Virus record (IMG/VR): IMGVR_UViG_3300048930_000405
Coordinates: 1-36,246 of that record
Length of the DNA: 36,246 nucleotides
Strand: one strand, 5' to 3'
Source: a virus
Made by a program: the position numbers and the translations under genes. The notes beneath the pieces were generated by a model. It was not told the origin of the DNA and did no database searches. It worked only from the letters and a program-made list of their open reading frames with translations. This document shows, piece after piece, positions 1 to 36,246 of the stretch. Within the stretch, counting starts at the first letter, position 1. Every line of letters starts with the position of its first letter.

Positions 1-363
1 GACCTCCGCTTCCGGGGTTTCTTCGCAGGCCCGGAGGTAGTCGCGCACAAAGTCCACGAGTCCCTCGTAGCTGCCCCAGCCGTTCGACGGGTTGAGCTTC
101 TTGAATCTTTCAGGTTCGGCTTCCAGCTTGGCGAGTCCAGCCTTCAGAGGCTCGATCAGTTGCGCCGCTTTGGTGATCCCGATTTCATCCGGTCGCCACA
201 ACACCTCGTAGATTCCAGCTTCACCGGCCATCTTGTTAAGGTTGTGGGTGATGTTCCGCGAGTAGTACTCTTCGCGTTCTTCGCGCTCGTGCTTGTTGTC
301 GCAGCAGGAGCAATAGCATTCCACCTTTCGGGGTGGCCCTTGGAGATATACGTCTAAGCTCAT
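1..363 (-). CDS. Conserved phage/cassette protein of unknown function (3' end cut)
   Basis: The reading frame opens at ATG 363 and is still open at the window edge after 121 codons. The protein starts MSLDVYLQG, has a Cys cluster (CYCSCC, residues 17-22), then a stretch SRNITHNLNKMAGEAGIY and a later NPSNGWGSYEGLVDFV segment. I recognise these as typical of a family of small hypothetical phage proteins that end soon after this point, so probably only a few residues are missing. The function is unknown; the Cys cluster could bind a metal, which is inference. It is the gene of the leftmost cassette, whose attC lies at 400-485. The start is preceded by AGAAG, a weak ribosome site. Confidence 0.85.
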   Translation of the reverse strand, partial: MSLDVYLQGPPRKVECYCSCCDNKHEREEREEYYSRNITHNLNKMAGEAGIYEVLWRPDEIGITKAAQLIEPLKAGLAKLEAEPERFKKLNPSNGWGSYEGLVDFVRDYLRACEETPEAEV

Positions 364-399
364 ATTGATGTCTTCTGGTGGTTTCCAGCCGCACCCAAC

Positions 400-485
400 C
401 GCTAACAAGACGGTCGAGGCAACGGCGGTAAAGTTTTCAGTCGAGGTCGGCGTCTTTCGCGCCGTGCCTCACCTCTGCGTTCGCG
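400..485 (+). other. attC-like recombination site L1
   Basis: Inverse core CGCTAAC (400-406) is followed by AAG; the site ends in GC then core GTTCGCG (479-485). The arms GAGGCAACGGCG and CGCCGTGCCTC can pair with one unpaired A on the left arm. The C-terminal coding part of the 437-658 gene runs through the right half. Confidence 0.8.
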
Positions 486-658
486 CAACGAAAATGATAC
501 GCTATTAGGTGAATGGTTGTGAATACCGCCCCAGACACGATCAGCCGCCACTCCAAAAATGTGAGGCAAACGGCAAATCCGATGTATGCGCCGATCAAAT
601 GCGCGAACAAGGCGGTGGAGGACAACAGCCTCCCGTTGGTGTTTTTTGGCGTGTTCAT
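437..658 (-). CDS. Small cassette-encoded membrane protein
   Basis: The 73-residue product starts MNTPKNTNGRLL and has two hydrophobic segments, about residues 17-36 and 39-55, separated by a short turn with Glu-Trp-Arg. It is probably a two-helix inner-membrane protein; I do not recognise a family. Its ATG lies in the loop of the attC site at 602-700 and overlaps the stop of the upstream gene as ATGA (655-658), so translation is likely coupled. The end of the protein (ANAEVRHGA and onwards) is encoded by the neighbouring attC at 400-485. It fills cassette 480-694. Confidence 0.75.
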   Translation of the reverse strand: MNTPKNTNGRLLSSTALFAHLIGAYIGFAVCLTFLEWRLIVSGAVFTTIHLIAYHFRCANAEVRHGAKDADLD

Positions 659-700
659 AGATTTTTGGCGGGAGGCTGTGCCTCACCTATTTCGTTCGGC
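602..700 (+). other. attC-like recombination site L2
   Basis: Inverse core CGCGAAC (602-608) followed by AAG; core GTTCGGC (694-700). The arms ACAGCCTCCCG and CGGGAGGCTGT pair perfectly over 11 bp. An extra G and an extra A on the left arm match the extrahelical bases of attC sites. The central loop holds an ATGA stop-start junction (655-658). Confidence 0.85.
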
Positions 701-957
701 AGATCATTTCGTCCGCAGAATGGCTTCCAAGTGTAGGCGATTCCCAGCCTTCCGAAGCGGATTTGATAGCCTGGCTTTCTGCACCTTCCGGCCCAAAACC
801 ATGTCGGCATGAATGCCATGTGGCGGGCGAACCATCCGATGCGGAGTCTTCCGGCGATTTCGATGCCGTCAGCGGCATCCGGCCAATCCTCAATTCGGAA
901 CTGCCGAACAAGTCGTGGCTGTCCAACCGGCGTTTCGCTTTTATTTGGTTTACTCAT
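655..957 (-). CDS. Cassette-encoded hypothetical protein
   Basis: I place the start at ATG 957 (MSKPNKSETP) because GGAAGGA stands seven bases upstream, one of the few good ribosome sites in the window; the frame is open to 1014. The 100-residue protein is basic and rich in Trp and Arg, with a central segment RLRIGWFARHMAFMP. No family recognised. The last residues (LPNEIGEAQPPAKNL) are read through the neighbouring attC site at 602-700, and the stop overlaps the next start as ATGA. It fills cassette 695-1037. Confidence 0.7.
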   Translation of the reverse strand: MSKPNKSETPVGQPRLVRQFRIEDWPDAADGIEIAGRLRIGWFARHMAFMPTWFWAGRCRKPGYQIRFGRLGIAYTWKPFCGRNDLPNEIGEAQPPAKNL

Positions 958-1043
958 TGTCGTTCCTTCCGCTGCCGGTGGCAGCACATTTTGCGATGGT
1001 AGGTCTTGGGACATGTCAGCGGTGCGTGGGCTTGGCGTTCGGG
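903..1043 (+). other. attC-like site L3 (end of array)
   Basis: Inverse core GCCGAAC (903-909) followed by AAG; core GTTCGGG (1037-1043) preceded by GGC. At 141 bp it is the longest site in the window and its arms pair less well than the others. It borders the first ordinary phage gene (1016-1252), whose last codons cross the core. The inverse core matches the cassette's own left core at 694 over nine bases. Confidence 0.7.
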
Positions 1044-1252
1044 ATACAATTTTTTCTCCGTGATTCAGAGTTCCGGCGGGTTTCCGGAAAATGATCGCAG
1101 ATAAATGCGTAGAGCATGCCGTTTCGCTCCATCCAACGATCCCGGGATTCCTCAGTCAGTTCCATTGGATGCCCCCACATTGCAATCATCCATTTCGTCA
1201 TTTTTCCCGCCAGTTCTTCACGACTGTATGCGTGCTTGCTGATGGTTTTCAT
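1016..1252 (-). CDS. Phage hypothetical protein ending inside attC
   Basis: The 78-residue product begins MKTISKHAYSREELAGKM and contains two clusters of charged residues; no family recognised. It is the last gene of the leftward early block and lies six bases downstream of the DUF1064-like gene. The C-terminus PNAKPTHR is encoded across the core of attC L3, so the array begins within its 3' end. No inverse core complementary to GTTCGGG was found to its right, so it appears to be resident phage DNA rather than a cassette. Confidence 0.7.
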   Translation of the reverse strand: MKTISKHAYSREELAGKMTKWMIAMWGHPMELTEESRDRWMERNGMLYAFICDHFPETRRNSESRRKNCIPNAKPTHR

Positions 1253-1258
1253 CGGCGG

Positions 1259-1582
1259 TTAGACCGTTTCGATTTGGATGGGATACATCGCCTCCGCCAT
1301 GCGGCGTTTGGCTCTGAACGATTCGGTTTCCACGCCCTTGGTATCCACAAAGTGAGCGGTGCCGTCCTCGCGGAATTCGAGGAAATCCACGACCAGTTTC
1401 ACCCCGCCGGGAAGATGCAGCGGCACCTGGCGGAGGAAAAACACCACTTCGCCGGCGGCTTGCAGCCGCTTGAGGCGGAGATAATACGCGGCCTCTTTTT
1501 TCGAGGAAAACTTGATCCCATCGGTTTCGGTGGGTGTGGCGTTGAATTTGTGGCGGGCACCGCCGATCCGCAACCGTTTCAT
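1259..1582 (-). CDS. DUF1064-like putative nuclease
   Basis: The 107-residue product has the DUF1064 pattern: an N-terminal HKFNATPTETDGIKFSSKKEA segment, a helix YYLRLKRLQAAGEV, then FFLRQVPLHLP, VVDFLEFREDG and HFVDTKG. The Asp in VVDF, the Asp in VDTKG and the Lys after it resemble the D-(E/D)xK core of endonuclease VII/I-like nucleases. Members of this family occur in phage early or replication regions and are thought to act on DNA, possibly as junction resolvases; the activity is inferred. The start overlaps the stop of the upstream gene (ATGA, 1579-1582). Confidence 0.75.
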   Translation of the reverse strand: MKRLRIGGARHKFNATPTETDGIKFSSKKEAAYYLRLKRLQAAGEVVFFLRQVPLHLPGGVKLVVDFLEFREDGTAHFVDTKGVETESFRAKRRMAEAMYPIQIETV

Positions 1583-1929
1583 GATGCCACCTCATTGACC
1601 ACCGGTTTGCCATCGGCCCCGGGAAACATCGATAAATCCGGAACCTTGGTGATGATTTCCCAGCCTTTCACGGTGATGACATAGCGGCCGGCCCTCCCTT
1701 GGCTGTTCTGCCGGCAGTAGCGCGTAATCCAGCCCATCTCTAGCAGTTTTTCAAGGATGGTGTAAACGGAACCCTCGGGCATGTGCGCCATGGCCTCGGT
1801 AATGCTCCGCACGGTGGCACCATGGAGCCCGCAGCGGCCGAGGTGGATCAGAATCACCACCTGCGAGAGCGTGCGCATCCCGGCCTGATACATCACCAGC
1901 GGATCTGCAACGATGGGTTTGAATTTCAT
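1579..1929 (-). CDS. Winged-helix DNA-binding protein
   Basis: The start is placed at ATG 1929 because it overlaps the upstream stop as ATGA (1926-1929). The 116-residue protein begins MKFKPIVADPLVMYQAGM. Residues about 16-90 look like a winged helix of the PadR/MarR type: LSQVVILIHLGRCG, a helix TVRSITEAMAHMPEGSVYTILEKLLEMGWI, and a wing RYCRQNSQGRAGRYVIT. It probably regulates phage transcription or assists replication. The target is not visible. Confidence 0.65.
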   Translation of the reverse strand: MKFKPIVADPLVMYQAGMRTLSQVVILIHLGRCGLHGATVRSITEAMAHMPEGSVYTILEKLLEMGWITRYCRQNSQGRAGRYVITVKGWEIITKVPDLSMFPGADGKPVVNEVAS

Positions 1930-2279
1930 GAGTGCCCTTTCTGCTGTCGCTTGTATTCCTCGACCTCCGCGTGGTTCAGATCGCTCCAGCGGTCGTAAAT
2001 CACCTGCAACCAACCCTCAGCCTCGGCACGCACCTCCAAGCCCTTCACCGGGTTTGCCCAAAGGATCGATTCCCATTCGTCCACAAGTGCCTCATTCGCT
2101 TCGAATATGTCGCCAGACGAGAGCAGGTCGCGGACGATGGGTTCCAGTTGCCCCTTGATTAACTCCGCCCATGGGCACTCCCACAGGCGATTCAGTGCAT
2201 CGTCCAACGCATGCCGGTGGTAATCCACCAACGTTTTCCCCGCACTCGGCGGCACTTCCAGCAACGGTTTCGTTTTCAT
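1926..2279 (-). CDS. Phage hypothetical protein
   Basis: The start is placed at ATG 2279 (MKTKPLLEVPPSAGKTLVDYH). The 117-residue product is largely helical and acidic, rich in Trp and Glu, and ends with VEEYKRQQKGHS. No recognised domain. It is co-transcribed with and overlaps the winged-helix gene downstream. About 88 bases without a gene lie upstream before the next gene at 2368. Confidence 0.6.
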   Translation of the reverse strand: MKTKPLLEVPPSAGKTLVDYHRHALDDALNRLWECPWAELIKGQLEPIVRDLLSSGDIFEANEALVDEWESILWANPVKGLEVRAEAEGWLQVIYDRWSDLNHAEVEEYKRQQKGHS

Positions 2280-2367
2280 GGTTTGAAGATGGGATGGGCG
2301 GCAACCGGTTTTTTCAGTCCCTACTCTGAACCCCCCAGCCAGGAAGGGTCGGCTGCCGCCCAAATGG

Positions 2368-2568
2368 TTAGGCACTCCAGACACTGTAAGCCCAGACTGC
2401 CAGGGTGATGGTGATCAATGTCGATCCGCCATAGACCAGCGCGATCAGTGCCGGGTGGGCGCGATGGCGGCGCGGACTCTGCATGTGATAGATCGGGTAT
2501 CCGATCCGCTGCGGTTGATAGGTATCGCGGGAAATGCCGGCAATCCGGCGGGTGATTGGGGTTTTCAT
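2368..2568 (-). CDS. Small single-pass membrane protein
   Basis: The 66-residue product has a basic N-terminal half (MKTPITRRIAG and later SPRRHRAHP) and one hydrophobic segment, about residues 40-62 (ALIALVYGGSTLITITLAVWA). This suggests a short membrane-anchored protein with the positive half in the cytoplasm. Function unknown. The start overlaps the upstream stop (ATGA, 2565-2568). Confidence 0.6.
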   Translation of the reverse strand: MKTPITRRIAGISRDTYQPQRIGYPIYHMQSPRRHRAHPALIALVYGGSTLITITLAVWAYSVWSA

Positions 2569-2738
2569 ATCGTTTTCAGCAGTTGGTGAAGCCGGCGTGC
2601 CCGGCGGAGCGCCCGCAGATAGCGGGAGAGTTTGGCGGCGTCCCTCCGGTCCTCCCGGTGGATCGCCCAGGAAATTTCCATCTCCGCAAACGCATCATCG
2701 AGACGGCGGTTGAGTTCGGTAATGCGGTAGCGTTTCAT
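2565..2738 (-). CDS. Small basic phage protein
   Basis: Start placed at ATG 2738 because it forms an ATGA overlap with the upstream gene. The 57-residue product begins MKRYRITELNRRLDDAF and is very rich in Arg and Ala in one long predicted helix (RYLRALRRARRLHQLL). It could bind nucleic acid or a protein partner; no family recognised. Confidence 0.55.
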   Translation of the reverse strand: MKRYRITELNRRLDDAFAEMEISWAIHREDRRDAAKLSRYLRALRRARRLHQLLKTI

Positions 2739-3046
2739 CGCAGGTTTTCCAGGTTGAGCCGGCGCCGGATCGCCGCCAGCCGGGCCGCTGCCCATTTGTT
2801 TTCCGGGCTGCCGGCGAATTTCAGCCTGCGGGCGCCGAGGTCGCTTTCCATCCGGCGCAGCGTCACCACGTCAAAAAGTGCCACCATTTTGTCATGGTTG
2901 GCGTCGTCCTCCGGAGACGATCCGAAGAACATTCCGGGCACGATACCGCCCCTGGTCGCGGATTCCCGCTCCAGTGGTGATTTCCGGCCCGCACCGGGCT
3001 GGCGGTAATCCGTCACGCGGACTTTGGATAAACGGACACGTTTCAT
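2735..3046 (-). CDS. Phage hypothetical protein
   Basis: The 103-residue basic product begins MKRVRLSKVRVTDYRQPGAG and ends RRRLNLENLR. There is no recognised motif. Both ends overlap neighbouring genes by ATGA, placing it inside the string of small early genes at 2368-3598. Confidence 0.6.
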   Translation of the reverse strand: MKRVRLSKVRVTDYRQPGAGRKSPLERESATRGGIVPGMFFGSSPEDDANHDKMVALFDVVTLRRMESDLGARRLKFAGSPENKWAAARLAAIRRRLNLENLR

Positions 3047-3135
3047 GAGTCGGAGTGTTCGGAGTAATAGGCGTGAATCAGTGCGACCCGCAGGCCGCAG
3101 CCGAGGAGAATGAGTAGGATTGCGCCGGGAATCAT
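3043..3135 (-). CDS. Tiny (30-residue) membrane peptide
   Basis: Start placed at ATG 3135, which overlaps the upstream stop as ATGA; the stop at 3043 overlaps the next gene in the same way. The product, MIPGAILLILLGCGLRVALI plus a polar tail, is almost entirely one hydrophobic helix. The two coupling overlaps are the main reason to accept so short a gene. Function unknown. Confidence 0.5.
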   Translation of the reverse strand: MIPGAILLILLGCGLRVALIHAYYSEHSDS

Positions 3136-3383
3136 GGGTTTCTGACCGTGCGGTCCTCGATGAGTTGTTTCACGGCGGACAGCGGGACGCGGGTCAGTCG
3201 CTCGCCGAGGTCCACATAGTTGCCCAGGAGTGTGCGGGCCCGCGTCTCGCTGCAATGGAGCAGGGCGGCAGCCTCGCGGATCGTCAGCAATTGCAGCTCG
3301 GCCAACTGCGGCGCCGCCGTCTGGGCCAGTTCGGACGCCACCATTTCCAGAACAGCGCGCTCTTGATCGGGGGTGAGGGTCAT
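3132..3383 (-). CDS. Excisionase-like HTH protein
   Basis: Start placed at ATG 3383 (MTLTPDQERAVLEM), overlapping the upstream stop. In the 83-residue product, residues about 31-80 form a small winged-helix of the MerR/excisionase type: LTIREAAALLHCSETRARTL, then a wing GERLTRVPLSAVKQLIEDR. Such proteins act as directionality factors for tyrosine integrases or as small regulators. With an integrase and attP at 4690-5964, an excisionase role is plausible but not shown. Confidence 0.65.
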   Translation of the reverse strand: MTLTPDQERAVLEMVASELAQTAAPQLAELQLLTIREAAALLHCSETRARTLLGNYVDLGERLTRVPLSAVKQLIEDRTVRNP

Positions 3384-3598
3384 GCTGCTGGCTTGTTTTT
3401 GCATCCTCCTCCGACCTTGAACGCTGGAGTCACCCCGGCAACCAGACATGCGGCGTAGCGGTTCCGACCGTCCAGAATTTTCCCGTCAAGTGTGACGATC
3501 GGATGCTCTAACCCTATTTCCTTGATGCTTGCCACCAAGTCGGCCGTCACGGCATCACTCATCAGTGGAAACAAGTTTGCGTATTCGTGCGATTCCAT
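3380..3598 (-). CDS. ParB-like N-domain protein, short
   Basis: The 72-residue product matches the N-terminal part of ParB/sulfiredoxin-like domains: HEYANLFPLMS, an internal helix, PIVTLDGKILDGRNRYAAC and then AGVTPAF. The GRNR motif (about residues 44-47) is the nucleotide-binding loop of this fold. The protein stops after that motif, whereas phage relatives normally continue with an HTH part, so it is either a minimal form or a truncated relic. It lies upstream of the excisionase-like gene. Confidence 0.65.
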   Translation of the reverse strand: MESHEYANLFPLMSDAVTADLVASIKEIGLEHPIVTLDGKILDGRNRYAACLVAGVTPAFKVGGGCKNKPAA

Positions 3599-3625
3599 GG
3601 GATTTCAGTGTTTTGGGTGGGTGGA

Positions 3626-3778
3626 TCAGCCGCGGGTTTCCAACTCGAACTGGAGCCTGTGGAATGCCTGCGACAGGTTCCGGGCCCGGCGGAGGAATGG
3701 CACCAGATCGCGGCCTTCCATCTTGGCGCGGGCGAACTCGCGGTTCAGTCGCTCAATGCGGCGGGCGAGGGCGTTCAT
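3626..3778 (-). CDS. Small basic helical protein
   Basis: A 50-residue reading frame opens at ATG 3778, overlapping the stop of the ribbon-helix-helix gene (ATGA, 3775-3778). The product starts MNALARRIERLNREFARAKM and ends FELETRG. It is Arg-rich and probably one or two amphipathic helices. Acceptance rests on the overlap and the good codon usage; function unknown. Confidence 0.5.
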   Translation of the reverse strand: MNALARRIERLNREFARAKMEGRDLVPFLRRARNLSQAFHRLQFELETRG

Positions 3779-3978
3779 TGAATGGCTGCCTCCGCGCTGG
3801 TGTTGGTGGTTTCGGAAAGCACGGCATCCGCCGCGCGTCCCAGGTAGAAACGGGCAAAGCTGCTCTCCGTGCGTTCCTCCAGTCGGGCGGCCTCGCGGAT
3901 CTTGGTGCGGAGGTCGTCGTTGATGCGGATTCCCAAGATCGTCACTTCAGGAGTGGGGGCGGGTTCGTCGTCGCTCAT
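3775..3978 (-). CDS. Ribbon-helix-helix regulator (leftward)
   Basis: Start placed at ATG 3978 (MSDDEPAPTPEVTILGIRIN), next to the divergent control region. The 67-residue product has an Arc/CopG-like core: strand VTILGIRI (about residues 11-18), helix DDLRTKIREAARLEE, helix SSFARFYLGRAADAVL. Such proteins bind DNA as dimers through the strand pair. It faces a paralogous gene at 4078-4320 across 99 bases. Together they are the best candidates for the phage's lysis-lysogeny regulators. Which of the two represses is not decidable here. Confidence 0.75.
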   Translation of the reverse strand: MSDDEPAPTPEVTILGIRINDDLRTKIREAARLEERTESSFARFYLGRAADAVLSETTNTSAEAAIQ

Positions 3979-4077
3979 ATGCACGGCATTAAACGCCGTT
4001 TTATGGCATTGGCAAGATTTATTTTGCCGTATGCGGATTTTTTTTGTCATGCGTCGCATTTCGTTTAGCTTCCCCTC
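3979..4077. promoter_or_regulatory. Divergent control region of the two RHH genes
   Basis: A leftward promoter is suggested by TTGCCA (complement of 4010-4015), 16 bases, and TTTAAT (complement of 3988-3993). The inverted repeat ACGGC (3983-3987) / GCCGT (3995-3999) straddles its -10. A second perfect inverted repeat, ATGCG-T-CGCAT, lies at 4049-4059 beside TTGTCA (4044-4049), a possible rightward -35. CCG-TATG-CGG lies at 4028-4037 followed by a T-tract. These are good operator candidates. Leaders would be very short. Confidence 0.55.
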
Positions 4078-4320
4078 ATGGACAAGCCGCGCAACAAGGA
4101 CCGAGCTCCGGGAATGACCGTGCTGGGAGTGCCAATGCACCAATCCCTCAAAGCCCGGATCAAGGCGGCATCAGAAATTGACCGAAGGACCATGGCGGAC
4201 TGGTCGCGCATCCAGTTGGAACAGGCGGCGGAGGCAGTCATTGGCTCTCATACCCAAGGAAACCCCGCGAATCTGTTAGCACACAAAAGTATAACGACGG
4301 CACAGCGTCGTAAATCCTAA
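4078..4320 (+). CDS. Ribbon-helix-helix regulator (rightward)
   Basis: The 80-residue product contains MTVLGVPMHQSLKARIKAAS then DRRTMADWSRIQLEQAAEAVI, the same strand-helix-helix layout and similar sequence as the divergent gene at 3775-3978 (TVLGV against TILGI, and a shared final AAEAV/AADAV). A basic tail follows (TTAQRRKS). It is the first gene of the rightward operon that also holds a membrane protein and the integrase, so it is likely the lysogeny-side regulator. The assignment of role is inference. Confidence 0.75.
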   Translation: MDKPRNKDRAPGMTVLGVPMHQSLKARIKAASEIDRRTMADWSRIQLEQAAEAVIGSHTQGNPANLLAHKSITTAQRRKS

Positions 4321-4333
4321 CCCCACCAATCCC

Positions 4334-4663
4334 ATGAGACTCATCACCTACACCGCGCCGATCCGGCCGGCGGCCCAGCCGCTGCCGAAGAAAGAATCCT
4401 CCACCGCCGTGGTGGCCGGCTGGTTGATCATCGGGGCTGGCCTCGGGCTGGCGCTGGTGCCCGGGCTTGGGTTGTCCATGCTGCTGCTTGGAATTCCCGT
4501 CTGCGCCGCGGCATTTCTCCTGGGCGTGATCGGGGCCAGCAAGGGCAAGCCGATCCGCGGGATACTGCTGATCCTCGGGAGCTGCGTGGCGTTTGTCGTG
4601 TTCCTGATCCTGCCGTGGCTGTCCGCGTTCTTCGCCCCGCTCATCCTCGGGCTGCTCGAGTAG
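4334..4663 (+). CDS. Multi-pass membrane protein of lysogeny operon
   Basis: The 109-residue product has a short polar N-terminus with KKESS followed by three to four hydrophobic segments (about residues 26-45, 47-66, 76-95 and 96-108). It lies between the RHH regulator and the integrase on the plus strand, a place where phages often carry superinfection-exclusion or other lysogenic-conversion genes. No family recognised, so that role is only suggested by position. Confidence 0.65.
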   Translation: MRLITYTAPIRPAAQPLPKKESSTAVVAGWLIIGAGLGLALVPGLGLSMLLLGIPVCAAAFLLGVIGASKGKPIRGILLILGSCVAFVVFLILPWLSAFFAPLILGLLE

Positions 4664-4689
4664 CCGGCAGCCCCTATCCCCACCCAACG

Positions 4690-5862
4690 GTGAAAACATC
4701 CGAGTCAGTCGTGGTCCGTCACCGCACCGTGTCACTCACCATCTACCCTTGGCGACACCCCTCCGGGCGGGAATACTGGCGCTTCAAGGTCGAGGGCCGG
4801 GCCACCACTTGCGCGAGCCTGGAGGATGCCAAGGTGAAGGCCCGGAAAATCTGCGAGCAGACGTTTCTCGGGCAGCACCGCATTCCGGAACTCACACCCT
4901 TGCAGGCCGCCCGGCTCCGCCGCCTACTCGATGCCGACCCATCGCTTGCCCTCGTGGATGAATTCCTCGTCTGGCATGGCCGGCGGAAACCGCTCAAACC
5001 GCTCGCGGAAGCGCGCGCGGAATTTCTCGCCGCCAAGAAAGCAGCGGCCGGTGCCTCCCCGCACAACCTATCAACGCTCGCTGGGCACCTCTCCAGGCTG
5101 CCAGACGTGAATCTGGGCGATGTCACCCCGGCCACGTTGCCGGCGCTCTCAGGATCGCCGAGGACGCGCGAGAACCGGCGCCGGGCATGGGTGACGTTTT
5201 TCCGCTGGTGCCAGAAAATGGAATACCTCCCCCACGGCGAGCCGACCGCCCCGGAACGCCTCGACCGGCCCGTCCTCGCCCGGGCGATCCCGTCCACCTA
5301 CAGCCCCGCGGAACTCCGCGTCCTGCTCTCCAACGTCCGGAAACAATACCTGCCATGGCTCGTGCTCGCCGCATTCGCCGGCATCCGGACCGAGGAAATC
5401 TGCCCGCAGCAAGGCAGCAAAAAATCCCCGCTCATGTGGGAGGATTTCCAATGGGACCGCGGGTTGATCATCCTGCGGCCGGAAACCGCCAAAACCGGTC
5501 ACCGCCGGGTCATCCCGATCAACGACGCGATCCGCCATTGGCTGCCCGATCCGCCGGCCGCCGGCCGCGTCGGTCCTCACGTCCACCCGTCCAAGCCCAG
5601 CACCGCCGGCGCGCAGGCGGAAACCACTCGCCTCGGAGCCATGGTTGGCGGTTGGCGCCGCAATGCCCTGCGGCATTCGTTCATCTCCTACCGCGCCGCC
5701 CAGGTAGGGCTGGCCCAGACTGCCAGCGAGGCCGGCAACTCCGAATCCGAGGCCCGCCGATCCTACAATGACGCCAAGGGCCGAGACGAGGCAGACGAAT
5801 GGTTCGCCGTTAGAAATGTTCCCCAAATGTTCCCCTCTGAATCGGAGCTTAATGAACCTTAG
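4690..5862 (+). CDS. int: Phage tyrosine integrase
   Basis: I choose the GTG at 4690 because the in-frame ATG at 4615 lies inside the preceding gene. The 390-residue product has an SAM-like N-terminal region (about 85-200) and a catalytic domain with Arg233 (AFAGIRTEE), Lys268 (AKTGHRR), Arg328 (NALRHS) and nucleophile Tyr359 (RRSYND). The usual box II first His is Asn325, and the usual GHS is AGNS (Asn350), so it is a divergent but probably active set. It would recombine the adjacent attP (5940-5964) with a host tRNA gene. Its last codons lie on one of two repeats flanking attP. Confidence 0.88.
   Translation: MKTSESVVVRHRTVSLTIYPWRHPSGREYWRFKVEGRATTCASLEDAKVKARKICEQTFLGQHRIPELTPLQAARLRRLLDADPSLALVDEFLVWHGRRKPLKPLAEARAEFLAAKKAAAGASPHNLSTLAGHLSRLPDVNLGDVTPATLPALSGSPRTRENRRRAWVTFFRWCQKMEYLPHGEPTAPERLDRPVLARAIPSTYSPAELRVLLSNVRKQYLPWLVLAAFAGIRTEEICPQQGSKKSPLMWEDFQWDRGLIILRPETAKTGHRRVIPINDAIRHWLPDPPAAGRVGPHVHPSKPSTAGAQAETTRLGAMVGGWRRNALRHSFISYRAAQVGLAQTASEAGNSESEARRSYNDAKGRDEADEWFAVRNVPQMFPSESELNEP
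5818..5839. repeat. attP arm-type repeat, left copy
   Basis: The 22 bases here recur at 5992-6013 with two differences. Each copy contains two GTTCCCC units 11 bp apart. The copies flank the tRNA-like attP core, the usual arrangement of integrase arm-binding sites. This copy also encodes part of the integrase C-terminus (VPQMFPS). Confidence 0.6.
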
Positions 5863-5939
5863 CAAAACACCAACCGCCTCAAACCGTTGATTTTCTGGCT
5901 TTCGCGGCTTGGTAAGGCTTGCCAAAGAATCGTCCAATA

Positions 5940-5964
5940 TGGGTTCGAATCCCACCCTCTCCGC
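5940..5964 (+). other. attP core: tRNA-Ser 3' end
   Basis: The sequence TGGGTTCGAATCCCA reads as a T-arm and loop, and is followed by CCCTCTCCGC, which fits the acceptor end of a bacterial tRNA-Ser. No anticodon arm precedes it, so this is not a tRNA gene. A tRNA 3' fragment next to an integrase gene is the classic form of a phage attachment core, predicting integration into a host tRNA-Ser gene. Phage genes on both sides argue that this is attP rather than attL or attR. Confidence 0.75.
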
Positions 5965-5991
5965 TTACTGCCGCAATGGGTTTTCGATAGT

Positions 5992-6013
5992 GTTCCCCCA
6001 ATGTTCCCCTCCG
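5992..6013. repeat. attP arm-type repeat, right copy
   Basis: Direct repeat of 5818-5839 (20 of 22 bases identical), again with two GTTCCCC units. It lies between the attP core and the stop of the endolysin gene. Proposed integrase arm-binding site. Confidence 0.6.
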
Positions 6014-6014
6014 G

Positions 6015-6578
6015 TCAACGGGTCGCCTCGAAATGCATGGCGTCATATCCCCAGAACGCACCGGCGGATTTCCAGCCTTCCTTGGCGAACTCTTCCATGA
6101 CTGCGAGCGGCATCGTGGAACGCATCGGCCATGAATCGCGGAATCCGTTGTTGTCCGGATCGAGGTCGATTGCGGCGCCGTAGGCATGCAGGCTGTAACT
6201 CGAACCTCCCCGTTTGCGACGGAAATTGTAACAGCCGGCATACTCGGCGAGCACGGCGGCATGTGGGCCGGCAGCAATAGCTTTGAGAACGCGCAGCAGG
6301 CTTTCGGCAACGTCTTCATGACAACGGACGATGCGCACTGGCGAACCCTCGTATTCGATTCCCAGCCCGGCGACGTTTAACGGTTCGAGATTCCCCTCGG
6401 TGCCGGGTTCTCCGTAAAACGCCCGCAGGCTCGCCGCGTCTGGATTTGGCCATGGGTGGTGCACTGGCATCAGGGAACGCAGGTGACGCTGGCAGGCGGC
6501 AATGCTTTTCGGCCCCCAGAATCCGTCTAGCGTGGTGCCGATCCTGGACTGCATGGCGATGATTTGGTTTCGGGTCAT
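6015..6578 (-). CDS. Endolysin, M15-type peptidase
   Basis: Start placed at ATG 6578, overlapping the upstream stop (ATGA). The 187-residue product has an N-terminal segment like peptidoglycan-binding repeats (about 3-36: QSRIGTTLDGFWGPKSIAACQ) and a C-terminal VanY/M15 peptidase domain. Zinc ligands are visible as His131 (SLHAYGAAIDLD), Asp138 and His182 (DAMHFE). It would cleave the peptide cross-links of host peptidoglycan at lysis. Position beside a holin-like gene supports this. Confidence 0.85.
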   Translation of the reverse strand: MTRNQIIAMQSRIGTTLDGFWGPKSIAACQRHLRSLMPVHHPWPNPDAASLRAFYGEPGTEGNLEPLNVAGLGIEYEGSPVRIVRCHEDVAESLLRVLKAIAAGPHAAVLAEYAGCYNFRRKRGGSSYSLHAYGAAIDLDPDNNGFRDSWPMRSTMPLAVMEEFAKEGWKSAGAFWGYDAMHFEATR

Positions 6579-6961
6579 GGGATCGTTTTGATTTTGGCGT
6601 TGAATGCTCTCCATCCGAATAGGCGGACGGCATTGTAAATCACCTCGCGTTTGTGCCATGGCACGCCGAGGTTGAACATGGCCTCCTTGAAAATGTAGTC
6701 CGATTCCCAGCGGTCGAAATCGTCATTGGCCGGCGAGTAGAGGTAATCATGGATGACCGCTGCGGGGAACCACGGGCCGAACGGTTCAAGGATGCTCCAG
6801 AAAACGTGGGGGATGCTTGCACCGTCAGTCTCCTGACCGGGTGGCACTGTGATGATGCCGAATGACGACAGATACCGGAACCGATGCGTCAGCCGGAACA
6901 CCCGCGAACCGTTGCGCATTCCTGCGTCGGCCACCTGAAGCACGTCTGGGAAAACGTTCAT
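6575..6961 (-). CDS. DUF1353 phage protein
   Basis: The 128-residue product carries the DUF1353 signature: RYLSSFGIITVPPGQETDGASIP in the first half and AAVIHDYLYSP, then an acidic FDRWESDYIFKEAM segment. The His-Asp-Tyr and the second acidic stretch resemble a metal site; phage members lie in lysis or tail regions and their function is not settled. It is translationally coupled on both sides, between the holin-like and endolysin genes. Confidence 0.8.
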   Translation of the reverse strand: MNVFPDVLQVADAGMRNGSRVFRLTHRFRYLSSFGIITVPPGQETDGASIPHVFWSILEPFGPWFPAAVIHDYLYSPANDDFDRWESDYIFKEAMFNLGVPWHKREVIYNAVRLFGWRAFNAKIKTIP

Positions 6962-7398
6962 GGCTTGTTCTCATTGATCTGGCATGGCCGTCCCTTGAGT
7001 TCCTCGGTCAACGCCTGTATTGTCCGGTCCATTCGCGAGATGGCAGCGACGCTCATGCCGTGGCTCTTGATGCTCTCGGCAGTCAGTTCCATGAGTTTGT
7101 TGGCGTTCCCCTGATGGAGTGCCGTCATTTCAAGGTGCCGTTTCTCCCGCGAAAGTTCCTCGCGATCCCTGCGTTTTTCCTCGTTTTTCTCGCGCTTGAG
7201 CCCGTTGAGCCAGAGCACCACCGTAGCGCAAACGGCGATGAACGCCACGCCATTCGGGCCGAAGATTTTCTGCCAGTCCTGTTCGGCAATCGCCGTGCTT
7301 GTGATCGATGCAAACTGATAGATTCCGATCATGGCAAAAAACAGTCCTTCGATGGCGTAGCTCATGGTGTTTGTCAGGAGTTGAATTCGGTGTGGCAT
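6958..7398 (-). CDS. Holin-like membrane protein
   Basis: The 146-residue product has two hydrophobic segments, about residues 14-32 (YAIEGLFFAMIGIYQFAS) and 47-67 (GPNGVAFIAVCATVVLWLNGL), followed by a long charged, probably coiled-coil, C-terminal part (KREKNEEKRRDREELSREK). Two membrane helices with a charged tail next to an endolysin gene suggest a holin or holin-associated protein. ATG 7365 (MSYAIEGL) is an alternative start. Confidence 0.65.
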   Translation of the reverse strand: MPHRIQLLTNTMSYAIEGLFFAMIGIYQFASITSTAIAEQDWQKIFGPNGVAFIAVCATVVLWLNGLKREKNEEKRRDREELSREKRHLEMTALHQGNANKLMELTAESIKSHGMSVAAISRMDRTIQALTEELKGRPCQINENKP

Positions 7399-7405
7399 GG
7401 GAGGA

Positions 7406-7732
7406 TCATTGAGGAAATGAGAATCGGAAAAACTGCTTGGCTTTGCGCTCGACGAAAAACGTTTGCTGCGGTTGCCAGTCGGTTAGATTGTCGCTGGTCT
7501 GCGGGGTGACTGGGATGACGTGGAATGGGTCGCTCGGTTCGGATGCGCCCTGCTGATTGTAGGCGATGACGGTGAGGGTGCTGATCCGGTCGGTTGGCAG
7601 AGCAACGTCCGCACGATTGTTTTTCACCTCCGCAACCAGTTCGATCCCGCGGAAAATCCGCCAATGCGTCACCGCATCCGCTGGCAGCGGTTTGTCCCAT
7701 TTGAGATATGCGATGGCGAGGGCAGTGATCAT
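7406..7732 (-). CDS. Fibronectin III-like tail-associated protein
   Basis: The 108-residue product has the pattern of a single fibronectin type III-like beta sandwich: LKWDKPLPADAVTHWRIFRG, TLTVIAYNQQGASEPSDPFHV. It ends with a basic, aromatic tail. It follows the hydrolase gene with an ATGA overlap and is probably a small structural tail-tip component. Confidence 0.6.
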   Translation of the reverse strand: MITALAIAYLKWDKPLPADAVTHWRIFRGIELVAEVKNNRADVALPTDRISTLTVIAYNQQGASEPSDPFHVIPVTPQTSDNLTDWQPQQTFFVERKAKQFFRFSFPQ

Positions 7733-9039
7733 AGGGCTGCGGCGAGGATGCGGGCGACGTGCGCTTGTGAGCGTTTATTGCCCGTTGGTGGCGGGGTGTA
7801 GCCTTGGAGACGGATGGAAAATGAAAGTGTCTCGGGTTGGGCGGCAGCGGTGACGGCCGCTGAGAGCGTTTCGAGATTGGCGATTTTCGCGGCGAGGTTG
7901 GATTTGTGCGCAGCGGCACCTGCTGATCCTGAGTTGGATGGATACGATCCGTCTGCCGTGCTCTCGTAGTTGATGACACCGGTGTAGGGAGCGGCGGCGG
8001 CGAGAACCAATGTCGTCGGGTTGATGCCCTGGAGGGCGCGAATCGCGGCGAGGGCAGCTTGGCATTTGTCCCAAACCGGCCCTGCCGTTAGATCCGCCAT
8101 GTTCCAACCGGCGGAAAGTTCCGTGTGGGTTGGCGTGCCGATGGTCACGCCGTTGCAAATCACGTCGTAGGTGCCGGCGGATAGCCCGGTAACGGTCAAG
8201 GTGTAAGACTGCCAACCAGCGAAGGCTGGATACATTGCCAGCGCCTCCGCTCTTCCGGTGCCGTCCGGTGCTGTCTCGTCAATCGCCCATGGCAAGCGGG
8301 CGTCGAGCCGGTCAAAATCAATCCCGCCGTATGCGTTCACGGCAGCGTTGGAGATCGTGCAATCCGTGGAAGAAGTGACGCTTCCGGCAGCGGTCAGAGT
8401 GGCGGCGGAAACGGTGGTATCCCAGCCTAGCAGGTGGATCAGTCGCCACGATGCGAGGATGGTTGCGCAGCCTTTCGGATGCACCTGGTCGTAACTGAGA
8501 TCCGACCAGTTTTCGGATTGCGCCCATGGTGCAGGCGAGTTTTCGCGTAGGTCGCGCCAGAGTTTCGCGTAGGCGTGATCGGGTGTCGCTGCCTCGGCGA
8601 TTTCCTGCAATGCGTCGTCGTAATCGTCACCGAGTCCGTAGCCGTTGAGATTGGCCTGCGGGATCATCCCGAGGAGGATCGGAGACGCGCCGTCGATCCC
8701 GATGATATAGTTGTCAACCAGGTCTTGCGCGTATGCCTTGAACGTCGGCTTGTCGTAGCCGCCATTATCGGCCCACATGGAAAAGACGTGGGTGGGTTCG
8801 AGCGGCGCGAACCAGCGCCGATAGAGTTGATAGCTGATGTCAGATCCGTCGAGCATGCCGAACATGCCGACCCCGCTGCGGCCCATAGAAATAACGTCGA
8901 ACGCCAGCGATGGATTGGACAGATAGAGATACGACGCGAGATAATCACCGTAGGTTGGATATCCCGGATTGTAGAGCAGGGAATCGCCGCAGAGCAGCAA
9001 GCGGCTGCCGTTGGTCAGTCCTGATGGTCCGTGGCTCAT
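7729..9039 (-). CDS. SGNH/GDSL-type hydrolase, tail protein
   Basis: The 436-residue product has an N-terminal SGNH hydrolase domain with its four blocks: Ser20 (LLCGDSLLY), Gly53 region (SMGRSGVG), Asn92 (WADNGGYD) and Asp183/His186 (YDQVHPKG). The set is complete, so an esterase or deacetylase is expected. The C-terminal half is beta-rich and has no recognised domain. Placed directly after the tail fibre gene with an ATGA overlap, it probably acts on host surface polysaccharide during adsorption. Substrate unknown. Confidence 0.75.
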   Translation of the reverse strand: MSHGPSGLTNGSRLLLCGDSLLYNPGYPTYGDYLASYLYLSNPSLAFDVISMGRSGVGMFGMLDGSDISYQLYRRWFAPLEPTHVFSMWADNGGYDKPTFKAYAQDLVDNYIIGIDGASPILLGMIPQANLNGYGLGDDYDDALQEIAEAATPDHAYAKLWRDLRENSPAPWAQSENWSDLSYDQVHPKGCATILASWRLIHLLGWDTTVSAATLTAAGSVTSSTDCTISNAAVNAYGGIDFDRLDARLPWAIDETAPDGTGRAEALAMYPAFAGWQSYTLTVTGLSAGTYDVICNGVTIGTPTHTELSAGWNMADLTAGPVWDKCQAALAAIRALQGINPTTLVLAAAAPYTGVINYESTADGSYPSNSGSAGAAAHKSNLAAKIANLETLSAAVTAAAQPETLSFSIRLQGYTPPPTGNKRSQAHVARILAAAL

Positions 9040-11309
9040 GCTGAAATCTTGAATTCGAACTCGTAGAGATACGGGTTGTTCGACGTGACTCCGGAAACTC
9101 CGACGATCTGATAATAGCGATACCCGGTCGTGTTACCTGAAAGCGCGGTGATGGTTTGCGTTGTCGCGCCGCCGAGGGTGAAGGAGCTGCCAATGTCAGT
9201 CCAATCGGTGCCGTTGTTCGATCCCTGCCATTTCCATGTGCCGTGAGAGGTTCCGTTCTGTTGATAGAATTTTGCCTCGTCGATGACCTTGGATGCGCCA
9301 GAGCCGAAGTCGAAACGGAGAAAGACCGAACCGGAAAGGGACAGATTATTGATGAAATAGGTATTCGATTCCGACATGTTCCCGTTGACCAGACGGAACG
9401 TGTTCCCATCACCGCCCATGAGTCCTGCGGAGGCGATGGTTGTGATGATGGCTTGACGGTCGCCGGTTCCTCCGGTGTTGGCGTAAGACGTCGACGTCGC
9501 CGCGGCCGTCGTGAAGCTCCACATCGTGTCATTGGCAATTCCGCCGTAGTAGTTATCAGATCCATCCTTGATGGCGTTGCTCGCGATGCGAACCGCATAT
9601 TCCATCGAGTTTGTGAGGTCCGCCGTCGGATTGATCGTGAGCGTATCGCCGGAAATTGAAATTTGACCGGCTCCGGTGCCGATGTCGCCGGGAAGGTCAA
9701 AGCTCTCCACGTCGATCCATCCGCCGTCATTCTTCCGCAGGACAACCGCGCCCGTAACTGATCCACCGTTGAACGAGACGTTCTCGGAGAATACGGCTGT
9801 CAGGTTGTTTGCGATGGCAACACCGGTCGCATTGTCGGTTGGCGATACGCTGGAAATCGTCGGGGCGGTCGCGTCCGCTGCGTCCGTGGTGAAATACTGA
9901 TAGTTTTCGATGTCGCTGTCGTTGTTGGCAGCGTCCCGGTGCATGACCCAGAATTGATAGACGGTGTCGGCAGTCAGGCCGGTGGCATTGGCGGTTTTCT
10001 CCCCGGTGGACGAAACCGCGGCCGAGGTGTGGAATTCCGCATCGGTGCCGTCAACCATAGCGGAGGCATCCGGCGGTGATGCAAACTCGGTGCCGACATA
10101 CCAATAAATTGTGCCGTTGTCCTCATCCGTCGTCGCGGAGAGTGTGGCCGTCGTGGTGCCGGTTTCGGTGCCGGATACGCTGGTGAGATTGGGCGGGGTG
10201 GTGTCGCCCGGGGTTGAGGATTCCTCCCAGGCAGAATCCGCCACATACCAGCGGCCATCCAGACGCGTCCATTTGAGGATGTGGTTGCCGATGGGAAACG
10301 TGATGCTGGTGGTTGTCCCGGTATCTCCAAGGCGGTAGCTCGTCGGAATCGTCAACACCACCTCTGCCGAGGCGTCGAACGTGAGCGAAATGGTTTTGCC
10401 GTCCGTGGCGGTGCCGGTGAAAGTCAGGGTGCGGTTGGCACTGAATGAGTCGAAATAGATGCCGCCCACGGTAAGCACGGTGCCTCCTGACAGGTCGGTG
10501 GGGGTGACTTCCGATCCTGCAACGGTGATGTCACCGCTGCCGAGGATGGACTCGCCGTTGATCGTTTTGATGTTCGTTCCTGAAACGAGCGCGGCCTGCT
10601 TCGCGTTCCACGTCGTCGCGCTCGCGATCCGCGCATCGGCGATGGGTGTTGCGTTCCATGTGCCATTGGTGACGTTGCCGAGATTTGTGATGTTGAACGA
10701 TCCGGGCCACGTCGAGAGCGCTGTGTTTTCTACGCTGCCGAGGCCGACTTGGGATTTGGTGACGCTGTGGGGGTTGGACGTGCTCGTGGCGTGGTTGTTC
10801 AGGTCTGTCAGTGTGGTAACGAGACCGGTTGTTTTCGCCTGCGATAACGCACCGTCTGCAATGGCTGAGACGCCACCGGATGATGTGACGGGTCCGCTTG
10901 TCAAATCGCCACCGCTGACTTCGATGTTGCCGCTGCCGAGGATGCTTTCGCCGTTGATGGTTTTGATGTTGGTGCCGGAGACAAGGGCGTCTTGTTTTGC
11001 GTTCCATGTCGCCGCGCTGGAAATCTTGCCGTCCTCAATGCTCCCGGCGAGCATGGCGTTGGTGATGGCCCCTGAGTTGATGGTCCAAACGGTGCCGCTG
11101 CTGGCAACCGTGATGGAGCCTTTGTTCCCATCCTGGACGCCAGAGGATGATATGGCGTTCAAAGCGGCTTGGAGGTCTGTTTGATCCGAGAGGGTGCCGG
11201 TGATGGTGCCCCAAACGCTGGCACCGCCGGTGCCGGCGGGCCCGCGGGCTCCGGTGCTGACCGTGTATGTCGCGGATCCTTTACCGGTAATGATCGTGTA
11301 GGTGGGCAT
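9036..11309 (-). CDS. Tail fibre, multi-domain
   Basis: The 757-residue product reads as a tail fibre. It has a short N-terminal part with collagen-like ARGPAGTGG (21-29). Two copies of a module lie at 97-130 and 229-262 (WNAKQ.ALVSGTNIKTINGES). A NPHSVTKSQVGLGSVENT motif (180-197) is typical of fibres. Then come a fibronectin III-like region (about 375-480), a Big/Ig-like domain with SENVSFNGG (about 485-600), and a C-terminal discoidin-like jelly roll (about 610-757, SNNGTDWTDIG). The C-terminal domains likely bind host glycans. Confidence 0.8.
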   Translation of the reverse strand: MPTYTIITGKGSATYTVSTGARGPAGTGGASVWGTITGTLSDQTDLQAALNAISSSGVQDGNKGSITVASSGTVWTINSGAITNAMLAGSIEDGKISSAATWNAKQDALVSGTNIKTINGESILGSGNIEVSGGDLTSGPVTSSGGVSAIADGALSQAKTTGLVTTLTDLNNHATSTSNPHSVTKSQVGLGSVENTALSTWPGSFNITNLGNVTNGTWNATPIADARIASATTWNAKQAALVSGTNIKTINGESILGSGDITVAGSEVTPTDLSGGTVLTVGGIYFDSFSANRTLTFTGTATDGKTISLTFDASAEVVLTIPTSYRLGDTGTTTSITFPIGNHILKWTRLDGRWYVADSAWEESSTPGDTTPPNLTSVSGTETGTTTATLSATTDEDNGTIYWYVGTEFASPPDASAMVDGTDAEFHTSAAVSSTGEKTANATGLTADTVYQFWVMHRDAANNDSDIENYQYFTTDAADATAPTISSVSPTDNATGVAIANNLTAVFSENVSFNGGSVTGAVVLRKNDGGWIDVESFDLPGDIGTGAGQISISGDTLTINPTADLTNSMEYAVRIASNAIKDGSDNYYGGIANDTMWSFTTAAATSTSYANTGGTGDRQAIITTIASAGLMGGDGNTFRLVNGNMSESNTYFINNLSLSGSVFLRFDFGSGASKVIDEAKFYQQNGTSHGTWKWQGSNNGTDWTDIGSSFTLGGATTQTITALSGNTTGYRYYQIVGVSGVTSNNPYLYEFEFKISA
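10524..11021 (-). repeat. Duplicated module in the tail fibre gene
   Basis: Two copies of a roughly 100-base segment, 10920-11021 and 10524-10625, encode nearly identical 34-residue modules of the fibre. The copies differ at scattered synonymous and a few non-synonymous positions, so the duplication is not very recent. Such modules allow fibre length change by recombination. Confidence 0.65.
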
Positions 11310-11312
11310 GGT

Positions 11313-11681
11313 TCAGACGGTTTTCACGGGGTCAGGTTTTACGACAAATGTGCCGGCCATGCGGATTTTGGTCACGCCGTCCGCGTCCACCGTTTCGAGC
11401 CCGTAGGTGTAGGTTCCGGGGTTGAGAGTCAGGTCCACCGGCTCGACGGTCACGCTCCAGGAATCCGCGGAGGTTTCGTTCAAGGTGACCTGCCCGGCCG
11501 TGGCAGAGGTGCGGGTGAGTGCCACGGTGCCGTCCTCGGTCTGGAGTTGAAAACGCGCGGAAACGAGGACCGCCGCGTATTCGGTGTCACCCGCTTCCAC
11601 GCTGTCCACGGTCCAGGTCAGTCCGTCCCAGGTGTTCCCGGTGAAGGTGGGCGGAAGCGGAAAATTGAGCAGATCGACCAT
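11313..11681 (-). CDS. Tail-associated beta-rich protein
   Basis: The 122-residue product begins MVDLLNFPLPPTFTGNTWDG and has alternating hydrophobic and polar strands (SARFQLQTEDGTVAL, VTLNETSADSWSVTV, GTYTYGLETVDADG). This resembles the small Ig-like or baseplate N-domain proteins found beside phage fibres, but I cannot name a family. It directly precedes the fibre gene in the operon. Confidence 0.6.
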   Translation of the reverse strand: MVDLLNFPLPPTFTGNTWDGLTWTVDSVEAGDTEYAAVLVSARFQLQTEDGTVALTRTSATAGQVTLNETSADSWSVTVEPVDLTLNPGTYTYGLETVDADGVTKIRMAGTFVVKPDPVKTV

Positions 11682-11736
11682 GGCTTTTGATGGGTTTCGT
11701 TATCGCAAGTTGTTTGCAGTTGTCAAGGATTTGCGG

Positions 11737-12480
11737 TTACGGTTCGTCGTAGTAGGCTCCGCCGTCGCTGCCGACACTGACACTGTTGTTCGCGTCAGCG
11801 GACACGATTGTCGGAATCACCCAGACTGGCGTGGTGATGGCGATGTCGGACCGCTGGTGTTGGGTGAGCGTCACGTTGTCGTCTGCGTCAACCTCGACCT
11901 TGCCGAGATACCATGCAGCCTTGCCTTGGTGAGTTCCTCCGGTCCCGGTCAGGTTGTCCGTGTCCGTGGATTCGGTGTAGGTGCTGGAAATAATCACAAT
12001 CGGATCGACAATCCCAATTGCCCACGGCGTTCCGGTGCCGTTTGTAAACGATGTGAGGGCGGCCACGGACTTGTCGGCGACGATGAAAACGCCATAGTCT
12101 GTGGACGGTGAGAGCGTCAAATATCCGTCCGTAGATTCGGTGCCGAGCGTGTCCGCGTTGATTTGAACGTCCAAAGTAAAGGCGTTGGCGTCAATCGTGT
12201 TACCGTTAGTCACCCACCGCACCACCTGGAATGCACCATCTGCCACCCGCAGTACGGGATTTCCGGCAACTTCATCTGCTACAAGTTGGAACGGGTGCCG
12301 ATACGATCCCCCGCCCCGCCGCCCCGCCGGTTTGTCCGCGATCAGCGTCGTGCCGTTGGCGGTTTCGACGACCCGCCCGCCGATGAATGAGGCAATCCGG
12401 CTGGCGCGGACGAAATCGATCAGGCCGCGCACCGTGTCCTCGACGGGTTTGCCTTTCTGAGGGTAGGATGGGAGCTTCAT
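11737..12480 (-). CDS. Phage tail-region hypothetical protein
   Basis: Start placed at ATG 12480, which shares a base with the upstream stop (TGATG). The 248-residue product begins MKLPSYPQKGKPVEDTVRGL and is largely beta-rich with many Asp, Thr and Gly, ending GSDGGAYYDEP. No recognised family. Its position among tail-tip genes suggests a structural role. Confidence 0.6.
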   Translation of the reverse strand: MKLPSYPQKGKPVEDTVRGLIDFVRASRIASFIGGRVVETANGTTLIADKPAGRRGGGSYRHPFQLVADEVAGNPVLRVADGAFQVVRWVTNGNTIDANAFTLDVQINADTLGTESTDGYLTLSPSTDYGVFIVADKSVAALTSFTNGTGTPWAIGIVDPIVIISSTYTESTDTDNLTGTGGTHQGKAAWYLGKVEVDADDNVTLTQHQRSDIAITTPVWVIPTIVSADANNSVSVGSDGGAYYDEP

Positions 12481-13262
12481 CAGGGTGCGGACCAGTAAAC
12501 GTTGGATTTGTCGATTTGGACCTTCTTTTCCCCCACCCATTCCTCGGCTCGCTCCCATCGGTTCTGACCGCCGGCCCGGATGGATCGGTCTGCCGATTTC
12601 CTCCACTCGTATCCCGTGGGCACCGTGGGGAATCCCGCGGGGGCGCCGCTGGCTTTGTCGCCCGCTTCGGAGGCATTCGGCGGGCCTCCCAGGTAGGTGG
12701 TGTTTTTCCGCAGCACCGGAACGAAATCGTCCCAGTATTCATAGCCCAGCAGAATCCCGGCAGCGCACATTTTGGCCGCACTGGTCAGTTCCGCAATGTC
12801 CCCGCTGCCAGTGGCGGCGAGTTCATTGTATTTGAACGCGGCTTTTAAGGTCGCGTCCGGTTCGTCCTGCCAAAACCCGAGGTCGATCAAATCCTGGTTG
12901 TCGAGTGCATAGGTTCCGCCGGTCTGGAATTTGGGATGTTCGACCAGCGAACGGGATTGCGCCAGCCACTCAATCTCAAACGTCGTTTCCCGGGCGGTGC
13001 CGAAGGTGCTATCCGTTCCGCTGAACTCGTAGCTGACCACGACCTTCAGTTCGGAATAGCCGGCGTTGCCCTCGACAGGCTCCATCTCGCGAGTCTGGAC
13101 ATAGCCGGTGTATTCGCCCCATGTCGCGCCAATCGCGGGGAGTGCTGCTTCCAGTGTGGAGGTGGGCCCGATGTATTCGATGGTCGTGGAATAGCCGTTG
13201 CCCGCCAGCGTTTCCTTTGGAAACCCCGGCTTCTTGTATGTGAGAATCGATTCGTCGGCCAT
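12480..13262 (-). CDS. Phage tail-region hypothetical protein
   Basis: The 260-residue product begins MADESILTYKKPGFPKETLAG. It is rich in aromatic residues and acidic patches and ends QIDKSNVYWSAP. No family recognised. It follows the tape measure gene by six bases, so it is likely a distal tail or tail-tip component. Confidence 0.6.
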   Translation of the reverse strand: MADESILTYKKPGFPKETLAGNGYSTTIEYIGPTSTLEAALPAIGATWGEYTGYVQTREMEPVEGNAGYSELKVVVSYEFSGTDSTFGTARETTFEIEWLAQSRSLVEHPKFQTGGTYALDNQDLIDLGFWQDEPDATLKAAFKYNELAATGSGDIAELTSAAKMCAAGILLGYEYWDDFVPVLRKNTTYLGGPPNASEAGDKASGAPAGFPTVPTGYEWRKSADRSIRAGGQNRWERAEEWVGEKKVQIDKSNVYWSAP

Positions 13263-13268
13263 TGTGGT

Positions 13269-14432
13269 TTACCATGTTAGACTGCCGCCAGCTTGCGCGG
13301 ATTCTAGCACCTTGGTTTGTTTCCTGAGTTCCTCCAAAAGTTTCTTGTCCTTTTCGCCGCTGATGAATGGGGCGGGCTGGCGCCACTCATTGCGCGCGGC
13401 TTCCTCCGCACCGGGTGGCAATGCGAACGGATCGCTTTGGGATTCCACCGACACGGCACCGCCGGTTCCTTTCCCTTTCCATGCGCGAGGGTCCGAGTCG
13501 GTTTCCGCCCAACCGGATGCAATCGACGCGGCGCGAGCTTTGTCCGCCTCGCTCAGATTCGGAGGGATAACAAGATCCACGAGCTTTTGAATTCCTGGTA
13601 TTTGTTGCACCGTCATCGCCATCGCCTCGGCCATGTTTGCCACTTCGACCGCAATGATGCCGAACGCTTGGCCAATGACTGCAAGATCCGTCTCGTTGAT
13701 CTTGTTAGAAAAGTCTTCAAGCTGTGGTAGCAGTGCCACCGCAACTTCCGCGCCGACCTGTTGGGCTTTCGTGCCAAGCAAGGTCAGCGAATCGGAAACC
13801 GCATCCAGCCTGTTTGCGTTTTCGGAAAGGGTCTTTCCGAGTCCTCCAACTTGTTCGGCGGCGGCAGCAAATGCCGCGCCATCATTCATCAAAACCAGCA
13901 ACTCGCCGCCACTACGCCCGAAGATTTCCATCGCAAGTGCGGCCCTTTTTGCCGGGTCTGGAATTCTGGCAATCGATTCTGAAATGGCCCGGAATGCGCG
14001 GCCCGCGTCCATGTTCCGAAGTTCCGGAATCGACAAGCCAAGATCCGAAAAAACGCGGCTTGTCACCTGCTGACCTTCCTCGTTCACACCAGCCAGTGCC
14101 TTTTGCATCTTGTTGAGGACACCGGGCACCTTGTCCCCGGCGATGCCCGCATTTTCGAAAGCGCGTTGCATCACAAACAACCCTTCCCCATCGGCCCCGG
14201 TCTGAGCCATCATGTCGGAGAGTTTTCCGCCGGCATCGATGGCGGATTTCATGGAAACCACGATTCCAGCCACGGCGGCTGCCGGCGCGGCAAACACCGC
14301 CATCTTCCCAATATCAAGCATCTTGTCGCCAAACGCATTCAGGCTTTTGCTGGCGCGTTTCAGCCCAACCGTCATCTTGTCCTTGACGGACAGCTCGGCG
14401 TAAACGTTTCCGATGGATCTACTGCGGGCCAT
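13269..14432 (-). CDS. Tail tape measure protein (short)
   Basis: The 387-residue product begins with YAELSVKDKMTVGLKRASKS, typical of tape measure N-termini, followed by a hydrophobic Ala/Val-rich stretch (about 45-62) and a long helical body with KLSDMMAQTGADGEGLFVMQ. Position directly after the frameshifted chaperone pair confirms it. If the usual scaling of about 0.15 nm per residue holds, the tail is short, about 55-60 nm. Confidence 0.8.
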   Translation of the reverse strand: MARSRSIGNVYAELSVKDKMTVGLKRASKSLNAFGDKMLDIGKMAVFAAPAAAVAGIVVSMKSAIDAGGKLSDMMAQTGADGEGLFVMQRAFENAGIAGDKVPGVLNKMQKALAGVNEEGQQVTSRVFSDLGLSIPELRNMDAGRAFRAISESIARIPDPAKRAALAMEIFGRSGGELLVLMNDGAAFAAAAEQVGGLGKTLSENANRLDAVSDSLTLLGTKAQQVGAEVAVALLPQLEDFSNKINETDLAVIGQAFGIIAVEVANMAEAMAMTVQQIPGIQKLVDLVIPPNLSEADKARAASIASGWAETDSDPRAWKGKGTGGAVSVESQSDPFALPPGAEEAARNEWRQPAPFISGEKDKKLLEELRKQTKVLESAQAGGSLTW

Positions 14433-15059
14433 TTGGTGGGGCGGTGTGGTTGGCGAGTTTGCGGAACGCGGCTTTCAGGTCGGCTTCCACTTCTTCGGGG
14501 GATCGTTGGCGTTTCTTTGGTTTGGCGTAGGTGGGGAGGAAATCAGCCAGCACGGGGCGCCGACCGCTGATCTTCACCCCCGCGCATTGGGCGATGGTGA
14601 GTTGCAGGGCGGCGTGGCGCTGGTCGTTTCTCTTTTGTGCGTTTGTCCATGCGTCGAGGTAGCTGCGGCATTGTTCCGGGTGGGATTGGTTCCATTCGGT
14701 TTCTGTTAGTCCGAGTTCGACCCGGGCGAAGGCTATTTCGTCAAAGTGCTTTTTTTTTCCGCGTCGGGCATGCGGTCTTCGTAAACGCCCTTGATTGCCT
14801 GATAGATCGCCGGACCTTCTGCCTCGTGGTCCACCGCCACAAACAGGGATTCTGGATCCGGGTAGCGCGCGAACTCCCCCGGCGGAAGCAGTCCCCACAG
14901 CACCTTGAACAGCGCCGTCTGCACCGTGGCCGGGTTGCTGAGTTGCTTGCCGGTCGGCTCGCCGCCGATTTCGCCCATGCGGAACGCAAACCGTTTCGCG
15001 GTTTCCTGGTTCCATGCGAGTGTCACCTCGCGGCCTGCAATCGTGCATGCGTGGTTCAT
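14419..15059 (-). CDS. Tail assembly chaperone, long form by -1 frameshift
   Basis: Translation starts at ATG 15059 and shifts -1 on a run of nine A (complement of 14750-14758), read as AAA-AAA in the zero frame. It then continues as KHFDEIAFARVELGLTETEWN to the stop at 14419. The fused product would be about 213 residues. This is the gpG-T arrangement of siphophages: the long form helps load tail tube protein onto the tape measure. The stop overlaps the tape measure start by 14 bases. No separate start for the downstream frame is evident. Confidence 0.75.
14733..15059 (-). CDS. Tail assembly chaperone, short form (gpG-like)
   Basis: The zero-frame product of 108 residues starts MNHACTIAGREVTLAWNQET and ends soon after the slippery run with EKKSTLTK. 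It contains FRMGEIGGEPTG and WGLLPPGEFARYPDPE, consistent with a small helical tail chaperone. Start chosen because ATG 15059 overlaps the tail tube stop (ATGA, 15056-15059). It lies between tail tube and tape measure genes, the conserved position. Confidence 0.75.
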   Translation of the reverse strand: MNHACTIAGREVTLAWNQETAKRFAFRMGEIGGEPTGKQLSNPATVQTALFKVLWGLLPPGEFARYPDPESLFVAVDHEAEGPAIYQAIKGVYEDRMPDAEKKSTLTK

Positions 15060-15715
15060 GATCCAGTGACGGTGGGGGTTCCGGTGGCGGTGCCCTGCGC
15101 GGTCCATGATGTCACCAGGGTGGGCAGAAGCACGTCCTGGTCAGCCAGCCAAAGTGCGGATCCGTCTCGCAGTCCCCACACTCCGGAGGATTCCAAGTCC
15201 CACGACACAAGATGCACTCCGCCGTCGCTCCAGATCGGGCGGTCGCCGAATCCGGTGATTGTCAGCGCCGGGAAAACCACCGGAGTGCTGCCGTCGCTGG
15301 TCAGCGTGCCGGTGATCGTCAAGGTCGGGAAGATCGGATAGACCGGACCGGTGATTTTCGCCGTGGCGGAGAACTCCACCGCATCGTCAAGCGGGTTGCT
15401 CGTGGCGAACCCGCCGATGATGGCCTCAAACGCCATCCCGGAATTATCCGGAAGCAGGATATACACGTTATGCTTCACTCCTTCCTCCGCCTTCCATTCC
15501 GCCTGACCGGCATCCGCGTAATTGTAGCGGCCGGTCAATTCCAGCGTCCCGCCGTCTTTCAACCCGGCGAGGAATGTCATCCATCCGCCGGCGTTATCGT
15601 GGCTGGTCGTATCCACAAAGTTCACCTCGGTCCCACTGGCGGAAATGTCCGTGAGACCGCCGACCGCTATTCCATTCATGAACACGCGCGTTCCAAAACT
15701 TTTTGTTTTTGCCAT
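15056..15715 (-). CDS. Major tail tube protein, long paralogue
   Basis: The 219-residue product begins MAKTKSFGTRVFMNG and shares a collinear core with the next gene: GGLTD, TSHDN.GG, LKDGGTLELTGRYNYAD, IIGGF...NPLDDAVEFSATAKITG. This is the pattern of siphophage tail tube proteins. Residues from about 125 on form an extra C-terminal beta-rich part absent from the 130-residue paralogue, probably a surface domain. The stop overlaps the chaperone start. Confidence 0.75.
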   Translation of the reverse strand: MAKTKSFGTRVFMNGIAVGGLTDISASGTEVNFVDTTSHDNAGGWMTFLAGLKDGGTLELTGRYNYADAGQAEWKAEEGVKHNVYILLPDNSGMAFEAIIGGFATSNPLDDAVEFSATAKITGPVYPIFPTLTITGTLTSDGSTPVVFPALTITGFGDRPIWSDGGVHLVSWDLESSGVWGLRDGSALWLADQDVLLPTLVTSWTAQGTATGTPTVTGS

Positions 15716-15727
15716 GGCCTTAAATGG

Positions 15728-16120
15728 TTAGGATGCCGCCCAGGTGATCGCTCCGGTGATTTTGCAGGAGCACGAAAATTCCGTCGCGTCGTCCAGCGGG
15801 TTTCCCACTGAATAGCCGCCGATGATCGCCGTGAAGCTTGCCTTGGTGCCGTCGCTGAAGGTCACCACAAACGCTGCGGAGGCTCCCGGGTTATCCTTCA
15901 GATAATCCTGACCCACGTCCGCGTAATTGTAGCGGCCGGTCAGTTCCAGGTTGCCGGCGTCCTTGAGTCCTCCCACAAATTCCTTGTAGCCGCCGGATGA
16001 GTCGTGGGAGGTGATGTCGATCATTGACACCTCGATTCCCGGCAGCCCTACGTCCGTGAGTCCGCCGATTGCGTTGGTGGCAACGGTTACGCCGATGCCG
16101 AATGATTTGATTTTGGCCAT
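15728..16120 (-). CDS. Major tail tube protein, short paralogue
   Basis: The 130-residue product begins MAKIKSFGIGVTVATN and is clearly homologous to the following gene over its full length (GGLTDVG, DITSHDSSGG, LKDAGNLELTGRYNYAD, IIGGYSVGNPLDDATEFSCSCKITG). It lacks the extra C-terminal domain. It probably provides the basic tube subunit, with the longer gene a decorated form; which is the major subunit cannot be told from sequence. Confidence 0.75.
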   Translation of the reverse strand: MAKIKSFGIGVTVATNAIGGLTDVGLPGIEVSMIDITSHDSSGGYKEFVGGLKDAGNLELTGRYNYADVGQDYLKDNPGASAAFVVTFSDGTKASFTAIIGGYSVGNPLDDATEFSCSCKITGAITWAAS

Positions 16121-16132
16121 GGTCTTGTCTTG

Positions 16133-16519
16133 TTAGTTGATGGAACAGGATGCGCGGTATTCGAGGATTTCCCCGAAGAGTTTCGTGTCCGGATCATAGG
16201 TGCCGAACTGGTTGTTGAATTGGAAAGTCAGGCCGCTCGAACCGCTGATGGTGTTGCCGTCGAGCACGGCGTTGACGGCGGATGCCAGTGCAATCGCGCC
16301 CGCCTTGCCGGTGGCCCAGCATGAAAACTGGATCGTCGGAAACTCGATGTTGCGCACGCCGTCGTGCGTCGTTTCCCCGCCGGTGCTGATGACCTGCCAG
16401 ACGAGGTAGGGCGCCGCAGTGCTGCCATCCGCCACATCCGCATAGATCCGCGTGCCGGTGATCCCAGTAATCCCGGCGGCCGCGGCAAGCGCGGTGGTGA
16501 GGTCGGATTGATAGCTCAT
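16133..16519 (-). CDS. Tail terminator/completion protein (DUF3168-like)
   Basis: Start placed at ATG 16519, overlapping the upstream stop (ATGA). The 128-residue product begins MSYQSDLTTALAAAAGITGI and includes RIYADVADGSTAAPYLVWQ, the typical YP.....P.. strand of DUF3168 tail completion proteins, then IQFSCWATGKAGAIALASAV. It likely caps the tail tube and joins it to the head. Order of neighbours agrees. Confidence 0.75.
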   Translation of the reverse strand: MSYQSDLTTALAAAAGITGITGTRIYADVADGSTAAPYLVWQVISTGGETTHDGVRNIEFPTIQFSCWATGKAGAIALASAVNAVLDGNTISGSSGLTFQFNNQFGTYDPDTKLFGEILEYRASCSIN

Positions 16520-17022
16520 TTTTTCGAACGTATTTTGCGGACCACCCGGTCCATGCCTTTTGCATAGCCCTTGGCCATCGCCGCGAGAATTTCCCCTTGC
16601 ACCGCTTCGAGTGCCGGGCGGATGAAGGGCTGCGCCGGGTGTTTCGCGGTGCCGTATTCCACGAGGTGGGCGTAGTATCGCGGATCTTGGAACGCGGGTC
16701 GCCCCTTGCGCGTGGCCTGTTTCCCGCTTGGCGTCAGCAATGGCTGGCGGAATCCGCCTCGCGGTCCCACGCGGGCGGTGTAGCGGTTCACATACTGCAT
16801 CTTCCGCCGGATCCGACGCACCGTGAGGCCGATGGATTTTTGCAACAAACCCGTGCGCTTTGATTTCCCCGCGTAGCCAATCGCCGCCTTGCGAACCGGC
16901 ACCATCCCGGCGCGCAGTGCTGCCGCTTCCACGGTCTTTGCCAACTCCGGCGGGAGCTTCAGCAAAGCCGCTTCCAGTTCCTTGAAACCGGTCAGTTTGA
17001 GGTTGGCGGAATTCTTGGCCAT
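16516..17022 (-). CDS. HK97 gp10-family tail/connector protein
   Basis: The 168-residue product has the HK97 gp10 pattern: LKLTGFKELEAALLKLPPELAK, RKAAIGYAGKSKRTGLLQKSI, and near the end YYAHLVEYGTAKHPAQPFIRPAL. The VEYGT...PFIRPA motif (about residues 122-137) is diagnostic. It functions in head-tail joining. The basic C-terminus (RVVRKIRSKK) is usual. Confidence 0.8.
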   Translation of the reverse strand: MAKNSANLKLTGFKELEAALLKLPPELAKTVEAAALRAGMVPVRKAAIGYAGKSKRTGLLQKSIGLTVRRIRRKMQYVNRYTARVGPRGGFRQPLLTPSGKQATRKGRPAFQDPRYYAHLVEYGTAKHPAQPFIRPALEAVQGEILAAMAKGYAKGMDRVVRKIRSKK

Positions 17023-17025
17023 CGG

Positions 17026-17358
17026 TTAGATATGGGTCAGGGCTTGCACCGCGCGACAGGTAAGCAAAAGACGGTCCAGCCGTCCTTCTTCCTCGATGCC
17101 GGTGATGTCGTAAAACTTGAGCTGATAGAAAATCCGGTGGGTGCCGCTTGCCAGTCCCGCCTTCCAGCGAATCCGGAATTGGCGGGTTTCGATGTTCCGG
17201 TCGGCGTCGGCAGTGATGGTTTCCGCCTGGCTGGTTTTCACGAGTTCCGCCCAGCACAGGAACGAATCCGCCCAGGTCTCCACCCGGCCGCCGGCGGCGT
17301 CCTTGGTAAGCGTGCGCACTTGCACGGTGATCCGGCGATCCATCTTGCCGGGATTCAT
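17026..17358 (-). CDS. Head closure protein
   Basis: Start placed at ATG 17358, overlapping the upstream stop. The 110-residue product begins MNPGKMDRRITVQVRTLTKD and continues GGRVETWADSFLCWAELV, RNIETRQFRIRWKAGL and YDITGIEEEGRLDRLLLTCR. This is the pattern of the SPP1 gp16/head-tail joining family, which closes the connector after packaging. Confidence 0.8.
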   Translation of the reverse strand: MNPGKMDRRITVQVRTLTKDAAGGRVETWADSFLCWAELVKTSQAETITADADRNIETRQFRIRWKAGLASGTHRIFYQLKFYDITGIEEEGRLDRLLLTCRAVQALTHI

Positions 17359-17954
17359 CCGAACCTCCCTTCCATGCGGTTGTGTTCGATCAGGTTTTTC
17401 AGCGTGAACGGAATTTCCTGGCACGAGGTGAAGGCCACCGGTTTTCGCTCCTCGTAGAGATGTGCCACCAACATCTTGGCCGCGTGTTTCCATGCGGCCG
17501 GCGCCGGGTTGCCCTCATTGTGCCCAGCCACAAACGTGATCTGGATCGCATCCGGTCGTTCTTCCACGTCGGGCCACTTGTCCACCGGTTGCAGCATGCC
17601 GGGTTCCGTGGTGGTGATCACCCGGTAATCGTCCGTGGAAAGCGTGGTCAGAATCGCCGAATTCGGCGCGTAATACTTGATCGAGGAAACCGACACCAAC
17701 GGCACCCGCCCCAGCCTGATCAGCCCGAGCCGGTCGCCGCCGGTCAGATCGTCCCAGTCACCCGCCACACACAGCAAGGTCGTCTGCGTGCCAATCCGCC
17801 CGGTCACATCCCCCACATAATCGCAGGCCACCTGGATCAGTCCCTCGATGTAGGTGATGTCCGCCGAGCTATCCACCCGCAGGTGATCAGCCGCCTGAGC
17901 GTAATCGATCGCTTCGGGAATCGGCCGGCTGATGACAGAGTAATGCGGGCGCAT
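17355..17954 (-). CDS. Head-tail connector protein (gp6-like)
   Basis: The 199-residue product begins MRPHYSVISRPIPEAIDYAQ and contains AADHLRVDSSADITYIEGLIQVA, a typical helical start of the gp6/gp15 connector family, and later AAWKHAAKMLVAHLYEERKP. It forms the adaptor ring below the portal. The order portal-protease-capsid-connector-closure-gp10-terminator-tube is that of HK97-like phages. Confidence 0.75.
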   Translation of the reverse strand: MRPHYSVISRPIPEAIDYAQAADHLRVDSSADITYIEGLIQVACDYVGDVTGRIGTQTTLLCVAGDWDDLTGGDRLGLIRLGRVPLVSVSSIKYYAPNSAILTTLSTDDYRVITTTEPGMLQPVDKWPDVEERPDAIQITFVAGHNEGNPAPAAWKHAAKMLVAHLYEERKPVAFTSCQEIPFTLKNLIEHNRMEGRFG

Positions 17955-17957
17955 CCG

Positions 17958-18161
17958 TTACTTGCCCTTGCGGGTTTTGATCGTGGCGGTTTCGGCGGAG
18001 GCAGGTGCTTTGCTCTCGGCGGTTTCCACTGCCACGCCTTGCGGCTTGGCATAGCCGTTCTCGACCAGATAGGCCGCGCTTTCTGGGTTGATCGTCACCA
18101 CATCCCCCGGGGAGTGCCGCCCTTCCGGAGTCATGCAGGGCTTGAGGATTTGGAGTTTCAT
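17958..18161 (-). CDS. Small head-region protein
   Basis: Start placed at ATG 18161, overlapping the upstream stop (ATGA). The 67-residue product begins MKLQILKPCMTPEGRHSPGD, then VTINPESAAYLVENGYAKP, a pattern common to small proteins encoded between capsid and connector genes. The end is Ala/Thr/Lys-rich and probably disordered. Role unknown. Confidence 0.65.
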   Translation of the reverse strand: MKLQILKPCMTPEGRHSPGDVVTINPESAAYLVENGYAKPQGVAVETAESKAPASAETATIKTRKGK

Positions 18162-19030
18162 GGCTTTTTCTGATAGGCTCCAATGCCGATGATAAACGAG
18201 GGTGTGTTCGTTCCGGTGATGATCGCGTGAGCGCGGAACCAACTGCCGAAATTTTGCACCGGAATTGTCAGTTCCTCGATGACACCGGTCGTCGAAACTG
18301 CGGAGAATGCGCCGTCTGTCACGTCGGTGAAAATCAAGTCGTAGGTTTCGAAATTCAGGTTGTTCGTGGCACTTGCCACCCATCCCGTTCCGAAGACCGA
18401 CGCATTCCCGCCGCTTGCAACCGTGGTCGTCAGCCAGGTTACATTCGCCGTGGCATCGACGGTGTAATCTCCTTCCAGAGTCACCCAGTATTTGGTCGAG
18501 GCCGCGAGTTGCGCACCCTTCGAGAAAGTGACAACCTGACCGGTGAACGCATCGGTCAATCCTGCAACGTCAATCGTGCCGGTGGCCAGCGCCGCCGATG
18601 GCCCCGAGGAATCCGTGCTGATGGTCACGGTCAACGTTCCACTTGCCAACGTCGCGTGTTTCTTCAAAGGCAGCATCACGCCCTTGACGGTCGGGACATA
18701 GCCCGATGCCGTGGTGAAACTCGCGCCAAGTTTGATTGCGGTGTTAGATGCGGTGCGGAGTGCCACGCCTGCGGTTGTGCCAGTGCGCATCGATGCACCG
18801 GTGACGGGCGGGGGCGAGGATTGCAGCTTGACGGCGGCAGCCGGCGTAGTGCCCGCCGTGCTCTTGGCCGTCATCACGAATGCCGCGGTGCCTTTGAGGC
18901 TGGAAATGTCCACCTCGGCTTGGCCGTTTTCGTTGGCATCCGCCACGGCTCCGGTTAGTAAAATGGTTTCGATGGCATGCGCGGGAATCGCGAGTGCCAG
19001 AACGGCAAAAAGGGCAAGAATGTTTTTCAT
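18158..19030 (-). CDS. Predicted secreted protein in head gene cluster
   Basis: Start placed at ATG 19030. The 290-residue product opens with a clear Sec signal peptide, MKNILALFAVLALAIPAHA, with a likely cleavage after AHA. The rest is beta-rich, Thr/Ala/Gly-rich (GTLTVTISTDSSGPSAALATG, TKYWVTLEGDYTVD). No family recognised. An exported protein between capsid and connector genes is unexpected; it could be a lysogenic-conversion gene or an acquired host surface protein. The stop overlaps the next gene, so it is part of the head operon. Confidence 0.7.
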   Translation of the reverse strand: MKNILALFAVLALAIPAHAIETILLTGAVADANENGQAEVDISSLKGTAAFVMTAKSTAGTTPAAAVKLQSSPPPVTGASMRTGTTAGVALRTASNTAIKLGASFTTASGYVPTVKGVMLPLKKHATLASGTLTVTISTDSSGPSAALATGTIDVAGLTDAFTGQVVTFSKGAQLAASTKYWVTLEGDYTVDATANVTWLTTTVASGGNASVFGTGWVASATNNLNFETYDLIFTDVTDGAFSAVSTTGVIEELTIPVQNFGSWFRAHAIITGTNTPSFIIGIGAYQKKP

Positions 19031-19048
19031 GGTCGCGGTGTGGGATGC

Positions 19049-19077
19049 GGGGAGGCAGCCGGGTTGACTGCCTCCCC
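19049..19077 (-). terminator. Strong hairpin after the capsid gene
   Basis: GGGGAGGCAG (19049-19058) and CTGCCTCCCC (19068-19077) form a perfect 10-bp stem with a nine-base loop. It follows the capsid stop and precedes the secreted protein gene. No T-run follows on the minus strand, so it may be a weak terminator, an mRNA-stabilising hairpin or an attenuator that lowers expression below the capsid level. Confidence 0.5.
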
Positions 19078-19098
19078 TTGGTTCGGTGTCAGCCGTTA

Positions 19099-20403
19099 TC
19101 AAACAGTGAGTGCGTCCTTCATCGCCGCGAAGCTCGCCGTGCGGCGGATCGCAGTGTCGTAGAAGGTGTTCGCAGTGATGCGCACCAGCCCGTCGATGTC
19201 CTTGATGTAAGGGTTGACGGTGATGTCGAGCCCGCCCCACATGGCGATCACGAGGTCGTCCCAGTTGCCGAAGATGATCGACGAGCAAACTCCGGTGCTT
19301 CCGCCCTTGTTGCCATTAGACGGAACCTGGGTGGTCACCTCGGCGCGGTAGCCGTTGAGCGGAGTGGAACCGTTTTCCCAGACAAACATTGCCTCGGTGC
19401 CGGCCTTGCTGGTCGTCTTCAGCTTGCCGCGGACCTTCGGGTTCGTCAGGTAGCCGAGTTTGTTGATGTCCGCGTTCAAGGTGGCAACCGCCGTTTCCAG
19501 CCCCACGATGTCGGCCCAGTCCGGAGCGGCACCATCGGTGCCGCCCACGACGGAGCTAACGTCGATCCCGGCCGCCGCGTTCAGCAGTCCGACCGGCTGG
19601 TTGTTGGAACCGGTGCCGTTGATCGCACCGTTTTCCATGGCCAGGGCAAGCGCGGTGCCGATGTCGGAGCGGATCATCGCCTCCACGTCCTCATTGGATT
19701 GCAGCAAGAGCTGCTTTGAGATTTCAACGAAGGTGCCCAGCTTGTTCGGCGCCAGTGTGATGGCGCTGGTCGTCGGGCTGGATTCGGTGGGTGCGGTGGT
19801 TTCGGCGGTGTGGTAGCCGGCCGATCCGGTCGCGAGACGCGGGAAGGTGATGTTTCCGCTGAGTCCGGTAAGGAAGCGGGCACCAAGCGAGCGCAGCACC
19901 GATTTCGCGTAAAGCAGACCGATGATAGAACCGACGCTCGTTTGCACCGTGTCGCCTCCCTGATCGCCGGCCGCGCTGGTTTGCAGCGTGGCGGTCATGT
20001 CGCGGCGTTCTGCGAACATTGCCACCCGTGGCAGGATCAGGTTACCCTCGGCAGCAACACCGGATTGACGAGCTTCACGCACACCTTGGGCGTGCATCTC
20101 GCCTTCGATGCCGTCGAGTGCTTGTCCGCGAAGCAGGCAGCCAAGCGCACGACTCAAGCTGAACTGCGCCACGTCGCGTTGTTCGGAACGCGAAAGTTGC
20201 GGGCCGGTTTGCGATTCGCGTTCAATCTGGCGCATTTCGGCGTCGATGGTGTTGGCGAGGCTATCAATTTCGCCTTCGATTCCGGCGAGTTTCGATTGTT
20301 CGTCCGCAGTCAGCGCACGGGATTCGTTGCTGGCGGCGTCGAGGATTTCGCGGGCTTGTTTGACAAGACTGCCGCGTTTTTCTTGCAGTTGTTTCAGTTT
20401 CAT
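19099..20403 (-). CDS. Major capsid protein, HK97 fold
   Basis: The 434-residue product has an N-terminal coiled-coil delta region (about 1-75, KLKQLQEKRGSLVKQAREIL), a cleavage-type linker, and an HK97 capsid core: LPRVAMFAERRD, SVLRSLGARFLTGL, TFPRLATGSAGYHTAETTAPTES, FVEISKQLLLQS, LALAMENGAINGTG, and C-terminal WGGLDITVNPY. It forms the procapsid shell; the delta region is presumably removed by the protease encoded upstream. Confidence 0.88.
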   Translation of the reverse strand: MKLKQLQEKRGSLVKQAREILDAASNESRALTADEQSKLAGIEGEIDSLANTIDAEMRQIERESQTGPQLSRSEQRDVAQFSLSRALGCLLRGQALDGIEGEMHAQGVREARQSGVAAEGNLILPRVAMFAERRDMTATLQTSAAGDQGGDTVQTSVGSIIGLLYAKSVLRSLGARFLTGLSGNITFPRLATGSAGYHTAETTAPTESSPTTSAITLAPNKLGTFVEISKQLLLQSNEDVEAMIRSDIGTALALAMENGAINGTGSNNQPVGLLNAAAGIDVSSVVGGTDGAAPDWADIVGLETAVATLNADINKLGYLTNPKVRGKLKTTSKAGTEAMFVWENGSTPLNGYRAEVTTQVPSNGNKGGSTGVCSSIIFGNWDDLVIAMWGGLDITVNPYIKDIDGLVRITANTFYDTAIRRTASFAAMKDALTV

Positions 20404-20415
20404 AATGCAGTGGTA

Positions 20416-21084
20416 TTAGATGGCAGTCTTGTCATTCAGTCCCATCCGCCGCTGCCAGTGGCTTAGGGAATTGTCTTCGTGTGGAGATTCCGCCGGGGTT
20501 TCCGGTGGTGCCGTCTCGCGAAATTCTTGCAAGCTGCGGAGTGCAACCGAGGCGTCCGGGTATGCGGGATACGTGACCGGTGAAACATCGAACAAGCGCG
20601 CAACCTTGGAAATCGTGCGCTTGATGATCGTCGGTCCGTCGCCTTCCTGTTTCTCTTCCCATTTCTGACCGTCCTTGCGCACGGTGAATGAGAAGGACGA
20701 TTGATCGATGTCGCCTCGCTTCAGGCTTTCCATCAGGTCGCGGCCGGCGGTGGTGTCGGGCGCTTCGAATTCATACCAGAGACCGGTTTCATCGGTGCCG
20801 ATGGTCAAAGTTCCTTCGCCGTTCTTGGAACGAGCGAGGATGAAGTTGGGATCGTGGTTGAGCAGGGCTCGCACGTCGTCTTTGAGCACGTCATCAAACG
20901 CGCCCGGCTCGATGATTTCCCGAAACTGATAGTTCTCGCTGCCGAGGTTTTCGCTCTCGCGGTTGAAGACGGATGCATATCCTCGCACCTTCGGCTTTTC
21001 CGTTTCCGATGTCGCACGCAGTTCCACCTGTCCTGCGAGGACGCGGGTTTCTCGGTCGGGGAATTCAATGGCTGGCGGTTTCAT
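20416..21084 (-). CDS. Prohead protease (HK97 family)
   Basis: The 222-residue product matches the U35 prohead protease family: VRGYASVFNRES, FREIIEPGAFDDVL, VRALLNHDPNFILARS and SSFSFTVRKDGQ, with YPAYPDASVALRS near the end. The catalytic His is in LLNHDP and the Ser in DQSSFSF. It cleaves the capsid delta domain during maturation. Its start overlaps the portal stop (ATGA, 21081-21084). Confidence 0.88.
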   Translation of the reverse strand: MKPPAIEFPDRETRVLAGQVELRATSETEKPKVRGYASVFNRESENLGSENYQFREIIEPGAFDDVLKDDVRALLNHDPNFILARSKNGEGTLTIGTDETGLWYEFEAPDTTAGRDLMESLKRGDIDQSSFSFTVRKDGQKWEEKQEGDGPTIIKRTISKVARLFDVSPVTYPAYPDASVALRSLQEFRETAPPETPAESPHEDNSLSHWQRRMGLNDKTAI

Positions 21085-22463
21085 TCTGCGGGTGCGGTTG
21101 GTGCTGGTGGTTCCTTGGCAGCCTTCGCTGCCGCAGCCCCGCCGGTGTTGTTAAATGGCAAGCTGTAATCATCCCCGCCGGATTCAGCCGGGATGATCGG
21201 CTCATCGAGTTTCCGGCGGATGTCGTTGACGCTGTAAACGCCGATGCCGCGCATCGTCTGGAAGTAGGTCGCGGTGTCCTGCCGCGAAACGCTGGCCAGC
21301 TCGTCTCGGTCGAAGCGGAAGTAGTATCCCTTTGCGAGTTCATCGCTCGTGAGAAGCACGGCTTCCAGTGCCTGTTCAAAAGCGATGAGATGCGGGTCGA
21401 GACAGAAATTCAGGAATCCGAGAGTCTGCTCTTGGATGCCGGTGCCCCAGGTGGTGCTGGCGGTCGAGTCGCCAATCAGGAACGGCGGGATCCGGAAATG
21501 GCGGGCGATTTCCTGAAGCTCGAAACGGCGGGATTCGATGAACTCCGCGTCCACCATGGACATTCCGTTGGTCTGTTTGAAATCGAAGCTACCATTCAAA
21601 ATCGGCACCCGCCCCGCGTTTGCCGCCCCGCCATGATTCCGCTGCCATTCCTCGCGCGCATCGCGGATCTTGTCAGCCGAAAGCGTCTGGTTAGAAATCA
21701 GGTAGCCGGGAAACGTGGTTCCGTCCCGCATCAATTTGCCGGCGGCGGCCGTTTGAGCGAGGGCGGTTCCGATCGATTCGCGGAGCAATGCCACCGGCGA
21801 AATTCCCCGGATTCCATCGCGGGAAATCCATTTGATGTGGACCACATCTTGGCGGGTCAATGTCTGGCCTGCGGTTTTGTAGATCGCGAACGAATCGCCG
21901 CCCGACCTCTTGATCACATCGGGGATCACGTCGCACGGCTTGAGCCATTCCATCGCCACCGGGTCGCCCGCACCGTCCCGATAGACTCGCGCGTATCCAT
22001 TTCCGCCGAGTCCCTTGCCGAGCATCATCAACTGGCGCAACTCAAAGCTGGTGTGCAGATCGCTCGGTCGGTTGATCACCGCAATCGCGGGATGCCTCGG
22101 GATCGGTTTCGGGCCGTTTTTGGTGCGTTGGAAAAGTTCAATCGGAAGCTTGGCGATCATGTCTGCGAGCAGCGAAACGCAGGCCGTGACCGCTGAGACG
22201 CCAAGTGCAGTCGATTCGTTGACGTTCACACCGGCCGCGTTGGTGCCACCTGTCGCCAGGTAGAAAATCCCCGTGCGAGGGTCTTCGTAGTTCGTGGAAC
22301 GCAGTTCCCGTTTCCCGGGCAATTTCCGCCCGGCAGGCTCCAGGCGCACCACGTCCTCCCCGCCGCTGGCCTCGCGGACCCGTCCAGGAAAACCCAAAAC
22401 CGAACGGGTCCGCGAAAACCATGATGCGCGAGGCGCTGTATGGTTCCCGACATTCAGACTCAC
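21081..22463 (-). CDS. Portal protein, HK97 family
   Basis: The 460-residue product has portal features: VTACVSLLADMIAKLPIELF, HPAIAVINRPSDLHTSFELRQ, IKWISRDGIRGISPVALLRE and the C-terminal FRFDRDELASVSRQDTAT. It forms the dodecameric ring for DNA entry and exit. The Ala/Pro-rich C-terminus is probably disordered. A terminator lies upstream, so the head operon may begin with its own promoter near 22464-22515. Confidence 0.85.
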   Translation of the reverse strand: MSLNVGNHTAPRASWFSRTRSVLGFPGRVREASGGEDVVRLEPAGRKLPGKRELRSTNYEDPRTGIFYLATGGTNAAGVNVNESTALGVSAVTACVSLLADMIAKLPIELFQRTKNGPKPIPRHPAIAVINRPSDLHTSFELRQLMMLGKGLGGNGYARVYRDGAGDPVAMEWLKPCDVIPDVIKRSGGDSFAIYKTAGQTLTRQDVVHIKWISRDGIRGISPVALLRESIGTALAQTAAAGKLMRDGTTFPGYLISNQTLSADKIRDAREEWQRNHGGAANAGRVPILNGSFDFKQTNGMSMVDAEFIESRRFELQEIARHFRIPPFLIGDSTASTTWGTGIQEQTLGFLNFCLDPHLIAFEQALEAVLLTSDELAKGYYFRFDRDELASVSRQDTATYFQTMRGIGVYSVNDIRRKLDEPIIPAESGGDDYSLPFNNTGGAAAAKAAKEPPAPTAPAE

Positions 22464-22515
22464 GGGTGCGGATTACCGCAATTCCTTGGCAACTGCAAGA
22501 AAATTGCAACTGCGA

Positions 22516-22552
22516 GAAATAAAAAACCCGGCAGGCGCAGGGCCGGCCGGGT
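22516..22552 (-). terminator. Rho-independent terminator
   Basis: On the minus strand ACCCGGC (complement of 22546-22552) pairs with GCCGGGT (complement of 22526-22532), then six T (complement of 22521-22526) and ATTT follow. It lies after the stop of the SAM methyltransferase gene and before the portal gene, so it separates terminase transcripts from the head genes. Confidence 0.75.
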
Positions 22553-22576
22553 GAATGATTCAGGATTTGGAGGGGT

Positions 22577-23083
22577 TCAGGAAATGGGTTTGATGATCCA
22601 CCACGACGGGTGGGGATTTTCATCAATGACGCGAAGATCCAAGCCAATTTCACAGACGAACGCATCGACCGCCGCAATCGTTTGCGGATAGTGCGCGCTG
22701 TAATCGTGCCCAGCGAAGATCCCGCCCGGCTTCACCTTGGGCCACCAATCGCGCAGCGTCCGCCCACCTTCCTGCCCGGTGTGGGCGTAGCCGTCCACAT
22801 AGATCATGTCCGCACTGTCGTCCTCAATCGTCCCGACCGCATCCGCAAACGTCGAAGTCAAAAATTCCGGCGTTTGGTAGGGCCGGATCCGCTCCGCCGC
22901 CGTCAGCATCTCGCGGAGGTCGTGGTGATCGCTCCAGCGGTCCACTCCCAAATAGCGGATCCACGGCGCCGCCCGCAGCATCTCTTCGGCAAATTGCCAG
23001 GCCGCCACTCCAAGCTCAATGACCAGCCCCCCGGCCGGCACCATTTTCGCCAGATCGGCGCGGGTTTTTGGATTCGTGTTCAT
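22577..23083 (-). CDS. SAM-dependent methyltransferase (class I)
   Basis: Start placed at ATG 23083. The 168-residue product has a Rossmann methyltransferase layout: motif I VIELGVAAWQFAEEML, motif II-like YLGVDRWSDH, DSADMIYVDGYAHTGQEG (motif IV) and WWPKVKPGGIFAGHDY. The YVDG...GGIF.GHDY ending is typical of the Methyltransf_24 type, which acts on small molecules or sugars. It is inserted between terminase and portal genes and is followed by a terminator, so it behaves like a moron. Substrate unknown. Confidence 0.75.
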   Translation of the reverse strand: MNTNPKTRADLAKMVPAGGLVIELGVAAWQFAEEMLRAAPWIRYLGVDRWSDHHDLREMLTAAERIRPYQTPEFLTSTFADAVGTIEDDSADMIYVDGYAHTGQEGGRTLRDWWPKVKPGGIFAGHDYSAHYPQTIAAVDAFVCEIGLDLRVIDENPHPSWWIIKPIS

Positions 23084-23087
23084 GGTT

Positions 23088-24806
23088 TCAAAAATCAAAC
23101 ATCGGCCCGGATTCCTCTCCACCGCGGGCCATCGCCCGGCCAAGTGCCATCAGCAGCCCGACCACCGGGTCGATCTTGTTTTGCGGTGCCTCCTTGTTCG
23201 GATACACGTTGTCTTTCTTGTCCAGGCGGCCAGTCACGTTGCCGATTGCCCAGGCCAGCACCGGGTCGCCGTCGTGAACAATCCGCCCGCTGCGGATCAG
23301 GGCGTCGAGCTCCTTCATCGGTCCACTCATCATCAGAACAGTATTCCTATATTCCACCACCGGCAGCCCCTGCCTTTCCATTCTCCCCATCAAACCGACC
23401 GATCTGTAAGGATCGAACGGAATTTCAGAAACTTCATATTGGCTACACAATGATTCTAACTCTTCAATGATCACGTCTTCATCGATGATTGAGTCACCGG
23501 ACTTTTCAAGGTGTCCTGAAATCCTCCAGTTTCGATAGTGCTGATTTTCTGGTAGATCAATGGTGTTCTCAGGCAGAAAGTATTTCCCGAAAACGGCATA
23601 ACGTTTTTCTGGAAGGCTGAAGAGTTGAACAATAGCCACGAGGTCGTGGACAAATGCAAAATCCGCACCAATGAAACACGGCCGATCCTTAAAATCCTCA
23701 CGCTTGATCGGGCGTTCGAGTTTCGCCCACTCCACCGAGTTGAAGAACGCCTCCTTTACGGAAACCCATTCGTTCAGGTGTTTGGTCCGGAATTTCGATT
23801 GTTGGGATGCCCGGGCCCGTGCGTCCCGCATGTCCGCCAGCATGTGATTCGGTTCGATGGAAATCCCCCAGTTCGGGTTCGCTTTCCGCAGGCTCTCCTC
23901 GGAATCCCACCGGTCATCCTTGTCGGTCGCGTAAATCAGGCAGAACGTCGTGTCGTCAACAAACCCGTCGATCCCTTCCAGAATCCGTTCGCAGTTTTTC
24001 CAGTCGTCCCGGCACGGGCTCGCGGGATTGCTGCCGGCGGTGCTGATAATGATCGACATGGGGTGTTCCCGCGCCCCCATCCCGGTTTCCATCGTGTCGA
24101 GCTGGTCGCTGGTCGCGTGCTCGTGGTATTCGTCAATGATTGCGCAGTGCGGGCTGTCGCCGTCGCCCGGTTTCCCGATCACCGGTTTGAAAACGGAGCC
24201 GTCCTGTTTGATGATCGATGCAACGTTGACCAAGAGCCCAAACCGTTGCACGAGTTCCGGCCGTTTCAGGCACATCTGGCGCACCATTTGGAACAACGTC
24301 TTGGCCTGCTGCTCAGAGGTGGCACCGCAATAAACCTCCGCCCCGGGCTCCCGGTCAGCGCAGAGCATGTAAAGCCCGACCGCGGCGAGCAGCGTCGTCT
24401 TCGCGTTCTTCCGCGGCACATACAGCCGGGCCTTCCGGAACCTCCTCTTGCCGTTGTCCTTCCTCACCCACCCAAACAGGGAAATCAGGAAAAAACACTG
24501 CCACCCCTCCAAAAAAATCGTGGGAAACTTCCCAGTTTGCGGGTCTTTTTTCGCCCATTTGCCCTTGGTGTGGGGCAGGTATTCGATGAACCGGCACACC
24601 CTCGCACCCATTTCCGCGTCAAATCGGTAGGGGAACTGCCGGGTGATCGAGCTGGCAACGTCGCGTTTGTGCCGTTCGCAGGCCAGTTTGATCCATTTGC
24701 ATGCCGGAATTTTCCCCGAAATCACCCCGGAAATGTAGCTTTCTGCCCGCAAAACATGCGGATTCCCGGCCTTTTTCGCCTGTTTTTTTTTCGCCGCCAT
24801 CGTCAA
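23088..24806 (-). CDS. terL: Large terminase subunit
   Basis: The 572-residue product has both terminase domains. In the ATPase, the Walker A variant is PRKNAKTT (131-138) and the Walker B is CAIIDEYHEH (Asp225, Glu226). In the nuclease, acidic residues Asp382 (IGADFAFVHDL) and Asp388 and a C-terminal NKIDPVVGLLMALGRA are visible. It cuts concatemers and pumps DNA through the portal. The basic N-terminus (MTMAAKKKQAKKAG) overlaps the small terminase stop (ATGA). It resembles the Terminase_1/HK97-like group. Confidence 0.9.
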   Translation of the reverse strand: MTMAAKKKQAKKAGNPHVLRAESYISGVISGKIPACKWIKLACERHKRDVASSITRQFPYRFDAEMGARVCRFIEYLPHTKGKWAKKDPQTGKFPTIFLEGWQCFFLISLFGWVRKDNGKRRFRKARLYVPRKNAKTTLLAAVGLYMLCADREPGAEVYCGATSEQQAKTLFQMVRQMCLKRPELVQRFGLLVNVASIIKQDGSVFKPVIGKPGDGDSPHCAIIDEYHEHATSDQLDTMETGMGAREHPMSIIISTAGSNPASPCRDDWKNCERILEGIDGFVDDTTFCLIYATDKDDRWDSEESLRKANPNWGISIEPNHMLADMRDARARASQQSKFRTKHLNEWVSVKEAFFNSVEWAKLERPIKREDFKDRPCFIGADFAFVHDLVAIVQLFSLPEKRYAVFGKYFLPENTIDLPENQHYRNWRISGHLEKSGDSIIDEDVIIEELESLCSQYEVSEIPFDPYRSVGLMGRMERQGLPVVEYRNTVLMMSGPMKELDALIRSGRIVHDGDPVLAWAIGNVTGRLDKKDNVYPNKEAPQNKIDPVVGLLMALGRAMARGGEESGPMFDF

Positions 24807-25243
24807 AACTCGTCAAACGGATTTCCCAAGTCCTTCTGCGGTGCCGCCACCTTGCCCCGCGAGGCGGGCGTAATCCCAAACTCCGCCGAGAGCCTGGCAA
24901 TGATCTGGTTCTCCGCCGTCACCACCGTGCAAGCCGGATTCTTCACCCAACCCTTCATCGGATCTTCAAAAATCACTCCGAGGTCGTCCACATGTTGCTG
25001 TGCCTCCCGCAGTCGCTGATACGCCAGGCACAACGTCTCCAATGCCGTCCGGTCCACCCTCGCAATCGTCCCCACCGTCACCAATTCCGCCGCAATCTCG
25101 TTCCATTTTTCCAATGCGTCCCCCCTCAAATGCCCCGGCGGATCACCAATCCCGGGCTTCATCGCCGGCTGCGTTTTCCGTGCATGCCTCGACCCGCTGG
25201 CAATCAGCACAATGTTAGACTTTTGCTTCGCTCCTTTTCCCAC
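24803..25243 (-). CDS. terS: Small terminase subunit, P27 family
   Basis: The 146-residue product starts at GTG 25243 and contains the P27 family pattern: KPGIGDPPGHLRGDALEKWNEI, TVGTIARVDRTALETLCLAY and the C-terminal LSAEFGITPASRGKVAAP. It recognises the packaging site and recruits the large subunit. A promoter candidate lies just upstream at 25253-25281. Confidence 0.85.
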   Translation of the reverse strand: MGKGAKQKSNIVLIASGSRHARKTQPAMKPGIGDPPGHLRGDALEKWNEIAAELVTVGTIARVDRTALETLCLAYQRLREAQQHVDDLGVIFEDPMKGWVKNPACTVVTAENQIIARLSAEFGITPASRGKVAAPQKDLGNPFDEF

Positions 25244-25252
25244 TTGACAGCA

Positions 25253-25281
25253 AATTTACCGGTTCACTCTGAAAATCTCAA
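25253..25281 (-). promoter_or_regulatory. Candidate leftward late promoter
   Basis: On the minus strand TTGAGA (complement of 25276-25281), 17 bases and TAAATT (complement of 25253-25258) make a reasonable sigma70-type promoter in one of the few gaps of this strand (25244-25318). It would drive terminase and head genes. The GTG start at 25243 would leave only a short leader. Confidence 0.4.
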
Positions 25282-25318
25282 TTCCGGACACGCGTTTTTT
25301 TGGTTTTCGACGCGACTC

Positions 25319-25789
25319 TCAGCCAAACGGGCAGAAGTTTTGAACCTCCCCCGGGGGTGGCTGGTTGCCGCCTGCTTTGCGCGAGGATGTCTCAGGATCG
25401 CTTGCAGCGTCTCGCCTGACACCTCGTTCCACCTTGGCATGGCATGCCGTGCAAAGGGCTTGGAGATTCGTTTGCACGTTCCAGAGTTCGGGATGTTCTA
25501 CGATGCCTTCCAGGTGGTGCACCTGGGTAGCGGTGCGAGTGATGCCAGCGCGGGCATGATCGCCGAAGGGGTCCGCACAGATCGGGTTATCGGCGAGGAC
25601 TTGAGCGCGGACCTTGAGCCACTTCCGCGACTTCCTGATTTTGTAGGCGAGGGCCGAGGCAGGGTCAGCATTCCGAACGTGGCGATTGTAGAGGGTATGC
25701 CGCTTCGGTTTGCTCGCTTGGTGCTTCGGACAATATCCGCTCTTGTCGATCAAGGCGGGGCACCCGGGGTATAGGCAGGGTCGTTTCAT
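25319..25789 (-). CDS. HNH endonuclease
   Basis: The 156-residue product has an N-terminal zinc-knuckle-like CLYPGCPALIDKSGYCPKH (Cys5, Cys10, Cys20, His23) and an HNH domain: VHHLEGIVEHPELWNVQTNLQ (His91, His92, Asn104-108) followed by CTACHAKVE (Cys113, Cys116, His117). Next to terminase genes, HNH proteins commonly take part in packaging with the terminase; a homing role is the alternative. Confidence 0.85.
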   Translation of the reverse strand: MKRPCLYPGCPALIDKSGYCPKHQASKPKRHTLYNRHVRNADPASALAYKIRKSRKWLKVRAQVLADNPICADPFGDHARAGITRTATQVHHLEGIVEHPELWNVQTNLQALCTACHAKVERGVRRDAASDPETSSRKAGGNQPPPGEVQNFCPFG

Positions 25790-25792
25790 GAT

Positions 25793-26548
25793 TTACAGCA
25801 GCGGTTTTTCTGTGAAATCCAATGTATTCGTGCCATCGAGTAGGCGCCCGATCAGGGCCGCTGGATTCACGCTGGTGATTTTCAGGTGGAATTCCTCGGG
25901 ATTGGCATTGGAACTCCACAGCGTGGGCAGCCGCCGGTTCTTCCGCGTGTCCAGGATCGTAAAAAGCCGGCTTTCAAACGGCGCACACCACTCGTTGTTT
26001 CCAATGTCATCGATAACGAGATATGGCGATGTCATGCAGTCCGCGAAATATTCCCGCGCCACTTCCGCCACCGCCTTTTCCCGGCTCCGCACGTTGATTG
26101 CTGCTTCCGTGTGCAGCTTCATGGCACTTGTCCACACCAGCCGCAGCCCCTGCATGATGATTTTCTCCGCCAGCAGCGCAAGAATGCGGGTCTTGCACGT
26201 TCCGGCACCACCGATCAATCCCAGCCCATTCCCATGCGGCCCCGGCCGCCACCGCTTCACCACCTCCCACTTCGCCCGGTTGAACCGCGGATCCTCCGGA
26301 TTCGTTCCCAGCGGATCCAGCCATACCGGCAGCAGCTCCGGTTCAATCGTCTCAAGCACCCGGAGCCGGTAAATCTCACACCTCTTTTCCCGCTCCGCTT
26401 CGATCCTCACCCGCTCCCGTTCCGCAGAGCACCCTTCGCAAAATTGCGCGAGTTGCAGCCCGAGGTCCACCGACCCGAACGGAATCGTTTCATACTCAAA
26501 CTCCGCCCCGCAGTCGCGGCAGCATGTTTTTCCCATCGTCGTTTCCAT
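25793..26548 (-). CDS. DnaC-like helicase loader ATPase
   Basis: The 251-residue product has an N-terminal Cys4-type zinc site (CCRDCG at 9-14, CEGC at 37-40) and an AAA+ ATPase domain with Walker A GGAGTCKT (113-120) and Walker B YLVIDDIG (176-183). A later SSNANPEEF and RLLDGTNTLDF follow the IstB/DnaC pattern. It probably loads the host replicative helicase at the phage origin. It forms an operon with the putative replication proteins upstream. Confidence 0.8.
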   Translation of the reverse strand: METTMGKTCCRDCGAEFEYETIPFGSVDLGLQLAQFCEGCSAERERVRIEAEREKRCEIYRLRVLETIEPELLPVWLDPLGTNPEDPRFNRAKWEVVKRWRPGPHGNGLGLIGGAGTCKTRILALLAEKIIMQGLRLVWTSAMKLHTEAAINVRSREKAVAEVAREYFADCMTSPYLVIDDIGNNEWCAPFESRLFTILDTRKNRRLPTLWSSNANPEEFHLKITSVNPAALIGRLLDGTNTLDFTEKPLL

Positions 26549-26569
26549 GGTTGTCCTTGGTTTCAGTTT

Positions 26570-27397
26570 TCAGACAAGCGGGACCGCCTTGCGTCCCCCG
26601 AGGTCCAACTTGCCGGGGACAACCCCATTCCGACCGCCCTGGCGCCGCCATGTGGCCGGATCGTCCCGCCATCGTTCATCCCGGAAAAACCGCGCTGCAC
26701 TCACCACAAACGCATTAAGGTGTCCGCTTGGCAGCGTGGGAATCACCGCGGCAATCGCCCTCGTGCCGGCCAAGATCGTCTCCGGGCTCTCACCCTTCAT
26801 CAAAGATGCCCGGACTGCCTCCAGTGCTTCCTTGTCGCCCTCACGTCGCGGATAGGCATGCACGATCGAAACGAGGTCTTGGTTTTCCCCAAACCCCTTT
26901 CCATTGACTCCTTCTCCTTCTCTTTCTCCTACTCTTACCCCTTCGGGGTTTTGGGTATCCCCCTTGCAAGGGGCTTTTTTCATATTGGGAAAATTTCCCA
27001 AATCCGGAGCTATTTCCAACAGCTCCGGATACGCTTGAAAGAAGGCCCTCCGAAGGGGCTCTTGCAGTTTCGCCGCATGACGTGCCGCAGCAATCACAAC
27101 ATTGTTTCTCAATGACAAACGGCCGCCCTTACCGAATTGATGGCGCAGAAAATTCACCACAAACCACACGCCGCCGGGCAGATGAATGATGGAGCTCGGA
27201 AGCCCCTTGCAAGCCCCTTGCAAGTGGCTTGGGTCAAGCCCCGTCTCAAAAGTGAAACGCTTGTTTGAAACCTTTGTGAATCCGCACAGATCGCGGGATG
27301 GGTTTGAAATCAGCCAAAGGCACGCAAGCTTGATTTCTGCAGGTTGATCTTCGACGCGCGTGTCCGTCCAAAATGATGCTTTGATGATGGAATCCAT
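26570..27397 (-). CDS. Putative phage replication initiation protein
   Basis: The 275-residue product has an N-terminal helical part resembling winged-helix initiators (KLACLWLISNPSRDLCGFTKVS, FVVNFLRHQFGKGG), a low-complexity charged linker (about 150-170, NPEGVRVGEREGEGV) and a C-terminal helical segment ending HLNAFVVSAARFFRDERW. That layout, just upstream of a DnaC-like gene, fits a replisome organiser that binds the origin. The origin itself may lie in the gene; repeats around CAAGGGGC/GCAAGCCCC at 26965-27230 are possible sites. Confidence 0.6.
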   Translation of the reverse strand: MDSIIKASFWTDTRVEDQPAEIKLACLWLISNPSRDLCGFTKVSNKRFTFETGLDPSHLQGACKGLPSSIIHLPGGVWFVVNFLRHQFGKGGRLSLRNNVVIAAARHAAKLQEPLRRAFFQAYPELLEIAPDLGNFPNMKKAPCKGDTQNPEGVRVGEREGEGVNGKGFGENQDLVSIVHAYPRREGDKEALEAVRASLMKGESPETILAGTRAIAAVIPTLPSGHLNAFVVSAARFFRDERWRDDPATWRRQGGRNGVVPGKLDLGGRKAVPLV

Positions 27398-27407
27398 GGT
27401 TTTAGTT

Positions 27408-28055
27408 TCAGGTTTCAGAGAGATCGGCCGGCGGCCAGTTCGACGCGGGATTGACCAACCGCAGCGCCGGCCGCGATGGCCGGCAGTATTTCAATTCCCC
27501 GCTCAGTTGATCCACCACCGGCTGGAACAGCCGCCCAGACACTCCGCAGCCCTCCAGCCGCTTGTCCATGGCCACCGCACCACGTCCCCCGCTGAAACGG
27601 AACCACAGCGGGCTGTCCGCATCCACTGGTCCGGTGAACACCTCGCACCGCGGGAGCCTGGCAATCAGTTGCAGTGCCGACAGTCGCACCCGGCGAGCGT
27701 CCCCCACCACCCATACCGGCGATGGCGCCGGCACCGTTCCCAGCCAGAAACCGATTGCCGATTTGGCGAAAATACGGCCGCTGGCATCCTCCAACCTCCG
27801 CCAATGGTCGCCCTGCGCCAGCACCTCCCACCGGCTCCAGGGCAGCTTGCCCCACCGCGACAAAAACTCCGCACTCGCCGCAGGGAATTCCGAATCGATC
27901 CACCGGCCACGCTGGCAACGGATTGCCAGGTATCCATTGCCGGCCAAAATCTCCCGATCAAACCGGCGGGCCAGGTGAAATGCGTGCCATTCGGCCGGAT
28001 GGCAAAACTCCTGGAGTGCCTCCGCCGGGATTGGGTAGGGAAAATGATTTTTCAT
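27408..28055 (-). CDS. Hypothetical replication-region protein
   Basis: The 215-residue product begins MKNHFPYPIPAEALQEFCHP. The segment SPLWFRFSGGRGAVAMDKR, after a strand-rich region, vaguely recalls the last strands of DNA sliding-clamp domains, and FDREILAGNGYLAIRC could be an earlier strand pair; I regard this as a weak lead only. Its start overlaps the stop of the integron integrase (ATGA, 28052-28055), tying intI to the phage replication operon. Confidence 0.6.
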   Translation of the reverse strand: MKNHFPYPIPAEALQEFCHPAEWHAFHLARRFDREILAGNGYLAIRCQRGRWIDSEFPAASAEFLSRWGKLPWSRWEVLAQGDHWRRLEDASGRIFAKSAIGFWLGTVPAPSPVWVVGDARRVRLSALQLIARLPRCEVFTGPVDADSPLWFRFSGGRGAVAMDKRLEGCGVSGRLFQPVVDQLSGELKYCRPSRPALRLVNPASNWPPADLSET

Positions 28056-29026
28056 GCGCTACGTCGAATGGGGATGATGTTGCGCGCGGCCTCCGCATCG
28101 AGCGGACTGCCAACCGTTTTCTGCCCGGCGGTGTGCAGGTATATTTCCGTCGTCTCTAGTTTCGAATGGCCCATTTGTTCCTGGATTACCCGCACGTCCA
28201 CTCCCTCGCGGAGCAATCCCGTCGCGTAGGAGTGGCGGAGAGCATGCGGATTCACCCGCTGCGTGATGTTCAGCAGCCCGGCGGCCTCTTTCAGGGCCGT
28301 CACCAGCCGCTTGTCCGTCGCATGCCAGCGTTTGGTGCCGTTGACCTTCTGGGATGGAAATAGCCAATACCAGGGCAAGGTGGAAAACGTGCGCAATCCA
28401 AGCTTTCGCATCAATGAACCCTCCGGATCCTCGGTGATCGGGCAGATGATCCCGCGTTGGCGATCCCGGTCCCATTGCATCCGGCACGCCATCAGTTGGT
28501 GTTCCAGATCCGCAACGAGGAATTCCGGAATCCGCAATGCCCGGGATTTTCCGCCCTTCCCGTCGTAGATTGTGATCACCCTATCCTCAAGCCGAATATC
28601 CTTCAACCGCAGAGTCAGCATGTCCGATTCAATCCGTAGTCCGCAACCAGCCAACAAACCCGCCTGAAGGCGCGGAATCCGCGGCATCAGTTCCATCATC
28701 GAAATAATCTGGCGCATCGTCAGCACCGCCCGCATGGGCCGGGTTCGATTTCTCTGCGGAACCTCATATTGCCCAAACTCCCTGCCGAGAACTTTTTCGT
28801 ATAGAAATTTCAACGGATTCAGCGCATGGCAAACCGTGTTCGGGGCCAACCGTTTCACACTCGCCAGATAATGAAAATATTCCTGCGGGCCATCAATTTG
28901 GCCTTGTTTCAACAACCTCGAAAACTCTGCGATTGTCGCCGCATAGCTGATTCTCGTGTTCCTGCGCAGCCCAGCATTCAGTGCTGCGGTTTCAAATGCT
29001 GCCAACACCTCGGCTACTGTTTTCAT
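28052..29026 (-). CDS. intI: Integron integrase (IntI-type tyrosine recombinase)
   Basis: Start placed at ATG 29026 (MKTVAEVLAAFETAALNAG); the frame is open to 29101. The 324-residue product has a complete catalytic set: Arg131 (GCGLRIES), Lys160 (DGKGGKSR), His261 and Arg264 (NPHALRHSYATG), His287 (MGHSKL) and Tyr296 (EIYLHT). Between the Lys strand and box II it carries an extra segment, about residues 190-235, including LPWYWLFPSQK. This corresponds to the IntI-specific insertion (WPWFWVF in IntI1), and it ends GSPLDA like IntI1. It lies next to an attC array and should recombine cassettes at attI. Its stop overlaps a phage gene start. Confidence 0.9.
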   Translation of the reverse strand: MKTVAEVLAAFETAALNAGLRRNTRISYAATIAEFSRLLKQGQIDGPQEYFHYLASVKRLAPNTVCHALNPLKFLYEKVLGREFGQYEVPQRNRTRPMRAVLTMRQIISMMELMPRIPRLQAGLLAGCGLRIESDMLTLRLKDIRLEDRVITIYDGKGGKSRALRIPEFLVADLEHQLMACRMQWDRDRQRGIICPITEDPEGSLMRKLGLRTFSTLPWYWLFPSQKVNGTKRWHATDKRLVTALKEAAGLLNITQRVNPHALRHSYATGLLREGVDVRVIQEQMGHSKLETTEIYLHTAGQKTVGSPLDAEAARNIIPIRRSA

Positions 29027-29078
29027 AATGGGGGGGTGTTTATTGCCACTTATTGGATTTATAATTCTCTGTTCTCCG
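29027..29078 (+). other. Candidate attI site
   Basis: The first core, GTTCTCCG at 29071-29078, is complementary to the inverse core of the first cassette (GGAGAAC ending at 29315, eight bases). The DNA between it and the intI start is the expected place for attI. It contains a C/G-run and an A/T-rich stretch (TTATAAAT on the minus strand) that could be an intI promoter -10. The exact integrase-binding sites cannot be read off. Confidence 0.5.
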
Positions 29079-29277
29079 GAAGGAATGCCACGATCACGCA
29101 TCCGGTTGCTTGAGCTCCCCCATCGTAATGCAACTCAACACCTTCATCAGACCACAGCGGGTCATCGTCGGCGCGGTCCAATTGGAGAGTGACCGGGATG
29201 CTTGATGGATCATCATTTCTCTCGATGGCGTTTTCGATAGCGGCATCGACGTGCTTTTTCAGGTCTGCAAGTGTCAT
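29059..29277 (-). CDS. First-cassette hypothetical protein
   Basis: The 72-residue acidic product begins MTLADLKKHVDAAIENAIER and contains TLQLDRADDDPLW and GGAQATGCVIVAFLPENREL. No family recognised, though the LADLKKHVD start is common among small phage proteins. The last codons (ENREL and the stop) lie beyond the core at 29071, within attI, so the stop codon is supplied by attI DNA. A conserved leader precedes the start (29278-29308). Confidence 0.75.
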   Translation of the reverse strand: MTLADLKKHVDAAIENAIERNDDPSSIPVTLQLDRADDDPLWSDEGVELHYDGGAQATGCVIVAFLPENREL

Positions 29278-29308
29278 GAATTCAGTGGTGGTTGGTGGTT
29301 CGGAAGAC

Positions 29309-29395
29309 GGAGAACAAGTCGTGGGATGCGACGGCGATCAGCCGCCAGTTTGATTCGATGCGCCATCCCGCCGCGCATCCACATCGGCGTTCTCC
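29309..29395 (+). other. attC-like site 1
   Basis: Inverse core GGAGAAC (29309-29315) plus AAG; core GTTCTCC (29389-29395) preceded by GGC. Arms GGGATGCG and CGCATCCA-side sequences can pair. It closes the cassette that begins at the attI core. Confidence 0.75.
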
Positions 29396-29698
29396 TCAAT
29401 GATGCGGCCCACCCCTCCATGCAGAGAAGTCTCCAAGGATCGGAAGGTTGAGGGCGCGTCGAAGGCCGCAGTTTCCTTTGATCCCTCGATACCATCCAAG
29501 GCGCGTGGACTTGCATCGAGGGTGCCACGCGAGGGAATAGGAGTAGAGCCCCCATCGCCACATGAGCAGGTTCCACGATCCGGTTTTCTCGCCCTCGAAT
29601 GTCCTTGAGCGACGAAGCACTCGGATGGATCGAACGAAGGAGAACAAGCGGGTGATGACCGACCCGCAACGGTTTGGTTGTTCAACGGTTGTTTGCAT
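29396..29698 (-). CDS. Cassette-encoded hypothetical protein
   Basis: Three frames are open here. I prefer the one starting ATG 29698 (MQTTVEQPNRCGSVITRLFS), because its second half has the texture of a real protein: WNLLMWRWGLYSYSLAWHPR, RLGWYRGIKGNCGLRRALNLP and ILGDFSAWRGG. The product has 100 residues, is basic and Trp-rich, and may be membrane-associated. No family named with confidence. The stop lies directly before the core at 29389, so unlike its neighbours it does not read through the site. Confidence 0.6.
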   Translation of the reverse strand: MQTTVEQPNRCGSVITRLFSFVRSIRVLRRSRTFEGEKTGSWNLLMWRWGLYSYSLAWHPRCKSTRLGWYRGIKGNCGLRRALNLPILGDFSAWRGGPHH

Positions 29699-29748
29699 AT
29701 TCTTACTTGGTTGGTGATTCGGCGGGCGGCATACCCTTGGCGTTCTCT
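29639..29748 (+). other. attC-like site 2
   Basis: Inverse core GGAGAAC (29639-29645) plus AAG; core GTTCTCT (29742-29748). GGGTGATG on the left pairs with CATACCC on the right, leaving one extra G on the left arm, as expected for attC. Confidence 0.75.
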
Positions 29749-30422
29749 TCCTGACCGTCCGGCTTTCCATCAGCTCTTTCGTCAACGGTGTCCAATGGCG
29801 CGTCCTTGCGTTGGATGCCGCGCACCTCGATGTAAAACTGCACCCAGATTTTCGTGTCTTTCAGGCGTCCATTGTGGTCGCGAACTTCTTCATGAGTGTG
29901 GCGCGGCGATTCCACCCAACGCACCAGCTTTTCGGATTTTTCGATGAGACACGCCTTGTCCCGCTCGACCTCGGCAAGCCGCTGGCGTAATTGGATGCAC
30001 TCTTCCTCGAACGACTTGCAAAATTTCTCCCTGTCGGATTGGCGCCTTAGCCACTCAGAGTATCGACGGACGAAGCCGATTCCATCCTCGCGGACGTAGA
30101 ATCGACCTGTGGCTTGAGCATCGGCGATTTCCATTTCGGAGCATTCACCGGAGGTTACGATTGCGCCACCATCGGCGGCGAGTTGGTTTATCAGTTGATC
30201 GGTGGTCATGGTGTTGTTTGGTTCGTGATTCTTTGGCAGAGGTCGGTCTTGTTGGCAGATCGCTCCGGTAAGGAACGCAGTGGCGAGCATCCGCTCCATG
30301 GTTTCCTTGTTGACATGCCCGCCCTCCGGCGGGATGCCGAGCATGAGTCTGTCCAACATGCCAAGGCATTCGTTGGCGTGCCACTGTTCCATGAGTTCTA
30401 TTGGGTCTTGGTTCGTATTCAT
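29703..30422 (-). CDS. Cassette-encoded coiled-coil protein
   Basis: Start placed at ATG 30422 (MNTNQDPIELMEQWHANECL), after a conserved leader. The 239-residue product has an N-terminal helical part and, from about residue 72 (MTTDQLINQLAADGG), a second part with a long coiled coil (SFEEECIQLRQRLAEVERDK). The second part has its own ATG (30209) after an A/C-rich stretch, so two genes may have fused. The tail ENAKGMPPAESPTK is read through attC site 2. Function unknown. Confidence 0.65.
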   Translation of the reverse strand: MNTNQDPIELMEQWHANECLGMLDRLMLGIPPEGGHVNKETMERMLATAFLTGAICQQDRPLPKNHEPNNTMTTDQLINQLAADGGAIVTSGECSEMEIADAQATGRFYVREDGIGFVRRYSEWLRRQSDREKFCKSFEEECIQLRQRLAEVERDKACLIEKSEKLVRWVESPRHTHEEVRDHNGRLKDTKIWVQFYIEVRGIQRKDAPLDTVDERADGKPDGQEENAKGMPPAESPTK

Positions 30423-30470
30423 ATCGTTGGTTTCTGGTGATTCGGAAGTGATGACGGGAAGATGATGGGA

Positions 30471-30567
30471 AGAGAACAAGGGGCTGATGATCGACCCGGC
30501 TATGGCGTTCCAATTTCATTTCAAAGGCTCTTCATTTGCGCCGGGCGTCATAGCCCTAGCGTTCGGG
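30471..30567 (+). other. attC-like site 3
   Basis: Inverse core AGAGAAC (30471-30477; extended match GGAAGAGAAC with the core at 29742) plus AAG; core GTTCGGG (30561-30567) preceded by AGC. Arms GGGCTGATGATCGACCCGG and CCGGGCGTCATAGCCC pair with extra bases only on the left arm. Confidence 0.85.
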
Positions 30568-31388
30568 CAATCCATGAAGAGCGCCATTTCCTGCGCGCAC
30601 CGTCTGGCGATGGTTTCACAGTGCGACTCGGCAAGCTCGATCCCGATGGCTTTCCGTCCGCGTTGCTTGGCGGCCACCAGCGTCGAGCCGGAGCCGCTGA
30701 ACGGGTCCAGCACGGTTCCGCCTGGCGGCACAGCCACGTCGATGAGCTTGGCCAGCACTTCCAGCGGCTTCTGGCACGCATGGTCACGGGTTCCGCTCGA
30801 CACCCGCCGGGAGCGGATGACGTTTTGGCCGTCCTTCGTGGCGTATTCGGTCACGCCGTTGGTGTATTCGAGGATGATTTCGTGGGCGGGCTTGAAGCCC
30901 ATTCCGAGGCCCGCACTCATCTTGTCCCACACGATCATGTTGCGATACCGGAGGCCGGAGGATTCCAGCGCGGGCGCGAGGTGCGGGACCATGCGCCAGT
31001 CCGTGAACACGAAGGCGGAGCGGTTGGCCTTCATCACGCGGCGGCTTTCCACCAGCACGGCACGGACCAGCCACACCAGCCCGCCCGTCGTCATGTTGTC
31101 AGCCGCGAACCATTCGACTTCACCACTGGCGAGGCGTTCGGAGCGGTGCCCCTGCCCGCCGCTGTTCTTCTGCGCTTCGAGTGCGCCGCCGGAGCAGTAG
31201 GGTGGATCGGTGATGACGGCGTCCACGCTCACACCTTCCATCGCTCGCATGATCTCCACGCAGTCGCCATGATATAGGGTGATGTGGCTGTCCTCGTAAT
31301 ACGGACGAAGCCCGAACAAGGCGCTGGACCTAATGCCCACCGCGTCGGCGGTTTCAGTGGTTGCGGAGTCTGTTGGCGCGGTGGTCAT
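30516..31388 (-). CDS. DNA methyltransferase (N6-adenine/N4-cytosine type)
   Basis: The 290-residue product is a beta-class amino-methyltransferase. Motif IV DPPYCSGG lies at 61-68, and the SAM-binding motif DPFSGSGSTLVAAK lies near the C-terminus, followed by IGIELAESHCETI. It modifies adenine (DPPY) or less likely cytosine; the target site is not visible. No restriction enzyme gene is nearby, so it is an orphan that likely protects phage DNA or affects regulation. The start overlaps the upstream stop inside attC site 4, and the tail PNARAMTPGANEEPLK is read through site 3. Confidence 0.88.
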   Translation of the reverse strand: MTTAPTDSATTETADAVGIRSSALFGLRPYYEDSHITLYHGDCVEIMRAMEGVSVDAVITDPPYCSGGALEAQKNSGGQGHRSERLASGEVEWFAADNMTTGGLVWLVRAVLVESRRVMKANRSAFVFTDWRMVPHLAPALESSGLRYRNMIVWDKMSAGLGMGFKPAHEIILEYTNGVTEYATKDGQNVIRSRRVSSGTRDHACQKPLEVLAKLIDVAVPPGGTVLDPFSGSGSTLVAAKQRGRKAIGIELAESHCETIARRCAQEMALFMDCPNARAMTPGANEEPLK

Positions 31389-31409
31389 AGGTCAGCTTGT
31401 GCGTTGTGC
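31311..31409 (+). other. attC-like site 4
   Basis: Inverse core CCCGAAC (31311-31317), complementary to the cassette's left core at 30561 over eight bases (GCCCGAAC); core GTTGTGC (31403-31409). The loop contains an ATGA stop-start junction at 31385-31388. Confidence 0.8.
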
Positions 31410-31900
31410 TGAAGAATTGTCCCGTCCGGGCGTATCACGCGGGCTTCGTATTTTCTCCATGTGCGCTCGTAGCCGATTCGCTCTTCGCGCATGGTTTCGT
31501 CATTCACTGGACGCTCATCACGCCACGGCGATCCGGCCACGAACTCGCCGACGCTCCGCCACTTGTCGGGTAGGTAGCGGTGGCGACGCTCGACGCGATA
31601 AATGGCAGAGCGTTCCACTCCCTGCGCTCGCCAGCGGTCTAGCCTGTCAGATTCATGCTGTGTCATCTTTTGCGGCTCATCGTCCTGATACGGGAGGAGC
31701 GGCAAGTCGAGGTGGATATGGTCAGGGCATTCCGTTCCGTGATTCAGCATCGCTTCTTCACATTCTGGACACCACGTCTCCACTACGTCAGCGTTGAGAT
31801 CCTTTAATTGGTCGGTGGTGAGGCTGCGATTGTAGCCGCAATGCTCGCACCAAATGTATCCATCTGGCACGGGTTCTATTTCTGGCGTTCGATTTTCCAT
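31385..31900 (-). CDS. Cassette-encoded zinc-ribbon protein
   Basis: Start placed at ATG 31900 (MENRTPEIEPVPDGYIWCEH). The 171-residue product has two CxxC pairs, WCEHCGY (about 18-24) and WCPECEEA (about 43-50), a treble-clef or zinc-ribbon pattern. A basic, Arg-rich C-terminal part follows (DKWRSVGEFVAGSPWRDERP, TWRKYEARVIRPDG). It probably binds nucleic acid or protein. The tail LQHNAQADL crosses the core at 31403 and the stop overlaps the methyltransferase start. Confidence 0.65.
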   Translation of the reverse strand: MENRTPEIEPVPDGYIWCEHCGYNRSLTTDQLKDLNADVVETWCPECEEAMLNHGTECPDHIHLDLPLLPYQDDEPQKMTQHESDRLDRWRAQGVERSAIYRVERRHRYLPDKWRSVGEFVAGSPWRDERPVNDETMREERIGYERTWRKYEARVIRPDGTILQHNAQADL

Positions 31901-32085
31901 ATTGGCGTTTTGTCTGGTTTGATTGTTTTTCCGCAGTGGTCGCATTCTTCGTCGTCGGTATGGCCAGCCAGTGCGGGACTCTCCTTTTCGAGCCTATCCC
32001 AACACGGCCAGCAATACAGCCTCCCCACGTTGTCCGTGGGGAGGTAGAGGTGGCGGGTTACAGGGTTTGGAGATATTCCCAGCAT
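31876..32085 (-). CDS. Cassette-encoded small zinc-finger-like protein
   Basis: Start placed at ATG 32085 (MLGISPNPVTRHLYLPTDNV). The 69-residue product has LYCWPCWDRLEKE and ECDHCGKTI, two CxxC pairs spaced like a zinc ribbon. It overlaps both neighbours in the same cassette by about 25 bases in other frames, suggesting coupled translation. Function unknown. Confidence 0.55.
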   Translation of the reverse strand: MLGISPNPVTRHLYLPTDNVGRLYCWPCWDRLEKESPALAGHTDDEECDHCGKTIKPDKTPIWKIERQK

Positions 32086-32207
32086 ATCAGGCGGGTGGTG
32101 GTGTTGTCGGTGGTGTTCATCATCTGGCGGATTTCTTCGCTGGTCATTCTCACGAATTGGTTGCGGAGTTCGATTTCGCGGGCTGTCAGTTGGTTGGTGT
32201 TGGACAT
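32058..32207 (-). CDS. Small cassette-encoded helical protein
   Basis: A 49-residue product starts at ATG 32207 (MSNTNQLTAREIELRNQFVR) and ends ICWEYLQTL. It is polar and helical with no recognised motif. It is the first gene of the three leftward genes in this cassette and faces the divergent HTH gene at 32292, so both may share the operators between them. Confidence 0.55.
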   Translation of the reverse strand: MSNTNQLTAREIELRNQFVRMTSEEIRQMMNTTDNTTTRLICWEYLQTL

Positions 32208-32291
32208 GCGTTGAGACTGTCCGCATCGCGGACTTATTGCAAGAACTATTTTCCGCATTGCGGATTTATTTTTGCCGTGTATTCTTCGGCC
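32208..32291. promoter_or_regulatory. Divergent control region with paired operators
   Basis: Two 13-bp perfect inverted repeats, TCCGCATCGCGGA (32220-32232) and TCCGCATTGCGGA (32252-32264), lie 32 bases apart, about three helical turns. They sit between the leftward gene starting at 32207 and the rightward HTH gene starting at 32292. The layout is typical of an autoregulated Cro/CI-like switch. Confidence 0.65.
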
Positions 32292-32519
32292 ATGAGTTTC
32301 GACACCGACCTTGCCGACTACACTGCCGCTCAGATCATCGCCGCCCTGGGGTGCCCCCGATCCACCGCTTACGAGTGGAAGGATGGTCGCCGCCAGCCGC
32401 CCGCATGGTTGCATCCCATCTTGCTTGCCGTCATCGCCCGAGAAGCAAAGAGGCACAACAAGACGCTCATGCCAACCGATACCAGCCGGGCAGCCGGTAG
32501 CAGGAAGCGGAGGTCGTAG
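32292..32519 (+). CDS. HTH transcriptional regulator (only rightward cassette gene)
   Basis: Start placed at ATG 32292. The 75-residue product begins MSFDTDLADYTAAQIIAALG and has a Cro/YdaS-like helix-turn-helix: AAQIIAALGCPRSTAYEWKD (about 12-31), then a helix ending in a basic tail (SRAAGSRKRRS). It presumably binds the paired palindromes just upstream and controls its divergent neighbours. It is the only gene in the array with the usual orientation relative to its attC, whose left arm its 3' end overlaps. Confidence 0.7.
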   Translation: MSFDTDLADYTAAQIIAALGCPRSTAYEWKDGRRQPPAWLHPILLAVIAREAKRHNKTLMPTDTSRAAGSRKRRS

Positions 32520-32555
32520 GGCGGCTGGCATCGGCGGCATAGCTAGACGTTGAGC
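32453..32555 (+). other. attC-like site 5
   Basis: Inverse core GCACAAC (32453-32459) plus AAG, complementary to the core at 31403 over seven bases; core GTTGAGC (32549-32555). Arms ATGCCAACCGATACCAGCC and GGCTGGCATCGGCGGCAT pair well with an extra base on the left. Confidence 0.85.
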
Positions 32556-32926
32556 GGAGAAGGCCACACCCTGCGGCCGTTCTCATCCGTTTGAATTGCT
32601 GCGAGCAGATCGGACGCTCCGACGACGAGCAGGGTTTCGCCGTCAGAGAACACCATTTTCATCGGCTTCCGTCCGAAGTCGCAATCCCAGGCAAACCATT
32701 CCAGCCAGCCACGGGCATCCTCGGCGTCGTCGCTGATGATGGCGGCGAGCGTCCGGGTGTATTCCCCGAACATGCCCCAAATTGCAGACCGGATTTCGTT
32801 TTCCGGGTTGGCCATGAATGCCGCCTCGATGCGTCCGAATGTTTCGTCCACCCTGCGCGCGGCCTCGATCCAACGCTCAACAAGTGGCTGGTGATCGACC
32901 CGGTCTAGCTTCTCAATTTCACTCAT
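32543..32926 (-). CDS. Cassette-encoded hypothetical protein
   Basis: The 127-residue acidic product begins MSEIEKLDRVDHQPLVERWI and contains WGMFGEYTRTLAAIISDDAED and GWLEWFAWDCDFG. No family recognised. The N-terminal dozen residues are encoded by the attC loop and left arm (site 6), and the start overlaps the upstream stop there (ATGA). The last residues PLNV cross the core at 32549. Confidence 0.65.
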   Translation of the reverse strand: MSEIEKLDRVDHQPLVERWIEAARRVDETFGRIEAAFMANPENEIRSAIWGMFGEYTRTLAAIISDDAEDARGWLEWFAWDCDFGRKPMKMVFSDGETLLVVGASDLLAAIQTDENGRRVWPSPLNV

Positions 32927-32970
32927 GGTCTTCTCCTTTCTCTCCGGGCGTCACAGCCCCGGCGTTCTGA
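32875..32970 (+). other. attC-like site 6
   Basis: Inverse core GCTCAAC (32875-32881) plus AAG, complementary to the core at 32549 over eight bases; core GTTCTGA (32964-32970) preceded by GGC. Arms GGCTGGTGATCGACCCGG and CCGGGCGTCACAGCC pair with extra left-arm bases. The loop carries ATGA (32923-32926). Confidence 0.85.
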
Positions 32971-33468
32971 ATCCAAGCTGGCAGCGGCTTCCGTGAGCAT
33001 GCAGCGCAGCTTCGCCCACGCTTCATCCTGTGTTCGCCCCTCCGCTTCCCACTTGCCTTGTCCGCCATAGAGCGAGGCGATGGTCTCGAACGTCGTCAGC
33101 GGCTTCCAGATCATCACCACGTCGCGGTTGCATCTGCCCTCGGTGGAGTGTCCATATTGCCATTCCAGCCCGCCACGGTCGATTCTGGCGATCAGTGCGA
33201 GGATGCGCTCCCGGACCGGTCCGTAGTCTGGCACGAAGTCATCGGCCACAATCCGGTTGTGATTCAGAGTGTCACGGTCGGTCCAGAGGATTCCCTTATG
33301 TCCGTCGTCATAGGTGATGCGTATTTTCCATCCGGATTTCACATTGGTTCGACGTTCCGCCTCTGTGATGGTTCCCATGATTCCGGTGTGGATGTTTTGC
33401 ACTCGCTTTCCGAGGTTGCGGTAGGGGCGGGATGATTTCTTGATGATCGGGATAATGTTGGATTCCAT
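32923..33468 (-). CDS. Cassette-encoded hypothetical protein
   Basis: The 181-residue product begins MESNIIPIIKKSSRPYRNLG after a conserved leader. Residues about 18-65 (VQNIHTGIMGTITEAERR to YDDGHKGILWTDRDT) look like a small SH3/Tudor-like barrel; the rest is mixed. No family named. It is the exception to the tail rule: it crosses the core at 32964 in another frame (SERRG). It still stops at the ATGA junction of attC site 6. Confidence 0.65.
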   Translation of the reverse strand: MESNIIPIIKKSSRPYRNLGKRVQNIHTGIMGTITEAERRTNVKSGWKIRITYDDGHKGILWTDRDTLNHNRIVADDFVPDYGPVRERILALIARIDRGGLEWQYGHSTEGRCNRDVVMIWKPLTTFETIASLYGGQGKWEAEGRTQDEAWAKLRCMLTEAAASLDSERRGCDARRERRRP

Positions 33469-33501
33469 TGCTCAAGTTGGTTGGTGATTTCGGGCTGATT
33501 C

Positions 33502-33596
33502 AGAGAACAAGTCGGCGATGGCAAGCGGGTGAAGCGTTTCAATTTCCGGGCATGGGCGGGCCATCGGCTCCCGCTGCCATGCCTTGTGCGTTATGC
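33502..33596 (+). other. attC-like site 7
   Basis: Inverse core AGAGAAC (33502-33508) plus AAG; core GTTATGC (33590-33596). Arms GATGGCAAGCGGG and CCCGCTGCCAT pair. The inverse core matches the cassette's own left core (GTTCTGAATC at 32964) only if two inserted bases are allowed, the one imperfect pair in the array. Confidence 0.75.
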
Positions 33597-33910
33597 CCAG
33601 AATGATCCACTTCGACGCGCCCCGTGATGAATCCACGTCGCGGCATTCTGGCGGAGTGCATCACAGAGAGAATGTCAATACAGGTGTCCAAGTAGTCGCC
33701 GCGTTTCAGCGGCCCCATCGTGAAGTCTGCAAAGTCATCCCATCCGGCTTCCCCAAGCAAGCCAGAGGCGAGCACCCGGTAGTTTCCAACGTCACCATTA
33801 CCGCGCATGTCGCCAGCGGTTCCGTCGTTTTCGATCTCGACTTGAGCGAGCTTGCGTTTGCGGGATTCGTCCCCCCGCGGGATCAGTTCAATGGTAATTC
33901 GAAGAGGCAT
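33539..33910 (-). CDS. Cassette-encoded hypothetical protein
   Basis: The 123-residue product begins MPLRITIELIPRGDESRKRK and continues AQVEIENDGTAGDMRGNGD, a strand-rich pattern; no family recognised. The ATG lies inside the inverse core of attC site 8 (GGCATAAC read on the other strand). The tail HNAQGMAAGADGPPMPGN is encoded by attC site 7. Confidence 0.65.
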   Translation of the reverse strand: MPLRITIELIPRGDESRKRKLAQVEIENDGTAGDMRGNGDVGNYRVLASGLLGEAGWDDFADFTMGPLKRGDYLDTCIDILSVMHSARMPRRGFITGRVEVDHSGHNAQGMAAGADGPPMPGN

Positions 33911-34008
33911 AACAAGGGAGTCATGGCAACCGGGATCAGCGGTCTAGTTTATTTTTGGATTCGGAGTCTGGCACCGCTGATCCCGGTGCCATACCCCCAG
34001 CGTTCTGC
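33907..34008 (+). other. attC-like site 8
   Basis: Inverse core GCATAAC (33907-33913) plus AAG, complementary to the core at 33590 over eight bases; core GTTCTGC (34002-34008). Arms CATGGCAACCGGGATCAGCGG and CCGCTGATCCCGGTGCCAT pair over nearly their whole length with an extra C and an extra A on the left arm, a textbook attC layout. Confidence 0.9.
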
Positions 34009-34289
34009 CGAAGAGTAATTTCCGCCGCGACCGCGAGAATGAGGAGTGGGCATTCACCGTCTCGCTTCATCTCCTTCACGACCGGCATCACGGCCTTGAT
34101 CGGGTTATCGTGGCCGTCACGTTCCATCAGCCCCTCGATGAGCGGGCGCTGTTCCGCGACGATTTCCTCCCACGTTTCGCCGTGGATCGACGCCATGGCA
34201 GCGCGGAGTTTCTCCAACTTTTGCGCGGTGTGGAGATTTTCGAGGTTGTTGACCACTGATGTCGGCATGTCTGTGATTTTCAATTTCAT
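33936..34289 (-). CDS. Cassette-encoded helical hypothetical protein
   Basis: Start placed at ATG 34289 (MKLKITDMPTSVVNNLENLH). The 117-residue product is helical and acidic (KLEKLRAAMASIHGETWEEI, IEGLMERDGHDNPIKAVMPV). No family recognised. The tail QNAGGMAPGSAVPDSESK and onwards is read through attC site 8 into the left neighbour. An upstream in-frame ATG at 34328 is possible but less likely. Confidence 0.65.
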   Translation of the reverse strand: MKLKITDMPTSVVNNLENLHTAQKLEKLRAAMASIHGETWEEIVAEQRPLIEGLMERDGHDNPIKAVMPVVKEMKRDGECPLLILAVAAEITLRQNAGGMAPGSAVPDSESKNKLDR

Positions 34290-34313
34290 GGTGTTGTCGG
34301 GGATTTTGAAGAG

Positions 34314-34414
34314 GCAGAACAAGGGCACTGCTGGCGACCCTCACCCGCGCTCAAGTTTATTTTGCTGGCGGCGCGCCATCCGCGGGTGTGGTCGCCAGAG
34401 TTCTTTCGTTCGCC
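34314..34414 (+). other. attC-like site 9
   Basis: Inverse core GCAGAAC (34314-34320) plus AAG, complementary to the core at 34002 over eight bases; core GTTCGCC (34408-34414). Arms CTGGCGACC/GGTCGCCAG and CACCCGCG/CGCGGGTG pair perfectly, with an extra G on the left. Confidence 0.9.
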
Positions 34415-34974
34415 AGACTACGCAGCGCGGTTGCCAGCAGTCGGGCGGATTGCCTCGCGTCGGCAAGCGGTTCGTGCGCGGGCTTCTCGGATTCCTCCCG
34501 CTCGTAGGTCGCCATCGGGTCCATGCCAGCGGCCAGCATCACGGAAGCGATTTCGTGGAACGGATACGGACCCGACCATTTGCGGTCTGCGATTTCCTGA
34601 CGAATGCAGGCGGCGACGAATCCCGCTTCCACGGGCCAGATGCACTCGCCTGCCATCGCGATTCCGGGATACCGCTTCTTCGCTTTCTCCCACTCTGCCC
34701 AGAACGCCTCGCGGAGTCCGGCAGGGTGGCGGTGCGTGATCTCCATGACAGGGACGTTTGCTTTGACCCATTCGCGGTCATCTTCGTCTCCTTTGGCTTC
34801 TTCAATCGGGCAGCAGAATCGGAACTCCGATTGCGCAGCCCCGTTGATGTAGATGCCCCCTGCGACTGCGAAGGCTTCTCCGTGAAGTCCGATTGATTCC
34901 ACATCGAAGACGAAGAATGGCGAACAAGGCGATGGACTCAACAGAGTCCCGGCGGCTGTTTGTGGTGTATTCAT
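34357..34974 (-). CDS. DnaQ-like 3'-5' exonuclease
   Basis: The 205-residue product has a DEDDh-type layout: Asp24 and Glu26 in FVFDVESIGLHGE, and His167/Asp172 in AHEPLADARQSARLL, the HxxxxD motif of the DnaQ/RNase T fold. The middle acidic residue is less certain. It could degrade or trim DNA or RNA; for a phage, a nuclease for host nucleic acid or repair is possible. The start is in the attC site 10 loop, overlapping the upstream stop. The tail ANERTLATTPADGAPPAK is encoded by site 9. Confidence 0.75.
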   Translation of the reverse strand: MNTPQTAAGTLLSPSPCSPFFVFDVESIGLHGEAFAVAGGIYINGAAQSEFRFCCPIEEAKGDEDDREWVKANVPVMEITHRHPAGLREAFWAEWEKAKKRYPGIAMAGECIWPVEAGFVAACIRQEIADRKWSGPYPFHEIASVMLAAGMDPMATYEREESEKPAHEPLADARQSARLLATALRSLANERTLATTPADGAPPAK

Positions 34975-35016
34975 AGATTTTTGGCGGGACTCTGTGAGTC
35001 ATCTTTGGCGTTCTCC
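34919..35016 (+). other. attC-like site 10
   Basis: Inverse core GGCGAAC (34919-34925) plus AAG, complementary to the core at 34408 over eight bases; core GTTCTCC (35010-35016) preceded by GGC. Arms GACTCAACAGAGTCCCG and CGGGACTCTGTGAGTC pair with an extra G and A on the left. The loop holds ATGA (34971-34974) and closely resembles the loop of site L2. Confidence 0.9.
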
Positions 35017-35207
35017 CGAATGAAATCCCCGCGTAGATTCCGCATGGATATTCCGGCAGCTTTGAGTTGTGCGGGCGTGCGTTCGCTGGTTTCGATCACC
35101 CGTTCCTCGCAGTTCACGAAGAGTCGGAAGGTCGTCATTTGCTCGGGGGATTCCTCGCGGAGAGCGTCCACAAGTGCGTCGATTGCGTCGGTGATTTTCG
35201 GTGTCAT
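34971..35207 (-). CDS. Cassette-encoded hypothetical protein
   Basis: Start placed at ATG 35207 (MTPKITDAIDALVDALREES). The 78-residue product is mixed alpha/beta, with TTFRLFVNCEERVIETSERT. No family recognised. It ends ENAKDDSQSPAKNL, read through attC site 10; the final PAKNL is shared with the gene at 655-957 because the two sites share sequence there. The stop overlaps the exonuclease start. Confidence 0.65.
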   Translation of the reverse strand: MTPKITDAIDALVDALREESPEQMTTFRLFVNCEERVIETSERTPAQLKAAGISMRNLRGDFIRENAKDDSQSPAKNL

Positions 35208-35225
35208 ATCGGTATTTCGGAAGAG

Positions 35226-35314
35226 GGAGAACAAGGCGTGCGAGCTAACCGCCGACAACGCCCTTCTTGGATTCGGAGCCACCATTCGGCGGTAGCTCCA
35301 CTTTATCGTTCGAT
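35226..35314 (+). other. attC-like site 11
   Basis: Inverse core GGAGAAC (35226-35232; extended GGGAGAAC) plus AAG, complementary to the core at 35010 over eight bases; core GTTCGAT (35308-35314). Arms GAGCTAACCGCC and GGCGGTAGCTC pair with an extra A on the left. Confidence 0.88.
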
Positions 35315-35781
35315 GGACTAACTTTCTCCGCGACGCAGCATCCCACGCCGCCGTCCCACCGGAAGAACACCACGCCGTTCTGGTCTATCTTTTCCCACCG
35401 CTGGCGATGCGTCCGCCCATAAACCCAGATTCGCACCTTCGCCACGTTTTTGAACTCCAGGCCGGGGAGGATGTTCAGCGACTCGCGGACAGTCTTTGGG
35501 ATGCGGGCGACGGCGGCTTTCTTGGCTGGACCAACACCTTCCTCATTGTTGGCCACGGCTCCCATTGCCCACCACACTTGCGCGGCGATTCCTGAGCGTT
35601 GTTCCTTTAGGTCCGGGTGCTTTCTTTTCGGCACGCAGATCACCACTTGGCCGTTGATCGCGACGACATCGCCGCCGCCGTAGGAATAGAGGTTGAACGG
35701 CTCGCTGTATTCTGGGCGATCCGGTGTGCAGAATTTTCTCAGGAGATCCAAGTCTATCGGTTTTTCAAGCGTTGAGTTCAT
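35245..35781 (-). CDS. Cassette-encoded hypothetical protein
   Basis: Start placed at ATG 35781 (MNSTLEKPIDLDLLRKFCTP); ATG 35817 is an alternative inside the inverse core. The 178-residue product has strands and helices (YSYGGGDVVAINGQVVICVP, IAAQVWWAMGAVANNEEGVG, VRIWVYGRTHRQRWEKIDQ). No recognised family. The last segment SNDKVELPPNGG onwards crosses the core at 35308 and is encoded by attC site 11. Confidence 0.65.
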   Translation of the reverse strand: MNSTLEKPIDLDLLRKFCTPDRPEYSEPFNLYSYGGGDVVAINGQVVICVPKRKHPDLKEQRSGIAAQVWWAMGAVANNEEGVGPAKKAAVARIPKTVRESLNILPGLEFKNVAKVRIWVYGRTHRQRWEKIDQNGVVFFRWDGGVGCCVAEKVSPSNDKVELPPNGGSESKKGVVGG

Positions 35782-35815
35782 CGGTTTTGTATCGGAGTTG
35801 GTTGGTAGTTCGGCC

Positions 35816-35904
35816 ATCGAACAAGGTCGGTGCTGGCAACCGCGGGAACGTCTCAAGTTGAAGCGGAGTCCTGGGGCGCGGTTGCCAGACCGCCAGCGTT
35901 CGCC
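35816..35904 (+). other. attC-like site 12
   Basis: Inverse core ATCGAAC (35816-35822; extended CCATCGAAC) plus AAG, complementary to the core at 35308 over nine bases; core GTTCGCC (35898-35904) preceded by AGC. Arms CTGGCAACCGCG and CGCGGTTGCCAG pair perfectly, with an extra G on the left beyond the stem. Confidence 0.9.
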
Positions 35905-36246
35905 AGACGGAATCTCATGAGAAACTTCGTCACGGTCTGTCCGGGTTTGAGCAGCGGGCGGAACCATGCGTCAAGTTCCTCGCGGGACTCGAAGCCTTCC
36001 GTTTCATGGAGCATTCGCGATCCGCTCAGATTGCAGGCATAGAACATCTCTCCATCGCTCCGGCGGTGGATTTCGATTGGCAGGACTCCTTTGACGGTCA
36101 CGGCCGCAACGTCGATTTGCTTTGATCGGTAGGCGGCCCCACTCCAGTTGTAGAGCATGATTGGCACGTCAGTCGGCCAGAACGAATTGCGGATTGTAGT
36201 GGTCTTCCGGCTATCTAGGACAGCCTGCGTGAATCGGGGATTTAAT
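35853..36246 (-). CDS. Cassette-encoded hypothetical protein (5' end cut)
   Basis: The frame ends at 35853 and stays open to the window edge, so the start lies outside. Visible sequence reads NPRFTQAVLDSRKTTTIRNS, then WPTDVPIMLYNWSGAAYRSK and CNLSGSRMLHETEGFESREE. The texture is that of a real protein upstream of the first internal starts (GTG 36167, ATG 36158). No family recognised. The tail ANAGGLATAPQDSAST is read through attC site 12. Confidence 0.7.
   Translation of the reverse strand, partial: LNPRFTQAVLDSRKTTTIRNSFWPTDVPIMLYNWSGAAYRSKQIDVAAVTVKGVLPIEIHRRSDGEMFYACNLSGSRMLHETEGFESREELDAWFRPLLKPGQTVTKFLMRFRLANAGGLATAPQDSAST

Follow-up and report, generated by a model that had tools for sequence, protein, structure and literature searches.

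The locus raises the question of whether an integron integrase gene that overlaps a phage gene by a few nucleotides is an integral part of the phage operon and, if so, what the overlap means. The window analyzed here spans the whole of a 36,246-base virus record in IMG/VR and carries on its minus strand intI, which encodes an integron-type tyrosine recombinase (28052..29026), and next to it a 215-aa gene with no function assigned in profile searches (27408..28055, minus strand). The last codon of intI, GCA, is followed by the stop TGA (28054-28052), which overlaps the ATG (28055-28053) of the 27408-28055 reading frame to give the string GCATGA. This ATGA at 28052-28055 on the minus strand is exactly as the original prediction described it, and the overlap of stop and start codons is what a translationally coupled pair would have. 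The further statement that ordinary phage genes here are joined in the same way also held, with a 4-nt NTGA overlap in 7 of 18 same-strand neighboring gene pairs in a simple gene set for the window (at 28052, 32923, 31385, 29274, 24803, 21081 and 9036). Because the overlap is this common, it is weak evidence when taken alone, and we regard the finding itself as accurate for the sequence and of modest significance.

The surroundings of the junction were searched for signals. The sequence upstream of ATG 28055 (ACATCATCCCCATTCGACGTAGCGCATG) contains no Shine-Dalgarno-like purine-rich stretch, which would fit re-initiation at this codon. In a weak scan of the region from 25.5 to 31.5 kb, terminator-like sites were no more numerous than expected by chance, and a separate intI transcript was set aside as a candidate on that result. 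The earlier failure to see a LexA-type site agrees with our search for three canonical boxes (TGTTC-N4-GAACA, CTGT-N8-ACAG and GAAC-N4-GTTC), none of which was found, with the proviso that the LexA motif of the host itself may differ; one match to TGTTC-N4-GAACA with a single mismatch, at 27627, is the number expected by chance. The promoter, terminator and LexA scans, all of them weak, gave nothing that would point to intI as a separate unit, and Rfam and tRNA scans of the window returned no matches.

The open frame of intI reaches 29101, and the start is probably ATG 29026, giving a protein of 324 residues, because three aligned homologues begin there. The GC content of the gene (0.56; GC3 0.66) is similar to that of its neighbors. 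Its top NCBIfam match is TIGR02249, at 180 bits and under the cut-off of 265, and the domains PF00589 and PF13495 are both matched. The closest solved structure by sequence is the integron integrase in PDB entry 2A3V, which belongs to a chromosomal integron and not to a phage operon; it is distant (133 bits), with an alignment that covers the catalytic domain and the IntI-specific insert of the window protein. An AlphaFold model of IntI based on four sequences had a mean pLDDT of 40 and was set aside.

Relatives of IntI with 69-80% identity are encoded by the viral contigs L002, L003, L004, L005 and L006 and by L041, a contig of one Akkermansiaceae metagenome-assembled genome, whereas the top matches in INPHARED were below 37% identity. 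Among 260 genomes of that Verrucomicrobiota family and 384 of its class, the phage-type IntI scored 641 bits as opposed to 192 bits or less for the other matches; at the chosen threshold, IntI-like matches were present in 64 of the 260. Five phage-type IntIs formed a monophyletic group with support of 100/100, separated from the sampled chromosomal IntIs by a stem of 2.4 changes per site; long branches leave the deeper and exact placement of the phage clade unsure. A captured host chromosomal integron would have its IntI nested within host IntIs; the window protein falls in a separate, phage-associated clade far from them, which argues against a host integron having been captured recently. A second, distantly related lineage of phage IntI was noted in L030 (173-1147), L117 and L118, with a score of 253.5 bits to TIGR02249 in the record of L030. 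Contigs of this lineage include a terminase close to that of the window (75% identical in the L030/L117 phage).

On the minus strand, the gene order runs from the cassette array through intI and the 27408 gene to a replication-initiation-like gene (26570..27397; PHROG 270 / 1701), a DnaC-like helicase loader (25793..26548; PHROG 50 / 3277), an HNH nuclease, the terminase and the portal. This co-directional arrangement without gaps supports the placement of intI within what would be a phage operon. The viral contigs contained no relatives of the 27408-28055 gene or of either replication gene, and terminase relatives were used in their place. The string GCATGA ends intI in the window, in L002 and in L003, L004 and L006; the stop and start are separated by 2-4 nt in L005 (TGAccATG) and L041 (TGAccccATG), and an intI remnant in L007 is followed by TAGccATG. 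What comes after the junction changes from phage to phage: in L002, a DUF1064 gene with RecT and YqaJ after it; in L003, L004 and L006, two or three small genes without an assigned function, with a separate phage integrase as well in L003; in the Mu-like transposase elements L005 and L041, genes without an assigned function that, judged by eye only, are possibly related between the two; and in L007, a Mu F-like head gene. Since the following gene differs among phages, intI with its array behaves as a module placed before varied genes. In the second lineage, GCATGA opens a 265-aa frame in L030 and L117, and L118 has no overlap. Within the Akkermansiaceae contig, the region L041:3079-11800 combines a Mu-like transposase, a methyltransferase cassette and intI beside a tRNA-Ser, and is possibly a provirus remnant.

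The gene is also dispensable. In L007 (9643-10150) a 5' truncation has left only the final 46 codons, joined in frame at CAGAAC to the last cassette gene; the fusion has the look of a recombination event at a site in intI or close to it. In L113 (1631-2800) intI is absent and attI is retained with two cassettes, one of them a possible cytosine methyltransferase, a state we read as a decayed phage integron. The original claim that intI lies in the phage early operon and is not a recent insertion thus survives in part: co-directional genes without gaps, a GC content like that of the neighbors and a phage-associated clade speak for it; the frequency of ATGA, the lack of conservation of the following gene and the loss of intI in L007 and L113 count against the claim in the form in which it was made. 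In relatives, tight spacing at the intI stop is kept, but the partner gene varies and often is not a replication gene.

Beside intI lies attI (29030..29076, minus strand), with its crossover AAC at 29073-29071. Its signature upstream of intI is common to five loci and was also found in IMG/VR, and identity between L003 and L004 breaks exactly at the matching place. An array of 12 attC sites, all on the minus strand, extends from 29.3 to 35.9 kb. The first (29310..29394) is an imperfect inverted repeat with bulges and a fold z of -3.0; a search for imperfect inverted repeats also gave attC 2 (29640..29747), attC 3 (30472..30566), attC 5 (32454..32554), attC 7 (33503..33595), attC 9 (34315..34413) and attC 11 (35227..35313). 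Stop-start junctions of the ATGA type occur in attC 4 (31312..31408; ATGA at 31385-31388), and ATGA is also found in the degenerate attC 6 (32877..32969; 32923-32926) and in attC 10 (34920..35015; 34971-34974); attC 8 (33908..34007) and attC 12 (35817..35903) have fold z values of -6.3 and -4.6. On the plus strand the sites take the form AACAAG ... GCGTTC, with bulged bases on the AACAAG arm; the left arms of ordinary attCs also carry bulged bases. Folding was better than that of shuffled sequences in all five attCs tested, and of the attC-like matches in the window, 14 lay on one strand, 13 of these within the array, and a single one on the opposite strand. Two further attCs were found by the attC search at the left end of the record (401..484 and 603..699, minus strand). 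As attC sites and array genes are present at both record ends (1-700 and 29310-36246), the ends of the contig probably fall within a single, longer array, through circular permutation or an assembly break at the cassettes. A DUF1064-like gene, recognized by eye, would stand before the array in the window (1259-1582) if the record ends join; in L002 (1715-2029) it stands directly after intI.

Cassettes of an integron move as units between crossovers, and this is what a comparison of L003 and L004, relatives of the window phage, revealed. Over 7.65 kb that begins at attI, takes in intI and continues beyond it, the two contigs are 99.4% identical; on the other side of attI they share cassettes, and the order differs. 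Most block edges in the two arrays fall at GAAC/GC (the slash marks the edge), and the last falls at AGAACAG in attI. These breakpoints put the crossover on the side expected for the standard geometry of intI, attI and then attCs. L003, L004 and L006 are metagenome assemblies. The sequence shared at a junction amounts to only about 4-8 nt, and L006, which has the L003 array with 99.8% identity over 17.6 kb, was assembled from another metagenome than L003; a misjoin is therefore an unlikely source of the differing order. The first cassette of L004 (9116-9970) resembles SspD (PADLOC, 1.3e-18), and the same position in its sister L003 is occupied by a DNA methyltransferase.

In the window and its relatives, the cassette genes are directed toward intI. 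N6/N4 methyltransferase domains bear out this coding strand: those of the window and L041, and two each in L003 and L005, are all read in that direction. The methyltransferase gene of the window (30516..31388, minus strand; PF01555, 4.8e-33) has a C-terminus, NARAMTPGANEEPLK, that comes from attC 3; another cassette gene (29703..30479, minus strand; start codon uncertain) ends in NAKGMPPAESPTK, encoded by attC 2; and attC-encoded tails include NAKSAGTAAHEGKTI. The first cassette gene (29059..29277, minus strand), which has a 58% homologue in the phage cassette array of L007, reads through attI in frame and ends in PENREL, with its in-frame stop downstream of the attI crossover in the minus-strand codons AAC AGA GAA TTA TAA. 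Verrucomicrobiota chromosomal integrons resemble the window in the orientation of attC relative to intI and in the style of the attC sequence, but in 19 of 21 intervals their longest cassette ORFs point away from intI, and their IntIs differ, as the scores above indicate. The phage cassette genes are neither directed away from intI nor complete within the cassette, as the genes of a conventional array would be.

Because the genes run toward intI, the crossover lies inside their 3' ends. Of 33 gene bodies that were clear and non-redundant, 31 have it in the phase AAC/N, compared with 16 of 30 for the same phase of GAACG in ordinary genes of the window phage (p = 4e-7 for the difference); crossovers in another phase amounted to 5 of 44. 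With a single crossover phase, shuffling swaps C-terminal tails together with their stop codons. One gene body in the L003/L004 comparison accordingly bears two tails, GSSSLPNAKSAGTAAHEGKTI and GSSSLPNA; a second exchange sets DLFRGQNA against DLFRGQNAKSAGTAAHEGKTI, and a third sets a tail beginning RDTFPQNAGGMARELA against RDTFPQNDKDLARRALDSE, all closed by a stop codon. ATGA is found inside attCs of the window, L003, L007 and L113, and in several attCs the stop codon of a gene overlaps the ATG of its successor. Since attCs carry such stop-start junctions, the ATGA where intI ends closes a series of them. Some consecutive cassette genes are 26-60 nt apart with no overlap and some inter-attC intervals have no in-frame ORF, and re-initiation therefore cannot be the sole route of translation.

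We weighed these data against other explanations. Many ordinary cassette genes end inside an attC. So does each array gene when read in its own direction, and the cassettes could on that ground be conventional, with attC after its own gene, the crossover on the CTTGTT side and every gene keeping its tail without swapping. We find this scarcely credible: the natural L003/L004 breakpoints lie on the opposite side, at GAAC/GC, and contradict the conventional orientation, the same gene body is found with differing tails in these contigs, the bulged bases are on the AACAAG arm, and a fixed crossover phase would be needless if gene and attC moved together. We give as little credence to the idea that the recombinase is the lysogeny integrase of the phage and not an integron integrase. 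The TIGR02249 score under the cut-off and the tRNA-Ser adjoining L041 in its host contig would fit that idea; it was rejected on the shuffling of cassettes at the neighboring attC and attI sites, the separate integrase of L003 and Mu-like transposases of L005 and L041, and the match to 2A3V, an integron integrase, that includes the IntI-specific insert.

A far closer contender is that the ATGA reflects the normal tight packing of phage genes, intI having been placed by gene-boundary recombination between phages. We hold this to be quite possible, as nearly two-fifths of same-strand pairs overlap in this manner, the next gene is mostly unrelated between phages, and intI is lost in L113 and truncated in L007. 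Against it, the next gene changes, yet every locus of the clade has its stop and start within the range from a 4-nt overlap to a 4-nt gap, and L007 keeps the 46-codon 3' end of intI, fused in frame to the last cassette gene. More doubtful is a timing of integrase expression with phage DNA replication, when single-stranded attC hairpins would become available; the original prediction suggested such timing for cassette recombination. The idea draws on the position of intI upstream of same-strand replication or recombination genes in the window and L002, a context that is not general, being absent from L003, L004, L006 and L007; moreover, exposure on the lagging strand depends on the position of the origin.

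The explanation that we favor, and consider highly probable, is an integron of a phage lineage that forms part of a phage operon, with reversed, in-frame cassettes and a coupled chain that runs into intI and the next gene. IntI would recombine attC hairpins with the attI beside its own gene in the usual geometry, and relative to the host chromosomal integrons compared, the cassette genes occupy the opposite strand, along the direction of the phage operon. The crossover would take place at the GAAC box, within the 3' end of each cassette gene. A cassette would then consist of an open-ended gene body preceded by an attC with the C-terminal tail and stop codon of the upstream gene, and in many cases the attC would also supply a start codon that overlaps that stop or lies near it. 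With the crossover codon in one phase, cassette exchange would leave the upstream frame intact. The junction, the attI and attC sites, the shuffled cassettes with edges at the crossover and the in-frame tails with their exchange are observed. We infer the choice of the cut strand, an operon transcript and re-initiation: a phage promoter beyond the array would drive a transcript through all cassettes into intI and the next phage gene, and the GCATGA of intI, as the last stop-start junction, would probably permit re-initiation on whichever phage gene comes next. Somewhat more cautiously, we think it probable that this is a phage-specific class of integron with antisense, open-ended cassettes, in which attC would unite a hairpin, a coding tail and a stop-start junction and recombination would preserve translation of the operon as it reassorts C-terminal tails.

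In a standard integron the cassettes rely on an external promoter, and attC is a separate element behind each gene. The closest parallel in translation is found in class 1 integrons, where the proximity of stop and start codons at attI or attC aids the translation of cassettes without their own ribosome-binding site, through ORF-11 and ORF-18 of attI1 and short ORFs in attCs, ORF-18 extending from attI into the cassette (PMC8876359). There, however, it is a leader peptide whose translation is coupled to that of a cassette in sense orientation, whereas in the window full genes cross the recombination point, and a stop-start chain into intI and a phage gene is a feature of the window unlike class 1 integrons. 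Integrons are known from phages, with phage-borne intI, attI and attC, methyltransferase cassettes and attCs that recombine in assays (Qi et al. 2023, PMC9892861); the window shares with them the phage-borne intI, attI and attC and the DNA methyltransferase cassettes. In the part of that article considered here, the cases are host-type integrons captured by prophages or attC clusters without an integrase, and the cassettes are typically oriented in two examples; in-frame crossing and tail exchange, as in window-type arrays, are not described in that part. A search of the freely available journal literature found no report of reversed cassettes that cross the recombination point in frame and, on phage integrons, nothing matching beyond Qi et al. 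2023, a scope in which absence is not proof.

The chemistry of integrons appears here in a form adapted, it seems, to a phage operon, in which the recombination site is translated, the frame is fixed, and the stop and start codons are carried along. The pair L003 and L004 indicates that cassettes are reordered in phage lineages too and not only in bacterial chromosomes. The arrangement makes it possible to study how a mobile cassette system that lacks a dedicated promoter for its cassettes is kept expressed, and whether reshuffling of genes such as those of DNA methyltransferases is a use that phages make of it.
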